From NCBI GenBank assembly GCA_018831195.1, contig JAHJDP010000072.1:1-64000 (forward strand): a stretch of 64,000 bases of DNA, written 5' to 3'. Of the stretch, positions 1 to 64,000 are shown piece after piece (the stretch's first letter is position 1; the number at the start of each line of letters is the position of its first letter). The notes beneath the pieces are model-generated. The model was not told where the DNA came from. It searched no databases and saw nothing but the letters and a program-made list of their open reading frames with translations. The position numbers were made by a program, and so were the translations under genes. The DNA comes from Candidatus Eisenbacteria bacterium (lineage in GTDB: Bacteria > Eisenbacteria > RBG-16-71-46 > CAIMUX01 > JAHJDP01).

Positions 1-1
1 T

Positions 2-85
2 ATGGATGCTTTCACAGCCGCACGGATCGACAGCCTGATAAGAGAGGTCTTTACCGGTTCGGAGAAGCAGAATTCAGTAGCCTAG
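2..85 (+). CDS. possible 3' end of an upstream gene
   Basis: An open frame enters from the left edge and stops at TAG 83-85, giving about 27 residues (ending GSEKQNSVA). Of the three forward frames it has the most protein-like composition, and it is followed by a rho-independent terminator at 288-322, which fits the end of a plus-strand transcript. Too little is visible to name a family, and the other frames are also short, so this is a weak call. Confidence 0.3.
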   Translation: MDAFTAARIDSLIREVFTGSEKQNSVA

Positions 86-287
86 GTGCAGAAGCGAGGA
101 GCCATACTCAGAGATTTGACAGGAAACTTGGGACTTGACCGTACAAGAAGACCCAGTACAAGAAGGTTCAGGCTCGCACGAGGACGACGCGTCCCCGCGC
201 AACGGCCAAGACGCGGACGTACAAGCGTCAGACGGTTCGGAAAGCAGCCTAGAACACACCTATTTTGTTCTGGACTCGGGCTTTTTT
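86..287. other. intergenic stretch with no recognised gene
   Basis: This stretch is GC-rich and has three scattered GTACAAG heptamers. Two short overlapping frames run through it, one acidic and one arginine-rich, but both read through the terminator hairpin and neither has a convincing ribosome-binding site. I see no gene here; it is probably the 3' untranslated part of the upstream transcript. Confidence 0.4.
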
Positions 288-322
288 GGGGCGCTCTCCC
301 GTAGAGCGCCCCGGGTCTTTTT
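288..322 (+). terminator. rho-independent terminator
   Basis: A perfect 10-bp GC-rich stem (288-297 with 303-312) closes a 5-base loop and is followed by GGGTCTTTTT. The T run lies only on the plus-strand side, so it terminates plus-strand transcription from the left edge before the next gene. Confidence 0.85.
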
Positions 323-388
323 GGGCCTCTTTTGGGGCTCCTTCATGAAATCATTTCGAATCATCAACGACTTGACCTCACCCTCGAC

Positions 389-417
389 TTGACCTTAACC
401 GCAACCCTTCCTAGCAT
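389..417 (+). promoter_or_regulatory. candidate sigma-70 promoter for the SAM hydroxide adenosyltransferase gene
   Basis: TTGACC (389-394) and TAGCAT (412-417) are separated by 17 bases. They match the -35 consensus at 5 of 6 and the -10 at 4 of 6 positions. The site lies between the terminator and the start at 474, where a new promoter is needed. Motif evidence only. Confidence 0.35.
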
Positions 418-473
418 GAGGCTAGATCGGGCTTGGGTGAGAGTGTCGGCCGGCGCATAAGAAAAAGAGTCGC

Positions 474-1325
474 ATGGGGGGAATGTCCGTGAGTTTCAAA
501 TCCTGTGGTGTTGTGACCCTTCTGACAGATTTTGGAACACGCGATGAGTATGTGGGATCGATGAAAGGGGTCATTCTGTCCATCTCATCCGAAACAAGGA
601 TCATCGATATTACGCATGAGGTGCCGCCGCAGGATATTATGAGCGCCGCCTTCATTTTAGGAAATTGCTATCATCATTTTCCGCCGGGCACCGTCCACTG
701 TGTCGTAGCCGACCCCGGTGTCGGTTCAGAGCGTAAACCCCTATTGGTCGTCACCGAGAAATACGCCTTTGTCGGCCCCGATAACGGTGTCTTTTCCCGG
801 ATCTATTCCCTGGAAGAAAAGGTCGAGGTTCGTGAGATCACGAATCAGCAATTTCAGCGGGATGAGATCAGCGATACGTTTCATGGGCGGGATATATTCT
901 CACCGGCGGCCGCCCATCTTTCCCGGGGCGCCGCGGTGGTCGATGTTGGTCCTGTGATCGATTGTTATGTCGAGGTGCGACCGGCGCAACCGGAGACCTG
1001 GCACAACATGATCAAGGGTGAAGCGATCCATATTGATAGCTACGGGAATATCATCACTAATATCAGTCAGAAACTTTTCAAGAGCGTCATCGCGGGAAGA
1101 TCCTTTCTCATTGAAATCAACGGCCGCAAGATCAATCGTCTCACACGAACCTATCAGGATGGGGAAATGGGGAAGTTCCTCGCCCTCTTTGGATCCACGG
1201 GGATGTTGGAAATCTCGGTTCGGGGAGGATCCGCTCAGCGGCGGATTGGAGCCGGGAAAGGGGACTTTGTCCTCGTCAACATCGTTGGTGAGGGGATTTC
1301 AACCGCTCAGGAACCGATGTTTTAG
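474..1325 (+). CDS. SAM hydroxide adenosyltransferase (DUF62 family)
   Basis: This 283-residue protein matches the DUF62 / SAM hydroxide adenosyltransferase family, which hydrolyses S-adenosylmethionine to adenosine and methionine and is related to fluorinase and chlorinase. Visible hallmarks are LLTDFGTRDEYVGSMKG near residues 16-32, a GPDNGV motif near 102, TFHGRDIFSPAAAHL near 135 and DSYGNIITNI in the C-terminal barrel. Length is normal for the family. ATG 474 has an AAAAGAG ribosome-binding site about 5 bases upstream; ATG 483 in the same frame is a possible alternative. It stands alone, with the next gene 180 bases away, and context gives no hint of its role. Confidence 0.9.
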   Translation: MGGMSVSFKSCGVVTLLTDFGTRDEYVGSMKGVILSISSETRIIDITHEVPPQDIMSAAFILGNCYHHFPPGTVHCVVADPGVGSERKPLLVVTEKYAFVGPDNGVFSRIYSLEEKVEVREITNQQFQRDEISDTFHGRDIFSPAAAHLSRGAAVVDVGPVIDCYVEVRPAQPETWHNMIKGEAIHIDSYGNIITNISQKLFKSVIAGRSFLIEINGRKINRLTRTYQDGEMGKFLALFGSTGMLEISVRGGSAQRRIGAGKGDFVLVNIVGEGISTAQEPMF

Positions 1326-1507
1326 ACTTCTGTAAGCAGTTGTTGGATAAGGGATTCTGGGAAGAAAAAAGGAGCAGGCCCGTGCCATGGGAATGCCCTT
1401 TGGCCGATTGAACCGAAACATGTTATTCTTAAAACAGAACGTCATCGGATAGTACCCTGTAAACAAAACACCTTGTGCCTGACCGGCCGCACTGGAGGTA
1501 TCACCGC

Positions 1508-2872
1508 ATGACCCGGATCCTCATCATATGTCTCGGCCTCGCGTTTATGTCGTCATCGGTGGGGGCCTACGATGTCTATTATGGCAGTTTTCATTCCCAT
1601 ACGGCCTATTCCGACGGTATCGGGACTGTCGCACAGGCCTATACCTGTGCGAGGGACACGGCCCATATTGATGTCCTAGCCATCACCGACCATACCCATA
1701 TGCTCACCGCGACAGAGTGGAATAACACGATGGCGGCGGCGGAAGCCTTCACGGAGGACGGCGTCTTTGTCGCCTTGTGCGCTCAGGAGTTTGGAAACCT
1801 GAACGATTTCGGGCATATCGGGATCCTCTTTACACCGGTCCGCAATCCTAATTCGACGTCCAACCTGCCGGCAACGTATAATTTTATCCAATCCTATAAC
1901 GGCGTCGGAAATTTTTGTCATCCCAGTTCCAGTTATGGTTCCTGGTTTGACAATTTCTACTATTACTCATCTTACGGCGACGCCATGCACAGCCTCGAAA
2001 TCCGCAACGGCCTCCGGGTCGACGATTATGAGCCGGAATTCATTTATGCTCTGAACAAGGGCTGGAAACTCGGACCGTTTGCGAATCAGGATAATCATGA
2101 GGGCGAATGGGGGATGCAGCAAAATCCTAATGACGGCGGCGCCATCTATCTTACAGGGACCTTGTTGGACAACCTGACTTACGATGATGTTTATAACGCC
2201 CTGCGAAACCGGCACTTTTTCGCGATGGAAGAGGATCCTCCCGGCGACCGGATCAAAATGTGGTATTGGGTCAACGATTCGATCATGGGATCGGTCATTG
2301 AAAGTGAAGGTCCCGTCGATTTTACGGCCCATGTCGAAGCAGCGAATGGAACGAGTCTCTTCAACCGGATTGACCTCTTCGAAGATGGTGTCATCATCAA
2401 TTCACAAGTGCTTATCGGAACAACGATCGACTACGCACACTCGGTAACGATCGCGAATGAGGAAAGCCATTATTATTTCATCCGCGCCCGGCAGGTTGAT
2501 GGCGACTATGCCTGGAGCAGCCCGGTTTGGGTTCAGCATACGCCCTCATCCGGCCTTGCGGATCCCCTTGAGGGGGTGAACGCGCATGGCGTCGAACTTC
2601 TGCCGAACACGCCGAATCCCTTTTCCCCGCGGACTCAGATCCGCTATGAAAGTGACGGAGTCATGGCGGGCCCGATCGGCATGACCATCCATGATGTAAC
2701 GGGTCGGCGGGTCCGTGATTTGGGGCTTGTAGCCGCCACAACAGGGGTTCATCGTGTGAATTGGGATGGACGTGATGACGGTGGCAGGGATCTGCCGTCG
2801 GGAATCTATCTGGTGCGTCTCGAAACGGCCCATCATCTTGTCCGCAGCCAGAGGATCCTGCTGACACGGTGA
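1508..2872 (+). CDS. secreted PHP-domain metallohydrolase with FlgD-like C-terminal domain
   Basis: The 454-residue product has a signal peptide (about residues 1-20, cleaved after SVGA), then a PHP/CehA-type metal-dependent hydrolase domain. Metal ligands are visible in SFHSHTAYSDG near residue 26, AITDHTH near 60, CAQEFGNLNDFGH near 95 and NQDNHEGEWG near 200. The last 90 residues (LPNTPNPFSPRTQIRYE to SGIYLVRLE) form a FlgD-like Ig fold of the kind found at the C-termini of secreted proteins in Eisenbacteria and FCB-related phyla, probably for surface sorting. The start is ATG 1508, behind GGAGG with 9-base spacing; an upstream GTG at 1475 is less likely. The substrate is unknown; family members cleave phosphoesters. 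Confidence 0.8.
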   Translation: MTRILIICLGLAFMSSSVGAYDVYYGSFHSHTAYSDGIGTVAQAYTCARDTAHIDVLAITDHTHMLTATEWNNTMAAAEAFTEDGVFVALCAQEFGNLNDFGHIGILFTPVRNPNSTSNLPATYNFIQSYNGVGNFCHPSSSYGSWFDNFYYYSSYGDAMHSLEIRNGLRVDDYEPEFIYALNKGWKLGPFANQDNHEGEWGMQQNPNDGGAIYLTGTLLDNLTYDDVYNALRNRHFFAMEEDPPGDRIKMWYWVNDSIMGSVIESEGPVDFTAHVEAANGTSLFNRIDLFEDGVIINSQVLIGTTIDYAHSVTIANEESHYYFIRARQVDGDYAWSSPVWVQHTPSSGLADPLEGVNAHGVELLPNTPNPFSPRTQIRYESDGVMAGPIGMTIHDVTGRRVRDLGLVAATTGVHRVNWDGRDDGGRDLPSGIYLVRLETAHHLVRSQRILLTR

Positions 2873-2921
2873 TCGATGAGGCTGAAGCCCCCACAGGGAA
2901 GAGGGATAAGGGCTCGGAATC

Positions 2922-3479
2922 ATGAATTGGCTTGATGTCGTTCTATCCATCATTTTCATACTCTCCATCATTGTGAGTGTTCGGCAGGGATTGATCAAAG
3001 AGGCGACAAGTCTGATCGGTCTGGTCCTCGCTCTCCTCATCGCTTCAAAGCTCTTCCAGTCGGTCGCGGAGTCTCTTGCCGATAAAATTGGGAGCGGACC
3101 GCTCCTCGCCATGGCCGCCTTTATCCTCGTCTTCCTCATTGTCTATCTGGGAGTCCTGCTTCTGGGCCATGTGCTCTCCAAGTCGCTGAAGATACTAAAA
3201 ATGCAATGGCTGGACCGGCTTCTGGGCTCCGTTTTTGGCGCGGCCCGCGGCATCCTTCTCCTCGTCTTCATTTTGATTACCCTTCTTCTCATTCTGCCTT
3301 CATCCCATCCCAGCCCGATTCTTCAATCCTCTTTCGCGTACAGTTACGCGGAGCCTGTTATCCGGCTGGTGGGACATCTCCTGCCCTCATCGGTTGGAGA
3401 TGAGATTGAAGACCGGGATACTTTTCATCGCAGTGGGATGAAGCCCCTACAAAACCCAATCCGGACAATCTCGATCTAG
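2922..3479 (+). CDS. cvpA: CvpA family membrane protein
   Basis: The 185-residue protein begins NWLDVVLSIIFILSIIVSVRQG, the typical CvpA opening, and has four hydrophobic segments (about residues 5-22, 25-45, 63-87 and 104-125) with a polar tail. CvpA proteins are inner-membrane proteins first linked to colicin V production and later to envelope homeostasis; the molecular role is unsettled. It lies 49 bases after the PHP gene and may share its transcript. Length fits the family. Confidence 0.8.
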   Translation: MNWLDVVLSIIFILSIIVSVRQGLIKEATSLIGLVLALLIASKLFQSVAESLADKIGSGPLLAMAAFILVFLIVYLGVLLLGHVLSKSLKILKMQWLDRLLGSVFGAARGILLLVFILITLLLILPSSHPSPILQSSFAYSYAEPVIRLVGHLLPSSVGDEIEDRDTFHRSGMKPLQNPIRTISI

Positions 3480-3638
3480 TCCCGCGCCCGGCGACAAAAC
3501 AAAACTTCAGAGGGCAACAACAACTTGGGGATCGAGAAAAACAACGAGAGGATTTCATCGAACGCTCTTTCATGATTTAATAAGAATTCCACGAAGTTAT
3601 CCTGGTGCAACAGAGGAGACAGGGGAGGAGATCGAGCA

Positions 3639-4166
3639 TTGGCGTTCCAACTCTTCAAGACTCAGATCGAGTTTATACATGGCGCCTATACCGAGCCACC
3701 GGCCGACGGATTGATCATTCCGGCCAATGATCACCTTTGGATGGGGACCGGACCGGCCCGCCTGATTAAAGAGGCCGGGGGGGAGGAGATCGAGAGGGAG
3801 GCGGTCAAAGAAGGTCCGGTGGGAATGGGAGATGTGGTGGTGACGGCGGCGGGGAAACTGCCCTTTAAGCATATTTTGCACGCCGCTCTCATGAGTCAGG
3901 ATCTTCATATCAGCGCCGAGACATTAGGTCTCGCTCTACAAAACGCCATCCAACGGGCGGCGAAACTGAAGCTGAAGCATATCAATTTCGCCGTTCCCCT
4001 CGAGACCGGCGATCGCCCTTTGCGGCCGGATATCCTCGCGGAAATGATCCGCGTTCTTTTCCGCGTGCTCGAGGAGATCGAAGGGATCAAGACCCTGCGT
4101 CTTGTGGTGGCCAATGAGAGCAGCAAAAAGATTATGCACGATGCTTTCTTGCATGCGCTCTATTAG
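3639..4166 (+). CDS. macro domain protein (ADP-ribose binding)
   Basis: The 175-residue single-domain protein fits the macro fold that binds or removes ADP-ribose. The adenine/ribose-binding region is visible as DGLIIPANDHLWMGTGPARLIKEAGG (long motif, residues about 24-49; key residues N, GTG and IKEAGG). A GMGDVVVTAAGKLPFKHILHA segment and a late VANESSKKIMHDAFLHAL helix follow. The start is TTG 3639: AGGGGAGGAG sits 8 bases upstream and no ATG or GTG fits better. It stands alone between CvpA and a convergent Yip1 gene, so its substrate (protein, RNA or O-acetyl-ADP-ribose) cannot be inferred. Confidence 0.85.
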   Translation: MAFQLFKTQIEFIHGAYTEPPADGLIIPANDHLWMGTGPARLIKEAGGEEIEREAVKEGPVGMGDVVVTAAGKLPFKHILHAALMSQDLHISAETLGLALQNAIQRAAKLKLKHINFAVPLETGDRPLRPDILAEMIRVLFRVLEEIEGIKTLRLVVANESSKKIMHDAFLHALY

Positions 4167-4175
4167 AGAAATTTG

Positions 4176-4952
4176 TTAAAGTCCTATAAAGGCGCCCCAC
4201 TGGGTTCCTGTGACCAGGAATGCAACAGCGATCCGGATGAGAGCCCAGATAGCCCAAATGGTAACGGCGATACCCAAACCCTGGCCGGGCCGGATTTTCG
4301 CAACCAAGGCCAGGCCGATCCCCACGACAATCACATACCAGACGTCAAAAATGTCAAAGACATTGAGCGCATTACGCAGCTTTGATCCGATTTCCCCAAC
4401 GGGGAGCAAGGCCAAACTCGTGTAAACATCGAGTGACTGCTGATGCAATTTCATCGGCAGGGTCAGGATAGACTTCGGGACATAAACAAGACTCGCCAGA
4501 CCGACGGTGGATACGATTCCCCAAAAACGGGCCGATCCGCCGCAAACGAAATTCGTTCCCAGCCAGTAGAGCAAGGCCGGCAAGGCGAGGCCGAGGCAGA
4601 AGAAACCCACGAGGCCGCCCACAAAACCCAATATCTCGGAGACCACACCGCCATCAGACTGTCCCTCGATCCCCTCCAAGGCCTTTTCCCGCATTTCTTG
4701 AGACATGTCAGTTTGGCTGATCCGTTCTCTCATCCGCTCGACCGTCAGGGGGCGGAGCATATGCCCCTCAAACGTCTGAAGGGCCGCCAGAAGGATCAGA
4801 GGGAGAATCCAGGCGGTGGCTGGGAGACGCCCCGCAAAGGCGGCGCTTGGTGAAACGAAAACATTGATGATTCGCTGGAAAAAACCGGGGGTCTCCCCGG
4901 AAGATTCCATTCTTGCTGGCGTTGGGGGCGGGTTCAGTGTGTTATCTTCCAT
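4176..4952 (-). CDS. Yip1-domain integral membrane protein
   Basis: The 258-residue minus-strand protein opens with a proline-rich cytoplasmic stretch, then GFFQRIINVFVSPSAAFAG, the amphipathic entry typical of bacterial Yip1 proteins. About five hydrophobic helices follow, from AWILPLILLAAL to the C-terminus. Bacterial members are uncharacterised membrane proteins. ATG 4952 is chosen because GAGGAG lies 5 bases upstream; an upstream in-frame ATG at 4988 lacks one. Its 3' end converges with the macro-domain gene, leaving only 9 bases between stops. Confidence 0.7.
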   Translation of the reverse strand: MEDNTLNPPPTPARMESSGETPGFFQRIINVFVSPSAAFAGRLPATAWILPLILLAALQTFEGHMLRPLTVERMRERISQTDMSQEMREKALEGIEGQSDGGVVSEILGFVGGLVGFFCLGLALPALLYWLGTNFVCGGSARFWGIVSTVGLASLVYVPKSILTLPMKLHQQSLDVYTSLALLPVGEIGSKLRNALNVFDIFDVWYVIVVGIGLALVAKIRPGQGLGIAVTIWAIWALIRIAVAFLVTGTQWGAFIGL

Positions 4953-5322
4953 AGTGACTCCTCGTGGAGAAGTTGCCTTGAGCTTCAATAGGACCTGGCC
5001 TGCATGCTGAAGGCCATTTGTGACTCTGTCAAGAACGTGCGGAGGGGCAAGATTTGGTTTAGATGTACCTGGTTTTGAGCTTGTAATAGACTGACTGGTA
5101 GACAGATATCACAATTCGACCGGTGAATTTCATTCGGGAACAGGCGACAGAAGTGATGATTTCGGTTTTCCAAGCCCCTTGAGACCCCCACGGATATCCG
5201 AAATCTTTCGAACTCACTTCATTTTAAGCCGCTTAACTCCTGAAGATGGCTCTTCCAATGGGCCGATACTATATGTAACGTCCCTCACCGGTCTCTGTAG
5301 GGACATCGGAGGTTCAGGCATC
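4953..5322. other. divergent intergenic region before the exopolysaccharide operon
   Basis: About 370 bases separate the minus-strand Yip1 gene from the plus-strand polysaccharide operon, so promoters for both should lie here. I see no gene, no strong hairpin and no clean sigma-54 or sigma-70 site. It is more AT-rich than the neighbouring genes around 5040-5110 and 5200-5280, which is compatible with promoters. Confidence 0.4.
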
Positions 5323-7761
5323 TTGAATATGAAACGGGTCTTGCTTACCGCCATTGATGCGGCACTGATAAATTTGGCTGTTTTGTGCGCTCTTTGGCTG
5401 CGCTTTGACGGCCGGGTTCCGCCGAACTATCTCCATACTTTCCTCATTGTGACCCCGTTTCATACCACCCTCGTTCTCTTGATCCTGCACATCTGGAAAG
5501 TGAATCGATCTTTATGGCGCTATGCTGGAATCCCTACGGCGATTTCCCTTCTACAAGCGCTGACCCTGGAACACTTCGTCGCTTTCATCGCCAACGGCGT
5601 TTTGACCCCGCATCCCTTTCCCCGGTCGGTCATCATCCTCTCCTGGATCCTCTCCGTCGGGCTTTTCGCGGGCAGCCGCTTTTTTTGGAAGCTCTACCGT
5701 GGCGGGATTCTCATTCCTGCGCGCCGGAAGGGACGTAGGATCCTGATTGCCGGGGCGGGGGATATCGGCGCCGTCGTCGCCCGCGAGCTGCAGCGGGTTG
5801 AGATGGGCAACGGTTACCCGGTGGGTTTCGCCGATGATGATCCTCATAAAAAGGGCCGGATGATCGAGAATCTTGAAGTGCTGGGGACAACTTTTGACAT
5901 ACCCCGGCTCATCCGCGAAAAGCAGATCGATGAAGTCATTGTTGCGGCTCCCTCGGCGCCGAGCCGCTTGATGCGCCAGATCTTTGAATATGGGTTGAAA
6001 GCCGGTATCTGGGTTCGAACCGTTCCCTCCCTTGCTAATTTCATCGAGGGCAAAGGGGCTCTGCGCCAGGTCCGGGAGGTCTCCATTGAAGACCTTTTAG
6101 GGCGGGATCCCGTCCAGATTGATCAAGAGGGGATCGAGTCGTTTCTCTCGAATAAGAGAATTCTCGTCACCGGCGCCGGCGGCTCAATCGGATCGGAGTT
6201 GTGCCGGCAAATCTTCAGATTCCGGCCCTCGCGCCTCATCGCGCTGGATCATGATGAAAACAGGCTGACCTATCTTGGGATTGAGCTGACCGCGCAGGAT
6301 CCGACACTGGATCTTCTTCTAGTCGTCGGCGATATCCGCGATGAGAAGGGAATGGATGCCCTCACCGAGCAGCATCGCCCGCACGTTATCTTTCATGCCG
6401 CGGCTCACAAACATGTCCCGCTCCTCGAAGACAGGCCTCGCGAAGCGATCCGCAATAACATTCAAGGGACGCTCAATGTCGCCCGGGCGGCTCAAAAATA
6501 TGAAGCCGAGGCGATGGTCCTCATATCCACCGACAAGGCGGTCGACCCGACCAATGTCATGGGCGCCTCCAAACGCGGGTGTGAGTTGATTATTCAGGCG
6601 CTCGGGCAAAACAGTAAAACCGTTCTCACCGCTGTCCGATTCGGAAATGTAATGGGCAGCCAGGGAAGCGTCATTCCGATTTTCAGGCGTCAATTAGCCA
6701 AGGGGGGGCCGCTCACCGTCACGCATCCCCTGGCGCGGCGATACTTTATGACGGTTCCCGAAGCGGCGCAACTTGTTCTCCAAGCCGCCTCCTTTGGCCG
6801 GTCTGGAGATATCTTCATCCTGGATATGGGCGAGCAGGTTCGCATCCTCGATGTGGCCCGGCAGCTTATTCAATTGTCAGGTCTGGAGCCGGATGTCGAT
6901 ATCCCGATCGTCTTCACCGGGCTGAGACCGGGCGAGAAACTGGAAGAGGAACTCCTCACCGACGGTGAGCGGGTTCGCACGACCCGCCACGCAAAAGTCT
7001 TCCGCTGCAACTTGGAATCGACCGACCCGCAGAAGACGCTCGCAAGGGTTCAGGATCTTATCGCCAAAGCTGAAAAGATGTCGACCGTCGAGTTGAAGGG
7101 GCTGTTGAATCAGCTGGTGCCGGAGTATCAACCAAACGCTGTGCTGGCTCCCTTGCCGGACAAAGAGCCCGAGAAAAGGGGAGAAAGCGAACCGGGTGCG
7201 TCCCCGCAGGATTCCGATCTCAAACCGTCGCTGAGTGGGATCCGAAACGACCAGGCGCCACCATGGAGCGACCGGATTCTCGCGGGATTGGGATTGATGA
7301 CACTCGGACCTCCATTGATCATCATGTTGAGTATGCGCAGGCTGTTGGGTCCCGAGGATGTTCTCCTGATCCGTGAAGTCAGGGTGGGAGCGGACCGCAG
7401 GGGCGAAGAGCGCCGGCGTCCAACGGGGTGGGCTCCTATCGATCGACGCTACCAGGATCGGCGCCATCGGAATCTGGGTGGGCGCCCCTATTCCGCTTTT
7501 CGCATCCGTTTCAGGCCGGGGCATGGACCACGATGGATAAGACCCTTGGACCGGTGGATGAGATCGGTGAAGGCCGGTGCGTTGCCCGGCTTGTTAAATG
7601 TTCTTCGGGGGCATGCGACTCTGGCGGATTTGTATCCCGGTCGGCCGATGCCTCATGATATTGAAATTCATGATTATAAAGGGAACGGTGATGGTGACCC
7701 TGCGGAGCATTCCTCTCATGGGCCGGCAATCCCCGAATCCCAGCGGAGAAGGCTGACATGA
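5323..7761 (+). CDS. FlaA1/PglF-type nucleotide-sugar 4,6-dehydratase fused to a degenerate sugar-transferase domain
   Basis: The ~812-residue protein has four N-terminal membrane helices, a CoA-binding-like Rossmann domain (RILIAGAGDIGAVVAREL near 140) and a catalytic SDR domain with VTGAGGSIGSELCRQI near 282 and STDKAVDPTNVMGASKR near 402. The Met in place of the SDR Tyr is normal for the FlaA1/WbpM/PglF group, which makes UDP-2-acetamido-4-keto-6-deoxy sugars from UDP-GlcNAc. From about residue 640 there is an unusual extension resembling a bacterial sugar transferase but with its catalytic region eroded. TTG 5323 has GGAGG 10 bases upstream; ATG 5329 is the alternative. This is the first gene of the operon and overlaps the next by ATGA. 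Confidence 0.85.
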   Translation: MNMKRVLLTAIDAALINLAVLCALWLRFDGRVPPNYLHTFLIVTPFHTTLVLLILHIWKVNRSLWRYAGIPTAISLLQALTLEHFVAFIANGVLTPHPFPRSVIILSWILSVGLFAGSRFFWKLYRGGILIPARRKGRRILIAGAGDIGAVVARELQRVEMGNGYPVGFADDDPHKKGRMIENLEVLGTTFDIPRLIREKQIDEVIVAAPSAPSRLMRQIFEYGLKAGIWVRTVPSLANFIEGKGALRQVREVSIEDLLGRDPVQIDQEGIESFLSNKRILVTGAGGSIGSELCRQIFRFRPSRLIALDHDENRLTYLGIELTAQDPTLDLLLVVGDIRDEKGMDALTEQHRPHVIFHAAAHKHVPLLEDRPREAIRNNIQGTLNVARAAQKYEAEAMVLISTDKAVDPTNVMGASKRGCELIIQALGQNSKTVLTAVRFGNVMGSQGSVIPIFRRQLAKGGPLTVTHPLARRYFMTVPEAAQLVLQAASFGRSGDIFILDMGEQVRILDVARQLIQLSGLEPDVDIPIVFTGLRPGEKLEEELLTDGERVRTTRHAKVFRCNLESTDPQKTLARVQDLIAKAEKMSTVELKGLLNQLVPEYQPNAVLAPLPDKEPEKRGESEPGASPQDSDLKPSLSGIRNDQAPPWSDRILAGLGLMTLGPPLIIMLSMRRLLGPEDVLLIREVRVGADRRGEERRRPTGWAPIDRRYQDRRHRNLGGRPYSAFRIRFRPGHGPRWIRPLDRWMRSVKAGALPGLLNVLRGHATLADLYPGRPMPHDIEIHDYKGNGDGDPAEHSSHGPAIPESQRRRLT

Positions 7762-8732
7762 GGAAAAGCTATCTGATCCGACTTGGAGTGGGTCTTGCGG
7801 CCGTGCTGTTCATTCTCTCAATAGGAGCGGGGAGCGCCGCTGCCGCGGATCCGTATATTATCGGGCCCGAAGATGTCCTGGCCATTTCCGTCTGGGAGCA
7901 CCCGGAACTCTCTCTCGCGGTAACGGTGAACCAGAGCGGTGAGTTTACTTTTCCGCCGATCGGCGAGGTCACGGCTGTCGGACGCAGTCCGCGGGCGTTG
8001 GCCCGGCATCTTGAAGAAATTCTGGAGACATTCCTCCGGCAAAGAGTCCAGGTGACAGTGACGGTTTCCGAATATAACAGCCGGCGTGTCCATGTGACCG
8101 GCGCCGTCAACACACCCGGCCGTTATAGCTTTTCAGAGATCCCGCACCTCCTCGAGATCCTCGGTCTGGCCGGTGGGCCTTCACCCATGGCCGACCTCAC
8201 CCGCGTCCGGATTCTTAGGACGGCGGTGGCCGAGACGACCTCGATCGTCGTGAATATGGATCAAGTCCTTCACTCCGGTAATCTCGGCATTGTTCCCAAA
8301 CTGATCGCCGGTGATGTTATCTACGTGCCTTCCCGTGTCGATGAGGGGCAGGTTGTCGTCCCTGGAGAAGCGGGCGTCGCCTACGTCCTTGGCGCCGTCG
8401 CCCGGCCGGGCCCTGTCCGGGTCGGTGGCGGGCTGGCCCTGACACGGCTGCTCTCCGTTGTTGGTGGGATTCTGCCGGGTGGCGAGGCGGAAAAAGTCCG
8501 TGTTTTGACTCTGGGGAATGGGGAAGTCTCACCCTGGGTCATGGAATCCAATGTAAAGGAGATGCTGGAAACAGGCGAAATCGGGCCCTCTGTGCTTCCC
8601 GGAGAGTTGGTCTATGTTCCTCCTTATGAACCGGGTGTTCTCCAATCAGCGCGGAATGCCATTGTCGAATTCGGAGGTCTCTCAAGAGATATTGTGAATA
8701 TCCTCCTCATAATCGATTACCTAAACAACTAA
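7758..8732 (+). CDS. Wza-like polysaccharide export protein with SLBB domains
   Basis: The 324-residue product has a signal peptide ending near AAAA (residue 30), a poly-export domain beginning DPYIIGPEDVLAISVWEHPEL, then two SLBB-type beta-grasp repeats (about 112-190 and 205-290, each with a RVHVTGAVNTPG- or VAYVLGAVARPG-like start). Family members form the outer-membrane/periplasmic channel for capsule or exopolysaccharide. No lipobox cysteine is visible, unlike Wza itself. The C-terminal RDIVNILLIIDYLNN could be the outer-membrane helix. It is translationally coupled to the dehydratase (ATGA overlap) and followed by its usual Wzc partner. Confidence 0.88.
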   Translation: MRKSYLIRLGVGLAAVLFILSIGAGSAAAADPYIIGPEDVLAISVWEHPELSLAVTVNQSGEFTFPPIGEVTAVGRSPRALARHLEEILETFLRQRVQVTVTVSEYNSRRVHVTGAVNTPGRYSFSEIPHLLEILGLAGGPSPMADLTRVRILRTAVAETTSIVVNMDQVLHSGNLGIVPKLIAGDVIYVPSRVDEGQVVVPGEAGVAYVLGAVARPGPVRVGGGLALTRLLSVVGGILPGGEAEKVRVLTLGNGEVSPWVMESNVKEMLETGEIGPSVLPGELVYVPPYEPGVLQSARNAIVEFGGLSRDIVNILLIIDYLNN

Positions 8733-8745
8733 AAGGCAGGATGGC

Positions 8746-10992
8746 ATGAATCGTCCAGCTCGCTTACCCCTTCCACCCGGCGCCGACCGTCTTGATCTTC
8801 GGTCCATTGCGAATCTGCTCTGGCGGCGGAAATGGATTCTCATGTTGCCGATCGTCGTCTGCGCCGCCATCGGCTATTTCCTGGGACGACCGGAAATCAT
8901 TAAACCCATTTACCGGTGCAGCAGTACCTTGATGCTCGAGTATCCGCAGTCGCTGTCGGGAGATCTTGCACACATCGTTCCCACGACATCAATGGGGGAG
9001 CAACTGGCCCGTTTGCAGAACCAGATTCAGAGCGAATCCTTTCTCGAGAAGGTGATCATCACCACGGGGATGGATAAGGACCCGTCGGTGAGGGATTGGG
9101 CGAATCGAAACCGGAATCGGTACCCCGATCTCACCGAGGATGAACTCGCCGATCTGCGGCTGATGAAACTCCTGCGGGAAATGATCCGGATGACATCGCC
9201 GCGGGCGAATGTTTTTCAGATCAGCGTACAGGACCATATTCCTGAAAGGGCGAGGCTTATCGCCACGACCCTGACGCGCGCCGTCATCGAGGCGAAGGAA
9301 AGCTCGCGGATGGATCTTCTCCGGGCGACGCATGAATTCAGTCTTGAGCAATTGGCTCTCTATAAGCAAAAACTCTCCGAATCGGAACATCGCCTTGAAA
9401 ACGCCCATCAAAGTGAGGGCGGCCGGAGTGACAGGGCGAATCTGGTCGACGCTTCAAATCGGGATGTGGCTTGGTCCTTGCGTGAAAATGCGATAACACA
9501 GCGCGATAAGGCGGTATCGTTATTCGACGCCAGCTCAGACTCATTGGCGGCGACCGATCCGCGGCTGAAAGCGATCCTCCTCGGCCTTCAGAACGCGACA
9601 TGGATGAACGAGGCTGTGGCGGAACTCGTGGCGCTTGAGAAGAAATATATAGAGCAGACCTTGCGCCCAACGCTCGACGGCGAAGATCCTCAATCGGTTG
9701 CCATCCGGCAAGCGCGAAAATTCGAATCTCTCCGTGACGACGCGGGCAGGATGCTGGCGCAGGTTTATCCGGAACTCGAAAACGGCCACCGCCAGGTGCT
9801 GGCGGCCGTACTGCTCCAGGATGTAAAGCAGCGTCTCGCCCGCTTCCGCGTCGAACATCTCGATGCGCTGATCGACGCGCATCAGGGGCGGGTGAGGAGG
9901 CAACCGGAGGTAGCCCTCGAAATCCGCCGTTTGGAGGAAGAGGTCGAGACGAATCGGACTCTCTATAATGCCTTTGTGCAACAAATCGCCTCGGCGGAGA
10001 TCTCGGAAGCCTTTGAGTCGACAAAAGTGGGAGGGAAAATCACGATTCTGGAGCCGCCGCAGAGACCCTTGAAGCCGGTCCGCCCGAACCGCATGGCATT
10101 GTTCCTCCTGGCCCTTCTTGTGGGCGCCGGCGCCGGACTCGGTGGGATCTTCCTACTCGAACAACATGATCCCAGCTTGAGGGATATACGGCAGGTCGAG
10201 GATGCCACAGGATTGAAGGTTTTGGGAACGATTCCCGCGATGAAGGAATTGCACCGCTTGCTCCGCCATCGGGAGAACGGCGCCTTGTCCGAAACGGCAA
10301 GGCAGCAGCTTTCTGAAATATTTCTCAGTGACAATCAGACGTATCATGAATGCCGCAAGGTCTTTCTTGATATATCCCGTGAGCGGGGTGAAAAGACGTG
10401 CACGATCCTGGTCACCTCCGCGCGCGCCGGGGAGGGCAAGACAACCGCATCCTCGTTCCTCGCCATCACGATGGCGCGGGAGGCGCCCCATGCAAAGATT
10501 GTCCTCGTCGATTTGGATGCCCGGCGGCCGGCCCTTCATCGTTACTTCGGTTACGATCCGGAAGCGAACGGTGTCCGTCAGATTCTGCGGGAGGATATGG
10601 ATCCCGAATCGGTTCTGCTGCCGACCTGGCTGCCCAACATAAGAGTGCTGCCGATCGGTAAGGAGAAGGATGAGAAACATTCCAGCCTCGCGGCGGAGGA
10701 TATCCGGTCGCTTCTGAACCGTCTTCGCCCAATGGCTGATTATATCGTTCTGGATACTCCTCCCAATCTCCCCATCCCCGACGCCCTGGTCGCAGGGCAG
10801 GAAGTCGACGCCGTGCTGGTCGTGGTAAAAGCAGGGGATACTCCCCGCCGTGTCGTCCAAAGAGGTGTGGAAATCCAACTTCAATTTTCCGATAATGTGC
10901 GGGGTATACTTCTCAACAACGCCTCGGATACATTGCCGTTTTATGATGACTACCGTTATTACGGTTACGGTTATGAGAAGAAGAAGTCATGA
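8746..10992 (+). CDS. chain-length determinant / BY-kinase (Wzc-like)
   Basis: The 748-residue protein combines a Wzz domain with an N-terminal membrane helix (near 28-46), a long periplasmic coiled coil, a second helix near 450 (the proline-rich PLKPVRPNR precedes it) and a cytoplasmic P-loop kinase. Walker A is SARAGEGKTTAS near 555, Walker A' is VLVDLDARRP and Walker B is VLDTPP. The C-terminus is tyrosine-rich (YDDYRYYGYGYEKKKS), the autophosphorylation cluster of bacterial tyrosine kinases. It should set polymer length and couple to the Wza-like exporter just upstream. It overlaps the exosortase gene by ATGA. Confidence 0.9.
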   Translation: MNRPARLPLPPGADRLDLRSIANLLWRRKWILMLPIVVCAAIGYFLGRPEIIKPIYRCSSTLMLEYPQSLSGDLAHIVPTTSMGEQLARLQNQIQSESFLEKVIITTGMDKDPSVRDWANRNRNRYPDLTEDELADLRLMKLLREMIRMTSPRANVFQISVQDHIPERARLIATTLTRAVIEAKESSRMDLLRATHEFSLEQLALYKQKLSESEHRLENAHQSEGGRSDRANLVDASNRDVAWSLRENAITQRDKAVSLFDASSDSLAATDPRLKAILLGLQNATWMNEAVAELVALEKKYIEQTLRPTLDGEDPQSVAIRQARKFESLRDDAGRMLAQVYPELENGHRQVLAAVLLQDVKQRLARFRVEHLDALIDAHQGRVRRQPEVALEIRRLEEEVETNRTLYNAFVQQIASAEISEAFESTKVGGKITILEPPQRPLKPVRPNRMALFLLALLVGAGAGLGGIFLLEQHDPSLRDIRQVEDATGLKVLGTIPAMKELHRLLRHRENGALSETARQQLSEIFLSDNQTYHECRKVFLDISRERGEKTCTILVTSARAGEGKTTASSFLAITMAREAPHAKIVLVDLDARRPALHRYFGYDPEANGVRQILREDMDPESVLLPTWLPNIRVLPIGKEKDEKHSSLAAEDIRSLLNRLRPMADYIVLDTPPNLPIPDALVAGQEVDAVLVVVKAGDTPRRVVQRGVEIQLQFSDNVRGILLNNASDTLPFYDDYRYYGYGYEKKKS

Positions 10993-11852
10993 AGTCGGAT
11001 GGCGCCGTTTCAACGTCTGACAAATCTCCGGCGGTCTTTACATCCGCCGCAAGAGTATTCAAGGCGCTTTTTGTCATGGCTTCCGTGGCGATTCTCTTCT
11101 CAGGGTTGTATAAGACACTTTGGGTCATCTGGCGAAACAATCCGAATTATTCGCATGGTATTCTCATCCCGGTTATCAGCCTGATCCTCGTTTTAGGACG
11201 AAGAAAAAGTCTCCTAACCCTTCCCGTAACCCCGTCCGCCTGGGGTTTGCCCATCATCGCCGGCGGCGTCCTTATGCACCTCATGGGTATTCGCGGCGAG
11301 ATCACACTGATTCAAGGGTATGCTTTTCTCGCCGTCTTGGTGGGTCTGGTGCTCCATTTCGCCGGATGGCGCTGGCTGCGGCGCTTGGCTTTCCCGATGG
11401 CTTTCCTCATCTTCATGCTGCCCGGTCCGCCTTTTCTCATGAACCAGATTAGTTTTGAATTGAAATCATTCGCTTCAAAAGTCAGCGGAGGTGTTCTAGG
11501 ACATTTGGGAATCCCCGTGTGGCGGCAGGGGGCGATCCTCTATCTGCCGGCGGGTCCGCTGGCCATTGAAAATCCCTGCAGCGGCCTGCGATCGCTTTTG
11601 GCGCTGCTGGCCCTGGGCGCTCTCATGGCGCGGGCCGGCTCCGTTCCTCCTTGGAAGCGGATGCTTCTGCTTCTGGCGGCCTGGCCTGTCGCCATATTGG
11701 CCAACATCATTCGTGTTGTTTCGTTGGGACTCGTCGCTACCTTCCATTCCCTGGAATTTGCGGTGGGAACGGCCCATGATATTTCAGGGTACCTGCTGTT
11801 CGCCCTGGCGCTTGGAATCCTGGAAGGGTTGAGGAGGATTCTGCGATGGTGA
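10989..11852 (+). CDS. xrt: exosortase
   Basis: The 287-residue, multi-spanning membrane protein begins its core with WRNNPNYSHGILIPVISL, the classic exosortase start. The three catalytic residues are present in order: Cys197 in ENPCSGLRSL, Arg242 in NIIRVVSLG and His263 in TAHDISGY. Exosortases cleave C-terminal sorting tags such as PEP-CTERM and are nearly always linked to exopolysaccharide genes, as here. The subclass cannot be fixed by eye. It overlaps the kinase gene by 4 bases and the EpsI gene by 7, so it is translationally coupled in this operon. No obvious tagged substrate is encoded in the window. Confidence 0.9.
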   Translation: MKSDGAVSTSDKSPAVFTSAARVFKALFVMASVAILFSGLYKTLWVIWRNNPNYSHGILIPVISLILVLGRRKSLLTLPVTPSAWGLPIIAGGVLMHLMGIRGEITLIQGYAFLAVLVGLVLHFAGWRWLRRLAFPMAFLIFMLPGPPFLMNQISFELKSFASKVSGGVLGHLGIPVWRQGAILYLPAGPLAIENPCSGLRSLLALLALGALMARAGSVPPWKRMLLLLAAWPVAILANIIRVVSLGLVATFHSLEFAVGTAHDISGYLLFALALGILEGLRRILRW

Positions 11853-12502
11853 ATCATCCCAGAATGAATCCGGCAAAAGCCGCCCGCGGACTCTGGTGGA
11901 CGCCGCTCATCTTCTTGATTCCAGGATGTTTGTACATTCTTATGCTGCCGCCGCAGGCGGCGGCCATAAGCAGTCTCTCTGGTTTCCCGGCAACCTTCCT
12001 TTCGATGCCGTCGGTCGAGGTGCCGGCCACACAGATGGTCCTCGATGATCTCAGACCCAGCGATATCCTGCTGCGGCGTTATACGCGTCCGGACGGCGAG
12101 CCCCTTTGGCTGGTCATTATTTTTTTCCAGAATGCCCGATGGGGGGCTCACGATCCCCGGCTTTGTTACATTTCACAGGGGTACAATCTTACAAATGAGA
12201 AGATTGAAGAGATCCCTTTAGCCGCGAATGAAAACCTCAAGGTTAATCTCTTTCAGGCCAGCCGCGGTGATAACCAGCGATCTGTTCTTTCATGGTGGTA
12301 TATACCCGGGGCGGGAACGACGACCGATCAAAATACTTTTCGAAAACTTCTTATGATCGAGGGAATGCGTCATAACAGCACCTATGGCGCATTCGTCAGG
12401 ATTTCCACAACCACGGCCATGGATGGAAGTGAAATGGAACTCCTTAGAGCCTTTTCAGCCGGAGTGGCGGCTCAATTGCCGTTACTGATCCAGAAGGGGT
12501 GA
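11846..12502 (+). CDS. epsI: exosortase-associated EpsI family protein
   Basis: The 218-residue protein has an N-terminal membrane anchor (about 18-38) and an EpsI core: LWLVIIFFQNARWGAHDPRLCYISQGYN (long motif near residues 91-118; key residues H, D, P, C, Y and GY) and a SWWYIPGAGTTTD stretch. EpsI-type proteins accompany exosortases, sometimes as a fusion, and are thought to act with them in polysaccharide or protein export; biochemical function is unknown. Overlap with the exosortase gene and matching family history make this a confident pair. Confidence 0.85.
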   Translation: MVNHPRMNPAKAARGLWWTPLIFLIPGCLYILMLPPQAAAISSLSGFPATFLSMPSVEVPATQMVLDDLRPSDILLRRYTRPDGEPLWLVIIFFQNARWGAHDPRLCYISQGYNLTNEKIEEIPLAANENLKVNLFQASRGDNQRSVLSWWYIPGAGTTTDQNTFRKLLMIEGMRHNSTYGAFVRISTTTAMDGSEMELLRAFSAGVAAQLPLLIQKG

Positions 12503-12509
12503 GTGACTC

Positions 12510-13340
12510 ATGTGGGCTCAAATTTCCTGGAGCTTTTGGGGACTTTGGCAGGCCATCCGTTCCCTGGGACGGAAGCGCTTATGGATCCCCTATGCGCTCC
12601 TTTTCGTTGTACAATTCTTCTTTCTGCTGGCACTGACGAATTTTTACCGCTGGCCGTTCTCGTCGGTGCTGTCACCCCTCCTGCGATCAGAACTGGGGGA
12701 GGGCGCGATGCATTATCCTTACAATTTTCTGGCCTTGCCTTTTGAGTGGAGCCGGCTGGCCGTTGTCACTGATCTTCTCTTCGCGGGACTTGTGATGGGA
12801 TGGACCTACCATCTCGTTATTCGATCAGAGGGGATAACGCGCACCCTTACCCGCTCGGTTTTCAAATCCTGGTGGGCTTTTATCCTCACCCGTCTGCCTA
12901 TTCAACTGGGGCTAGTTTTCGTGCTGATCCTGCTGCCGCAGATGGTGATGGGGGACGGGGGATTGGGTGGAAACAGACTGCGCCTCTTCCGATTAGGACT
13001 CCTCTTTGTCTCGATCACACTGGAGGCGATCTATCTTTTTATCCCCCTAATTCTATTGAGAGAAGGCGCTGTACGGGCTTTCCGTGAGGGCATCTCGTTC
13101 TCAGTCCGTCATCCGATCATCTCTTTTCTTCTCGTCGCAATACCGGCGATGCTGCATCTTCCCCTCCTATGGATTCTCGGCAGAAGCCAGTTGCTGATTG
13201 ACCGGATGGCTCCGGAAGCCGTCGGGTGGGTTGTGGCCTTGAATATTTTGCTGGCCTCTTTTACCGGCTATCTGGTTGTCGTGGCCGCCGGGAAGATACA
13301 CACGGCGATTCAAGGATCTGCGCGGGGGGTGCGAGAATGA
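12510..13340 (+). CDS. polytopic membrane protein of unknown function
   Basis: The 276-residue protein has about six hydrophobic segments (near 30-50, 70-95, 118-140, 150-180, 198-220 and 240-262), with SFKSWWAFILTRLPIQLG and EAIYLFIPLILLREGA resembling the loosely conserved DUF4013/YIP-like permease folds. I do not recognise a specific family. It starts 7 bases after EpsI and overlaps the next lipoprotein gene by ATGA, so it belongs to the exosortase/polysaccharide operon and may help secretion or assembly. That role is inference from position only. Confidence 0.6.
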   Translation: MWAQISWSFWGLWQAIRSLGRKRLWIPYALLFVVQFFFLLALTNFYRWPFSSVLSPLLRSELGEGAMHYPYNFLALPFEWSRLAVVTDLLFAGLVMGWTYHLVIRSEGITRTLTRSVFKSWWAFILTRLPIQLGLVFVLILLPQMVMGDGGLGGNRLRLFRLGLLFVSITLEAIYLFIPLILLREGAVRAFREGISFSVRHPIISFLLVAIPAMLHLPLLWILGRSQLLIDRMAPEAVGWVVALNILLASFTGYLVVVAAGKIHTAIQGSARGVRE

Positions 13341-14884
13341 ATAGATTGCCAAGATTAAACCCCTCTCTTTACAGAGGTGCTGTCGGGGTGCTCCTGGCGC
13401 TGTTTCTTTGCACACTGTGCGCCATTGGCACCGGTTGTGAGTCGGGGAATCAATCCAAGCTGTACAAGGCTGAACGCAAGCTTTGGAAGATTGCGAAACA
13501 GCAGGCCTCGCTGGCTTCATTGCCTCCCGATGTGCAGGCGTCGATCCAAAACCATCTGATTATTGAGTATCAGGAGCTGATTGAGTCCCTCACACCGGCC
13601 GACAGCGCCACGATCCCGCCGCCCGATGATCTTGTTCAATATCGCCTCTACCGGATCCGTGCCACGGCGCAGCTGGAATGCGCCCGCTGGCATGTCATGG
13701 CCGGGGAAAATCAGAAGGCCCTGGCGATCATCGAGAATGCCTGCCGCTCATATACATGGAATCCCGGTGTTACTGCCGAAGCCTTTAGAAACCGCATCCT
13801 TCTCTTAGAAAGAATGGGGGATCCTGATCTCTACGCTGACGCGGTGGAAGAGATGAGCCGTGTCTTGGATCTCACACGTCTCGGCGAAAATATCCCCCTG
13901 CCACTTATACAATGCCAGCGGCGAAGCGCGCGCTTCTTCTATGCGCACGGGGATGTCGACCGGGCCGGAATCCAACGCCAGGGGGCGAAGGATGAGTTAG
14001 ACCGCCTGCTCAAAGCCGGCATTGCCGGATCCCCGCGGGTCCTGATCCTTTCAGAGCTGGCCCTGATTGCGCTGGATACAAATGATGCGGAATCAGCCCG
14101 GCAGCGCTATCAGGAGGCGCTCGAGGTCAGCCGCGGAACGCCGTGGGAACCCTCCCTCGAGTTTGCGCTGGCCAATCTGAACCTCGGATTCCCTGATCGT
14201 CTCGAGATGGCTGTCACCGGTTTTGAGCGGCTGGCGCTGCGCCATCCCGATTCGCCCCTTGCCGCGCGGGGACTCCTCATGGCCGGCGCGACCCTCCGGA
14301 CCCAAAAGGAGTATGACCGGGCCGATCTCCTTCTGGATCGGTCTGATTCTCTCGCCGCCCGGGATCCTGAACTGCATGCCTCCATCATTTTTGAACGGGC
14401 TGTTCTTGCCGAGGCGCGTGGGGATTGGGACCGCGCGTTAACGTTTTACCGCCAAGTCACCGCCGATGCGCCGCGTTCGCGCTCAGCCCTCAATGTCCCG
14501 CTGCAAATCGCCTCTCGCTATCTCTCCTTACACGACCGGGAGGCCGCCGAAAGCGTCTTGCAGAGAGCGATTCGCAACTATGAAGAGATGATGGAAGGAG
14601 ACAATCCGCAGCTGGCCTTAATGGCGATGGAGATGCGCTCCAAGGCCTGGATCATGCTGGAGGAATGGGGAGCGGCGGTCGAAGCCTTGCAGGATTTGGC
14701 GAAACGAGCTCCCGAATCGGATTTTGCGCCCTTGGCTTTGGCTGAAGCCGCCCGCCTCACGAAGGAAAAGCTGGGTCAACTTGAAAAGTCCCACGAAATT
14801 TGGCAGAAGCTTATTGATCTTTATCCGGGAACGCCCCTGGCCGCTCTGGCCGCCAGGGAACTGGAAATAAAGCAAGAGCCATGA
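13337..14884 (+). CDS. TPR-repeat (lipo)protein of the exosortase/polysaccharide operon
   Basis: The 515-residue protein has an N-terminal hydrophobic signal ending GTGC at Cys34, a lipobox-like site, though the -3 residue is Gly rather than Leu. The rest is alpha-helical with tetratricopeptide-like repeats (for example HASIIFERAVLAEARGDWD and PLALAEAARLTKEKLGQLE). ATG 13337 is chosen because it overlaps the preceding stop as ATGA; longer frames upstream lie inside the previous gene. TPR proteins are common in PEP-CTERM/exosortase loci, where they probably scaffold the assembly machinery. The stop overlaps the next start (ATGA). Confidence 0.75.
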   Translation: MNRLPRLNPSLYRGAVGVLLALFLCTLCAIGTGCESGNQSKLYKAERKLWKIAKQQASLASLPPDVQASIQNHLIIEYQELIESLTPADSATIPPPDDLVQYRLYRIRATAQLECARWHVMAGENQKALAIIENACRSYTWNPGVTAEAFRNRILLLERMGDPDLYADAVEEMSRVLDLTRLGENIPLPLIQCQRRSARFFYAHGDVDRAGIQRQGAKDELDRLLKAGIAGSPRVLILSELALIALDTNDAESARQRYQEALEVSRGTPWEPSLEFALANLNLGFPDRLEMAVTGFERLALRHPDSPLAARGLLMAGATLRTQKEYDRADLLLDRSDSLAARDPELHASIIFERAVLAEARGDWDRALTFYRQVTADAPRSRSALNVPLQIASRYLSLHDREAAESVLQRAIRNYEEMMEGDNPQLALMAMEMRSKAWIMLEEWGAAVEALQDLAKRAPESDFAPLALAEAARLTKEKLGQLEKSHEIWQKLIDLYPGTPLAALAARELEIKQEP

Positions 14885-16449
14885 GGGGGGAGGACGTCAG
14901 GCCGGAACCCACGCGCCCCCACGCACCGGCCCGGGATCCCAGATCCCCACTGCCGGTGGAGAGTGGATTTGATCTGCTCAAATCTCCGATTGTGGTTGCG
15001 ATACTGGTAACCATTGCCGCCGCCGGCCTCTTCGGCATCTTCTTCCTGCTCTATCAGTGGTATGGGCAAGCTCCACACCGGCTTTTTAAAATCTTCTTCG
15101 GGATGATCCTTCTCACCGTCCTCATGACGCGGCCCCGTTGGGCGCTGGTAATGGTAGTCTTCTCGATGCCCTTTGTGGAGTGGCTGCCAAAATCGGGCGC
15201 GCCGATGCTGAACAGCCTGAATCTCATCATGATAGCGCTGCTTCTGGCCGCCCTCTTCTCAGCGATCTCGACGCGAACCTCCGTGCTCCTCCCCAGCGCG
15301 CTTAAAAAACCCATTTTATTCTTTCTCGCCTGGGCCTTCCTCGCCTGGTTTCATGCCCTTATTGTTCCCTTTTCGGAGTCCATCACACCCCTCATCCGTC
15401 TCCGGCTTCTTCATAATGGCCTCTTCGGCGTCTATCTTTTCTTTCTTGTCCATCGCCTCCTGGCCGCCATGCCGGCTGAAGATGCGCAACGTTGGATCAA
15501 GAACCTGGCGATCCTCATGGCCGTCTCCGCCGCGCTGGGAACTCTCGGACTTCTCTGGCAATCCTCCGGCCTGCGGCAAGGTGTCCGTGTCGCTGGCGGT
15601 TTGGGGGATATCAACAAGGCGGCGACCTACTATGCGATGGCCTTGATCTGGACCTTTTCGATGAGAAGGGTCATGGGACGCGCGCTTTGGTCCCGCCTCG
15701 CCTATGTCGGCCTTATCTTCTTCAATACACTGGGGCTGGTTCTGCCCAATTCCCGCGGCGGATTCGTCGCCTTCCTCGTCGCTGGTGTCGGATTTTCCCT
15801 CTCCCGCGGAGCCAAGGGATTGGCCGTGGGGCTCGTCCTTCTCGCCACCGTGCCCTTTTGGGTCCCCGATTATGTCCAAGAGCGTTTTCAGGAGACGATC
15901 GGCGTCTTTGATGCAGAATCCGATCGCTTTGGCGCCATCAATGAATCGGCGGGGGGACGGCTCGAATTCTGGGAGGCCGCTATCGATGTCATTATCCATC
16001 ATCCGATTCTCGGCGTCGGCTACGGCGCCATGCCGGAAGCGACCGCGGCCGCCGTGGGGCGTTACAGAAATACCCATAATTTCTATCTGGAACTGACCGG
16101 GGAGATGGGGATTCCGGCCCTTTTAATCCTCATGCTGATCTTTTACCGGGTGATCCGGAAGGCGCGGCGCCTCTCGAGAAGCCGTGAGGTCCCCGATTGG
16201 GTCCAAGCGGTGGGAGAGGGGACGGTTTGGCTCAGCGTCGCCCTCCTCGTGGCGAATATCTTCGGGACCCGCTTTCTCAGCTATGCCCTGGCCGGATACT
16301 TCTTCCTCGCCGCCGCCCTGCTGGAACGGGCGACCCAGGAAGATCTCTGGCCCTTGAGAAGCCGGTCCGATTGTTCGATGACAGAAGAGGGGGATATCCC
16401 TCAAAACCCGAATGAAACAGAAAGGCGTCCCGATGGACATTCCGATTAA
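14881..16449 (+). CDS. O-antigen ligase/polymerase family membrane protein
   Basis: The 522-residue protein has around eleven hydrophobic helices and the Wzy_C signature: PNSRGGFVAFL, then a large periplasmic loop with GGRLEFWEAAIDVIIHHPIL, GVGYGAMPE and NTHNFYLELTGEMG (key residues R, W, HP, G-x-G and H-N). Members either polymerise repeat units or ligate glycans to an acceptor; the two cannot be told apart by eye. In an operon with Wza, Wzc and an exosortase the polymerase role is more likely. It overlaps the TPR gene by ATGA, and its 3' end overlaps the aminotransferase start. Confidence 0.82.
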   Translation: MRGEDVRPEPTRPHAPARDPRSPLPVESGFDLLKSPIVVAILVTIAAAGLFGIFFLLYQWYGQAPHRLFKIFFGMILLTVLMTRPRWALVMVVFSMPFVEWLPKSGAPMLNSLNLIMIALLLAALFSAISTRTSVLLPSALKKPILFFLAWAFLAWFHALIVPFSESITPLIRLRLLHNGLFGVYLFFLVHRLLAAMPAEDAQRWIKNLAILMAVSAALGTLGLLWQSSGLRQGVRVAGGLGDINKAATYYAMALIWTFSMRRVMGRALWSRLAYVGLIFFNTLGLVLPNSRGGFVAFLVAGVGFSLSRGAKGLAVGLVLLATVPFWVPDYVQERFQETIGVFDAESDRFGAINESAGGRLEFWEAAIDVIIHHPILGVGYGAMPEATAAAVGRYRNTHNFYLELTGEMGIPALLILMLIFYRVIRKARRLSRSREVPDWVQAVGEGTVWLSVALLVANIFGTRFLSYALAGYFFLAAALLERATQEDLWPLRSRSDCSMTEEGDIPQNPNETERRPDGHSD

Positions 16450-17551
16450 CCGGCCGCATCTCCCACCCTACGAGGAGTATATCGTCGATCTGCGCGAGCT
16501 CTTCAAAACAGGGCAGGTGACGAATGGTCCCTATGTCCGAGAATTGGAGACCGCTCTGGCGCACCGCCTCGGCGTGCGGGAGGTCGTTGCTGTTACGTCA
16601 GCCACGGCAGGGCTCATGCTTTGTTTAAGGGCGCTGGCTCCCCGGGATTCCGAGGTGCTGCTGCCCTCTTTCACATTCGCTGCGACGCTTCAAGCGGTTC
16701 TTTGGGCCGGGCTCAAACCCCGTCTGGTCGATTGTGAGCCGGACACCTTCACCATTTCGGCGCGGACGGTTGAGCGGGCTTTGACACCGGGGTCCAAAGT
16801 CCTCATTCCGGTCTACGTCTTCGGCGCTCCGCTCGCGCGTCAAGAACTGGATCCGCTTATACAAAAGGCGGGGCTGATCGTCATTTCTGATGCGGCGCAT
16901 GCCTTGGGATCGATGTGGGGCGATGAAGCGGTCGGGGGATGGGGAGCGGCCGAAATATTCAGCTTGGCCCCGACAAAACTGCTCGTTGCGGCCGAGGGGG
17001 GAGTGGTCGCGACCAACGATTCCGGCCTCGCCAGAAAGCTCCGCGCGGCGCGCAATCACGGCCATGAAGGCGACTACCAATGCAATGGCGACAGCCTCAA
17101 TGGGCGCATGAGTGAGTTCCATGCCTTGCTCGCCCTAAAGGGATTGCCTTACCTCGATGATCAGATTAAACAGCGAAAGATCTTGCGGAATCACTATGCG
17201 AAAGGCCTGGAGGGATATCCGGGACTCACACTCCAAATATTACCGCCAAAGACATCCTCGACCTGGAATTATATCGGTGTCCGGTTTGATAAGGATCGCT
17301 TTGGCGCGGGATCGGAGGAGGCGAAGTCCTGGCTGGCGGATCAGGGCATTGAAAGCCGCCGCTATTTCCATCCGCCCCTGCATCGCCAAACGGCGTTCCA
17401 ATACTTGTGGCAAGAGAATCCGCCGGATCTGCCGGGGACCGATCGACTCGTTTCTGAGATCCTGTGCCTGCCCCTCTTTTCGGAAATGAAAATCTCCGAG
17501 GTGGATCGTGTGGTGCAGGCCCTCGACGATTTGCACAAAAAGGTCCGTTAA
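16433..17551 (+). CDS. DegT/DnrJ/EryC1 sugar aminotransferase (PglE-like role)
   Basis: The 372-residue PLP enzyme has the family core: TSATAGLMLCLRAL (phosphate site), LLPSFTFAATLQAVLWAGLK, a SDAAHALGS Asp that contacts the PLP nitrogen, and the Schiff-base lysine Lys182 in LAPTKLLVAAEGG. These enzymes transfer an amino group to a keto sugar nucleotide. Together with the FlaA1-type dehydratase at the head of this operon and the PglD-like acyltransferase downstream, a C4-aminotransferase acting on UDP-4-keto-6-deoxy-GlcNAc is the best guess. ATG 16433 (MDIPINRP) is preferred over 16412; both overlap the preceding gene. Confidence 0.85.
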   Translation: MDIPINRPHLPPYEEYIVDLRELFKTGQVTNGPYVRELETALAHRLGVREVVAVTSATAGLMLCLRALAPRDSEVLLPSFTFAATLQAVLWAGLKPRLVDCEPDTFTISARTVERALTPGSKVLIPVYVFGAPLARQELDPLIQKAGLIVISDAAHALGSMWGDEAVGGWGAAEIFSLAPTKLLVAAEGGVVATNDSGLARKLRAARNHGHEGDYQCNGDSLNGRMSEFHALLALKGLPYLDDQIKQRKILRNHYAKGLEGYPGLTLQILPPKTSSTWNYIGVRFDKDRFGAGSEEAKSWLADQGIESRRYFHPPLHRQTAFQYLWQENPPDLPGTDRLVSEILCLPLFSEMKISEVDRVVQALDDLHKKVR

Positions 17552-17576
17552 GATCACGCGCTGGAGGATCAATGTT

Positions 17577-17840
17577 ATGACGAATGAACAGGTTCAGAAG
17601 GTTGAAGATATCGTTAAGCAAATTCTCAACCGAGAGGTGCTTCTCGATAAAACAGCGTCACTTAAAGATCAGGGAATGGATTCTCTCGCCCTCTTTTCGC
17701 TCATCGGATCTCTGGAGGAGTCGTTCAGTATTTTCATTCAGGAGGATGAAATCCTACCGGAGCATTTTGATTCGATGAGGGGACTCACTCAATTCATCGA
17801 AATGAAAATGAGCGCCGGCCTGCAGGAGAATTCCAAATGA
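17577..17840 (+). CDS. acyl carrier protein
   Basis: The 87-residue acidic helical protein has the 4'-phosphopantetheine site GMDSLALFSLIGSLEESF, with Ser36 the attachment residue. ATG 17577 lies 9 bases after GGAGG. It is too divergent and wrongly placed to be the fatty-acid AcpP. The ATGA overlap with the following acyl-AMP ligase indicates that the ligase loads this carrier, so it probably delivers a dedicated acyl group to the sugar pathway of the operon. Confidence 0.88.
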   Translation: MTNEQVQKVEDIVKQILNREVLLDKTASLKDQGMDSLALFSLIGSLEESFSIFIQEDEILPEHFDSMRGLTQFIEMKMSAGLQENSK

Positions 17841-19360
17841 AAGAAATCCAAGACACAATCACCCGCGTTCTAGATGACGGTATGCGACGGACCGAGACCG
17901 GTGTCGCCTTTCGGATGAAAGACAAGGTGTTTCGATTCGATGAACTGGAAGCGGCCTCGAGGAGACTGGCGGAGAACCTCCTGCGTCGGGGCTTGAGAAA
18001 GGGCGAGAAGGTTGCACTGGCCTTCAATAATTGTTTTCTCTATCCCATCGCCTTTATTGGTATCCAACGGGCCGGCGGTGTGGCCGTGCCGATCAATCCG
18101 ACCCTGACCGGCCGTGAAATTCATTACATTTTGGATCATGCCGATGTCCGTTGGTTCCTGCTGGCGCCCGAGGCCGAGGTTCCGGAGGGGGCTGAATCGG
18201 TCCCGAAGATGGAGGGCATTCTGCGCCTCTTTTATTCCGGCGCGGTGGAGGACCGGGAGGTGGCGCTGTTTCCCGGCGGCGCGGCGGGGGACGAGGCTGT
18301 GGCGCTCCCTCCAGAGGACCAAGATCAGGACGGGATCCTTATTTATACCAGCGGAACGACGGGGGTGCCCAAGGCCGTTCTACTGTCACAAAGGAATATC
18401 ATCGCCAATGCCCGGTTTGTCGTCGACTATCTCGAGTTGCGTCCATCCGACCGGCATGCTGTTTTTCTGCCGCTCTTCTATTCCTATGCGATGAGCCAGA
18501 TGCTTTCGACCCTCATGGCGGGTGGCGAGGTGATACTCCTCGACGGACTCATCTTTCCAGCGGTAGCGCTGAAGGAGATGGCGCATCACGGCAGCACCAT
18601 CTTGGCCGGTGTGCCGACGACCTACAATCTCCTCGTCCGTCTGAATTCCTTTAACAATAATGAATTGCCAAACCTCCGTCTCTTCCTCAATGCCGGCGGA
18701 CCGGTCCATCCCGATCGATTGGATGAACTCTGCCGGCGATTCCCCAACGCCCTGATCATCAACAATTACGGCTGCACCGAAGCCGGGCCGCGTGTAACCT
18801 ATCTGCCGCATGAAGAACTTCATACGCGGCGGGGAAGTATGGGAATCGCCATTCCCGGTATGAAGGTGACACTGCGGGACGATCAGGGTCGAGAGGTGGG
18901 TGTGGGGGAGATGGGCGAAGTCACCATTTCGGGCCCCTGTGTCATGAAGTGCTATTATAAAAACGAGATCCAAACACGCCGTGTCATGACCCCCTATGGT
19001 CTGCGCAGCGGTGATTGGGCCACCAAAGACAAGGACGGCTTCTTATACTTTAAGGGCCGCAAATTGGATATCATCAACACCGGCGGCGAGAAGGTCAGCG
19101 CCCGCGAAGTGGAAGATATCCTCATGCAACATCCCATGGTCAAAGAGGTCGCCGTCGTTGGAACACCGGACCCGATCCTGGGCGAGGTGGTGAAGGCCTT
19201 TATCGTTCCAGAGACGGAAAATGCCGTCACCGCTGAGGAGTTGCGGCATCTGGCCTTCCAGTCGTTGGCCCGTCACAAGGTCCCGCGAATATTCCAATTC
19301 TGCAAACAGTTGTCACGGACATCGAGCGGGAAGATTCGCAAAGTCGATCTTATCGGTTAG
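17837..19360 (+). CDS. acyl-AMP ligase / AMP-dependent synthetase
   Basis: The 507-residue class I adenylate-forming enzyme has the P-loop ILIYTSGTTGVPKAV (167-181), LPLFYSYAMSQMLSTLMAG, NNYGCTEAGPRVTY (A5), a SGDWATKDKDGFLYFKGR A7/A8 region and the catalytic lysine Lys499 in SSGKIRKVDL. It should activate a carboxylic acid as acyl-AMP and transfer it to CoA or, given the overlapping ACP gene, to that carrier. Similar AMP-forming ligases occur in exosortase A clusters. The acid substrate cannot be read from sequence. Confidence 0.87.
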   Translation: MKEIQDTITRVLDDGMRRTETGVAFRMKDKVFRFDELEAASRRLAENLLRRGLRKGEKVALAFNNCFLYPIAFIGIQRAGGVAVPINPTLTGREIHYILDHADVRWFLLAPEAEVPEGAESVPKMEGILRLFYSGAVEDREVALFPGGAAGDEAVALPPEDQDQDGILIYTSGTTGVPKAVLLSQRNIIANARFVVDYLELRPSDRHAVFLPLFYSYAMSQMLSTLMAGGEVILLDGLIFPAVALKEMAHHGSTILAGVPTTYNLLVRLNSFNNNELPNLRLFLNAGGPVHPDRLDELCRRFPNALIINNYGCTEAGPRVTYLPHEELHTRRGSMGIAIPGMKVTLRDDQGREVGVGEMGEVTISGPCVMKCYYKNEIQTRRVMTPYGLRSGDWATKDKDGFLYFKGRKLDIINTGGEKVSAREVEDILMQHPMVKEVAVVGTPDPILGEVVKAFIVPETENAVTAEELRHLAFQSLARHKVPRIFQFCKQLSRTSSGKIRKVDLIG

Positions 19361-19391
19361 CTTGGGACAGGAGAATCGAGGCAGGTGGATT

Positions 19392-20099
19392 ATGGATAGC
19401 CATGTGACATCTCATCAGGACCAGGAAACGGGCGCCGTTATCATCGGATCCGGCGATCACGGCCGGGGTCTGCTGGAAACGCTGATCCGGGCCCATCCCG
19501 AGCGCCCGATCCTCGGTTTTATTGATGACAATCCGAAGATGCATGGCCGCATGATAGGAGGGTATCCTGTCTTGGGGTCCATCGACTGGCTTCGAATCCA
19601 TCCAGAGAAGGTCCGCTGGCTCTACCTGGGGCTGGGCCATCCGAGGGACCGCCGGGAGACAGCGCGGAAACTTGCCGACCTGCGCTTCGCCTATCCGCCG
19701 CTTGTGCATCCATCGGTAGTGCTTCATGGAGATGTTCAACTTGGGGATGGGGCCTATATCGGGGCCGGTGTCGTGATCGCGCACGCGGCGACGATCGGCG
19801 CCCGCGCTCTGGTGAATCTGAATGCAACGATTGGGCATGACGTCATCTTAGGAGATGATGTCTCTGTGGGGCCCGGCGCGAATCTGGCCGGCTGGGTCCA
19901 TGTCGAAGAGGGGTCCTTTATCGGAATGAACGCCACTCTTCCTCCCAGAACGAAGGTCGGCGCCTGGAGTGAGGTCGCCGCGGCCAGCCTTGTTCTTCGT
20001 CCCGTTCGTTCAGGATACCGGGTGCTGGGCAACCCGGCGCGTGAGTTGGGGCCGGTGGATTTTGGACGTGAGAGCCCGGATCAAAGGAAAACCGGGTAG
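19392..20099 (+). CDS. NeuD/PglD-like sugar N-acyltransferase
   Basis: The 235-residue protein starts with a small Rossmann-like domain (AVIIGSGDHGRGLLETLIRA near 14) and continues as a left-handed beta helix with hexapeptide repeats (PSVVLHGDVQLGDGAYIGAG onward). The catalytic His pair is visible in VIAHAATIG and ATIGHDVILGDD. This is the PglD/NeuD layout, which acylates a C4 amino sugar nucleotide. ATG 19392 has AGGTGG just upstream; longer frames run into the ligase gene. Downstream of the aminotransferase, ACP and ligase, it is the natural acceptor of the ACP-borne acyl group. Confidence 0.85.
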   Translation: MDSHVTSHQDQETGAVIIGSGDHGRGLLETLIRAHPERPILGFIDDNPKMHGRMIGGYPVLGSIDWLRIHPEKVRWLYLGLGHPRDRRETARKLADLRFAYPPLVHPSVVLHGDVQLGDGAYIGAGVVIAHAATIGARALVNLNATIGHDVILGDDVSVGPGANLAGWVHVEEGSFIGMNATLPPRTKVGAWSEVAAASLVLRPVRSGYRVLGNPARELGPVDFGRESPDQRKTG

Positions 20100-20147
20100 G
20101 TCGAGCTTTTTTATATAGGGAAAGATCTCATAGGGAAGGATTTAACA

Positions 20148-20927
20148 ATGAGAAGGCTTCTCATATGCTGTCTCATCCTGGGATCGGCCTTGATATGGGC
20201 CATCCGGGCGGAGGCTCAAAGTGACGGGTCAAGCGCCGATCCCCCGGTCACCATCGATACTTCCGGTGGGACATGGATTCTGTCCGAACCCATGGGGGCC
20301 CTGGTGACATTGGGGGGAACCACTCGCGTCAGCGGCCGGACACCGCTTCGGCTGGACGAGCGGATCCGAGGCATTTATACCCTCCGGGCCCATCTCCCGG
20401 GATATGAAACCTGGAGCGGAGATCTTCTCCTCGACAGCGCCCGCGGGGATCGATACACCCTGGAGCTGAGCCCCAAGAAACGGAGAAAAGCGATCCTGCG
20501 GTCTCTCCTGATTCCGGGGTGGGGGCAAGCCTACGCCGGAAAGAAGGGCAAGGCCACAACCTTCTTCCTTTCGGAAACCGCCGCCCTCATCGGGCTTTGG
20601 ATCGTTCATGAGGAGTATAGAAATCGGGTTGATGATTGGGAGATTGCAAAAGAAGCCTATCTGAATGAGACATATGAAGAAAATATTCCAGCCCGCCGGC
20701 ATGAATTGGATCGACGGTTGAATGATGTTGACGACATTTACAATTGGCAGCAGGGCTTCAATTTTGCGGCTATGGGAATCGCCGCGCTGAATCTTTTTGA
20801 TATGATGTTTATAACACCGGTAGGTCCGATATCCGGCAAACTTAGTATGAGTCCAATGCAGGGTTCCGCACTTCCGGGGGATAAGGCATCTCCCCGGATG
20901 ACGGCGACGCTGACCCGCGGATTTTAG
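20148..20927 (+). CDS. secreted PEGA/DUF5683-like membrane protein
   Basis: The 259-residue protein has a signal peptide (about 1-24, cleaved after RAEA), a PEGA-like beta domain (GALVTLGGTTRVSGRTPLRL, LRAHLPGYETW), then LRSLLIPGWGQAYAGKKGKA, the hallmark of DUF5683-type proteins, and two hydrophobic segments around a polar helix. Function is unknown; PEGA domains are surface beta modules. It starts 48 bases after the acyltransferase and sits 13 bases before the FN3 lipoprotein, so it may be cotranscribed with the polysaccharide operon. Confidence 0.65.
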   Translation: MRRLLICCLILGSALIWAIRAEAQSDGSSADPPVTIDTSGGTWILSEPMGALVTLGGTTRVSGRTPLRLDERIRGIYTLRAHLPGYETWSGDLLLDSARGDRYTLELSPKKRRKAILRSLLIPGWGQAYAGKKGKATTFFLSETAALIGLWIVHEEYRNRVDDWEIAKEAYLNETYEENIPARRHELDRRLNDVDDIYNWQQGFNFAAMGIAALNLFDMMFITPVGPISGKLSMSPMQGSALPGDKASPRMTATLTRGF

Positions 20928-20940
20928 GGAGGGTTAAGGC

Positions 20941-23424
20941 ATGTTGAATCGGATTCATTTGAGCTTGATCCTGATTCTGTTCGTTCCGGCCCTTATCCTC
21001 CTTTCTTTTGGTTGGATGGGCTGTTCCAAGGATCATGATGACTCCATCACAAACCCAAGGGACCCCGAGCAGAGCGGTGAAACTCCCATTTTGATGGGGT
21101 TTGAGACGATTGTCGGCAATAGGTCGGTCACGCTTGATTGGCAATTGGCCGATTCCACAAAGATAGGCTTGATAAGAGCCTATACTGTTTGGTTCCGATA
21201 CTATGACAATCCGACCTTTCATCAGGTCGATTCGGTCGCCGCGCCCCCCACGGAGATCTCAGGGTTTACCAATGGGGAACCGATCCGGCTCGCCGTTCGA
21301 GTGGTCCTCAAATCGGGTCTTCAGGGTGAACTCTCCCGCGAGATCACCGTCACACCGGGCCTCTTTTCCATCCTCATCGAGAATGGGAGGGAGAGCGCAT
21401 CGAGCGCGCGGGTGAGGCTGGATTTGCAGGCCCCGGCCGGCACGCAGGGTGTCTATCTTGGGAACGACGCCGATCTATCGGCTGCGGCCTTATCGCCCTT
21501 CAATGAAACCACCTTTTGGGACCTTGAACCGAATGAGGGGTCACACACGGTCTATGCTCAATTCGTCAATGCTGAGGGCAGCCGTTCGAGCATAGTCCAC
21601 GATGACATTATTCTCGACACCCAGGCGTCGATCCGGACTCTCGTGATTTCACCCGACACCTCCATTTTCCATCCGGGGGAGACGGTGACTTTTACAATGG
21701 ATGCGGGGGAATCCGGGGGCGAGGCATCAATTGTCATCGGGCAAGACGGGCGGCGTAAAACGCTCCATGATGCCGCCGACGGCATCTATTCCCTGGATTA
21801 TCTCATCGAAGAGGATCTGCGGGTCGTCGACGCCACATTGACCGGTTATTTCGCTGATGCGGCGGGAAACAATGCCGATCCGCTGGTGATCTCACGCCGG
21901 ATGACGGTGGATCCAGGTCCGACCGCGGTGACCCTCTCGGTCCCGACAAGCCCATCGCCGACGAGTATACATTTGTCCTGGACGCAGGCCCTCGACGGTG
22001 AGGCCTTCTTTGAATACCGTGTCATCCGCGCTGAGGCGGCCGATGTGCCGAATCAGGAAGGCCGGGAGGTCCGAACGGCGATCAGCCAGCGTTCACAGAC
22101 CGAGTTTGTCGACACCAGTGTCGAGCCCGGTAAAGAGTACTACTATATTGTTCAGGTTGTCGATTCCTACGGCATGAAAGCCAACTCGAATGAAGTTATG
22201 GGACGATCGGCGACGAATGCACCGCCATCACCGGTAACCCTCAATCATCCTACCAATATCTCGGAAGATGGCGTCGGATTGAGCTGGAGCCGCTCTCTGG
22301 CTCCCGATTTCTCTTTCTACCGCATTGTGCGCGGACAGACCGACGACCCCATGACTGATCCCGAGCGCATTGTTCTCAATGAGATCCACGACGCCTCATC
22401 GACAATTTATGAAGATACCCGCGAATTGAAGCAGGGAACGACCTTCTGGTATGTGGTCGTGGTCGTTGATGACCTTGGAACCGCGGCGGCCAGCAATATC
22501 GTTTCCGCCGACATCCCGAATCTGGCGCCGCAGCCGGTTAGTTTGAACGGCCCCTCCGTCGCCGGAGAGACGTCTCTTGCTTTAAACTGGTCACGCTCAA
22601 ACGACCTCGATTTCGCCGCCTATCATCTTCATCGCGCCCTCTCCTCTGGTGTTGGGGAAGCCGACCTGGAAGTCGGAGAGATTACGCGCTTGGAAGTGAC
22701 CCAGCTTCTCGATACGGGTTTGACGGAGAACACCGAATATTACTACCGCCTCTTCGTTGAGGATGAAAGCGGCTTATCAACCGGAAGCAATGAGATCGCC
22801 GCGCGCACGGCTAATGCCGATCCGCCGGCCGTGACCCTGCAGTCGGTTGTGCAAGACGACGATGCTTTTACTCCGACGCTTGTATTGAATTGGAGTCAAT
22901 CAGCAGCGCATGATTTCGAGAGCTATCGGATTTACCGCGATACATCACCGGGCGTTACCCCGGCCAGCAACCTGGTGCGCCAACTGATTGAATCCTCCGT
23001 TACGAGAATTGAGGATAGCGGATTGAATGATAACACGCGTTATGTCTATCGCGTTTATGTCTATGATGACCAGGATGCCCATGCCGGCAGCAATGAGATT
23101 AGCGTCACAACCGATAACGAGGCGCCGGATCCCGTGATGCTCACAGTGACGGCTTCAGGTTTTGGTTCGATTTCACTCAGCTGGACTCAGAGCGACGCCC
23201 ATGACTTCCAGTCCTACCGCCTCTACCGCTCCCTCAACTCCGATAACTTCACGGCGCTGGTCGGCACTTGGCCGAATCGGAATCAGACAGGTCACTCGAT
23301 CGCGATAACCGAATCGGATACGAGCACCTACTTCTTCCGTCTCACGGTCAGCGATCAGGGAATCAATGGAAACCCCGATCACTCAGCCGTGAGCAATGTC
23401 GTCAGTGCCAGAGGATGGGAGTAA
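20941..23424 (+). CDS. large surface lipoprotein with fibronectin type III repeats
   Basis: The 827-residue protein has an N-terminal hydrophobic signal followed by GWMGCSKDHDD, a probable lipidation site. The rest is repeated beta modules. At least four C-terminal FN3-like repeats share a pattern of the type VxLSWxxSxxxDFxxYRIYR, followed by TxYYYxVxVxDxxG, near residues 340-425, 430-525, 530-625, 630-720 and 725-827. Such proteins are typically exported adhesins or carbohydrate-associated surface proteins. It is the last plus-strand gene before the terminator at 23466-23510. Confidence 0.75.
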   Translation: MLNRIHLSLILILFVPALILLSFGWMGCSKDHDDSITNPRDPEQSGETPILMGFETIVGNRSVTLDWQLADSTKIGLIRAYTVWFRYYDNPTFHQVDSVAAPPTEISGFTNGEPIRLAVRVVLKSGLQGELSREITVTPGLFSILIENGRESASSARVRLDLQAPAGTQGVYLGNDADLSAAALSPFNETTFWDLEPNEGSHTVYAQFVNAEGSRSSIVHDDIILDTQASIRTLVISPDTSIFHPGETVTFTMDAGESGGEASIVIGQDGRRKTLHDAADGIYSLDYLIEEDLRVVDATLTGYFADAAGNNADPLVISRRMTVDPGPTAVTLSVPTSPSPTSIHLSWTQALDGEAFFEYRVIRAEAADVPNQEGREVRTAISQRSQTEFVDTSVEPGKEYYYIVQVVDSYGMKANSNEVMGRSATNAPPSPVTLNHPTNISEDGVGLSWSRSLAPDFSFYRIVRGQTDDPMTDPERIVLNEIHDASSTIYEDTRELKQGTTFWYVVVVVDDLGTAAASNIVSADIPNLAPQPVSLNGPSVAGETSLALNWSRSNDLDFAAYHLHRALSSGVGEADLEVGEITRLEVTQLLDTGLTENTEYYYRLFVEDESGLSTGSNEIAARTANADPPAVTLQSVVQDDDAFTPTLVLNWSQSAAHDFESYRIYRDTSPGVTPASNLVRQLIESSVTRIEDSGLNDNTRYVYRVYVYDDQDAHAGSNEISVTTDNEAPDPVMLTVTASGFGSISLSWTQSDAHDFQSYRLYRSLNSDNFTALVGTWPNRNQTGHSIAITESDTSTYFFRLTVSDQGINGNPDHSAVSNVVSARGWE

Positions 23425-23465
23425 GTAGGGGAAAGTATAGAAGCCGGTTCACAATTTCTGGGTAC

Positions 23466-23510
23466 GGAAGCCGCCGCATGTGACAATGATGCGGCGGCTT
23501 CCTATTTTTA
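23466..23510 (+). terminator. rho-independent terminator at the end of the polysaccharide/surface operon
   Basis: A perfect 14-bp stem (23466-23479 with 23489-23502) closes a 9-base loop and is followed by TATTTTTA. It lies 42 bases after the FN3 lipoprotein stop. No T run is present on the minus-strand side, so it acts on plus-strand transcripts. Confidence 0.92.
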
Positions 23511-23577
23511 ATTGGACAGAACCTCGAACCAGCAGACGGGCCGCCTGGCAAAGCCGCGGCCGCGCAGCAGCTTTATT

Positions 23578-24270
23578 TCACCATTCCAAGGTCGATCGCC
23601 GATCGCCGCCTTCGCCATCATCATTCTCGGCGGTGTCTTCTGCTTTAGATTCCGTTCCACTTCTCTCTTTCCAAAAATCGGCCTTCGCGATCTGCCCCTC
23701 GCCACCGAGAACGACAAAAGGGGTGCGGCATAAGATCTTAAAATCCAGGCCGAGCGAAATCCGATCGACATACTCAATATCAAGCTCAATTCTTCGATCC
23801 CAAGGGATCGAGTTGCGGCCGTTCACTTGCGCCCAACCTGTGATCCCAGGTTTCACGAAAAGACGGCGGCTTTGCAACTCATTATATTTGTCGGTCTGAT
23901 ACTTAAGTCCCGGGCGGGGGCCGATGATCGACATGCCGCCCCCCAGAACATTTATAATTTGAGGTAGTTCATCAAGGCTGAATTTGCGGAGGATCCGTCC
24001 CACTCTCGTGATCCGATCATCACCGGCCAAAACCAAGATGCCGGCGCCCTGATGTTCCGCATCGACAATCATCGAGCGGAATTTTAAGAGGGAAAAGGGC
24101 CGGCCCTTTTGCCCGATTCTCTCCTGCCGGTAAAAGACGGGGCCCCTGGAATCGAGCTTTATCGCGAGGGCGATAATCAGAAAGAGGGGTCCAGCCGCCA
24201 GCAGCAGGGATAGGGATATAAATGTATCGAGAATCCTTTTACCGGCACGGGCATAGAAAGAATTGGGCAC
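23578..24270 (-). CDS. PglC-like initiating phosphoglycosyl transferase
   Basis: The ~231-residue monotopic sugar transferase has one N-terminal hydrophobic re-entrant helix (KRILDTFISLSLLLAAGPLF), the basic VFYRQERIGQKGRPFSLLKF motif with KFRSM, the catalytic Asp-Glu pair in SLDELPQIINVL, GPRPGLKYQTDKY and PGITGWAQVNGRNSIPWDRR. Size and these motifs match the small PglC/EpsL/TuaA group, which moves a phospho-sugar such as diNAcBac-1-P onto undecaprenyl phosphate. GTG 24270 has GGGAGG 8 bases upstream; TTG 24276 is too close to it. An acidic tail follows the core. It is probably the true initiator for the polymer made by the operon at 5323-20099. Confidence 0.87.
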   Translation of the reverse strand: MPNSFYARAGKRILDTFISLSLLLAAGPLFLIIALAIKLDSRGPVFYRQERIGQKGRPFSLLKFRSMIVDAEHQGAGILVLAGDDRITRVGRILRKFSLDELPQIINVLGGGMSIIGPRPGLKYQTDKYNELQSRRLFVKPGITGWAQVNGRNSIPWDRRIELDIEYVDRISLGLDFKILCRTPFVVLGGEGQIAKADFWKERSGTESKAEDTAENDDGEGGDRRSTLEW

Positions 24271-24306
24271 TCGCAAATCCTCCCATCGTCCATACTTTCC
24301 GAAAAC

Positions 24307-25533
24307 CTAGTCCTCCAGCAACTGAAGCGGCGCGCAGGGGAACACTTCTATCTGCGCCTTGTGTCCGAGCCGCTTCTGCAATCGCTTTACGACATGGTTC
24401 CACTTGGACTCAAAAGTGTAACCATCCCAGAACGAGACGGCGACATCACATTTATTGAGATTCTGGGTGAAGAATATCACCGGACGCCCTGCGAGATACG
24501 CCTTCTCGACCGGCTTCCTGTAGAGCCGCATCCCTGGACCGTGAAGGGAATGATAGCCGCGACCCATTGAGCAGGCGGCTGTGACAACGACAATCCCTTC
24601 CGGCTTCAAGGGCAGGGGCGGTGAGAAGCGGAGGGCATTGAAGGCATTCCCCACCTGCAGCAGTTCTGTGTCCTTTGGATAGGCATTCAAAACGGCGACA
24701 TCAGCCGGCCGATTCGGCCGTGGCGTCGCGTAGACACGGCGGGCGCACTCCACGGCCGCCCTATGAGCGGCGACAGGATGCCCGGCGAAGAGACCGACGG
24801 GGCGCCGGCGGTCATCCGTTACAACATTAACAATAAATTCGAGTCCAACCCGCAAGGCGATCTCTTCCATCTCCTGACGCGCTGTATTCGTTTCAATATT
24901 ATTGTACCCTCCCTGCAGGCCTGTAACGGCGGGGCGGTGATTCGCCTCTAATGTGTCAATCGATGAAACGCCCGGGAGCACGATTTTCGCGCCGCCCCCG
25001 AAGGCCGCGTAGGGATGCGGGACCACCGAACCCACCGCGACCCTGAGATCGGCCTCCGCGAACTTTCTATTAATCCGGATGGGGATGCCGCTGGCGGAAA
25101 CACCCAGATCAACCAAGTCCTCATAGGGATGATGGTTCGAAACATCGTAATGATCACAGACCCATCGACCGCATTTCTTGATCATGGCGAAACGGTCGAG
25201 GGGCGCATGGCCACCCAGGGCGAAGATGATTCGGGTGCGTTCGGGCGGGATCCCACCTGCATGAATCCGCCTTAAAACGGAGGGGAGGATCTCCGCCAGG
25301 CGCGCCGGCCGGCTGAAATCCTCGACGGCGACCGCCGCCCATCGGCGGCTGCACGCCAGCTGTTCCAGTGTCGGTGATTCCATCACGGCATCAAGGGCGG
25401 CGTCGATACGCTTCGGACTCAGGACCCGCCCCCCGCGTATCCTTCGGACAACGGCGCGGTACCCCGCGGGAAGAGGAAATCGCTTCATTCTGTCGCCGTA
25501 CCAGGCGCCCCAGGGAAGTTCAAATCCGTTCAT
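24307..25533 (-). CDS. LarA-like lactate racemase family protein (DUF2088)
   Basis: The ~408-residue protein carries LarA-family landmarks: VEDFSRPARLAEILP (D-x-S-R-P), FALGGHAPLDRF (GxH), HHPYEDLVDLG, VVPHPYAAFGGGAKIVLPGV (His and GGGAK) and EANHRP. LarA uses a nickel-pincer cofactor made by LarB, LarC and LarE, none of which lie in this window; many DUF2088 proteins act on other 2-hydroxy acids. ATG 25533 is chosen because AGG lies 9 bases upstream. It precedes the PglC-like gene by 36 bases on the same strand, so the two may be cotranscribed, though no functional link is obvious. Confidence 0.75.
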   Translation of the reverse strand: MNGFELPWGAWYGDRMKRFPLPAGYRAVVRRIRGGRVLSPKRIDAALDAVMESPTLEQLACSRRWAAVAVEDFSRPARLAEILPSVLRRIHAGGIPPERTRIIFALGGHAPLDRFAMIKKCGRWVCDHYDVSNHHPYEDLVDLGVSASGIPIRINRKFAEADLRVAVGSVVPHPYAAFGGGAKIVLPGVSSIDTLEANHRPAVTGLQGGYNNIETNTARQEMEEIALRVGLEFIVNVVTDDRRRPVGLFAGHPVAAHRAAVECARRVYATPRPNRPADVAVLNAYPKDTELLQVGNAFNALRFSPPLPLKPEGIVVVTAACSMGRGYHSLHGPGMRLYRKPVEKAYLAGRPVIFFTQNLNKCDVAVSFWDGYTFESKWNHVVKRLQKRLGHKAQIEVFPCAPLQLLED

Positions 25534-25649
25534 TTTTAAAAGCCTCATACACTATTTAAAAGAATCTTCGTTATAAAATATCGGCCGGTGACCGGCGCTT
25601 GCTGAGGGATGACGAAGGCGCGGCGGCGCGCGATGTGCCTGCCCATGCA

Positions 25650-25690
25650 ATAGAAACAGGGGTGGGGGATTATCAATCCACCCACCCCTG
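25650..25690 (-). terminator. rho-independent terminator for the CtpA gene
   Basis: Arms 25657-25666 and 25681-25690 form a 10-bp GC-rich stem, with a further GGAT/ATCC pairing inside the loop. Reading the minus strand, the stem is followed by TTTCTATT. It lies 27 bases after the CtpA stop and separates it from the LarA-like gene. Confidence 0.8.
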
Positions 25691-25716
25691 GAGGTTCGAA
25701 TGAGAATGAATTCAGA

Positions 25717-27399
25717 TTATTGAGGAGCGCCGGGTTCCAGCACCTCCTCGGCCTTTGTTTCCTTTTCCGGTCCCATGGAAACGGTGATCTCCACCAAACC
25801 GGGTTCTTGGGCGGGGATATTCCCCTCCGCCATCATTTTCGCTTGCGGCAGGAGGCCGAGGGCTTGTGGAAGCACGGGATCGGCCTCCATCAGGATGTGG
25901 GCCCTTTCATTCTTTCCCCAGAGATTACGAGCCATTTCACGCCGTATCCCGCGCGCTACATCGTCGTACTCCGCCTTGAGCGAATCGATGCTTACCGTGA
26001 ACTTCCTCTTTTCAATAAAGGAGTTAAAATCGTTTAACATAGCATCATCGACAACGAATTCTTTGCGGAAGGTCTCAAACGTGCCCGGCCAACTGTAATG
26101 ACGGCTGCCGATATAGTGATTCGCATAATCAAAATAGGAACGATCCCGCTCCAATTCCCTTTGCAGATCGGACTGGCTCCAATCGACATGGATCACTACA
26201 TCGGGCGTGACACCGCCGCCGCCGTAGACATGCCGGCCGCCCGCCGTGTAGAAAATCGGACGGTCTTTAAGTTTGGTGCTGTCCATGGCGACCTCGTCAC
26301 CGCGATGAGCCATGAGATACTCTTCCTTGTCGGAATAGTCCCGCTGAATGAGACGACCGCTGGGAGTGAAGTATCGGGCGACCGTTACCAGCAGGGCGCC
26401 GCCGTTTTTAAGCGGGAATTGCCGCTGGACAAGCCCTTTGCCGAAGGTCGTTTCACCGACGACATAACCACGGTCCCAATCCTGAATCGCGCCGCTGACG
26501 ATCTCGGAGGCGCTGGCGCTGCCCCGATCAACCAGAACGACGAGGGGGAAACGCTCGTGCGTCGCGCGTCCCGTGGAGAAATATTCTTCACTCGATCCAT
26601 CGATCCGGCCTACCGTATAGACAAGCTTTCGCCCGCCCTCGATGAACTTGTCGGACACTTCAATCGCTTCATTCAGGAACCCGCCCGAGTTGCCTCGCAG
26701 ATCAAGAATCAACTCCTTCATTCCCTGCTTTTCCAACATCTGCATCGCCTCTTCAAGCTCATCACTCGTTGTGGCGCTGAATCGGGCCAAGCGGACATAA
26801 CCGACCCCCGGTTCAAGCATAAATGTATAAGGCACGCTCTTAATCGGAATATTATCGCGGATGATTGTAAATTCGAGCGGCTCCGGTTCGCCTTCACGGC
26901 GCACCGTCACATGGACCGGGCTTCCCTTCCGTCCTCTCAGCTTCTCAAAGACCTCATCGGTCTTGATGCCGAAGGCCGACTCCCCTTCGATCTTTGTAAT
27001 GACATCACCCGGACGGATCCCCAGTTCGTAGGAGGGACCTCCTTCAAGCGGGCTGATCACGGTGAGCCAATCCTCCACAATGTCAAACTCGATGCCGACG
27101 CCGGAATAGGTGCCCCGGTTGCGCTCCTGCATCTGTTCGAATCGCTCCGGATCAACATAGGTTGTATGCGGATCCAGCTGATCCAGCATCCCCTCAATCG
27201 CCCCATCCAGGAGGCTGTCCACCCCGACCTCTTCCACATAATTCGAGGTCACGATATTCAGGACCTGGTTGAAGACACTCAACTTCGTATAGATGCTGTC
27301 AGAGTAGGCCCTAACGCCCTGCTGAATACCAGCCGCCAAGCCCAATGCCAGGACAAGGGCCCCCGCAAGCAGGCTAAACTGGGTTTTTTGAATTCTCAT
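25717..27399 (-). CDS. ctpA: C-terminal processing peptidase (S41 family)
   Basis: The 560-residue periplasmic protease has a signal/anchor helix (about 8-28), a PDZ domain (GVGIEFDIVEDWLTVISPLE to about 190) and the S41 catalytic domain. The nucleophile Ser298 lies in GSASASEIVSGAIQD and the general base Lys321 in TTFGKGLVQ; the LRGNSGG loop (235-241) is also present. CtpA/Prc enzymes trim C-termini of envelope proteins and amidase regulators. ATG 27399 has GAGGTC just upstream. It is transcribed alone, divergent from the SDR gene at 27568. Confidence 0.93.
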   Translation of the reverse strand: MRIQKTQFSLLAGALVLALGLAAGIQQGVRAYSDSIYTKLSVFNQVLNIVTSNYVEEVGVDSLLDGAIEGMLDQLDPHTTYVDPERFEQMQERNRGTYSGVGIEFDIVEDWLTVISPLEGGPSYELGIRPGDVITKIEGESAFGIKTDEVFEKLRGRKGSPVHVTVRREGEPEPLEFTIIRDNIPIKSVPYTFMLEPGVGYVRLARFSATTSDELEEAMQMLEKQGMKELILDLRGNSGGFLNEAIEVSDKFIEGGRKLVYTVGRIDGSSEEYFSTGRATHERFPLVVLVDRGSASASEIVSGAIQDWDRGYVVGETTFGKGLVQRQFPLKNGGALLVTVARYFTPSGRLIQRDYSDKEEYLMAHRGDEVAMDSTKLKDRPIFYTAGGRHVYGGGGVTPDVVIHVDWSQSDLQRELERDRSYFDYANHYIGSRHYSWPGTFETFRKEFVVDDAMLNDFNSFIEKRKFTVSIDSLKAEYDDVARGIRREMARNLWGKNERAHILMEADPVLPQALGLLPQAKMMAEGNIPAQEPGLVEITVSMGPEKETKAEEVLEPGAPQ

Positions 27400-27567
27400 G
27401 AGACCTCCTCAGAGATCCAGGTGTGGGTTAAAAAGTCTCTTTCTCTATACTTCGACGCTAGCAAATGGTTTCCCATGCTGCAAAGATTTTGCCAGGAACC
27501 GGCTTTTCGTGGAGGATGCATCAAATCGCCGCGCATCTGTTGAAAAAACGCCGAGGAGGCCGTTTAT

Positions 27568-28569
27568 ATGAAGATATTTCTCACCGGGGCAACAGGGTAC
27601 TTGGGGGAGAGGCTTGTCTCAGCCCTCCTTGAGGATGGGCATGAGATCCGCGCCCTCATCCGAAACCCAGAGGCCATGAACCCAGATATAAGCGACCGCC
27701 TCGAGATTGTTCAAGGGGATCTCGCCGTGCCGGCCGATCCCGCCTTTTTTGAGGGGATTGATGCTCTCATCCATACCGCGGCCATGGTCAAGAACTGGAG
27801 CCCCAACCGGTGGCTCTTCAGCCGCATCAACGCAGAGGGGTATCGTCATCTCCTGCAAGCAGCTAAAGAGGCCGGCGTCCCGAAAATCCTGCATACATCA
27901 TCCTTTATGGCCCTGGGACCCTCTACAAGGAACAAGGGTCCGATGCATGAACAGAGCCCGCGGTGGGGGGGGCCCTTCATGAACGATTATGAACGGACGA
28001 AGTGCGAGGCTGAGATGATCAGCCGCCGCTTCGTGGAGGAAGGCGGTCCTCTTGTCACCCTCTATCCGGCTGTCATCTACGGTCCGGGCCGCAGAACCGA
28101 TGGTAACCTGATCGGGAAACTCGCCTTTCTGATCAAGGAGGGGAAATTCCCCGGCCTGCTCGGCAGCGGGACCCAGAGATGGACCCTTTCGTATGTGGAA
28201 GATATTGTCTCCGGACACCTTAAAGCCCTTGAGAAAGGGGTGCCCGGGAGCCGATTTATCCTTGGAGGGCCCGAAGTAACGCTGAAGGATCTCGTGCTGC
28301 GTCTTTCCCGCCTGCTTGGCAGATCGGAAAGGGCAAAGACCCTTCCCATCGCTCTTGGAAAGTGCGTCGGCGCCCTGCAGATCCTACGGGCGCGGCTGGG
28401 TGGGGCTGAGCCTGAGCTCACCCCGGGCGTGGCGGAGGTCTACCGGCATGATTGGACCTATTCCTCCCAGAATGCGGTGGAGAGATTGGATTACCGGATC
28501 ACGCCGCTGGATGAGGGTTTGACGCACACGGCGGATTGGGTTCGAGGTCTAACAAGTTGGCAGGAATGA
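27568..28569 (+). CDS. extended SDR, HpnA/dihydroflavonol reductase-like
   Basis: The 333-residue Rossmann enzyme has the NAD(P) site FLTGATGYLGERLVSALL, a DLAV segment, HTAAMV and the YERTKCEAE (Y-x-x-x-K) active site, and RWTLSYVEDIVSGHLKAL near 210. The pattern resembles the HpnA/DFR branch more than classical nucleotide-sugar epimerases, so the substrate could be an isoprenoid-linked or small ketone compound. A strong GAGGAGG lies upstream of ATG 27568. Divergent from CtpA; it precedes the DUF92 gene by 53 bases. Confidence 0.8.
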   Translation: MKIFLTGATGYLGERLVSALLEDGHEIRALIRNPEAMNPDISDRLEIVQGDLAVPADPAFFEGIDALIHTAAMVKNWSPNRWLFSRINAEGYRHLLQAAKEAGVPKILHTSSFMALGPSTRNKGPMHEQSPRWGGPFMNDYERTKCEAEMISRRFVEEGGPLVTLYPAVIYGPGRRTDGNLIGKLAFLIKEGKFPGLLGSGTQRWTLSYVEDIVSGHLKALEKGVPGSRFILGGPEVTLKDLVLRLSRLLGRSERAKTLPIALGKCVGALQILRARLGGAEPELTPGVAEVYRHDWTYSSQNAVERLDYRITPLDEGLTHTADWVRGLTSWQE

Positions 28570-28622
28570 TTCATGGATCTGGAGTCTGAAAGCTTGGGTG
28601 CCGTGACTCTTCGGGGGGTGGA

Positions 28623-29366
28623 TTGAGAGAAGTCATCGAAGCGTTCGGCGTCAATGCCGTCCTGGGCACTTTTGCCTTCGTGCTGCGGGCCGTCAGACTG
28701 TCGGGATATGTGGGTGGGGTGCTTCTGGGAAGCATGGTTTATCTCGGCGCGGGCCGGCAGGGCTTCGGCGTTCTCCTGGGATTCTTCATTCTTGGGACGG
28801 CGCTGACACGCTTTGGTTATGCCACAAAAGAAGCCCGCGGCGTCGCGGAGGAACAGGGAGGCCGGCGTGGTATCAGCCACACCCTCGCCAACGGGACAAC
28901 CGGTCTTCTCCTGGCCCTGCTCATGGGGATCGCAAGGATGGCCGGATGGGGTGGGGAGGAGACTCAGATCTTGTTGAAACTCGCCTTCACCGCCGCCTTC
29001 GCCACCGCCGCCGCCGACACCTCGAGCTCTGAGATTGGATCGCTCTGGGGACGTCATCCGATCAGCCTGCGCACCTTTCGAGCGGTGCCGGTAGGAACGG
29101 AGGGGGCGGTTTCGATCGAAGGCACCAGTGCCGGCATTGCGGCTTCCGCCGTTCTAGCGGTCCTGGCATGGGTTTCCGGCTGGTACGGGCCGGTGGGAAT
29201 CCTGATTGTGACGATAGCCGCCACGCTGGGGAATCTGGGTGAATCGATCGCTGCAAGTTGGGGGATGAAAAGCAGGGGGCATCACCAACTCCTTAATTTC
29301 TTAAATACAGTAACTGGAGCTGTGCTCTCAGTATTACTGGCTCTGCTGATCGGGCGGCCGTATTAG
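28623..29366 (+). CDS. DUF92 / TMEM19 family membrane protein
   Basis: The 247-residue protein has about six hydrophobic helices and the DUF92 core: KLAFTAAFATAAADTSSSEIG (Asp in AADT), the RTFRAVPVGTEGAVSIEGT loop and LGNLGESIAAS near 205. In plants and cyanobacteria members such as VTE6 act as phytyl-phosphate kinases; bacterial members are mostly untested CTP-dependent isoprenoid kinase candidates. The start is TTG 28623; a purine-rich GGGGGG lies just upstream and no ATG is in frame. The HpnA-like SDR next door weakly supports an isoprenoid role. Confidence 0.8.
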   Translation: MREVIEAFGVNAVLGTFAFVLRAVRLSGYVGGVLLGSMVYLGAGRQGFGVLLGFFILGTALTRFGYATKEARGVAEEQGGRRGISHTLANGTTGLLLALLMGIARMAGWGGEETQILLKLAFTAAFATAAADTSSSEIGSLWGRHPISLRTFRAVPVGTEGAVSIEGTSAGIAASAVLAVLAWVSGWYGPVGILIVTIAATLGNLGESIAASWGMKSRGHHQLLNFLNTVTGAVLSVLLALLIGRPY

Positions 29367-29422
29367 GGTTGGATGCTAGAGAAGAATTGCCTGGGAAAAG
29401 GATGACGAACGGGAGAAGACGA

Positions 29423-30757
29423 ATGAATAATTCAATACAGAACCTTACATGTCCAGCAGCTGAGAAGTTGGTACAGAAGATCGCGACGAAGAAAGCTCAT
29501 CTTGGCGTTGTCGGATTGGGTTATGTCGGCCTGCCGCTGGCCGTCGAGATGGCTCGGAAGGGTTACCAGGTGACCGGCATCGACGTATCCCCGGAGAAGA
29601 TCCAACGTCTTCAGCAGGGCGATTCTTACGTGGGCGACATCCCATCAGCGACCCTCGCCGAAGTCGTAAAATCGGGGCTCTTAAGAACCACCACCGATTT
29701 CAGCGTTCTCGCCGATCTCGACACGGTGAATATCTGCGTTCCCACGCCGCTGCGGAAAACCGGCGACCCCGATGTTTCCTATATTGTCTCCGCCGTCAAA
29801 GAGATCGCGCCCCGGCTGCATCGCGGCCAGCTGGTTATCCTGGAAAGCACAACCTATCCCGGCACGACTGAAGAACTGATCCTTCCCCGTTTGGAGGAGA
29901 CCGGCCTCAAGGTCGGGCAGGATTTTTTCCTCGCCTTTTCACCGGAGCGCGTCGATCCCGGAAACGCGCAGTGGACGACCCGGAATATCCCGAAGGTTGT
30001 CGGGGGCGTCACTCCGGTCTGCACGCAAGTCGCCGAGTGCTTATACAAAAATGTCTTGAATATAGTCGTGACGGTCGATTCCACCCGCGTCGCCGAAATG
30101 GTGAAGCTGCTGGAGAACACCTTCCGGTCAGTGAATATCGGTCTGGTCAATGAGATGGCTCTGATGTGCGACCGGATGGGAATCAATGTTTGGGAAGTGA
30201 TCGATGCGGCGGCCACGAAACCCTTCGGTTTCATGCCCTTCTATCCCGGCCCCGGTTTGGGCGGACACTGCATCCCGATCGATCCTTTCTATCTCTCCTG
30301 GAAGGCGAAGCTGGCCGGATTTGAGGCGCGGTTCATCGAGTTGGCCGGGCATGTCAACTCCCACATGCCGATCCATGTTGTCGCCCGGGTCACACAAGCT
30401 CTGAACAGTATTGAGAAATCGGTCAACGGCTCCCGTCTGCTCCTCCTCGGAATCGCCTATAAGGCCGATATCGACGACATCCGTGAATCCCCCTCGCTTG
30501 ATATCCTCGCCTTGCTGAGGGAACAGGGCGCGCATGTCGTCTATCATGATCCCTATGTACCGGAGCTTTTCATCGAGGGGGAACGTGAGGAATCGTGCTC
30601 CTTGACGCCGGAGCTGCTCGAAGCGATGGATTGTGTCATCATCACAACAGCGCACAAGAAGGTCGACCACAATCTCGTCGCCGATAAGGCGCGTCTCGTT
30701 GTCGACACACGCAATGCGTTGAAGAACCGCAAAGGCCGGCATATTTACCGGTTGTAG
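29423..30757 (+). CDS. wbpA: UDP-N-acetylglucosamine 6-dehydrogenase (WbpA-like)
   Basis: The 444-residue member of the UDP-glucose/GDP-mannose dehydrogenase family has the NAD site GVVGLGYVGLPLAVEMARKG, TTYPGTTEEL, FAFSPER-type AFSPERVDPGN and the catalytic Cys283 in GGHCIPIDPFYL. The long form with PFYPGPGLGGHCIPIDP and the C-terminal YHDPYVPEL is typical of WbpA/WecC enzymes oxidising UDP-HexNAc to the uronic acid. ATG 29423 has GGGAGAAG upstream. It heads the uronic-acid block with the WbpB-, WbpD- and WbpE-like genes downstream. Confidence 0.87.
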   Translation: MNNSIQNLTCPAAEKLVQKIATKKAHLGVVGLGYVGLPLAVEMARKGYQVTGIDVSPEKIQRLQQGDSYVGDIPSATLAEVVKSGLLRTTTDFSVLADLDTVNICVPTPLRKTGDPDVSYIVSAVKEIAPRLHRGQLVILESTTYPGTTEELILPRLEETGLKVGQDFFLAFSPERVDPGNAQWTTRNIPKVVGGVTPVCTQVAECLYKNVLNIVVTVDSTRVAEMVKLLENTFRSVNIGLVNEMALMCDRMGINVWEVIDAAATKPFGFMPFYPGPGLGGHCIPIDPFYLSWKAKLAGFEARFIELAGHVNSHMPIHVVARVTQALNSIEKSVNGSRLLLLGIAYKADIDDIRESPSLDILALLREQGAHVVYHDPYVPELFIEGEREESCSLTPELLEAMDCVIITTAHKKVDHNLVADKARLVVDTRNALKNRKGRHIYRL

Positions 30758-30855
30758 AAAACGGTTGGCAGACGCTTTTGGAAATATTATTTCAACAAGG
30801 TTTGGGAATCTGTTTTGGAAACTGGATTTGAGCGACAGCTTGAGGAGGTTCTGGG

Positions 30856-31797
30856 ATGCTAGTTCACCTCATCACGGGTGGAGCGGGTTTTATCGGGTCG
30901 CATATCGCCGATCGTCTGGCCGGGGAGGGGAAGCCGGTTCGCATTCTGGATAACTTCTCCACCGGGCGGCGCGAAACGATCAGCTATCTCAGGGATCGCC
31001 ATGGGGCCGGAATCGAGGTCATTGAAGGCGACATCCGCGATGGGGAAATCTGCAAAGCCGCGATGCGGGGCTGCGATGTTGTCTTTCACGAAGCGGCCCT
31101 GCCCTCGGTGGAACGTTCCGTGCAGGATCCGCTCGCGAGCCACGCCGTCAACGCCACCGGCACCTTGAACCTGCTCGTCGCCGCCCGGGATTCCGGCGTC
31201 CGCCGTTTTCTCTTCGCCGGGTCCTCTTCGGTCTACGGAGACGCCCCGTGCCTTCCCAAGGTCGAAGACCAGACCCCGCTGCCGCGGTCGCCTTACGCTT
31301 TGTCAAAGCTGGCGTCGGAAGAGTATGTCCGTATCTTCAGTGAGCTTTACGGCCTCTCCACGCTGACCCTGCGATACTTTAACGTTTTCGGTCCCCGGCA
31401 GGATCCAAACAGCGCCTACGCGGCGGTGATCCCGCGCTTCATCACAGCACTCGACAATAATGAACCACCGGTGATCTATGGGGATGGGGAACAAAGCCGC
31501 GATTTTACCTATATCGACAATGTTGTCGACGCCAACCTCATGGCCGCTGAGCGGCTCGATGTGACCGGCGTCATGAATATTGCCTGCGGCGAGCAGTCGA
31601 GCCTGCTCGAACTCCTCGCTATGCTGGCGGAGATCCAGAACAAATCAATCGCTCCGAACTTTGAACCGGAACGCGCCGGTGATGTGAAACATTCAAGAGC
31701 GGATGTCACCCGCGCGCGCGAACGTCTCAATTATACGCCAAGACTCTCGCTGAAAGAGGGACTGGCGCTCACGGTGGCAAGTTATATAAAGGCCTGA
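30856..31797 (+). CDS. UDP-sugar 4-epimerase family SDR (WbpP/GalE-like)
   Basis: The 313-residue extended SDR has TGGAGFIGSHIADRLAGEG, DNFSTGRRE, HEAALPSVERSVQDP and the active-site SPYALSKLASEEY (Y-x-x-x-K), with RYFNVFGPRQDPNSAYAAVI near 175. The latter motifs are shared with WbpP and other UDP-GlcNAc/UDP-GlcNAcA 4-epimerases. ATG 30856 has GAGGAGG upstream. Between the dehydrogenase and the WbpB-like gene, it probably supplies UDP-GalNAc(A) or a related sugar for the same polymer. Confidence 0.83.
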   Translation: MLVHLITGGAGFIGSHIADRLAGEGKPVRILDNFSTGRRETISYLRDRHGAGIEVIEGDIRDGEICKAAMRGCDVVFHEAALPSVERSVQDPLASHAVNATGTLNLLVAARDSGVRRFLFAGSSSVYGDAPCLPKVEDQTPLPRSPYALSKLASEEYVRIFSELYGLSTLTLRYFNVFGPRQDPNSAYAAVIPRFITALDNNEPPVIYGDGEQSRDFTYIDNVVDANLMAAERLDVTGVMNIACGEQSSLLELLAMLAEIQNKSIAPNFEPERAGDVKHSRADVTRARERLNYTPRLSLKEGLALTVASYIKA

Positions 31798-31880
31798 GCC
31801 GGCATAGTCGATCTGAATTCGAGGACGTTAGTTTATGTTTGGGCGCGTTCATGCAGGTTTCATCGAGTGGAGGAATCATA

Positions 31881-32918
31881 ATGAAGAAGCCCGGGATAGC
31901 CGTCATTGGGGCGGGAGCATGGGGCAAGAATATCGTCCGGAATTTCAACATCCTGCCGACCTGCGATCTGCGCGCCCTTTGCGACACCGATCCATCGGTT
32001 CTCGCCGCCCATGCCGCGACGATCCCCAACGCGGTCATGACACAAAATGTCGATGAGGTTCTCTCCCGGGACGACGTCCATGGCGTGGCGATCGCCGCAC
32101 AGGCCGTTGTTCATGCCGATTTGGCTGGAAAGGCCCTCAGCGCCGGAAAAGATGTTTTTGTTGAAAAGCCGCTGACCCTCAGCACCGCGGATGCCCTGGA
32201 CCTATGCCGCCTCGCCGACGAAAAGGGGCGCGTCCTCATGGTCGGCCACCTGCTCCTCTATCATCCGGCCATTCTACAAATGCTCGACATTATCAAGAGC
32301 GGCGAGTTGGGAGAGATTCGTTATCTGACCGCGCAGCGGGTCAATCTCGGCACCGTCCGCAAGGATGAAAACGCCCTTTGGAGCCTGGCGCCGCACGACC
32401 TTTCGATCATCGGAGAGATTTTCAACGAACTACCCGTCACCGTCTCGGCCCGCGGGGCCGCCTATCTCCGGCCGGGTGTGGAGGATGTCGTCTTTCTCAG
32501 CCTCCGCTTCCCCAACGACCACTTGGCCCATGTGCATCTCTCCTGGCTCGATCCGCATAAAGAGCGTCGGATGACGCTGGTGGGAAGCCAGAAGATGCTC
32601 GCCTTTGACGATATGCAAGTACAAGAAAAGATACGAATTTATGACAAAGGGGTCGGCACCAGCGCTTTTGTCTCATATGACGAATCGCTCACCGTGCGAA
32701 ACGGCGATATCTGGATTCCCCGGATAAAAATGGGCGAGCCTCTCCGCACCGAATGCCAGGAGTTCATCGATTGCATCAACGATCGCAGGACTCCGAAGAC
32801 CGACGGATGGTCAGGTTTGCGCGTTGTACAATTACTCGAGGCGGCGCAGACCTCGCTCGACCGGGACGGCGAACCGATCACCGTGAACTCATTGCAGGAA
32901 CAGGAGACCGCATCATGA
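31881..32918 (+). CDS. wbpB: Gfo/Idh/MocA oxidoreductase (WbpB/WlbA-like)
   Basis: The 345-residue NAD-dependent oxidoreductase has GIAVIGAGAWGKNIVRNF, the EKPLTLS motif (Lys contacts NAD and substrate), VGHLLLYHPAILQML and a SLAPHDLSIIGE catalytic His/Asp region. In the diacetamido-uronate pathway, WbpB oxidises UDP-GlcNAcA at C3. ATG 31881 has GGAGG 7 bases upstream; a longer frame from 31839 lacks one. The stop overlaps the WbpD-like start (ATGA), supporting the pathway assignment. Confidence 0.85.
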   Translation: MKKPGIAVIGAGAWGKNIVRNFNILPTCDLRALCDTDPSVLAAHAATIPNAVMTQNVDEVLSRDDVHGVAIAAQAVVHADLAGKALSAGKDVFVEKPLTLSTADALDLCRLADEKGRVLMVGHLLLYHPAILQMLDIIKSGELGEIRYLTAQRVNLGTVRKDENALWSLAPHDLSIIGEIFNELPVTVSARGAAYLRPGVEDVVFLSLRFPNDHLAHVHLSWLDPHKERRMTLVGSQKMLAFDDMQVQEKIRIYDKGVGTSAFVSYDESLTVRNGDIWIPRIKMGEPLRTECQEFIDCINDRRTPKTDGWSGLRVVQLLEAAQTSLDRDGEPITVNSLQEQETAS

Positions 32919-33700
32919 ACTGGATTGATCCCACGGCGCAGATCGGCGCGGGAACCGAGATACACCCATCCGCCGTTGTTGAAGCCGGCGTTCAGATCGG
33001 CCGCGATTGCCGCATCGGCCCGCATGCCGTGATCCGGGAGGGAAGCCGAATCGGGAATGAGGTTCGGATGGATGAAGGGGCGGTGGTCGGCAAAGAGCCG
33101 ATGCGCTCGGTGAACAGCATCCTGCCGCCCGAGTCCAAGCTGCCCGCTGCCCTGATCGGCGACGGCGTGCTGATCGGTATGGGCGCCGCCGTCTACCGGG
33201 GCGCTGTCGTCGGCGCGCGGGTCCTGATCGCCGATCAGGCCTCGGTTCGTGAAAAGACGACGATCGGCGAGCGAACCATTGTCGGCCGGGGTGTCGTCGT
33301 TGAGAATCAATGCGCCGTCGGGCGTTATTGCAAACTCGAAACCGAGGCTTATATCACCGCCTTCTCGACGATCGAGGACCGCGTCTTTATCGCGCCCGGT
33401 GTTTGTACAAGTAATGACAATTACATCGGACGCACAGAGGAGCGTTTCAAACATTTTAAGGGGGTGACGGTCAAACGGGGGGGCCGGATCGGTGTTGGAT
33501 CCGTTATCCTGCCGGGAGTTACCATTCATGAGGATGGGGTCGTCGCCGCCGGTTCCGTCGTCACACGCGACGTCCCGGCACGCATGATCGTCCTTGGCTC
33601 ACCGGCGAAGGTTCTGAGGCCGGTTCCCAAGGAGCAGCTTCTCGAGAATCAGGATTGGCCGGATGTTCGGGAAACCGCATCGACTGGAAGCAACGACTAA
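32915..33700 (+). CDS. wbpD: left-handed beta-helix N-acetyltransferase (WbpD-like)
   Basis: The 261-residue protein is mostly hexapeptide repeats (VEAGVQIGRDCRIGPHAVIR onward) with a short C-terminal helix, and a long insertion near 65-80 (EPMRSVNSILPPESKLPAAL). Typical LbH motifs FIAPGVCTSNDNYIGR and GVIAAGSVVTRDVP-like GVVAAGSVVTRDVPARM are visible. WbpD acetylates the C3 amino group of UDP-GlcNAc(3N)A with acetyl-CoA. Coupled by ATGA to the WbpB-like gene and followed 19 bases later by the WbpE-like aminotransferase. Confidence 0.85.
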   Translation: MNWIDPTAQIGAGTEIHPSAVVEAGVQIGRDCRIGPHAVIREGSRIGNEVRMDEGAVVGKEPMRSVNSILPPESKLPAALIGDGVLIGMGAAVYRGAVVGARVLIADQASVREKTTIGERTIVGRGVVVENQCAVGRYCKLETEAYITAFSTIEDRVFIAPGVCTSNDNYIGRTEERFKHFKGVTVKRGGRIGVGSVILPGVTIHEDGVVAAGSVVTRDVPARMIVLGSPAKVLRPVPKEQLLENQDWPDVRETASTGSND

Positions 33701-33719
33701 CGAATAGGGAGACGCGTTC

Positions 33720-34835
33720 ATGACTGATTCCTTTCCGTTTCTAAATCTTCTGAAGCAGTATGAGCCTCTGCGCCGGGAAATCCTCGACGCGATCGACAGG
33801 GTTCTGGCCAGCGGCCAATGGATCCTGGGATCGGAGGTCAAAGCTCTGGAGGAAGAACTGACCCCGCTCTGCGGCGCTGAAGCCATTGGATGCGCCAGCG
33901 GAACCGATGCGATCTATCTCGCGCTGCATGCGCTGGACATCGGACCCGGCGATGACGTCGTCATCCCGACTTTCACATTCTTTGCCACGGCGGGGGCGGT
34001 GGTCCGCACCGGCGCGCGGCCCGTTTTCGCCGATGTCTCGCCCGACACCTACAACATGACCGCCGAGACCTTAGAAGCCGCTCTGACACCGCAGACGAAG
34101 GCGGTCATCGCCGTGCATCTCTTCGGCCAGTGCGCCCCGATGGATGAACTCGAAGCGGTCCTCGACGGCAGGGATATCCCGATCATTGAGGACGCCGCCC
34201 AATCGATGGGGGCGAGGTGGAACGACGCCCCGGCGGGTTCGATGGGCCGGCTCGGCGCTTTCTCGTTCTACCCGACCAAAAACCTCGGCGGCTGCGGCGA
34301 CGGCGGGTTGGTCACGACGCAGAACGCCGATCTGGCGAAAAGGGTCCGCCAGCTCCGTGTGCATGGCGCCTATCCGAAATATTTCCATCACCAGATCGGT
34401 ACGAACAGCCGGCTCGATGGTATCCAAGCGGCGATCCTGCGCGTAAAACTCCGCTACCTCGACAAATGGGTGGCCCGCCGGCAGGAGATCGCAAGGACCT
34501 ACAATGAGACTTTCAGCGGCATGAATTCCATCCAAGCTCCGGTTATCGATTCGAGGGCCCACTGCGTCTGGAATCAATACACCATCAGGGTTATCGAGGG
34601 ATCGCGTGACGAGCTGCGCGCGTCGATGTCGGATCGTGGCATCCCCACCGGCATCTATTACCCGCTCTCGCTGCATCTTCAGCCCTGTTTTGAGTACCTT
34701 GGGCAGGGGCAGGGAACGCTTCCCGTCTCCGAGCGGCTGACCGAACAGGTTCTCTCGTTGCCCGTCGACCCCGAGATGACACCTGAAATGCAGGGCAGAG
34801 TGATCGAGGCGATACAATCCAAGCAACCCGCTTGA
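33720..34835 (+). CDS. wbpE: DegT/DnrJ/EryC1 aminotransferase (WbpE-like)
   Basis: The 371-residue PLP enzyme has GCASGTDAIYLALHALDIGP, IPTFTFFATAGAVVRTGARP, the PLP-binding EDAAQSMGARW and the Schiff-base lysine in FYPTKNLGGCGDGG. WbpE adds the C3 amino group to the product of WbpB, before acetylation by WbpD. Motifs fit 3-aminotransferases (WlbC/WbpE) well. Terminated by the hairpin at 34872-34908, so the block 29423-34835 is one transcription unit or the end of one. Confidence 0.86.
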   Translation: MTDSFPFLNLLKQYEPLRREILDAIDRVLASGQWILGSEVKALEEELTPLCGAEAIGCASGTDAIYLALHALDIGPGDDVVIPTFTFFATAGAVVRTGARPVFADVSPDTYNMTAETLEAALTPQTKAVIAVHLFGQCAPMDELEAVLDGRDIPIIEDAAQSMGARWNDAPAGSMGRLGAFSFYPTKNLGGCGDGGLVTTQNADLAKRVRQLRVHGAYPKYFHHQIGTNSRLDGIQAAILRVKLRYLDKWVARRQEIARTYNETFSGMNSIQAPVIDSRAHCVWNQYTIRVIEGSRDELRASMSDRGIPTGIYYPLSLHLQPCFEYLGQGQGTLPVSERLTEQVLSLPVDPEMTPEMQGRVIEAIQSKQPA

Positions 34836-34871
34836 TCCGTTCTCGCCACAGAGCGAAATTTCGCGCATACT

Positions 34872-34908
34872 ATGGAGGCAGCCTGACCGGCTGCTTCCAT
34901 GTTTTTTT
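34872..34908 (+). terminator. rho-independent terminator after the uronic-acid block
   Basis: A 12-bp stem with one G-U pair (34872-34883 with 34889-34900) closes a 5-base loop, followed by G and seven T bases. It stands 36 bases after the WbpE-like stop and just before the next start at 34929, so that downstream SDR gene must have its own promoter or depend on readthrough. Confidence 0.85.
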
Positions 34909-34928
34909 GTGACGGATGGGGAGGAACC

Positions 34929-35978
34929 ATGGCTCTGAAGCATCTTCTGATCACCGGCGGCGCCGGCTTTATCGGTTCACATGCGGCCCTTCACTTTGCC
35001 GAACGAGGCCTTCGCGTCACGATTCTGGACAATCTCTCCCGCTTCAATCTACTGGGCAAGGAGGGAACTGCTCATCAGGCCAATTGGAATCGTCTGGATC
35101 AAGAGGGTATCCGCCGTATAAAGGGAGATGTCCGCGATTTCGAATTAGTCCGGGAGCTGGCCGCCGAGGCAGACGCGATTCTGCACACCGCGGCGCAGAC
35201 CGCCGTAACGACATCCGTCGTGAAGCCCGATATTGACTTCTCGACCAACGCCCTCGGCACCTTTCAGGTGCTGGAGGCCGCACGCCAATCACCCAAGAAA
35301 CCGGCGATCGTGTATTGCTCGACCAACAAGGTCTATGGCGATCGCGTCAATCAGGTCCCCGTTATCGAGGGGGAGACACACTACAGCTTCGGCCCTGAGT
35401 ACAGCGGCGGCATCCCGGAGGATTTCGGGATCGACCTCTGCGAACATACCCCTTACGGCTGCTCCAAGCTGACCGGTGATCTCTATGTCCAAGATTATGG
35501 CCGTCTCTTCGGCCTCAAGGTGGGTGTTTTTCGGATGTCCTGCATTTACGGCACCTGGCAATTCGGCGTTGAGGATCAGGGCTGGGTTGCTTGGTTCACC
35601 ATCGCGGCCCTCACCGGCCAGCCGATCACGATCTTTGGGGATGGGAAACAGGTTCGGGACGTTCTTTGGGTTGAAGACCTTATAGCAGCTTATGAAGCAT
35701 TTCTTGAAACAGGCCCACAGATAGGCGTTTACAACATGGGAGGCGGACCTGAGAAAACGCTCTCGCTTCTCAGCTTGCTCCAGATTCTGCGGGAAGAGGT
35801 CGGATCCATCCCCGAACCGACCTATGACGCCTGGCGGCCCAGCGATCAGAAGGTCTATATCTCGAATATCAGCAAGGCCGTCTCGGAGCTGGGGTGGAGC
35901 CCCAAGGTGACGCCCGAGGAAGGCGTCCGGCGGCTCGCCGCTTGGGTCCGGGAAAACGCTGATTTAATCCGGCCCTAG
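34929..35978 (+). CDS. CDP-paratose 2-epimerase-like SDR
   Basis: The 349-residue extended SDR has LLITGGAGFIGSHAALHFAE, DNLSRFNLLGKEG and HTAAQTAVTTSV. The catalytic TPYGCSKLTGDLYVQDYGR (Y-x-x-x-K) follows an unusual insertion with CSTNKVYGDRVN and YSGGIPEDFGIDLCEHTPYG. NKVYGD and RMSCIYGTWQFGVEDQGWVA are typical of CDP-tyvelose/paratose 2-epimerases and related GDP- or UDP-sugar epimerases. The true substrate is uncertain. ATG 34929 has GGGGAGG upstream. Confidence 0.77.
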   Translation: MALKHLLITGGAGFIGSHAALHFAERGLRVTILDNLSRFNLLGKEGTAHQANWNRLDQEGIRRIKGDVRDFELVRELAAEADAILHTAAQTAVTTSVVKPDIDFSTNALGTFQVLEAARQSPKKPAIVYCSTNKVYGDRVNQVPVIEGETHYSFGPEYSGGIPEDFGIDLCEHTPYGCSKLTGDLYVQDYGRLFGLKVGVFRMSCIYGTWQFGVEDQGWVAWFTIAALTGQPITIFGDGKQVRDVLWVEDLIAAYEAFLETGPQIGVYNMGGGPEKTLSLLSLLQILREEVGSIPEPTYDAWRPSDQKVYISNISKAVSELGWSPKVTPEEGVRRLAAWVRENADLIRP

Positions 35979-36168
35979 CGCGCGCTCCGCTTCAGCTGAC
36001 GCCAAAGAACCCCGTTTTCAGGGGCATTTCACACATCTTATTTCAAGATCCCTCCGATTCTCTCCGATGAAAGTAGGGTGATTCTACCCATCGATTTGGA
36101 TTTCCGGCGCTAGAGAGGGATCTACCGTCTCTGTCGTCATTTTGTATTGGAATCTCGAAGGAGTCTCT

Positions 36169-37938
36169 ATGGGGTTTCCGCAGCGTGAATTCAATGAGGG
36201 TATCGCCCCTGAAAAGTCCTGGCGCGCAGCATATGAATCTATACAGGCGCTCCATCCAAGCCTTCCGGCGCTCGATGAAGACCCCCTCCGGCCGATGGAG
36301 TGGGAGGAGTTGGTCGGCAATCTGCTCAAGGCGTTGGAAAGGGCCCACAGATCACTTATACAAAGAGAAACGCAGCTTGCTGGTTTGCGCGACCATACCG
36401 ACAGCCTCCTTATGACATCAGATGACCGGACACTGGCGCGCCTCTCCGTGCAATACCTTCAAAAGGGTTACGGATTTCCGGAGGTTCTTCTCGCTCTTGA
36501 AGAGCTCGATACACGCGATGTCCGCGCCTATTGGTCGATGGAGGATGGCCCCTTTCCGAAGCAGGGTGAGATTCTCTGGTCGATCGAAGAGATTCATGGA
36601 TCCCTTCTAAGCGAGATCCTTCAGGGCAAGCGTCTGCCCGAGAAAACCACCTGCGAAGCGGTTTCCCGGACAGCCTTGCCACACCCAAGCCGGATCACGC
36701 CGGCCTATTATGATATCCTGATCCCGTTGCCCTCCCGGCGTCGCTTGGGCGCCTCGCAGGTGGGACTCCTCGCCGTTCGTCTCAATGGCGATGAAGAGGA
36801 ACACAGCGGACTTCATCTCGAATTGGAGGGGATCGCCTATTCCCTCGCCGCCTCCTTGGAGAACCATCGCCTGCAGAGGGACATCATGAAAGCCCAGCGG
36901 CTGCGCGAAGATCTGCTGCGCTCCCTCGGCCACGCCCTCATCGCCGTGGATCGTGACGGGCGTGTCATCGCCTTTAACAAAGCGGCCGTTCATTGGTTCG
37001 GCGTCGACGCCGGTGATGTGATCGGCAGCTCGATGGACAACCTCCCCGAATCGCTGAGGCCGATGACCCGCAGGCTCGATAGTGTCATCACCCGAGAGAA
37101 AGATCAGCTTTCATGGGAAGGAGATATCAAACCCGCCGGTGGGCCGCCTCGGCCGGTCTCCATATCGGCGAATCTCCTCAGAGATGAATCGGGGAGACCC
37201 TATGGCGCCGTCGCTGTCGCCGCCGATCTCTCTGATGTCAAAACGATGGAAAAGCAGATCCGGCAACTCGACCGTCTCGCCGCGGTCGGTCGTTTCACCA
37301 CCGCCATCGCGCATGAAATTAAGAATCCCCTGACGGGTATCGCCACCGGTGTCGAGTATCTGCGCCGCTCGTTCGCCGAGGATGCATCGGAGCAAAAGGA
37401 TATCCAGTTCATTTCGAACGAGATTCAACGCCTGAATCGCATCATACAAGACCTTTTCAATTTGTCGCACCCTCGCGAATTGATCATTGAGAAGGTCAAT
37501 CCGACGCAGCTTGTGGAGGAATCGATTAAATCGATTCGCGCAGATTTTGAAGAGAAACATGTCAAAATTGAAACCCACTTTGATAAGAAGTGCCGCTCGG
37601 TGAACGCCGACGCCGACCGCATGCGCCAGGTCCTCATCAACCTCCTCAAAAACGCCGCCGAGGCCTCATCTGAAGGTCAAATCGTGAGCGTTAAAACCCG
37701 GCTCGCTGGAACCCAGCAGGTTGAGATTGAAGTCCGAGATCAGGGCAGCGGTTTGACACCGGAGCAGAGTGAGCGGCTCTTTGAACCCTTTTTCACAACG
37801 AAACCGGGTGGAACAGGATTGGGACTTTATATCTGCCATGGGATTGTTCAACACCATGGCGGTAGGATGGTCGTCGAGAGTCAACCCGGAGAGGGGAGTA
37901 CTTTTCATGTCTATCTCCCCGCGGCCGGGCCCCGGTAG
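36169..37938 (+). CDS. PAS-containing histidine kinase (NtrB-like, cytoplasmic)
   Basis: The 589-residue sensor kinase has no clear membrane helix. An N-terminal region of about 240 residues (GAF-like, poorly conserved) is followed by a PAS domain near 275-370 (ALIAVDRDGRVIAFNKAAVH). Next come the dimerisation helix with phospho-acceptor His382 in AIAHEIKNPLTGIATG, the N box LLKNAAEAS, and the ATP lid (GSGLTPEQSERLFEPFFTTK, GTGLGLYI). The AHEIKNPL form pairs with NtrC-type regulators. AAGGAG lies 5 bases before ATG 36169. The cognate regulator gene starts 20 bases after its stop. Confidence 0.88.
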   Translation: MGFPQREFNEGIAPEKSWRAAYESIQALHPSLPALDEDPLRPMEWEELVGNLLKALERAHRSLIQRETQLAGLRDHTDSLLMTSDDRTLARLSVQYLQKGYGFPEVLLALEELDTRDVRAYWSMEDGPFPKQGEILWSIEEIHGSLLSEILQGKRLPEKTTCEAVSRTALPHPSRITPAYYDILIPLPSRRRLGASQVGLLAVRLNGDEEEHSGLHLELEGIAYSLAASLENHRLQRDIMKAQRLREDLLRSLGHALIAVDRDGRVIAFNKAAVHWFGVDAGDVIGSSMDNLPESLRPMTRRLDSVITREKDQLSWEGDIKPAGGPPRPVSISANLLRDESGRPYGAVAVAADLSDVKTMEKQIRQLDRLAAVGRFTTAIAHEIKNPLTGIATGVEYLRRSFAEDASEQKDIQFISNEIQRLNRIIQDLFNLSHPRELIIEKVNPTQLVEESIKSIRADFEEKHVKIETHFDKKCRSVNADADRMRQVLINLLKNAAEASSEGQIVSVKTRLAGTQQVEIEVRDQGSGLTPEQSERLFEPFFTTKPGGTGLGLYICHGIVQHHGGRMVVESQPGEGSTFHVYLPAAGPR

Positions 37939-37958
37939 CACTTGCAGGAGGATGGATT

Positions 37959-39434
37959 GTGACATCACACATACTCGTTGTTGATGATGAGGGGACGATC
38001 CGGCACTTTCTCGGTAAATCCCTCGCGGACGCCGGATACGAGGTAACCGGAGCCGAAACCGGAAAAGAAGCACTCGATTGCTTCCAGAAGACCGGAGCCG
38101 ATCTTGTTCTGCTCGATCTCAAACTCCCGGATCGTTCGGGTCTGGATATTTTAAAAGAGATTAAGAAGAACGCGCCCCAGGTTCCTGTTCTCATGATGAC
38201 GGCCTTCGGCGAGGTCACGACGGCGGTCGAGGCGATGAAGGCCGGGGCTTATGACTACCTCATTAAGCCGCTGCACCTCGAGCAGGTGCGGGTCGTTGTC
38301 GAGAGAGCGCTTTCAGAGGTCGCCCGCTGGCGGGAATTAGAGCACTTGCGGCGCCAGCAACGGGAACGCTTTCAAAAAGATTTCGTGAGGGGCACCTCCC
38401 CGCAAATCCAGCAGATCTATGACATGGTCGACAAAGTCGCTGAGAACGACAGAACCAGCGTGCTGATCAACGGGGAAAGCGGCACCGGCAAGCAGGTGAT
38501 CGCTCAACTCATCCATCAATTGAGTCCCCGGGCCGCCAATCCATTCCTCGAGATCAACTGCGGCGCCATTCCACGCGAGCTGCTTGAATCGGAACTCTTC
38601 GGCCACGAGCGGGGCGCCTTTACCGATGCCCGCGATTCGAAGCAGGGTCTGCTGGAACTGGCCGATAAAGGCTCCCTTTTCCTCGACGAGATCGGCGAGA
38701 TGAACCTCAATGCGCAGGTGAAGCTCCTAAAAGTTCTGGACCAGATGACGTTCCGCCGAGTGGGAGGAACCCGCGACATCCGTGTAAACGTCCGAATCCT
38801 CTCGGCCACAAACCGGAATCTTGAAGAAGCGGTCAAAGAAGGGTATTTCAGAGATGACTTATACTATCGTCTTATGGTTGTCCCGATCCAACTGCCGCCC
38901 CTGCGGGAGAGGGGAGATGATGTCTTACAGATGGCCCGGCACTTTCTGACCGAGTTCTCCCAAGCCTTCAAGAAAAATTTCGTCGATCTCGCTCCGGCTA
39001 CCGAACAGAAGATCCTCTCTTATCCCTGGCCGGGAAATATCCGCGAGCTGAGAAATGTCATGGAGAGAACAGTGCTCCTCGAAAACGGTGAGACGCTGGA
39101 GCCGCATCAGCTGAAGATTCAACAGACCGGCATCATCACCGATCGTGAATCACTGATTGAGTCCCTCCGGCTGATCCTCGAAGAGGGTCAGATCGCTGAA
39201 GAGGGAATCCCCTTTGAAGAACTTGTAGCCGATGTGGAGAAAGGGCTCATCTTCAAGGCCTCATACGCCACCGGTTGGAATCAAAGCCGGACCGCCGAGC
39301 TACTGAGGGTCACGCGGGATAAGCTCCGTTATCGAATGAAGCTTCATGGCATTAAGGCCTCCGAGGTCTTAAACCTGCCGGATCATCTTCACAGAGATGA
39401 CGAAAAGGTGGATTCGCCGCGCTTGGCGTCTTGA
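37959..39434 (+). CDS. NtrC-family sigma-54-dependent response regulator (GAFTDA variant)
   Basis: The 491-residue regulator has a receiver domain with phospho-Asp53 (LVLLDLKLPD), an AAA+ domain with Walker A GESGTGKQ near 168, and a Fis-type HTH (WNQSRTAELLRVTRDKLRYR) near 430. The sigma-54 contact loop reads GAFTDA at 219-224 instead of GAFTGA, with Asp223 replacing the conserved Gly. GTG 37959 is the start. It is paired with the upstream NtrB-like kinase. Nearby targets are unknown; the polysaccharide genes are candidates, but no clear sigma-54 promoter was found there. Confidence 0.9.
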   Translation: MTSHILVVDDEGTIRHFLGKSLADAGYEVTGAETGKEALDCFQKTGADLVLLDLKLPDRSGLDILKEIKKNAPQVPVLMMTAFGEVTTAVEAMKAGAYDYLIKPLHLEQVRVVVERALSEVARWRELEHLRRQQRERFQKDFVRGTSPQIQQIYDMVDKVAENDRTSVLINGESGTGKQVIAQLIHQLSPRAANPFLEINCGAIPRELLESELFGHERGAFTDARDSKQGLLELADKGSLFLDEIGEMNLNAQVKLLKVLDQMTFRRVGGTRDIRVNVRILSATNRNLEEAVKEGYFRDDLYYRLMVVPIQLPPLRERGDDVLQMARHFLTEFSQAFKKNFVDLAPATEQKILSYPWPGNIRELRNVMERTVLLENGETLEPHQLKIQQTGIITDRESLIESLRLILEEGQIAEEGIPFEELVADVEKGLIFKASYATGWNQSRTAELLRVTRDKLRYRMKLHGIKASEVLNLPDHLHRDDEKVDSPRLAS

Positions 39435-39465
39435 TCTTCTGTGCTGTCGCGGTAGACTGGCGTTG

Positions 39466-39990
39466 ATGAAACGCGCCATCACGACATCCCTTGGAGGCCT
39501 CCGGGTTGGTCTCTTCGCCGTATTTATATGCGGTTGTGGTTATTCATTTTCCGGAAGTAGTTTACCAAGTTACATTAAGACAATCGCCATTCCGGTTTTA
39601 GAAAATCAGAGCCTCGACTACCAGGTCGCCGATGAGGTGACGCAGGCCCTCGTCGATCGGTTCATCAGCGATAACCGCCTCAAGGTCGCACCCATCTCCC
39701 AAGCCGATGCTGTTTTGCAGGGAGTCCTGAACGCCTACGAAAACAAGGTCTATGGGTACTCACGCGATGAAGCCCCGGAACAATATATCGTCATCATGAA
39801 AATTTCGCTGGCCTTGACGGATCGCGTTAAAAATCGCGAAATCTGGGCGGAAGAGAACCTGGTCGCCTCGGGCGTTTATTCACCGGGGGGGCTCATCCCC
39901 GGCGGCCCGACATCGGAAGAAGAGGCGCGGCAGAAAGCTTTGGAAGACCTTGCCAACGATGTTCTCTCACGAACCCTGGAGCAATGGTGA
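39466..39990 (+). CDS. lptE: LptE-like LPS-assembly lipoprotein
   Basis: The 174-residue lipoprotein has a signal peptide ending FICGCGYSFSGSSLP (lipid Cys in CGCGYSF), the LptE-family start, and conserved YIKTIAIPVLENQSL and LVDRFISDNRLKV. LptE forms the outer-membrane LPS translocon with LptD. Its presence supports an LPS-containing outer membrane. ATG 39466 follows a TTG; upstream frames lie inside the regulator gene. It overlaps the frame of the following HolA gene slightly if the earlier HolA start is used. Confidence 0.83.
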   Translation: MKRAITTSLGGLRVGLFAVFICGCGYSFSGSSLPSYIKTIAIPVLENQSLDYQVADEVTQALVDRFISDNRLKVAPISQADAVLQGVLNAYENKVYGYSRDEAPEQYIVIMKISLALTDRVKNREIWAEENLVASGVYSPGGLIPGGPTSEEEARQKALEDLANDVLSRTLEQW

Positions 39991-40031
39991 TGGTGGGTAG
40001 CAGGTCGATTCGTCGAGGTGCATCGCGCCCC

Positions 40032-41000
40032 ATGAAGTGGGCCGATCTGGAAGCGCGTCTGGAGAAGGGTGAAACAGCGCCGGTCTTTGCCCTGTGTGGA
40101 CCGGAGATTCTCTTGGCCGATGAAGCATTACAATCAATCGGCTCCCATGTCATGGGCGCCGATTGGTCAAGAATGAATACCGAATCATTCCGAGCGCCGG
40201 AATCAACCCCAGGCCAAGTTCTACAATCCGCTATGCAGAGCGGTCTGTTTTCCGAGAAACGCCTCGTTATTTACAATCAGTGGGAGAGCGCCTCGAGGGC
40301 GCCGGATCGCGAAAAGAAAACCTGGTTGAAGTACCTTGCCGCACCCTCATCCTCAACCTGTCTTGTCCTCCGGTCGCAATTAACCACGAAGGAATTGATC
40401 CGCAAGGGAAAGTTCTTCGCCGATTCACTTCAGCAGATGGTCGTCGTTGATTTCTGGCATCTATACCCGAAGGATGCGATGCTGTGGATCCGGCGCAGGG
40501 GAGAGGCTCTGGGACTAAAACTCATGCCTGATGTGGCGAAGTTTCTGGTCGATCATATCGGCGCCGATCTCCTCTCGCTTCGGGGAGAACTCGAGAAGCT
40601 CTCGCTGCTGCTCGATTCCTCTCCGGAGAAACCCAAGGAGATCGATATGAAGGTCCTTGGGGAAATGAAGGGCAGGGGGGTTCAAGCTTCGGCCTGGGAA
40701 TGTGTCCGATCCCTTGTGGAGGGAAAGACGCTTCAAGCCCTGCAGTATTTCCCTTCGGCGACGGAGGAAGACCGTCCCACCGGTCTTGTCTGGAAGATCC
40801 AATATCAGGCGGTGAGGCAAGTCTTTGAAGGGGATGTCGGATGGGGAACCCGTTTGTTACAGGATTGTTACCACTGGGAGCGGGATCTAAAATGGGGCCG
40901 TTGGCCTGGATCGCTTGACTCTGTCGCTCTCGAGATCCTCTTTCTGCGAGCGCACCGCAGACGCATGGGGAGAGCTTCGGTAAAACGAGGATTACAGTAG
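40032..41000 (+). CDS. holA: DNA polymerase III delta subunit
   Basis: The 322-residue protein matches HolA, the clamp-loader wrench that opens the beta clamp. Seen are APVFALCGPEILLADEAL (start of domain I), a FSEKRLVIYNQW segment and ADLLSLRGELEKLSLLLD in the helical lid. ATG 40032 (MKWADLEARLEKGETAP) gives the usual length and N-terminus; an earlier ATG at 39984 overlaps the LptE stop and adds 16 residues. The lptE-holA neighbourhood is common in bacteria, supporting both calls. Confidence 0.85.
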   Translation: MKWADLEARLEKGETAPVFALCGPEILLADEALQSIGSHVMGADWSRMNTESFRAPESTPGQVLQSAMQSGLFSEKRLVIYNQWESASRAPDREKKTWLKYLAAPSSSTCLVLRSQLTTKELIRKGKFFADSLQQMVVVDFWHLYPKDAMLWIRRRGEALGLKLMPDVAKFLVDHIGADLLSLRGELEKLSLLLDSSPEKPKEIDMKVLGEMKGRGVQASAWECVRSLVEGKTLQALQYFPSATEEDRPTGLVWKIQYQAVRQVFEGDVGWGTRLLQDCYHWERDLKWGRWPGSLDSVALEILFLRAHRRRMGRASVKRGLQ

Positions 41001-41028
41001 AGAACCAAACCAGAGGAGATATCAAAGC

Positions 41029-41364
41029 ATGGGGAAAATCGCGGATATTAACGAAGCCGATTTCGACGCAGAGGTCATCAAGTCCAAGGCGCCCGTTATT
41101 GTCGACCTGTGGGCGGAATGGTGTGGACCGTGCCGTATCCTCGGGCCGTTGCTACAGGAGATCTCGGATGAGTTTGGCGGCCGGGTTAAATTTGTTAAAG
41201 TCAATGTCGACCACAACCAGGCTCTGGCCGGACGTTTTAATGTCATGTCGATTCCGACATTACTCTACTTCAATGGCGGGCAGCCGGTGGGGCAGACGGT
41301 AGGGGCCCTGCCGAAGAACGACATCCTGGCTAAGATCGAGGATTTTTTTAAGATTACCCTTTAA
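41029..41364 (+). CDS. trxA: thioredoxin
   Basis: The 111-residue protein is a canonical thioredoxin with active site WAEWCGPCRIL, the cis-proline segment MSIPTLLYFNGG and a GALPKNDI tail. It reduces disulfides in the cytosol. It starts 28 bases after HolA, with GAGGAG upstream (AGAGGAGATATC before ATG 41029). Confidence 0.95.
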   Translation: MGKIADINEADFDAEVIKSKAPVIVDLWAEWCGPCRILGPLLQEISDEFGGRVKFVKVNVDHNQALAGRFNVMSIPTLLYFNGGQPVGQTVGALPKNDILAKIEDFFKITL

Positions 41365-41398
41365 GTGTTCTGAGGTCGGAAGAGGGATAAAAGGGTAT

Positions 41399-41436
41399 AA
41401 AAAAGCGGCGGGCCCGGCATGAAGCCTAGGCCCGCC
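41399..41436 (-). terminator. rho-independent terminator on the minus strand
   Basis: Arms 41407-41414 and 41429-41436 pair perfectly, with an inner GGC/GCC extension, and the minus-strand side continues GCTTTTTTATA. It lies directly after the stop of the interrupted minus-strand frame at 41444-41704, implying that frame is or was transcribed. It may also block thioredoxin readthrough, but there is no T run on the plus side. Confidence 0.8.
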
Positions 41437-41443
41437 ACGCCAA

Positions 41444-41704
41444 TCATATATCGGACAAGGCCAACTGAACTGTCCGACCTTTCAAGGTGACCTCACCACA
41501 TGTGCCGCCGGGAGACCCGCAATTTGGCTCGCCGATTTTGTTGGGCCAGCGACCCTCCAATCTCTCGAACACTGCAGAAAGGCCAACCGAATCAGGATTG
41601 GGTTGCGGTGCAAGCTTCTCAATCCTTCAGACGTATTGAATTGCAAGTCCTGGGCCAAGATCGGGCTTATTGATGAGCCCATAATTCGTTAAAATTCCAG
41701 TCAT
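41444..41704 (-). pseudogene. interrupted small gene: one in-frame TGA, possible pseudogene or recoded
   Basis: Reading from ATG 41704, the frame gives 25 residues (MTGILTNYGLINKPDLGPGL then AIQYV), a TGA at 41629-41627, and then 60 more residues without interruption to a stop at 41446-41444. The two halves read as one protein-like sequence, ending TLKGRTVQLALSDI; two cysteines lie in PNCGSPGGTCGEV. Directly after the TGA, AGGATTG can pair with CAATCCT (35-base stem-loop with an inner TTGC/GCAA stem). A terminator follows the final stop. A decayed gene is the default reading; selenocysteine insertion or suppression is possible but unproven. Confidence 0.5.
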
Positions 41705-41787
41705 TTAACCGTTTATCTATCAACAGTATAACTGTTTCTACTCCAACGGCTCGAAGAAGATGGCTCATTAACGAGGGATGAGCCCAT
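41672..41787. repeat. 11-base direct repeat, each copy in a small hairpin
   Basis: GATGAGCCCAT occurs at 41672-41682 and 41777-41787. Each copy can pair with a nearby complementary arm (GGGCTTAT at 41663-41670 and GGCTCAT at 41762-41768). The first copy is inside the interrupted frame, the second upstream of it. Function unknown. Confidence 0.45.
41722..41736 (-). promoter_or_regulatory. palindromic operator-like site overlapping a -10-like sequence
   Basis: AACAGT-ATA-ACTGTT is a perfect inverted repeat (41722-41727 with 41731-41736) 18 bases before the ATG at 41704. Read on the minus strand it contains TATACT, a good -10 match. No convincing -35 was found 16-18 bases upstream. The arrangement resembles a promoter with an operator over the -10 region. 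Confidence 0.4.
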
Positions 41788-42154
41788 GCCGGTTTTATGC
41801 ATCTTGCATCGACGTGCTTCTGATTTTGCAATATTCAGATCGATGCAAAGGCCCTCAGACTTGTGGATGAGGTGCTTAGATTCAAGCGGGGAAGAGGGTT
41901 CAGGAATCAGAATCAGAAGAGATGCGGTTCAGATTGAGGTCGAAAGCCAATAACTCAACATAATGGATCTTCTACGACACACCCTAATGGAGACCCTTTT
42001 CAGGCGTGACTCTAAAATCAATCTCTTTCATAATGGCCAGTTGGCTTCATCGAATGACCGGATCGATTGACCGGTCGGTGATCTGAGCCTTCAATGAAAC
42101 GGACTCAAATTGGGGGTCCATTTGCCCCTTTAGCCCAGTCTCCGGAAGGAAAAT
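41788..42154. other. intergenic region before the M16 peptidase
   Basis: About 370 bases with no frame I can support on either strand. Composition is closer to 48-50 percent GC than the flanking genes. It should contain the promoter of the M16 peptidase gene, but I see no convincing -35/-10 pair or hairpin. Confidence 0.4.
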
Positions 42155-44908
42155 ATGATGCCTTTTCGGCCTTCCTCGATCTCCGGTTTTTTCATCCGCG
42201 TGACCTTCAGCGCGGCTCTGCTTGCCGGCAGTCTTCCCGCCATCGGCGCCGGAACCTCTGAAGTCGCTTCGGCCATAAGGAAGGATATCCTGCCCAACGG
42301 GATGAAAGTTCTTTATGTGCCATCCCATAACGCGCCGATTATCGCCTCGGTTGTCGTGATCCAGGCCGGCTCAATTTATGAAACGCCGGCGCTCTCGGGC
42401 GCCAGCCATTTTCTCGAACATCTCTTATTCAATGGTACGGAAACGATGTCCCAAGATGAGCTCTACGATGCAACCGATCGCATCGGCGCCTACAGCAACG
42501 CCACGACCGGCCAGATTCAGACGACCTTTATGATGGTGACGCCGCGCAAAAATCTGTCGGAAGCCTTACGAATACAAAAGGAAATGTTATATCACTCGAT
42601 TTTGCCCGCGGAAAAGCTCGAAAAGGAACGCGGCATCATCCTTGAGGAGTTGGCAAAAGATAAAGCGACGGAGAGCTATGATGTCGAGCGTTTTCTTAAA
42701 GATTCCCTCTATCCAACAACATCATATGGTCTTCCGGTTCTTGGCACCAGTCTGACCATCGAACAACTTACCCGCGATCAGATCTGGGATTACTACAAAC
42801 AACATTATATTCCTCAGACGACAACCGTTATGATCATCGGCGATTTCGACCCGGAGACGGCCCCCGATAGTGTCACCGCCATTCTCGGATCCGAACCGCC
42901 GGTTCCCTTCGTTCCGTCGCCTTCTCCCCTGCCGGAAAGCGTGGTAGGGCGGAAGGTGATCCATTTCAACCGGGAGATGAGCCGAGGGCATCTGACGATC
43001 GCCTTCTCCGGTCCATCGGTGAATGATCCCGACCGGCTGGCGGTTGAGGCCGGTATCGGTTTACTGGCTGGTGGCAGCGCCACACCGGTCGGGCAGGCTC
43101 TTGAAGCCTTGTATCCGGCCGGTATCTTATCGTTCGGAACCTATCTACGCGAGATGCCCGGCGCCGGACGCATTGAGGTTTCGGTCGAATATGATAAATC
43201 ACTGAGCGGCGACACCATACTCGAATCGCTGCTTGAACTTCTCCCCCGCGCCGATATCCAGACCCTCGTCCCGGCCGCCTTCGCCGGTTGGCAAACAGAT
43301 CAAAGGACACAAGAGTTCTTTCAGCGGGAGCGTCCCCATTTTTATGGGATGCTGCGTGCTCCGACCTGTGCCGTAAAAGGCGCATGGGCGGTTGCGGAGA
43401 GTCCTGAGCAAATTCGATCTTTGACATGGGCGCATGTACAAAGTGCGACATCCGGCCTCTTTAGCGGCGACTTCTGGGCGGCTATTGTGGAACCGGGAGT
43501 CGCTGACACGGCTCAATCCGGCGCCTTTGAATCAAATGTGCATCAATACGCTCTCGATAACGGCCTGCGGATCGCCGTTCTTCAAAGAAGGGAAAGCCCC
43601 GTCCTCGCTCTGCATCTCTTGACATTGGGACGCGCCGAATTGGAACCGCCCGGACGTGACGGGCTGACCGAACTTGTGCACGGAATGCTCGAAGAAGGGG
43701 TCAACGGCGGTGATGCGCAGGAGTTCCAGCAGCGTCTTAGCGAGATCGGCGGTGAGTTGAAGGTGGTTGATATCCCCTACATCCCCTTTGACGACTCCGA
43801 TACGCGGCCGGATTACGCCTATCTCCGATTGCAATCGCTGGATGAGTTCGGCCCCAAAGCCTTCCGTCTCTTTGGTGATATCCTGAGGCATCCCACCTTC
43901 AGCGAGGAAGCCTTTAACAGCAGCCAAGCGGCCCTCATGGCGCGGGCGGCACGGGACAGCCGCAGCGCCGCTCAGCGCGCGACACAGACATTGGACAATC
44001 TTCTCTATGGCTCCTCCCCCGCCGGGCGGCAGCCTTTTGGTTCGACGGCCACTTTGCAATCGGCGACCTATGAGGAAGCCAAGGCGCATTGGGAACGCCT
44101 CTCTGATCCCGCCCGATCCTTCCTCTCCATCGCCACGGCGGAAGATCCTGAAACGATTCTCCACTGGATCGTGACCGAGTTGTATCCTGGAAGCCATGTT
44201 AAAGACGGTGACCCGGGCGCCATCATGAACGGCGGCCCGGCCACCCTTGAAATATTTTGGGATGCGGCCGGAGATGTTGTTGAGAACCGCTTTAACGAAC
44301 TTCTCCAAAGCCCCAATCCGCTGATGACTCTTCCTTGGGGCCGGCCGACAGAACCGAATCCCGACCATCTCCGCATGGTCGTCGACTCGCTCGGCGCCGA
44401 GCGGGGTTATGTGCTCATCGCCGCCCTCCTCACCGGTATTCCTGATGAGGAGCGGTATCTCTATACCGCATGGAACACCTGGGTCTCCGATCGTCTCGCC
44501 TTTGTTTTGCGGGAGGAGATGGGGATGGCCTATGGCATCGGCTCCTCACTGGCCTGGCTTGGCAAGGGCAGGGCGCTCTGGATCGCCTCGGCTGGAACAC
44601 GGCAACAGAACCTTGAGGCAATGACGAAGGGACTCCTGGCCGGTCCGCAGCTCGGCCTCACCGATCCACCGACGATGGATGATCTTGAGAAGGCGGTTGC
44701 CGGGCGCTACGGGTATCAATTGATGCGCCGCGGCACGAGTCTCAAGCGGACGATGTTCGTCGCCACTTCCATTCTCTACGGCAAAGAACCGACATGGGAT
44801 GAGGAGGAGTTGGAACGTTTCGGCCAAGCCGATCCTGAGCGGGTGAAACAACTAGCTGAAGAGATCGCCGGCCGCAAACTGCCGACGCTTGTTGTCATTG
44901 TTGAGTAA
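42155..44908 (+). CDS. secreted M16 (pitrilysin-type) zinc peptidase, two-lobed
   Basis: The 917-residue protein has a signal peptide (about 1-32), then an M16 domain with the inverted zinc motif HFLEH (85-89) and the distal ligand in ERGIILEEL near 155. A second M16-like lobe begins near residue 465 (YALDNGLRIAVLQRRESP) and reads LTELVHGMLEEGV where HxxEH would be, so only the first lobe is catalytic, as in other fused M16 enzymes. It probably degrades peptides in the periplasm. ATG 42155 follows GGAAGGA. The 3' end converges on the UvdE gene with 8 bases between stops. Confidence 0.88.
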   Translation: MMPFRPSSISGFFIRVTFSAALLAGSLPAIGAGTSEVASAIRKDILPNGMKVLYVPSHNAPIIASVVVIQAGSIYETPALSGASHFLEHLLFNGTETMSQDELYDATDRIGAYSNATTGQIQTTFMMVTPRKNLSEALRIQKEMLYHSILPAEKLEKERGIILEELAKDKATESYDVERFLKDSLYPTTSYGLPVLGTSLTIEQLTRDQIWDYYKQHYIPQTTTVMIIGDFDPETAPDSVTAILGSEPPVPFVPSPSPLPESVVGRKVIHFNREMSRGHLTIAFSGPSVNDPDRLAVEAGIGLLAGGSATPVGQALEALYPAGILSFGTYLREMPGAGRIEVSVEYDKSLSGDTILESLLELLPRADIQTLVPAAFAGWQTDQRTQEFFQRERPHFYGMLRAPTCAVKGAWAVAESPEQIRSLTWAHVQSATSGLFSGDFWAAIVEPGVADTAQSGAFESNVHQYALDNGLRIAVLQRRESPVLALHLLTLGRAELEPPGRDGLTELVHGMLEEGVNGGDAQEFQQRLSEIGGELKVVDIPYIPFDDSDTRPDYAYLRLQSLDEFGPKAFRLFGDILRHPTFSEEAFNSSQAALMARAARDSRSAAQRATQTLDNLLYGSSPAGRQPFGSTATLQSATYEEAKAHWERLSDPARSFLSIATAEDPETILHWIVTELYPGSHVKDGDPGAIMNGGPATLEIFWDAAGDVVENRFNELLQSPNPLMTLPWGRPTEPNPDHLRMVVDSLGAERGYVLIAALLTGIPDEERYLYTAWNTWVSDRLAFVLREEMGMAYGIGSSLAWLGKGRALWIASAGTRQQNLEAMTKGLLAGPQLGLTDPPTMDDLEKAVAGRYGYQLMRRGTSLKRTMFVATSILYGKEPTWDEEELERFGQADPERVKQLAEEIAGRKLPTLVVIVE

Positions 44909-44916
44909 CCCGCGGT

Positions 44917-45849
44917 TCAATCGCGGAAATTCTGTTGTTGTCCCTTCCACCGGCGCAGTAATCCACGGCGGAGTCTGGCGATCGCCACCTCCTTGGCTTT
45001 CGCCTCAACCTCCACGGTCATTTTGATCCCCTGCCACAAGAGCGGATAATCCCGCAATTGTATAAAGTCATGATGCCGGAAAGGCTGCGCCCCCTTCCAG
45101 CCATCCCGCGGACTTGAAATGTGCATGAGCGGCTCACGCCTCCAAGTGCGGAGTGCTTCGTAGGTCGCCTCTTCAATGGATAAACCGTCCGGATTGCAGC
45201 GATGGTGGTGCACGTCATAGACAAGCGGTATTTTTACCGCCTTGCACACGGGGAATAGATCAACCGGTGTAAAGATCCGATCGTCATTCTCAAGAGTCAA
45301 TCGCCGCCGTATCGCGGCCGGCAGCCGCCTCAGATTCATCGTCAATCGCCGCAGCGCCGCCGTTTTATCCCCATAGGCTCCGCCACCATGAATATTGATC
45401 ACATCGGCGCCGATCCATCCGGCCACCTCGGTTTGATATTCCAGTTCAGCGATCGAATTTGCGACGACCGATTCATCCGGGGATCCCGGCACGATAAATT
45501 GATCGGGATGAAAGGTCGCTCGCAGTCCATGCCGCTTTCTGATACGGCCGCAGTTCCTGAATTGGGAGACAATGATATCCCCGTTCGGTAAATCCGTCAT
45601 TGTATAACCGAACTGTGGATGGGTTTTCAGCGGAAGGATCCGGCTGCTGACGCGAAAGGAACCGATCTGATGGGTGGCGCAATATTCCAACGCCGCCGCC
45701 AAAGACTCTGCGTTGTGACGGCAGATATCTGAGATTATTCGGAGGCGTTCCGTATGTTTCAGCCGGCCGGCCAGCGCCGCCGTGATCGTTTTAAAATGAA
45801 TAGATTGATCTTGAAAGAGGCAGCAGAGCCCAAGCCGGTTTTTAAGCAC
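44917..45849 (-). CDS. uvsE: UV damage endonuclease
   Basis: The 310-residue protein matches UvsE/UVDE, a TIM-barrel nuclease that nicks DNA 5' to UV photoproducts and other lesions. Visible are RLGLCCLF at the start, FRVSSRILPLKTHPQFGY, LRATFHPDQFIVPGSPDE, a NIHGGGAYGDK segment, LTLENDDRIFTPVDL and VYDVHHHRCNP: the His, Glu and Asp metal ligands. GTG 45849 is the start. With UvrC at 53218 the window encodes two UV-repair routes. Confidence 0.9.
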   Translation of the reverse strand: MLKNRLGLCCLFQDQSIHFKTITAALAGRLKHTERLRIISDICRHNAESLAAALEYCATHQIGSFRVSSRILPLKTHPQFGYTMTDLPNGDIIVSQFRNCGRIRKRHGLRATFHPDQFIVPGSPDESVVANSIAELEYQTEVAGWIGADVINIHGGGAYGDKTAALRRLTMNLRRLPAAIRRRLTLENDDRIFTPVDLFPVCKAVKIPLVYDVHHHRCNPDGLSIEEATYEALRTWRREPLMHISSPRDGWKGAQPFRHHDFIQLRDYPLLWQGIKMTVEVEAKAKEVAIARLRRGLLRRWKGQQQNFRD

Positions 45850-45910
45850 GGTGATCCCTTTGATTCATCCTTCACAAACGGCTCCCGGCCCGAGCCGTAC
45901 CTATGACGAA

Positions 45911-45931
45911 GGAGCGGCCTTAAGCCGCTCC
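45911..45931 (-). terminator. weak terminator-like hairpin
   Basis: GGAGCGGC and GCCGCTCC (45911-45918 with 45924-45931) form an 8-bp stem with a 5-base loop, 52 bases after the stop of the TPR-like gene at 45983. The minus-strand continuation TTCGTC is only weakly T-rich, so termination is uncertain. Confidence 0.4.
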
Positions 45932-45982
45932 CCCTTCACAATCTTTGGAATACTCTTTGCAGCCCCCCCTCGCGCCCGCGGC

Positions 45983-46657
45983 CTACATCTTGGCCTCGAT
46001 CTCAGCGATCGTCATCTGAATCTCTGCGACCCGGTTGCGCGAGATCTTTTCCGCCATCGTCTCGGCTCTTTTGTACAAAGTGAGAGCGCGGGTCAGGTCA
46101 CCGGTCTCTCGCGCCGTTCGTCCGGCGTTCATGAGATTGGTCAGCGCATTATCCGAGACCTCTTCCCCGACGATCTCCTCATAAATACGGGAGGCTTCCA
46201 TCTTTTGACCGAGGGCCTCATAGGTGCTGGCAAGGCCCTTGCGGATCCCCGCCTTCAGGGTCGGATCTTCAACCCGGCTCAACGCCTCTTCAAAAGCGAC
46301 ACGCGCCCCTTCGGGATTCTGAAGGGCCAATTCGACATCGCCCAGCAGGGTATAGGCTTCACCCGCCGCCTGCGTCTGGCCGTACTGGGAGATTATGCTT
46401 TCCAAACCAGTCCGCGCTCTGCCCCACTGGCCTGTGGCGACTTCCGCCCGGGATTGGACTAACTCGGCGCCCGCATTGATTTCCGCCACCCGGCGGCCGT
46501 GCACAATGAGCAGAACAACGACCGCGATAACGACAATGGCGCCCACGCCGAGAGCCAGCCATCGTCCGTAATCGCGGCCGAAAGATAGTCCCTTTTGAAT
46601 AACATCCATCACGGGATCTTCCCGCAATTCCTGTTTTGTCATCCTCGGTGGTGTCAC
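45983..46657 (-). CDS. YfgM-like membrane-anchored TPR protein
   Basis: The 224-residue protein has a cytoplasmic start, one transmembrane helix (WLALGVGAIVVIAVVVLLIV, about 33-52) and a TPR-like helical domain (AGEAYTLLGDVELALQNPEG and ASTYEALGQKMEASRIYEEI). The layout resembles YfgM/tetratricopeptide proteins linked to periplasmic chaperone traffic. GTG 46657 has GGGGGAGAAAC upstream; ATG 46642 lacks one. It starts 14 bases after the larger gene at 46671-48242 and is probably cotranscribed with it. Confidence 0.7.
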   Translation of the reverse strand: MTPPRMTKQELREDPVMDVIQKGLSFGRDYGRWLALGVGAIVVIAVVVLLIVHGRRVAEINAGAELVQSRAEVATGQWGRARTGLESIISQYGQTQAAGEAYTLLGDVELALQNPEGARVAFEEALSRVEDPTLKAGIRKGLASTYEALGQKMEASRIYEEIVGEEVSDNALTNLMNAGRTARETGDLTRALTLYKRAETMAEKISRNRVAEIQMTIAEIEAKM

Positions 46658-46670
46658 CGTTTCTCCCCCC

Positions 46671-48242
46671 CTAGTTTGCGGCCTTCAACTCCTGCAGCAA
46701 CAGCGTCGCATCAATGGTCGCGGCGCCCCACTCTTGTGCCCATGCATCGTACCTTTTCGTGAAACCTTCATTTGCAACAACATCCAAGAACTTGCCGGTT
46801 CGCTTGTTCGAATACCATTCCGCACCGGCATCCTCGATGATCTTCTTGCGCATATATGGCTCTATCGCCGCAGCCATCAGCCTTCCGCCTGACAGAAAGC
46901 GATCATTTGAAAGAAGATAAAAGGCCTCTTCGTTTCCGGTTTGAATAATCTTGGTCGCTTCCTCCATCTGTTGCGTATATTCCTTCATAGATGTCTTCGT
47001 ATCTTGATGGATTTTCAGCTGGAAGAGATACATCCCGGCGGCTTCCCTCAACTCATAGAGGCGCATGAAACGCATCGCCTCTTGATAATCAGCCATTTGA
47101 CTCTCTTTGAGATGGAGATTCTTGTTAATCCAAGCCGGCTCATTCATCAAGCTTATCATGAAATCACCGAAAACCATCGACATGATCGGAAGACCGAGAT
47201 AACGATCCTCAAACGGCAACTTGTTATTGATGTCATAGTAGTAGAGCGCCTCGCCCATCTTGCGCATATAGGCTCGGTAATCATCGACACCCCCGTCGGG
47301 GATCATCGTGATTCGTGTATTGCGGTCGTTCTCAATTGAGAAAGTATGAGCTTGGGGATCCTTCCCCTCGCGGTCTTTGAAATCGGTTCTGAGATACTTC
47401 TTGTCATTCAACTTGAATCCGATATGACCCATGGCGTCACTTACCATGCTTTCGAGATTATTAACCGGGAAGACATCATCAAGATGAGGCTGAGCGAGGA
47501 GATAAGGTGCATCAAAAGCCCTGACCCGCTTCAGCTCCATCCCCAGAACCTTCTGGCTCATCGTTTCCATCAGCGCCGTGTACTCGGCGTCGGTTCCCTC
47601 AAGAATCGCTTTGGCCAGGGCTGTCATCCCGTCACGATCCCAGCCATGCGCCTCCGCGATAAAGTCATAATAGTTATCAATGCCGAGGGGCTTGCTGTAT
47701 TCATCCAGATCAATCTCGACATTGAGTAGATAAACATTAGCGTTTGTTATCAGTTCCTTGCCGGCAAGATAGAGAATACGACGCTCACTCTGATCCGGCG
47801 TCTGGCGGAGAGTCTCCCAAAAACGGCGGAAGATCAGGTCTTTATCACCGACCGTGATGCTGGCGTTTTTGACGTAGTCGAGATAATTGTCAAGTGTCGG
47901 CGCGACACTGGCCCAGATGGTTTGTTCCTTGAGGAAGTTCAATGTTTTCTGCTGGCGGGCCCTTTCAGCTGGATCCGTCACCTTTGCAACCAGTCCGGCG
48001 ACCTGTTGAACCTTGACCGTTCCTAAAAGATAGGCGTAATCACGATGGACCCGATCCATCTGGGATTTCCCGCCCATTCCGAGAGCTTCGTACCAAGCGC
48101 CCTCTACCTTCGAGGCCAGCTCCTCACATTTCTCGCGGATTCGGTCGATCTCCTCGGCCGAAACCGAGCCCACCATGGCGAGCAGCAAGCCCAATGCCAG
48201 AAACGTCATTCCGATACGCCGCATCTTTCCGACGCCATTCAT
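46671..48242 (-). CDS. secreted peptidase-M3/M32-like protein with a lost zinc motif
   Basis: The 523-residue protein has a signal peptide (cleaved after VSAE, near residue 30) and an all-helical body resembling M3/M32-fold metallopeptidases. At the expected zinc site after DGGVDDYRAY (316-325), related proteins have HEAGHA; here it reads RKMGEA (327-332), with neither histidine. A later EPAWINKNLHLKESQMADYQ region is also reminiscent of the fold. It is probably a pseudoenzyme with a binding or structural role. GGAGAGG lies upstream of ATG 48242. The fold call is from memory of related families. Confidence 0.55.
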   Translation of the reverse strand: MNGVGKMRRIGMTFLALGLLLAMVGSVSAEEIDRIREKCEELASKVEGAWYEALGMGGKSQMDRVHRDYAYLLGTVKVQQVAGLVAKVTDPAERARQQKTLNFLKEQTIWASVAPTLDNYLDYVKNASITVGDKDLIFRRFWETLRQTPDQSERRILYLAGKELITNANVYLLNVEIDLDEYSKPLGIDNYYDFIAEAHGWDRDGMTALAKAILEGTDAEYTALMETMSQKVLGMELKRVRAFDAPYLLAQPHLDDVFPVNNLESMVSDAMGHIGFKLNDKKYLRTDFKDREGKDPQAHTFSIENDRNTRITMIPDGGVDDYRAYMRKMGEALYYYDINNKLPFEDRYLGLPIMSMVFGDFMISLMNEPAWINKNLHLKESQMADYQEAMRFMRLYELREAAGMYLFQLKIHQDTKTSMKEYTQQMEEATKIIQTGNEEAFYLLSNDRFLSGGRLMAAAIEPYMRKKIIEDAGAEWYSNKRTGKFLDVVANEGFTKRYDAWAQEWGAATIDATLLLQELKAAN

Positions 48243-48261
48243 AATCTACCTCTCCTTGCCG

Positions 48262-49362
48262 TCATGAAGCGACTCGCCGTCCCCTTTTCTCAGCGGCCCC
48301 GGCTTCCAGATCGCCGCAGGTTGCGCAGAGAAAGCCACCCTCAAAAGGAACAACGAATCCACCCGTCTCTTTACGGCATTCAACGCACAGGGTACTCCGC
48401 CAATCGGTACCGCTATGATCGGCTACAAGCCAGGATTGAACACCACGAACTTTCCTCTTATCTTTGCTTTTGCTTCGAACAGCCACCCGCATCGCCTGCA
48501 AACCCCAGCGAGGGCGGTACAAGACGCCGACGGCACTCAATCGTACAATGGTGCGCGGTTTCAAGTACTCCGTCGCCTCTTGGATTCTCCGTTTCCAGTC
48601 GAGTTGGAGCAGCCGTATCTTTTCCTCTCGCTCCGCTATCGTCAGTTGATTTCGGCGATTTCCCTTTCGCACCTCTTCAATCAACTGCCGGTAGTAATTC
48701 TCAATGTTGCCAATCTCGTCCTTGAGTTCCAATTCATGCCGGTACTTTGTTTTTAGTACCCTCTTTCTCAATCTTTGATCCAAAATAGATAAGCCCCACT
48801 TTAGCAGCGGCTTCATATCGGGCACCGGTAGAACCAATCTTTCGTTTGCGGGCTCAGCGCTCCCCTTTTCCCAGTTTTTTATCTCAGCTATTCCGTCGCC
48901 GATATGTTCGCCCGTCCAGGGATCCAGAAGGAAAGTCTCGAGATCATCAGGCGCTTCCATCGTGGAATTCTGGATAATGTAGGCCATATAAATGAGCGGG
49001 CTGAAGATCGCCTGCGGATCGGACCAACTCCATCCCTCTTCCAAATCGGGGGCTCGATTTTTGGAGGGACTGCGCCCCTTCTTTCGCGGCAGTGTTTCAT
49101 AGCGGATAGAGTACCGCGCCCGGATCCGGCAAAGCTGGAATAGGTTCTCCAAGAAGGGATGGCCGATCGTCATTAATTCCGATTCCGGTTCCTTTTGATG
49201 AGCCTTTTGTGTAAAAGAGAGCAGTATCTTATTAGAGTGCCATTGGAGCGGCAAATCCTTCGGTAGTTTCACCTCGAGGAGCTGATCGCCTCGGCTCTTA
49301 ATCTTGGCGCCCTGCTCCTCAAGAAATATCTCGACAAATGTTTTCAATTGAGAGGCTTTCAC
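48262..49362 (-). CDS. zinc-ribbon partner of the SNF2 helicase, unknown function
   Basis: I do not recognise the family of this 366-residue protein. It has an N-terminal alpha/beta region, a central coiled coil (about 205-270, many Glu/Arg), a KPRTIVRLSAVGVLYRPRW segment and a C-terminal zinc ribbon with CVEC and CATC knuckles (near 325-352). GTG 49362 overlaps the helicase stop (GTGA) and has AAAGGAG upstream, so it is translationally coupled to the SNF2 gene. It may be its regulator or nucleic-acid adaptor. Confidence 0.7.
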   Translation of the reverse strand: MKASQLKTFVEIFLEEQGAKIKSRGDQLLEVKLPKDLPLQWHSNKILLSFTQKAHQKEPESELMTIGHPFLENLFQLCRIRARYSIRYETLPRKKGRSPSKNRAPDLEEGWSWSDPQAIFSPLIYMAYIIQNSTMEAPDDLETFLLDPWTGEHIGDGIAEIKNWEKGSAEPANERLVLPVPDMKPLLKWGLSILDQRLRKRVLKTKYRHELELKDEIGNIENYYRQLIEEVRKGNRRNQLTIAEREEKIRLLQLDWKRRIQEATEYLKPRTIVRLSAVGVLYRPRWGLQAMRVAVRSKSKDKRKVRGVQSWLVADHSGTDWRSTLCVECRKETGGFVVPFEGGFLCATCGDLEAGAAEKRGRRVAS

Positions 49363-51413
49363 TGCGTGCTCCTTTCAATCAATTCGCCTCTCTGCATGTC
49401 GAATATCTCTTCATCGCAGTTGCGGACATGTTCATAGCGCTTCTGCGCCATGATTAATTCATCGCCAAGGCGGTCGAAGGCTATTTCACGCTCTTTCTGT
49501 TCGCGTGTATGGGCCCAGATCTCAAAGACCCGGTTTTCAAAGGCCTGTTCGTGATCCCAGTGGCCCAGCACCATCTCCATCTCACCAATCACCAGTTCAA
49601 ACATATTAACCTTGCGGTGCAAAATCCAAAGGACATGCGATTCAACGGTATCCTGCGCCGCTAGGTTATACACTGTGACATCCTTTTTTTGACCCAGGCG
49701 GTGAACCCGCCCGATCCGCTGCTCGAGCCGCATGGGGTTCCATGGCAAATCATAGTTAACGACAATATTTGCAAACTGAAGGTTCCGCCCTTCGCCTCCC
49801 GACTCTGTGCTCAGAAGGATCGGGGCCTTTCCTTTGAACGATTCAACGGCGGCATCTTTATTTTTCGGTGAGAGCCCCCCATGGAAGATGGCCGGATTCA
49901 CGCCGCGCTCCTTCAATTCCTTCTCGATGAAATGCAGGGTCCGCCGGAATTGTGTAAATAGGAGGATCTTTTCTTTCTTTTTAATCAGCTGATCCTCAAT
50001 GATCTCCCATAACTTCTCAAACTTATTATGAATCTTTACCGACTCGGCCAGCTCCGCCAGCTCGCTGATCCGCCGCTGGTGCTGCGGCAACCGTTTTGCC
50101 CGCTGGACAAGCCGCAATGTTCCCGCGGCGGCGGCTGTTGATGAGCCGATCTCTTTCTGCAATACGATAAGGAAGAAGTGCCAGCGACGGAAATCATCAT
50201 CCTCGGAATCGGTCGCGAGATCGTAGATGAAGTCGGAGACGCCTTCATAGAGCAGCTTCTCTTCCCGTGACAATTCCAGCGGCACCGATAGGATCTCCCG
50301 CTTGGGAAAAGTCAAATTCGTCTGGCTGCGCGTGGTGCGAATCATGACATCCGACAAAAGACGCGACAGCTCCCGCGTATTCTTTGGAAGCCGTTTATCG
50401 CCGCGGACCATGAACTTTTTGCGGAAAGCGCGATATGTACCCAGTGTTCCCGGACGCAGCAGTGTCACGAGATTATATAACTCGCGCAGATCGTTCTGCA
50501 CCGGTGTCGCCGTAACAAGCAGCACATACTTCAGCGACAGCGACTCGATGAACTTCCAAGCCTGCGTCAAATGGTTTCGAAGCCGGTGGGCTTCATCGAC
50601 GACGAGCAGATCAAAATTCTGTTCACGAATCGCATTACGATTCCGCGCGCCTTTCGCCGTGTCGAGCGAGGCCAGCAAAAAGGGATGGTCGCCCCAGTTG
50701 TCACCCCGCGAGAAGATGCGGAACGGTAGATCAAATTTGTGTTCCAGCTCCTGCCGCCACTGCGTCAGCAAAGAAACAGGAACGAGAACCAAGGCGCGGC
50801 GCACCAGTCCGCGCAGGACAAGCTCTTTGAGAACCAGCCCGGTCTCGACGGTTTTGCCCAGCCCGACCTCATCGGCCAAGAGGGCCCGCCCCTTCATATG
50901 CCGCAGAACCCGCAGACAGGCCTTGATCTGATAATCGTAATGATCGACATCCTTCGAGGCGCCGAGGGCGAGCAGGGTATCAAACCCCTTTGACAAGGCC
51001 AGCCGCTCACCCTGGTGATGCAGCACGAAACAGCGCTGGCTTGTCACTTCCTGCTTTTTAAGATCGAGCACCCACTCGAGGCTTTCTTCATCAAGATCGA
51101 CAAATTCGCGCGAGGCAAACTCAAAGAATGGTTCTTTAACTTTTGCGACGGCCGTATTTTTCGTCGTTTTCTTCTTTTCAGATTTTGACTCTTTTTCGGC
51201 GGGGACAACGGCATCAGCCGTCTCCGCCTTGCCATCCGTTCCCGGGACACGGAGCTGCGGATGGATCGAGGTGACCTTGCGGACCGTGTCGCCAAAAGCA
51301 ACCTCTAAAATATCGAAAAAGGGTCTTGAGCGCACTTCAACAACGAGACCCTCACCGAAAAGCTCGTGAAAGACCTTGTCACCGACTTTGTAACGTACAA
51401 CTTCTTTGGTCAT
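49359..51413 (-). CDS. SNF2/RapA-family helicase-like ATPase
   Basis: The ~684-residue protein opens with a PcrA C-terminal-like tudor domain (YKVGDKVFHELFGEGLVVEV) and a charged linker, then an SNF2 core: ADEVGLGKTVETGLVLKEL (motif I), VVDEAHRLRN (motif II, DEAH), VTATPVQN (III), TESGGEGRNLQFANIVV (V) and RIGRVHRLGQKKDVTVYNL (VI). Bacterial members remodel stalled polymerase or act in defence systems. ATG 51413 follows AAGGATG; a TTG at 51440 is possible. It is the first gene of a coupled pair with the zinc-ribbon protein. Confidence 0.88.
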   Translation of the reverse strand: MTKEVVRYKVGDKVFHELFGEGLVVEVRSRPFFDILEVAFGDTVRKVTSIHPQLRVPGTDGKAETADAVVPAEKESKSEKKKTTKNTAVAKVKEPFFEFASREFVDLDEESLEWVLDLKKQEVTSQRCFVLHHQGERLALSKGFDTLLALGASKDVDHYDYQIKACLRVLRHMKGRALLADEVGLGKTVETGLVLKELVLRGLVRRALVLVPVSLLTQWRQELEHKFDLPFRIFSRGDNWGDHPFLLASLDTAKGARNRNAIREQNFDLLVVDEAHRLRNHLTQAWKFIESLSLKYVLLVTATPVQNDLRELYNLVTLLRPGTLGTYRAFRKKFMVRGDKRLPKNTRELSRLLSDVMIRTTRSQTNLTFPKREILSVPLELSREEKLLYEGVSDFIYDLATDSEDDDFRRWHFFLIVLQKEIGSSTAAAAGTLRLVQRAKRLPQHQRRISELAELAESVKIHNKFEKLWEIIEDQLIKKKEKILLFTQFRRTLHFIEKELKERGVNPAIFHGGLSPKNKDAAVESFKGKAPILLSTESGGEGRNLQFANIVVNYDLPWNPMRLEQRIGRVHRLGQKKDVTVYNLAAQDTVESHVLWILHRKVNMFELVIGEMEMVLGHWDHEQAFENRVFEIWAHTREQKEREIAFDRLGDELIMAQKRYEHVRNCDEEIFDMQRGELIERSTQ

Positions 51414-51476
51414 AACATCCTTGCCCACATCAATCCTCAAACAGTGAGTCTATTTCGAACAAACTAATTCGTATAT

Positions 51477-52139
51477 CTACTTTGTATAATAATGCAAACC
51501 GATGGCCACCTCGCCCGACCCCGTCAGCGTCGGCTCGGAACGGTACCCGTAGGCCCTTATGCTGAAATCGATCGCCGCGCGGCGTCCGACAAAGTACTCA
51601 ATCCCACCCCCCACGCTGATCACGAGATCCTCGCCGGGGAATATGTCCTGTTCGAGTTCCCGTCCGCTCACCGGCTCTTTGGTGATCTCCCGGATGACCG
51701 GGCGGAAAAGCCCCGCGCCGAAAACGATATATCTCGACGTCCGCGTCGGGCGATGGAAATAGAGGTAATAATCCAGCATGTAAAGTGTCATCTGCAGCTG
51801 TTTGGGATACGCGCTGCCAAGCCCGCTCTTGCGGCGATAGCGCTGATCCTCGAGCGACAGTCCGAAAGCGCGATTGCGGGCTGTGCTGTACTTCAGCCGG
51901 ATCGCGATCCCCTCGCCGGACTCAAAAAGCTTCGGCCAGGCGCCGAAGACGACATCCTCAGGCAGCTCTTCCGTCTGGCCATTGATCATTCCGTACTGCA
52001 GCTGAAAACCAAGGCTGATGGTGTTGCGGGGCTGTTCATAGGCCAGCGCTGCGGGAAGCCAAAGATGAAACACGGCAGCCGCAACGACCGCCACGAGACT
52101 CGGCAACACCGGTCTGGAGATGGTATCATATCTCTTCAT
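51477..52139 (-). CDS. outer-membrane beta-barrel protein
   Basis: The ~220-residue protein has a signal peptide ending ALAYEQ and then alternating amphipathic beta strands (NTISLGFQLQYGM, GIAIRLKYSTARNRAFGLSL, ISVGGGIEYFVGRRAAIDFS), ending with the aromatic C-terminal strand GEVAIGLHYYTK. This is a typical small OmpA/OmpW-like barrel; ligand unknown. ATG 52139 gives a normal signal peptide; a GTG at 52178, coupled to the xerD stop as GTGA, would extend it by 13 residues. Confidence 0.75.
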   Translation of the reverse strand: MKRYDTISRPVLPSLVAVVAAAVFHLWLPAALAYEQPRNTISLGFQLQYGMINGQTEELPEDVVFGAWPKLFESGEGIAIRLKYSTARNRAFGLSLEDQRYRRKSGLGSAYPKQLQMTLYMLDYYLYFHRPTRTSRYIVFGAGLFRPVIREITKEPVSGRELEQDIFPGEDLVISVGGGIEYFVGRRAAIDFSIRAYGYRSEPTLTGSGEVAIGLHYYTK

Positions 52140-52174
52140 CTGAATCCGTCTTCTCCAACCCCGCGATCTCTCGA

Positions 52175-53137
52175 TCACGTACCTACTTTAACATTCGCCT
52201 TGACCGGCGCCTTCGCTATCATCCCTTCCCGCGCTCCAACCTGCGCCCGGGGATGAGCCTGTCGATAGGCCTGCCTTAAGCGATCTCTCTCGACTGCCGT
52301 GTAAATCTCGGTTGTAGAGATCTTGGCGTGTCCCAAGTACTCCTGCACCACACGCAATCCAGCGCCGCCATCGAGCAAATGCGTGGCAGAGGAATGGCGC
52401 AGAACATGCGGATGGATCCCGTTGGGATCCAATCCGGCCTTCAAGGCCAGCTCCCGCAGGATCCTCCAGAAACCGGATCGTCCCAGCGGCCGGCCTTTGG
52501 CGTTTAAGAAAATGGCACCGGGATCCCGCTGGTTCTTCAGCAGACCCGGGCGACCCTCCTCGAGATAGGCGGTCAGGGCCTCCTCCGCCGGACGCCCGAC
52601 AGGGACGACCCTTTCTCGGGAACCTTTCCCTAAAACCCGCAACCAAAGGCCATCTTCCGCACGAATGATGGAGGATTTATCCAATCCGACAAGCTCGGTT
52701 ACGCGTAATGCCGCCCCATACCCTATCTCAATCAGGGCGACATTGCGAGTGTCCAATCGCCCGCCGGAGGCCGCGGCTGCCAATATCTGCTCGATCTCAT
52801 CCCGGCTCAGAATGCGCGGCAAGGGCCGCAAAACCTTCTGGCCACGCAACTCCAGGGTCGGGTCATCTTCCCGATACCCCTCGCGACAGAGATATTTATG
52901 GAAGGCCCGCAATGAGGATGATGCCCGCGCCACCGTCGACGAAGCCCGTCCCTCCCCTCTCAAGCAATTCAAATACCTTACCACGTCCGATTCCTGAGAA
53001 CAGCATGGATTCTTCTTTTCTTTCTCTTCCAGGTACCGGAAGTAGCTCTCGAGATCAGCCCGATAGGCCTCGACCGTGCGTGGTGAGGATCGGCGCACCA
53101 GCCGCAACTCTTCCAGATACGGTTCCAAAAGGTTCAT
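52175..53137 (-). CDS. xerD: tyrosine recombinase XerD
   Basis: The ~320-residue recombinase has a SAM-like N-terminal domain (PRTVEAYRADLESYFRYL) and a catalytic domain with the full set: Arg in ALRVTELVGL, Lys in VLGKGSRERVVP, HxxR in HPHVLRHSSATHLL, His in YLGHAKISTTEIY and the nucleophile Tyr of IYTAV. It resolves chromosome dimers at dif; both length and motifs are those of a Xer housekeeping enzyme rather than a phage integrase. ATG 53137 (MNLLEPYL) is preferred over TTG 53203. It lies just downstream of uvrC on the same strand. Confidence 0.88.
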   Translation of the reverse strand: MNLLEPYLEELRLVRRSSPRTVEAYRADLESYFRYLEEKEKKNPCCSQESDVVRYLNCLRGEGRASSTVARASSSLRAFHKYLCREGYREDDPTLELRGQKVLRPLPRILSRDEIEQILAAAASGGRLDTRNVALIEIGYGAALRVTELVGLDKSSIIRAEDGLWLRVLGKGSRERVVPVGRPAEEALTAYLEEGRPGLLKNQRDPGAIFLNAKGRPLGRSGFWRILRELALKAGLDPNGIHPHVLRHSSATHLLDGGAGLRVVQEYLGHAKISTTEIYTAVERDRLRQAYRQAHPRAQVGAREGMIAKAPVKANVKVGT

Positions 53138-53217
53138 CCGGTCACTTCCTGTGCCGACAACTTCAAAACCCTGTGCTCTCCGCTTTGATGCCGTCCCTGC
53201 CAAGACACTTAAAGTAA

Positions 53218-55059
53218 TTACTCAGCCGAATTCTCTAGTCCTTTCAGTTCTTCATGGATACGCCGCGCCAGCTGTGGGCCGATCCCAGGGACATCCGTCA
53301 ACTCTTCCGGCGTAGCATTTTTCAGCCTCTCCGGACTGCCAAAAGCCGCCAGGAGCGCTACTTTGCGTGAATGGCCGATTCCGGAAATCGAGTCTAATGA
53401 CGAAGCCCTCAGGACGGAACCCCGCAGCCGTCGATGATAGCTGATTGCAAAACGATGCGCCTCGTCGCGGACCCGCTGAAGCAGTTTAAGGGCCGCAGAA
53501 GACCTGGGCAAACGGCGGATTTCCAAACCCCGCGGACCGACAATCTCCTCATGCCGCTTCGCCAGACCAATCACCGGAATCTCTTCAAAGCCTTTGGAAC
53601 GCAGGGTCTTACGAGCGATCGAAACCTGCCCCCGCCCCCCATCAACCAGGATGAGGTCGGGCAGCGCCTCGTTCTTCTCAGATGCCCGATCCAACCGCCG
53701 TCCCAAAACCTCCGCCATCATGGCAAAGTCATCCGGCCCTTCTACATCCCGAATTCTATATCGCCGGTAGCCAGCTTTCAAGGGGGCCCCATCGACGAAG
53801 GTGACCCGCGACCCGACCGCATGGACCCCCTGTATATTGGAAATATCGTACCCCTCCACACGATAGGGGGGATTTTTCAGGCCGAGCGCCTTCTGCAGCT
53901 CATAGACGGCCGGATCGACCCGGCGCGTGCGCTTCTGCGCCATAAGCTCCTTTTCTTCCAGCGTGAGGGCGGCATTCTCTTCAGCGATCTTTGAAAGACC
54001 GAGCCAGCGGCTTCCCCTGGCAAGACGGATGGTGACCCGCCGCCCGGCCAGCGACGACAACCAATCCTCCAGCGCTTTCCGGTCCGGCGGATTTTCTGTG
54101 GTGATGATCCGCGGCGGTATTTTGATCCGATCAGTATAGAACTGCGTGATGAAGGCCTCGAGGACCTCTTGCGGCGTCCGCCCTGCTCCCCCTTTCATCT
54201 CGCGCTGTTCGCGGCCGAGAACCCGGCCCTCCCGCTCAGAAAGCACAACAACCGCGGCGCGCTCACCGCGGTGCGCCAGTCCGACGACATCAGCATCCCA
54301 GATCTCTCCGCGAAGCATATTCTGCTGCCGGCTCATTTCTTCGATGCCGCGGATGAGATCGCGGCAGCGCGCCGCCTCTTCGTACTGCCAGGCCGCGGTC
54401 GCCTGAGACATTTTCGCTTCGAGTTCGCGGATGACATCCTGTCCCTTCCCCCCAAAGACGAGGAGCAGGCGGTTGGTCATCGCCTGGTAATCTTCTGCGG
54501 TAATCCGGCGCGTGCAAGGCGCGGGGCACTTTCCCATATGGTACTCAAGGCATTCGCGCTCATCGCGCGCAAGGCGCCTGTCGGTGCAGTTCCGCAGCGG
54601 AAAGATGGATCGCAGGAGCTTGAGAAAGGCCCGCAGCGATTTGACTTTTGTATAAGGACCGAAGTAGGCCGACCCATCGCGAACAAGCGAGCGGGTCACG
54701 ACGATCGCCGGAAAGGGGTGCCCGGTCGTGATCTTAATATGAGGATAGCGCTTGTCGTCCTTGAGCTGAATGTTGTAAGGCGGCTGTTCCTTCTTGACGC
54801 AGTTTGCCTCGAGGATCAGCGCTTCGGATTCGGAGGAAACGACGACATAGTCGAAGTTGCAGATCTGAGCCTTCATCTGCTCGATGCGCGGGTCGTTGTC
54901 AGCCGGCCTGAAATAGCTGCGCACCCGGTTGGCCAGATTCTTGGCCTTGCCCACGTAGAGAAGCTTATTCCGAGCATCCCGAAGATAGTAAACCCCCGGC
55001 TGGCGCGGCAGCAGCGCCAGCCTCTTCTTAAGGTTTTTTTCGGTCTCGGCATCCCTCAT
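53218..55059 (-). CDS. uvrC: excinuclease ABC subunit C
   Basis: The 613-residue protein has the GIY-YIG nuclease (GVYYLRDARNKLLYVGKAKN near 21-40), a UvrB-interacting UVR helix near 200, the RNase H-like nuclease (GYDISNIQG, VDGGRGQ) near 385-480 and C-terminal helix-hairpin-helix motifs (ISGIGHSRKVALLAAFGS, TDVPGIGPQLARRIHEEL). It makes both incisions in nucleotide-excision repair. Length is canonical. The xerD stop lies downstream, so the two share a strand. Confidence 0.96.
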   Translation of the reverse strand: MRDAETEKNLKKRLALLPRQPGVYYLRDARNKLLYVGKAKNLANRVRSYFRPADNDPRIEQMKAQICNFDYVVVSSESEALILEANCVKKEQPPYNIQLKDDKRYPHIKITTGHPFPAIVVTRSLVRDGSAYFGPYTKVKSLRAFLKLLRSIFPLRNCTDRRLARDERECLEYHMGKCPAPCTRRITAEDYQAMTNRLLLVFGGKGQDVIRELEAKMSQATAAWQYEEAARCRDLIRGIEEMSRQQNMLRGEIWDADVVGLAHRGERAAVVVLSEREGRVLGREQREMKGGAGRTPQEVLEAFITQFYTDRIKIPPRIITTENPPDRKALEDWLSSLAGRRVTIRLARGSRWLGLSKIAEENAALTLEEKELMAQKRTRRVDPAVYELQKALGLKNPPYRVEGYDISNIQGVHAVGSRVTFVDGAPLKAGYRRYRIRDVEGPDDFAMMAEVLGRRLDRASEKNEALPDLILVDGGRGQVSIARKTLRSKGFEEIPVIGLAKRHEEIVGPRGLEIRRLPRSSAALKLLQRVRDEAHRFAISYHRRLRGSVLRASSLDSISGIGHSRKVALLAAFGSPERLKNATPEELTDVPGIGPQLARRIHEELKGLENSAE

Positions 55060-55139
55060 AACCGGTTAAGAATCCATGAAATGGGGGAGATTGTCCAGTT
55101 GTGTGGGTTTTAGGGGCGCAATGGGGCGGATGGGGGCAG

Positions 55140-55187
55140 TTTCGGCCGCTTCGCCTGCTTGAGCCGCAATGCCTCTTTCGGCCGCTT
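55140..55187. repeat. 12-base direct repeat in the uvrC upstream region
   Basis: TTTCGGCCGCTT occurs at 55140-55151 and 55176-55187, 36 bases apart start to start, between the uvrC start and the stop of the secreted protein at 55194-55889. Could be a regulator site or chance; no further copies seen. Confidence 0.4.
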
Positions 55188-55193
55188 GCCTCT

Positions 55194-55889
55194 TTACAAC
55201 CGCAGCGCCAGCCCGGAGCCCCTGGGGAGCGTCCGGTAGAGAATCACCGCGTCCTGGGCGTCCATCTCGAGAATGACCCACCGCTCCCCCGGGTGAAACC
55301 AGGCTTCGACGCGTCTGCCGACCTTCTTCCAATAGCAGCTCCACTTGGAATTCAGGGAGCCGTCAGATCGGCTGAGGACATGGATACGGAGCTTCCGCTC
55401 ATACAGGAGACAAAAGGAGACGCTGCGGTGGGGCGGCTCCACGCTGCCCCGGCGCGCCGCCTCGGCCAGGATCTCAATATTCGAAACGTCTAATGCCGGC
55501 GGATCCTCCGTCAAATTCCCCATTTTGTTTAACAGCTGAAAGGGCGCGGCGAGAGACTCCCGCAGGGCCGCCTGTCTCCGGTCCCTCTCAGCACCCCGGT
55601 TCAAGTAGCCCTTCCGAATGAGGCCGGCGCGCACCGGAATGCCCTCAATCTCGAGGACTGCGGTTCCCGCGGGAATGTCCAGCGCGAGATTGATCCCCTG
55701 CCGCAGGGCGAGCTTGTGACGCGCCTCCAGGAAACGAATCTCTGAAAGAAGCTCCGCACCCTTGCTGACGAGGGAATCCCCTTCCGACGCGGAAGCATCG
55801 GAAGCCGGAGCGCGCGACAGAGCGCCGAGGAGCATCAGTAGAGTCACGGACCCGGCCAGCGTTCTGCGGAAACAATGCGTGAGTCTCAT
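55194..55889 (-). CDS. secreted hypothetical protein linked to L,D-transpeptidases
   Basis: The 231-residue protein has a signal peptide (about 1-31) and no family I recognise. A central GAERDRRQAALRESLAAPFQ helix is followed by a beta-rich tail with RSVSFCLLYERKLRIHVLSR and ERWVILEMDAQDAVILYRTL. It starts 7 bases after the L,D-transpeptidase at 55897 on the same strand, so it probably serves the same cell-wall operon. Confidence 0.6.
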   Translation of the reverse strand: MRLTHCFRRTLAGSVTLLMLLGALSRAPASDASASEGDSLVSKGAELLSEIRFLEARHKLALRQGINLALDIPAGTAVLEIEGIPVRAGLIRKGYLNRGAERDRRQAALRESLAAPFQLLNKMGNLTEDPPALDVSNIEILAEAARRGSVEPPHRSVSFCLLYERKLRIHVLSRSDGSLNSKWSCYWKKVGRRVEAWFHPGERWVILEMDAQDAVILYRTLPRGSGLALRL

Positions 55890-55896
55890 GGGGCAC

Positions 55897-56634
55897 CTAG
55901 TAAATTAAAACGGATGTCCCGACACGGGAGGACTTATAGACGATCTCCAGATCGGCGTCACCCAGCCGGATACAGCCGTGCGTTACGGGGAGGCCGAGGA
56001 GCCTTTTGTACAACGTGCCGTGAATGAAATATCCGTCGCCGAAGGCCATGGCGAAACGTCCCAAGGAGCCGCCTTCGATCCGCTCGGATGATTGGCGGGA
56101 AGGGATCGGCTTATTCTCCTCAATGAAAGCCCAGTCGGGTTTGACCCACACGGGATTTGCCTGCTTTGCTAGGATCTGGAACCGCCCCCGCGGCGTTTTG
56201 AAATGCCATTTCTGATCACCGGGGCCCTCCAGGCGCTGGAAGGATCCCGTGGAACACACCGCATCGAGGAGCACCTCGTTGCCGTTTTTCAGGAAGAAGC
56301 GATTCTCCAATGTGTTAATCACGATGTAAGGATCCTTCGGAATCTTGCCTTCGAGGCGCTGCGCCAGGGAGTCTCTTTTCCTGGAAAGACTCTTGATTTC
56401 CCCGGCAAGCGACCCGCCGGCCGGCGAAGCGAAGATTTCCTCCGGCGTTAGCGGCCTCCATGGCGCGGTCGTCGTCGCGAAAACCGCCAGAAAAGCCGAC
56501 ACCAACACGACGGCCGCCAAGACGAAGAGCGAGCCATGGAGAACGCTCCTGTTGAGCACTCTATCGAGCACGCTCCAATTGAGCACCCCATCGAGCGCCC
56601 TCTCAAGCACGCGCTTTGCACTAATTTTTGACAT
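55897..56634 (-). CDS. L,D-transpeptidase (YkuD domain)
   Basis: The ~245-residue membrane-anchored protein has a repeat-containing N-terminus, a membrane helix (SLFVLAAVVLVSAFLAVFA) and a YkuD catalytic domain ending in HGTLYKRLLGLPVTHGCIRL, with His and the catalytic Cys in THGCIRLGD. L,D-transpeptidases make 3-3 peptidoglycan crosslinks or attach lipoproteins to the wall. ATG 56634 overlaps the stop of the next L,D-transpeptidase by 14 bases, so the two are coupled. Confidence 0.87.
   Translation of the reverse strand: MSKISAKRVLERALDGVLNWSVLDRVLNRSVLHGSLFVLAAVVLVSAFLAVFATTTAPWRPLTPEEIFASPAGGSLAGEIKSLSRKRDSLAQRLEGKIPKDPYIVINTLENRFFLKNGNEVLLDAVCSTGSFQRLEGPGDQKWHFKTPRGRFQILAKQANPVWVKPDWAFIEENKPIPSRQSSERIEGGSLGRFAMAFGDGYFIHGTLYKRLLGLPVTHGCIRLGDADLEIVYKSSRVGTSVLIY
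56544..56597 (-). repeat. 27-base tandem duplication within the L,D-transpeptidase gene
   Basis: Units 56544-56570 and 56571-56597 match at 22 of 27 positions. They encode a 9-residue repeat (LDGVLNWSV, LDRVLNRSV) just before the membrane helix of the L,D-transpeptidase. Possible local duplication in a flexible juxtamembrane segment. Confidence 0.7.
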
Positions 56635-57727
56635 CGCTGGCGTGGGTTCCCACGATAGCAACCTGTGTTCCCACCGGCACCCGATCGAAAAGATCATCCA
56701 TGTCGGAGTCCTCCAGGGCGATGCATCCTTCCGTCCAGTCGACACCGCGGCCGCCGTGGCCGTGGATCTCGATCAGTCCACCGATATTGGTCCGCGGGGA
56801 TATCCGCCCATCCAGAACGGCCTGTTGAAATCTCTCGCGGTCACCCTCATTCGGATAATCGAGCCGCAGGGCTTTGTGAAACCGCGTCTTTTCGGGACCG
56901 AGTTTCAAGACGATGCGGTAGATCCCCTCCGGGGTCATCTGATCCCCTTGGTGCATCTTATCCCCCATCCATTGCCGGCCCAGGTCGACCTTGTACTTTT
57001 GGATCCTCTTCCCCCGCACGTAGAGATCGCAGGCATGGTCGAGCTTCCGGACGATGAGGACGGGTTGACCTGTCTGTCGTGACCAATCAAGCGTCTCCCG
57101 CGCCCAAAATTCCCAGTCATCGGAAGACTTCAGATATCGGTCGAGCCGGCCCTGGATCTGCTCTTCAATCCAGGAAACGCTGTCTGAGACAATTTGTGAT
57201 TTAAGGATCGATTCTTCATACATTTCCCGGTCAAGGAGCCAATCACTCTCCTCAAGCAGGATATCGAGTCGTCCCAGCAATCGGCGCGTATCCGGCCGGG
57301 CCGGATGTTGCGCGAGAAGTTCTCGCGCTTGGGACAAGGCCCCCGCCGCGCTCATGATTCTCTCCATCGCGAGCAGGGTCAGCGAGTCCTGCGCCGCCCG
57401 CGTGACGGATTCTGCTTCCGCCGCCTTGAGCGCAGCGCCTTCAATCGTTCGGAGAGCCGGTGTAAAGTCACGCAAGAAGTAGAGACGCCGCCCCTGTCGT
57501 TTCATTCTTTCGCCGGCGACTTGGAGGGAATCCTCAGACGCCTCGAGGAGTCCGGCGGCATACTGCTCAGCGCCCGACTCCCTGGCCCTCTGACAGGCGT
57601 CCTGCACCGCCCAAAGCGCTTTCAGAGGGGGCATCGGCCGCTTGATGTAGAGAATCACGGCGGCCAACGCCGCGCAAAATAGCAGCCCGGAGATGCGAAG
57701 AATGATCTTGCCGGTGCGGTGACTCAT
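56621..57727 (-). CDS. L,D-transpeptidase with helical periplasmic arm
   Basis: The 368-residue protein has one N-terminal membrane helix (about 9-29), a long helical region rich in Ala/Glu/Arg (about 35-205) and a C-terminal YkuD domain with PVLIVRKLDHACDLYVRG, GDKMHQGDQMTPEGIYRI, IEIHGHGGRG and the catalytic Cys in DWTEGCIALED. It follows the coiled-coil lipoprotein by 66 bases and precedes a second L,D-transpeptidase, forming a cell-wall crosslinking operon. Confidence 0.87.
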   Translation of the reverse strand: MSHRTGKIILRISGLLFCAALAAVILYIKRPMPPLKALWAVQDACQRARESGAEQYAAGLLEASEDSLQVAGERMKRQGRRLYFLRDFTPALRTIEGAALKAAEAESVTRAAQDSLTLLAMERIMSAAGALSQARELLAQHPARPDTRRLLGRLDILLEESDWLLDREMYEESILKSQIVSDSVSWIEEQIQGRLDRYLKSSDDWEFWARETLDWSRQTGQPVLIVRKLDHACDLYVRGKRIQKYKVDLGRQWMGDKMHQGDQMTPEGIYRIVLKLGPEKTRFHKALRLDYPNEGDRERFQQAVLDGRISPRTNIGGLIEIHGHGGRGVDWTEGCIALEDSDMDDLFDRVPVGTQVAIVGTHASDVKN

Positions 57728-57737
57728 GAATCCTCAC

Positions 57738-57767
57738 CGCCCGGATCCCATGCGAGGGATCCGGGCG
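57738..57767 (-). other. intercistronic hairpin near the L,D-transpeptidase start
   Basis: A perfect 12-bp stem (57738-57749 with 57756-57767) with a 6-base loop sits between the lipoprotein stop at 57794 and the next start at 57727, just before its GAGG ribosome-binding site. No T run follows on the minus strand, so it is more likely an mRNA-processing or translation-tuning element than a terminator. Confidence 0.55.
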
Positions 57768-57793
57768 ACTTGGTGACTTTCAGTTTATGTCAG

Positions 57794-58423
57794 TTAGGGC
57801 TTTTTCGTTCCGGATGTCTGTTGAATAGCCATGGCGGCGCGAATCTCATCGGAAATGCCGCCGGCCTTTGTCAACACCACCATCGCATTCGACTTGGCGC
57901 TCATAAAATTTCCATCATCGTAGGCCGCTTGGGCTTCCTCCAAGCTCGGCGCGAGGGCATTCAGGTCGGCCTTCATGAGTTCAATGTCGGCGCGATTCCC
58001 CTTGCCGACCGGCGCATTGACCAGAAGATCGCGGCTCGCATTGAGGGCCTGTTCCGCTTCAAAGATCATCGCCAGGGCTTCTTCTTTTGTACGTTCCTTG
58101 GCGATGCCGGCGCTTTCCCGAGCAGCTGAGGCGAGTGAACAGGATTCGGCTAATAGGTCACGCGCATGGTCGTATTTCCTGGTCAATGAGAATTTGGAAT
58201 CCTGCTCGGATATCAATCGCTGCGCAACTTCGAGCGACTCCCGGGCCGCGCTGTACTCCCGGTAGGCATAATCCTCCGCTTCCGCCTCGCGGGCTGTGGC
58301 AAGGCTCTCTTGCGCCGCTAAAAGCTCGGTATCCGGCGCCTTGCTACATGAGGTCGCCAGGCCAAGGGCCAGCAGACAAGCCCCAAGAACCAATGATCTT
58401 TTTACTAAAACCAACGTCTTCAT
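57794..58423 (-). CDS. coiled-coil lipoprotein (DUF4398-like)
   Basis: The ~209-residue lipoprotein has a signal peptide with lipid Cys in GLATSCSKAP, then long alpha-helical stretches rich in Ala/Glu (SLATAREAEAEDYAYREYSA), typical of DUF4398-type periplasmic lipoproteins found next to OmpA-like or transpeptidase genes. ATG 58423 has AAGGAG 9 bases upstream. It is the first gene of the L,D-transpeptidase operon. Confidence 0.75.
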   Translation of the reverse strand: MKTLVLVKRSLVLGACLLALGLATSCSKAPDTELLAAQESLATAREAEAEDYAYREYSAARESLEVAQRLISEQDSKFSLTRKYDHARDLLAESCSLASAARESAGIAKERTKEEALAMIFEAEQALNASRDLLVNAPVGKGNRADIELMKADLNALAPSLEEAQAAYDDGNFMSAKSNAMVVLTKAGGISDEIRAAMAIQQTSGTKKP

Positions 58424-58612
58424 GGCACCCAACTCCTTCTCCATACCATGGAGTTACATCACTCCAAGGAGGAACCCGCGGCAGCCACGGCTGTGCGGGT
58501 AAACCCCCGGTGGCACCGCGCCGGAACGGAGCCCTTCAAAGGGCTATGGAAAGAGCCCTCCCGGGGGAGGGCCTCCATAAGGGAACCGTTTGTCATTTTT
58601 TCGATTCCGCCA
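58424..58612 (-). promoter_or_regulatory. structured leader of the L,D-transpeptidase operon
   Basis: About 190 bases lie between the candidate promoter and ATG 58423. They contain several hairpins, and CCCCCGG (58504-58510) and CCGGGGG (58561-58567) could pair with each other or with local partners (GCCCTCC with GGAGGGC), giving two alternative folds. On the opposite strand, 58509-58520 reads GGTGGCACCGCG, similar to a T-box core. A regulatory leader is plausible; no known riboswitch is matched. Confidence 0.35.
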
Positions 58613-58618
58613 ATATCT

Positions 58619-58646
58619 ATAATACAGGGATTCCCGGCGGATTCAA
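58619..58646 (-). promoter_or_regulatory. candidate sigma-70 promoter for the L,D-transpeptidase operon
   Basis: Read on the minus strand, TTGAAT (58646-58641) and TATTAT (58624-58619) are separated by 16 bases, each 5 of 6 to consensus. It precedes the structured leader and lipoprotein gene, where a promoter is expected. Confidence 0.5.
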
Positions 58647-58758
58647 GATTTTCAACATATTTTTGTATAAAAATGAACATTTTATGCGCCGCCCAACATC
58701 CCCAAACCCCCTGGGCGATCAAGCTGCACGGCCTGCAAGATGATGTTTTCAGAGGATG

Positions 58759-58832
58759 TGCCCCCGGCAGGACTCGAACCTGCGGCCTACGGTTTAGGAA
58801 ACCGTCGCTCTATCCACCTGAGCTACGAGGGC
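58759..58832 (-). tRNA. tRNA-Arg (anticodon CCT)
   Basis: The minus strand folds as a full cloverleaf of 74 bases: acceptor GCCCTCG pairs with CGGGGGC (one G-U), the D stem GCTC/GAGC, a 5-bp anticodon stem ACGGT/ACCGT around loop TTCCTAA with anticodon CCT, and T stem GCAGG/CCTGC with loop TTCGAGT. Discriminator is A and no CCA is encoded. It reads AGG codons. Confidence 0.95.
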
Positions 58833-58882
58833 GTAATGACTTACAGAGACGGGATTCGTCTCTTCTACCGTTTCTTCTACCG

Positions 58883-58912
58883 AATATACCCTTAAGGCCT
58901 CTCGTCTCACAA
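58883..58912 (-). promoter_or_regulatory. candidate promoter of the tRNA-Arg gene
   Basis: On the minus strand TTGTGA (58912-58907) and TATATT (58888-58883) are 18 bases apart, upstream of the tRNA at 58832. The rest of 58833-59144, about 310 bases between the tRNA and the histidine kinase, shows a near-direct repeat of TTCTACCG at about 58863-58881 and no gene. Confidence 0.45.
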
Positions 58913-59144
58913 TATCAACAGCGGTCCCGTGATACCTTTTTAGCTGGGGAGCGAGACCGGCCCCCAAATCCCCATGCCCGTACACTCGATCTTGTGTTAA
59001 GCTTCTAGCAATCGGAAGTGAAATCAAGGTCTTAGGAGATCGACTGTTTCCAGTTCAAGTACGCTCCGGCAGACCGACACACTGTGAATATCCAATGATC
59101 TGTGCCATTGATTTTCGGCACTTAAAAGGAATGAAGTCTCTAAA

Positions 59145-61583
59145 ATGATCCGGTCTGGGATACGAATTGGAGCTACGATTCTCTTGGTTCTTGCTTGGAC
59201 ACCATCCCAATCTCTTGTCCAAGAAGGGCCTCACTTGATCGATTTGAGTCATCTAGCCTCTCAGCTTCCCTACGAAGCGATGCGGGATCCCGAGCTTAGC
59301 CTGTTGGATAACAACACTCGCAACCGGGGCCAAATTGTCGGCGATCTTGACGGTGATGGCCTCGACGAGATCATAGTAGGTGTGGAGATGGGCCTGCTCG
59401 CTTGTAAATATAACCATTCCCAGCTTTTCGTGTTATGGCAGCAGAACCTACCACAGAGCTTCCTTCAAGAGGGTCCACCCATCGGCCTGGGATGCACATC
59501 AGATATTGATGGCGATGGCGCGGATGAAATATTTCTGACTGCTACTCTTCCCGACAAGAATATGTCGCGGCTCTGGGGTTTCGATACGGCACGGAATCAG
59601 ATCATCTGCGATATCAATCTGCCGGTCGGGCCCGATCGCAATGGGGACGGGATATGGGATGGCTACTACCTAGCCGCCGGAACACTAACCAACATCTGCG
59701 AAGATGGGCATGCAGCGGTTCTTCTACAGTGCATCGTCCACTATGATGCCTATCCCAGAGGGTTGATTGCCATCGACCCAAGAGACGGCACAGAGATCTG
59801 GCGTTTCGACATGGGGCCCAATCCCATTCAGAATGCACTTTGGATCGGTAATTTAGATGAGGACGGCTATGATGAAGTCATTTGCACCAGCACCTCCCCC
59901 GCTAATCTGAAGGGAGATCTAATCAATAGTACCAGCGATGACAAATCCTGGTTGTTCGCGATCGATCACGATGGAGAGCTGATCTGGCGGCAGCCTTTGG
60001 GGGAATATTTCTTCGCCTCACAACTCATTGTTGCTGATCTTGATGGCGATGGTGTCTCTGAAATCGCCACTGCAACCAGACACCATGGGGCCGGCGATTT
60101 CGAGGATCAGCTGACCGTACACGCGTTGAGAACAGGTGAACCTCTATCACAAATTAGCGTTACATCGAGCTATCTAGGATTGGAGTTTCTTCCCTCCACT
60201 GAGGAGATGGGTGGATACTTGTTCACTGGTTCTCATGAAAATCATATCTCACGTTATCGTTTCGATGGCCATGATCTGATCTGCGATCGAATTGCTCAAC
60301 TGGATTCAGGGGCCAATATCATGGCAAGCGGACAATGCTTGCCTTCGACAGGAATGGAACTCATCGCCTCTACGGGAGCCGGGGATATACTCATCCTGGA
60401 TGAGAATCTGTCAGCCTTGGCGAGTTATCCGTTCGAAATCCCTATAGCCGGTGTTCTGAAGGGAACTATTTGGCAACCCCCGAGAAGCTCATCTAGATTT
60501 ATCACCTATACGTCACAGGGGAGACTCGCTCTTTCGTTTCAACCGGCTCATATTCGAAGCCTCGGATGGCTGTGGATGTTATTGGGCTTGGCGGGCGCGA
60601 TAAACACTGCCGCAATTTTTTGGTGGAGAAGGAATCGCCAAAAGAGCCTCCAACCTGAACTTTTGCCAAAGTCAATTGATCGCGAAGCATTACGGCGCGT
60701 TTTGAACACAGCCGAATTGTCAGGACATGGCCAACTCAAGGCGATTGGGGGGCTGAAACGTGTTGTCTGGCAACTTGGGAGTGCCCTCGATGAGGAAAGC
60801 GACGTAATCAAAATCGAAGATGGGCTTAAACATAGCTTGACAGACTATCGAGCGTCCATTCATGACACCTTAGAGGGGTTCCTCTCAAATACACATAATT
60901 CCGGTTATCAATTGGATCTGGTTCGGCGTACTCAACCAGCACTTGCCAAAGTCTGGTCGATTATTCAGGAAATTGAAGGTGAGGAACTTCCCAGGCATAC
61001 AGCAAAAGATATCTATGACCGGCTAGAGTCACCCACCGCCATCGCCGTCGATGGCATCAACCATTTAGTAATCCAATTAGTGGAATTCTTCACTGTTGAT
61101 GCAGGTGAAATGGTCACCTGCCTGATCGGCCTTCAAGCACATGACCTAGCCGAAGCGGGTATCACGGTTGAGATCCAGACGCCATCAAATGGCAAAGCAC
61201 CGCTTTGTATTATTGAAGCGAGTGAACTGCGTTTTATCCTTGAGAACCTTTTGGGAAACGCAATTGAAGCGATGTGTGAGAGTATTAAGCGCACATTAAC
61301 CGTCTCGTTTCACGAATTTAACGAAACGCTCTCGATTAGAGTGTCCGACAGCGGTATAGGTGTTCCGCCGGAAAAAAGAGAAAGTATCTTCGAAGTTGGA
61401 ATATCGGCCAAATCAAACGGAGGCCTAGGCCTTCCGCAATCCCGAGTGCTCCTTCGTGAATGGAAAGGTGAATTGAATTTGGAATACAGCGAAGTGGGGT
61501 CAGGGAGCAGTTTCTTGCTCAGGATTCCCAAACCCAGAGCTGGAGGCAATGATGACCGAACTCCCATTAGTTCTAATCATTGA
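59145..61583 (+). CDS. membrane histidine kinase with FG-GAP/VCBS propeller-like sensor
   Basis: The 812-residue kinase has a short signal/anchor, then a large extracytoplasmic region with repeated calcium-loop motifs DLDGDGLDEI (67-76), DIDGDGADEI (120-129), DRNGDGIWDG (164-173), NLDEDGYDEV (236-245) and DLDGDGVSEI (298-307), typical of FG-GAP/VCBS beta-propellers. A membrane helix at about 473-493 leads to the cytoplasmic kinase: N box ENLLGNAIEA (700-709), DSGIGV (735-740) and GGLGL (759-763). No canonical AHEIKNP H box is seen; His528 in SGHGQLKAIGGLKRV is the best acceptor candidate. It overlaps the regulator gene. Codon usage looks less GC-rich than upstream genes. Confidence 0.85.
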   Translation: MIRSGIRIGATILLVLAWTPSQSLVQEGPHLIDLSHLASQLPYEAMRDPELSLLDNNTRNRGQIVGDLDGDGLDEIIVGVEMGLLACKYNHSQLFVLWQQNLPQSFLQEGPPIGLGCTSDIDGDGADEIFLTATLPDKNMSRLWGFDTARNQIICDINLPVGPDRNGDGIWDGYYLAAGTLTNICEDGHAAVLLQCIVHYDAYPRGLIAIDPRDGTEIWRFDMGPNPIQNALWIGNLDEDGYDEVICTSTSPANLKGDLINSTSDDKSWLFAIDHDGELIWRQPLGEYFFASQLIVADLDGDGVSEIATATRHHGAGDFEDQLTVHALRTGEPLSQISVTSSYLGLEFLPSTEEMGGYLFTGSHENHISRYRFDGHDLICDRIAQLDSGANIMASGQCLPSTGMELIASTGAGDILILDENLSALASYPFEIPIAGVLKGTIWQPPRSSSRFITYTSQGRLALSFQPAHIRSLGWLWMLLGLAGAINTAAIFWWRRNRQKSLQPELLPKSIDREALRRVLNTAELSGHGQLKAIGGLKRVVWQLGSALDEESDVIKIEDGLKHSLTDYRASIHDTLEGFLSNTHNSGYQLDLVRRTQPALAKVWSIIQEIEGEELPRHTAKDIYDRLESPTAIAVDGINHLVIQLVEFFTVDAGEMVTCLIGLQAHDLAEAGITVEIQTPSNGKAPLCIIEASELRFILENLLGNAIEAMCESIKRTLTVSFHEFNETLSIRVSDSGIGVPPEKRESIFEVGISAKSNGGLGLPQSRVLLREWKGELNLEYSEVGSGSSFLLRIPKPRAGGNDDRTPISSNH

Positions 61584-62934
61584 TGATGACCACATATTCT
61601 GTGGTGATATCGCCGAGAAATTAGCCTCGAATTTCCGGACAATGAGTTCATTCAACAGTTTGGATGGCTTGGCGGCGATCAGGCACTATACCCCCGAAGC
61701 AATTCTTCTGGATATCCGTTTGGATGAAGAGGCTAATGGCTTCGATGTTCTCGCAAAAATCCATCAGATGGAAGCCCCAGCACCTGTGATAATGCTCACA
61801 GAGGACACGAATGTAGAGACAATTGTTCAATCGATCAAACGGGGCGCCTATAATTATATAACAAAACCGCCTAACTCAAAGGTGCTGATAGCGATTCTGT
61901 CCAAGGCCCTTGAAGAATCCGTCCGACAAAGAGGGAGATGGTCCAGGGAACATGAGATCCGATCTCTTAGGGGCGAATTCATAGTCAAAGACGAGAGGAT
62001 GAGTGCTGTCCTGGATTTGGTCAAAAAGATCGCCCCCAAAGATACTACCGTCTTAATCACAGGAGAGTCCGGAACTGGCAAGGAACTCATAGCAAGGCTA
62101 ATCCATCAACTGAGCCGTCGCAGCGAGGGACCTTTTATTGAATTTAACTGCGGGGGTTCTACCAGTGAGTTGATTGAAGACGAATTATTCGGTCATGAGA
62201 AGGGGGCCTTTACAGGTGCAGATAGACGATTCAGAGGCTGTTTTGAACGAGCAAACGGAGGAACCCTTTTTCTTGACGAGGTTGGCAACAGTTCGCCCGA
62301 ACTCCAGATGAAGCTTTTGAGGGTAATTGAGAATAAGTCCTTTCGAAGAATCGGTGGCGAAGTATCTATCCGTTCAGATCTACGCATCATTGCAGCAACA
62401 AATAAAATTCCGATAGAGGAGATCAAAGCAAAAAGATTGCGTGAAGACTTATACTACCGATTGTGTGGCATTGAGGTGTTTATACCGCCCCTCAGAGAGA
62501 GGCTGGGTGACATTTTGCCAATTGCAGAACATTACCTCGCTCAATCTTCCAATGGAGAGATACTGGGATTTACTCCAGCAGCTCAAGAGTACCTACAATC
62601 CCAACCATGGGACGGTAACGTCAGAGAACTTCGCAACGCAATTGAAAGAGCTTTGGTGCACTGCAAGGGTCGGTCTCTAGATATACATGATTTCCTGAGC
62701 AATCCTTGCCGTCCCATGTCACCCCCGCCATATAGAATAGCGAAAGAAGCAAATACTTTAGCATTCCTGCATGATTATGTAAGTCAATGCCTGAGGGTAA
62801 CAAAGGGCATCAAGACCCGAGCGGCCTCACTGGCTGATGTGACACCAGCACAATTTCAGCTCCTATATAAGAAATCAGGAGTCGATGTTTCTCTTTTTCG
62901 CCCATCCCCCGAGGAAGAGAGTGGCCAGGACTGA
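61552..62934 (+). CDS. sigma-54-dependent response regulator
   Basis: The ~460-residue regulator has a receiver domain with phospho-Asp54 (AILLDIRLDEE), an AAA+ domain with Walker A GESGTGKE (171-178), a canonical GAFTGA loop (218-223) and LFLDEVGNSS. The C-terminal region has only a divergent helix-turn-helix (KTRAASLADVTPAQFQLLYK) instead of a clear Fis domain. ATG 61552 lies 5 bases after GGAGG. It overlaps the kinase gene and sits just before a sigma-54 promoter, so the two-component pair probably drives 63265. Confidence 0.88.
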   Translation: MTELPLVLIIDDDHIFCGDIAEKLASNFRTMSSFNSLDGLAAIRHYTPEAILLDIRLDEEANGFDVLAKIHQMEAPAPVIMLTEDTNVETIVQSIKRGAYNYITKPPNSKVLIAILSKALEESVRQRGRWSREHEIRSLRGEFIVKDERMSAVLDLVKKIAPKDTTVLITGESGTGKELIARLIHQLSRRSEGPFIEFNCGGSTSELIEDELFGHEKGAFTGADRRFRGCFERANGGTLFLDEVGNSSPELQMKLLRVIENKSFRRIGGEVSIRSDLRIIAATNKIPIEEIKAKRLREDLYYRLCGIEVFIPPLRERLGDILPIAEHYLAQSSNGEILGFTPAAQEYLQSQPWDGNVRELRNAIERALVHCKGRSLDIHDFLSNPCRPMSPPPYRIAKEANTLAFLHDYVSQCLRVTKGIKTRAASLADVTPAQFQLLYKKSGVDVSLFRPSPEEESGQD

Positions 62935-62957
62935 AGAATTCCCTCAGATACCGTATT

Positions 62958-62973
62958 ATATCATAATTGATAT
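62958..62973. promoter_or_regulatory. imperfect inverted repeat in the sigma-54 upstream region
   Basis: ATATCA and TGATAT (62958-62963 and 62968-62973) flank TAAT. It lies 24 bases after the regulator stop, within the upstream region of the sigma-54 promoter. Could be an extra activator-binding site or chance in AT-rich DNA. Confidence 0.3.
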
Positions 62974-63041
62974 GGTGCTTATCATAAACAATCACATAGG
63001 TTTCTGGATTTTCAGTCCAAGCGCCATATCTTTTTTGATGT

Positions 63042-63055
63042 GATTCGTTCGAATC
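63042..63055. promoter_or_regulatory. palindromic upstream activating sequence candidate
   Basis: GATTCG-TT-CGAATC is a perfect inverted repeat centred about 103 bases before the -24 element at 63151, a usual distance for NtrC-type enhancer sites. A further CGAAT follows at about 63057. The neighbouring regulator at 61552 is the obvious candidate to bind it. Confidence 0.5.
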
Positions 63056-63150
63056 TCCGAATATTGATCCTCAAGTAAGAGCACATCTATCTTTATTAAT
63101 ACCATAGTAATACAGGTTTGTCACCTCCCTTCCAGACCCCTCCCCCATTC

Positions 63151-63166
63151 TGGTACGGGGCTTGCA
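63151..63166 (+). promoter_or_regulatory. sigma-54 (-24/-12) promoter
   Basis: TGGTACG (63151-63157), four bases, TTGCA (63162-63166): this matches the sigma-54 consensus TGGCACG-N4-TTGCW with one change (C to T) and correct spacing. It lies about 100 bases before ATG 63265 and downstream of a sigma-54 activator gene. Confidence 0.87.
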
Positions 63167-63264
63167 TTTGTTTGAGCCAAGGACACCCAGGGGAGGTGTC
63201 GGAGATGGGAAAGGTTGGTCTGTCGCAGGAGATAGGGCCAGCCTCAGCATAAGTGGGAGAAACC

Positions 63265-63990
63265 ATGAAACAAAAAGTGCTATGTCTTGGAATCATTCTA
63301 ATCCTGGCGGGACCTGCGTCAGCTGCATGGCTTGAATTTTATAACGAGGATTTCAGCAATGAACCATACTTTGAGATCTGCGGTGAGTATACACCTGTCG
63401 AGGGTGAGTATTTCCGCTGGAATGAGGTTGATGAATATTACGAAGTCCGAATTCAGGATACTCAAGAATTCACTCCAAAGTACGCCTGCTCGCCCACATT
63501 TGACGTAGCTACCCAGGATTCGTTCCGCGTAAGACTCGACATCAAAGTTGTCGAGCATCAAACCGGATTACCAATCGGTGTGCGATGTGTTACAGCGGAA
63601 GTCCCCGAGGGCAATGGAATGACAATGGTCTATGAAGGCGCCCACAATCAGCAATTCGACGTTGCCGATTGGCACGGAATTGAGTATGGAACGCCAACAA
63701 CCATCCAGCTGGGAGTCTGGTACCACTTTGATATGTTTTATCGAATGGGTACAGCTACTGTAGATATTTCGATTACGGATCGTGAAAGTGGCGTGAGTTA
63801 TTTGGAAATTGCCGCCGAACCGTTTAATCCCGATGCGTTCGACACAATCGCAATTGGATACAATACTCTGATTCTTGAAACATCCGGATTTGCTCAAATT
63901 CATGTCGACAACATCATTGTCGATTCTTGTGTAGGCATCACGCCCAACAAGTCGAGTACTTGGGGTGTGGTCAAATCATTGTACAAGTAA
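63265..63990 (+). CDS. secreted beta-sandwich protein under sigma-54 control
   Basis: The ~241-residue protein has a signal peptide (cleaved after ASAA, near 21), then a beta-rich domain resembling a LamG/concanavalin-like fold (WLEFYNEDFSNEPYF start, TIQLGVWYHFDMFYRMGTAT, GFAQIHVDNIIVDSC near the end). No catalytic motif is seen. The C-terminus reads SSTWGVVKSLYK, a W-G-x-x-K-x-x-Y-K tail that I associate with secreted proteins of Eisenbacteria-like phyla. GGGAGAAACC precedes ATG 63265. It is the likely target of the two-component system upstream. Confidence 0.75.
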   Translation: MKQKVLCLGIILILAGPASAAWLEFYNEDFSNEPYFEICGEYTPVEGEYFRWNEVDEYYEVRIQDTQEFTPKYACSPTFDVATQDSFRVRLDIKVVEHQTGLPIGVRCVTAEVPEGNGMTMVYEGAHNQQFDVADWHGIEYGTPTTIQLGVWYHFDMFYRMGTATVDISITDRESGVSYLEIAAEPFNPDAFDTIAIGYNTLILETSGFAQIHVDNIIVDSCVGITPNKSSTWGVVKSLYK

Positions 63991-64000
63991 TATTCATGCA

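Follow-up and report, generated by a model that had tools for sequence, protein, structure and literature searches.

A predicted sigma-54 switch joining a sensor kinase, its neighbouring activator and a secreted gene with a recurrent C-terminal tag in an Eisenbacteria genome

At the right end of the window (the whole stretch of 64,000 nucleotides analysed here, positions 1-64000 of contig C72), a kinase gene is followed by an activator gene, a gap and a gene for a secreted protein. Does this gene order reflect a local circuit, in which the kinase and activator control the secreted gene through a sigma-54 promoter in the gap? The source genome (G000) comprises 5.24 Mb in 123 contigs. Contig C72 extends past the window and ends at 65788, and no known RNA element was detected at its 3' end at gathering threshold. 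From the kinase to the secreted gene, the coordinates confirm the prediction that all the parts lie within 5 kb. The features are as follows.

59145-61583, + strand: sensor histidine kinase, 812 aa, with signal sequence, FG-GAP beta-propeller repeats and HATPase_c.
61549-62934, + strand: NtrC-type enhancer-binding response regulator, 461 aa, with REC, AAA+, AAA lid and Fis-type HTH.
63042-63055, + strand: inverted repeat GATTCG-TT-CGAATC, candidate upstream activating sequence (UAS), with core TTCGTTCGAAT.
63151-63166, + strand: predicted sigma-54 -24/-12 promoter TGGTACGGGGCTTGCA (TGGTACG-N4-TTGCA).
63182-63200, + strand: inverted repeat GACACC-N7-GGTGTC in the predicted 5' leader, just downstream of the predicted start.
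63265-63990, + strand: secreted protein, 241 aa, starting at ATG 63265, first putative target.
63961-63987, + strand: C-terminal tag WGVVKSLYK-stop, an instance of the genome-wide C-terminal motif STWGxxKSxY[KR].
About C72:64199-65026, beyond the window: second secreted gene, Laminin_G_3 (LamG).
C72:64997-65022 (L001:2998-3023): the same tag on the LamG gene.

The kinase gene overlaps the activator gene by 35 nt. Its product has one transmembrane segment, at about residues 473-492, and a divergent DHp domain that is not recognised by Pfam. Just after the transmembrane segment, an HG block contains one histidine (His528 here, in GHG), which is kept in the six kinases compared below and would be the most plausible site of phosphorylation. 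As in the cognate kinase of an NtrC-family circuit, HATPase_c and a conserved histidine are thus encoded by a gene overlapping that of the activator.

In the activator, Asp55 and Lys106 of the REC domain are kept, as are Walker A (residue 172), Walker B and the GAFTGA motif (residue 219) of the AAA+ domain. The protein therefore has the REC, GAFTGA-bearing AAA+ and C-terminal HTH domains that define the NtrC family, with the HTH itself below the Pfam cut-off. Indeed, this Fis-type HTH is degenerate (HTH_8, 12.0 bits vs a cut-off of 22), and it aligns with related orthologs that pass HTH_8 at the same place. Against the best-scoring named NCBIfam equivalogs, the activator did not reach the cut-off. 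It had been placed at 61552-62934; the activator is present, but its ORF starts at 61549, 61552 being the next ATG. The motif contacting sigma-54 is replaced by GAFTDA in two related activators (L025:11612-13009 and L108:3845-5275); the loop reads GSYTGA in G009 and GSFTGA in C78, and so varies within one subfamily. The source genome contains a single rpoN (C18:103815) and about 30 sigma-54 activator genes.

The gap between the activator and the secreted gene spans about 318-330 bp and holds the inverted repeat and the -24/-12 site. This site, TGGTACGGGGCTTGCA, displays the correct GG-N10-GC spacing and a single mismatch to TGGCACGN4TTGCW, in exact agreement with the position and mismatch count first reported. 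It is the sole match in the 64 kb window, even allowing one mismatch, and its probability in shuffled versions of the gap is about 0.001. Over the 5.24 Mb genome, TGGYACGN4TTGCW has four exact matches, whereas its reversed control has one. Besides the site in the gap, these matches include one immediately after another activator gene (C119) and one within a flagellar/activator region (C85). Neither a sigma-70-like promoter nor a terminator was found on the + strand from the activator to the target. From the -24/-12 site, transcription would start near 63177, and the repeat at 63182-63200 could be a leader hairpin.

The arrangement was also compared among six modules, each consisting of an FG-GAP kinase beside an activator: C72, C88 and C78 in the source genome, and G009, G006 and G003. 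These modules were picked by kinase and not by promoter, with the window's own module as the starting point. Their activators are mutually 36-57% identical. In all six, a sense-strand -24/-12-like site lies right behind the activator gene, with one mismatch to TGGCACGN4TTGCW in C72 and G003, two in C88 and C78, and three in G009 and G006. The combined P over the six gaps is 4e-7 (dinucleotide shuffles per gap, Fisher's method), the sites of G009 and G006 being individually weak (shuffle P 0.13-0.14). On the opposite strand, the six gaps contained worse sites or none. Of 20 activator genes of the source genome scored in this way, five are followed by a gap containing a site with two mismatches or fewer; these are the three modules, the C119 case and one whose site lies before flgB. 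A chance origin of the C72 promoter is unlikely, given the four exact genomic matches and the sites behind the activator in the five related modules.

What lies downstream varies between modules. The gene behind the promoter-like site in G006 also encodes a signal-peptide protein. The C88 gene encodes a small receiver-like protein without a Pfam hit, C78 has a membrane protein and a receiver, and G003 a PAS/GAF protein. As these last three differ, a secreted target is not general in the family. In the G009 gap, on the same strand, a LamG remnant matches the second secreted gene of C72 with 50% identity over 36 aa (tblastn E 8e-6). Since this gap shares both TTCGTTCGAAT and the LamG fragment with the window's module, kinase, activator, UAS core and LamG gene probably adjoined in a common ancestor.

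Altogether, the original prediction of a kinase/activator pair beside a sigma-54 promoter and a secreted gene is supported, with an arrangement that recurs in six modules and an rpoN gene in the genome. We consider it likely, on sequence grounds, that the promoter is served by the neighbouring pair as a local two-component switch.

The repeat at 63042-63055, centred about 128 nt before the predicted start, had been described as a perfect palindrome. Its 6+6 bp arms are present, but the central TT is not symmetrical. Inverted repeats with 6-bp arms and spacers of 0-10 nt number three in the gap, vs about one expected in a shuffled gap (0.07 expected for spacer-2 repeats). As about one such repeat is expected per gap, the palindrome is not significant alone. 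Its core TTCGTTCGAAT, however, is the longest word common to the C72 gap and that of its nearest ortholog, G009, and the probability of finding any 11-mer of the palindrome in a shuffled G009 gap is about 0.003. The palindrome by itself stands at chance level, and its proposed enhancer role gains moderate support from the core kept in the ortholog; we lean towards the palindrome being the activator site. Genome-wide, G000 carries two copies of TTCGTTCGAAT and G009 six. No other copy stands ahead of both a clear sigma-54 site and a gene for a secreted protein, so that these copies were rejected as further targets. Three G009 copies (L116:1819, L117:2837 and L119:1117) have the flanks AGGxCTTxG...CCCTA in common and resemble a short dispersed repeat.

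The activator might instead drive the -24/-12 promoter without the palindrome, using another site in the gap or, since its HTH is degenerate, acting from solution. The chance-level count of such repeats, the sub-threshold HTH_8 score and a further 6-bp inverted repeat in the gap, at 62958-62973, all speak for this reading. It is nevertheless the less likely one: the core 11-mer is kept behind an orthologous activator, a position near -128 suits a UAS, and the HTH aligns with orthologs that pass HTH_8. It is considerably less probable that the promoter is real but served by another activator, with the neighbouring pair controlling genes elsewhere. With about 30 activator genes, cross-regulation is possible; against it, each of the six modules has the site immediately after its activator gene, and the LamG synteny extends to G009. 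Least probable of all, a chance -24/-12 match, with the secreted gene read from an undetected promoter or, as the lack of a + strand terminator would allow, by read-through from the activator gene, fits poorly with the four exact matches per genome, the shuffle statistics for the gap and the six modules, and the lack of a sigma-70-like site in the gap.

In the switch that we favour, the periplasmic FG-GAP propeller of the kinase would sense some envelope or extracellular signal. The kinase would then autophosphorylate, probably on His528, and pass the phosphate to Asp55 of the activator. The activated AAA+ oligomer would bind its upstream site, probably the 63042-63055 repeat, loop to the sigma-54 holoenzyme at 63151-63166 and open the promoter. 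The transcript, starting near 63177, would cover 63265-63990 and probably also the LamG gene. Both products would be exported by Sec. Because they would share this route and do carry the same C-terminal tag, a common envelope or surface destination is likely. In this switch the sensor would direct expression, whereas it had been proposed to direct secretion.

The gene at 63265 is preceded by GGGAG, and its product has a strong N-terminal hydrophobic segment, a Sec signal that bears out its description as a secreted protein. Its assignment as a surface beta-sandwich protein found no support, with no confident family (DUF5979 fell below cut-off) and a single-sequence AlphaFold model of pLDDT 30. 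A PDB sequence search returned nothing for this product. No paralog was found in the source genome, and no ortholog in 46 class relatives, where only two weak matches reached the C-terminal end. The LamG gene that follows has no -24/-12 site of its own and is, for this reason, probably co-transcribed with the 63265 gene; the target is best read as a putative two-gene secreted operon. It had been suggested that more targets may lie beyond 64000. The LamG gene with the same tag does follow, but other tagged genes lack sigma-54 promoters.

Apart from their ending, STWGxxKSxY[KR], the two secreted proteins are not convincingly similar; both finish in S-T-W-G-x-[IV]-K-S-x-Y-[KR]. This tag was searched for at the DNA level as WGx[hydrophobic]Kxx Y followed by a basic or polar residue. 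The source genome yielded 25 sites, vs none in the reversed control. A stop codon lies no more than two residues from each of the 25, and a signal-like N-terminus is present in nearly all complete tagged genes. Several copies were detected in most class genomes, and 5 to 63 in each of eight genomes outside the class, where controls in relatives gave at most one per strand. Of 25 matches retrieved from genomes with multiple copies, 23 have the stop no more than one residue away. Conservation extends to the stretch preceding the searched pattern (PTP[TA]xx[ST][ST]), giving a full tag of about 17 residues, PTP[TA]xx[ST][ST]WGx[IV]Kx[IL]Y[RK]-stop, without a hydrophobic helix. At L038:13648-17641, behind genes resembling groES/groEL, four related secreted proteins are encoded in tandem, each ending in a TTWGxIK tag; this seems to be a local expansion. 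In other secreted proteins of these genomes, the ending is instead a longer FlgD/T9SS-like tail, GxYFYRL... (L118:559-2280 and 2772-5741; L026:1-948 and 11373-12479; L025:8238-8936); two classes of C-terminal ending therefore coexist.

Short homology at the extreme C-terminus of unrelated Sec-exported proteins characterises PEP-CTERM/exosortase, T9SS CTD, LPXTG and GlyGly-CTERM signals. The tag resembles these in being a short C-terminal homology on otherwise unrelated Sec-exported proteins and differs from them in lacking a hydrophobic helix and a matching model. Indeed, no Pfam or NCBIfam model, known CTERM models included, matched the tag in 12 tagged proteins. No description of the tag strings was found in the literature, subscription papers being mostly outside the search, so that an earlier description is possible. 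The position of the tag and its association with Sec signals suggest, tentatively and at slightly less than an even chance, a sorting signal not yet described. With the same reserve, it might be a sorting or anchoring signal read in several phyla by a putative dedicated export or surface-attachment machine, to which the sigma-54 circuit would be one signal-dependent entry.

The closest functional counterpart is PrsK/PrsR, proposed to act with RpoN on PEP-CTERM genes via an upstream motif and a -24/-12 site (PMC1569441); RpoN dependence was shown for one such gene, pepA of Aquincola (PMC9850573). The window shares with it a tandem membrane kinase and NtrC-like activator, and a candidate upstream motif with a -24/-12 site before secreted proteins bearing a C-terminal tag. 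However, the window's proteins miss the cut-offs of PrsR (TIGR02915, 309.7 vs 502.6 bits) and PrsK (TIGR02916, 36.4 vs 300 bits), and the tag has neither a PEP motif nor a hydrophobic segment. A further difference is that a sigma-54 site with at most two mismatches precedes a single one of the 25 tagged genes, that at 63265, which indicates a local circuit and not a regulon. A PEP-CTERM-like regulon was accordingly rejected: without sigma-54 promoters on the other tagged genes, there is no wide tag regulon. Since the cut-offs are missed and the tag differs, the circuit would work like PrsK/PrsR-RpoN while standing outside that family, as a member of the broad NtrC-type class. With NtrC, AtoC and ZraR it shares the REC-AAA+(GAFTGA)-HTH architecture, a partner kinase and the UAS-promoter layout, the UAS here being a candidate. 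It differs from them in the FG-GAP propeller sensor and Pfam-unrecognised DHp of the kinase, and in the degenerate HTH of the activator.

The circuit offers, in compact form, a sensor paired with what would be its own envelope target, and the comparison of six modules provides testable promoters for the FG-GAP kinase family. The tag matters more than the circuit. Should it prove to be a sorting signal, it would define a pathway of protein localisation in lineages mostly seen as fragmented drafts, and the regulated 63265 gene would offer a way to study the tag under one switch.
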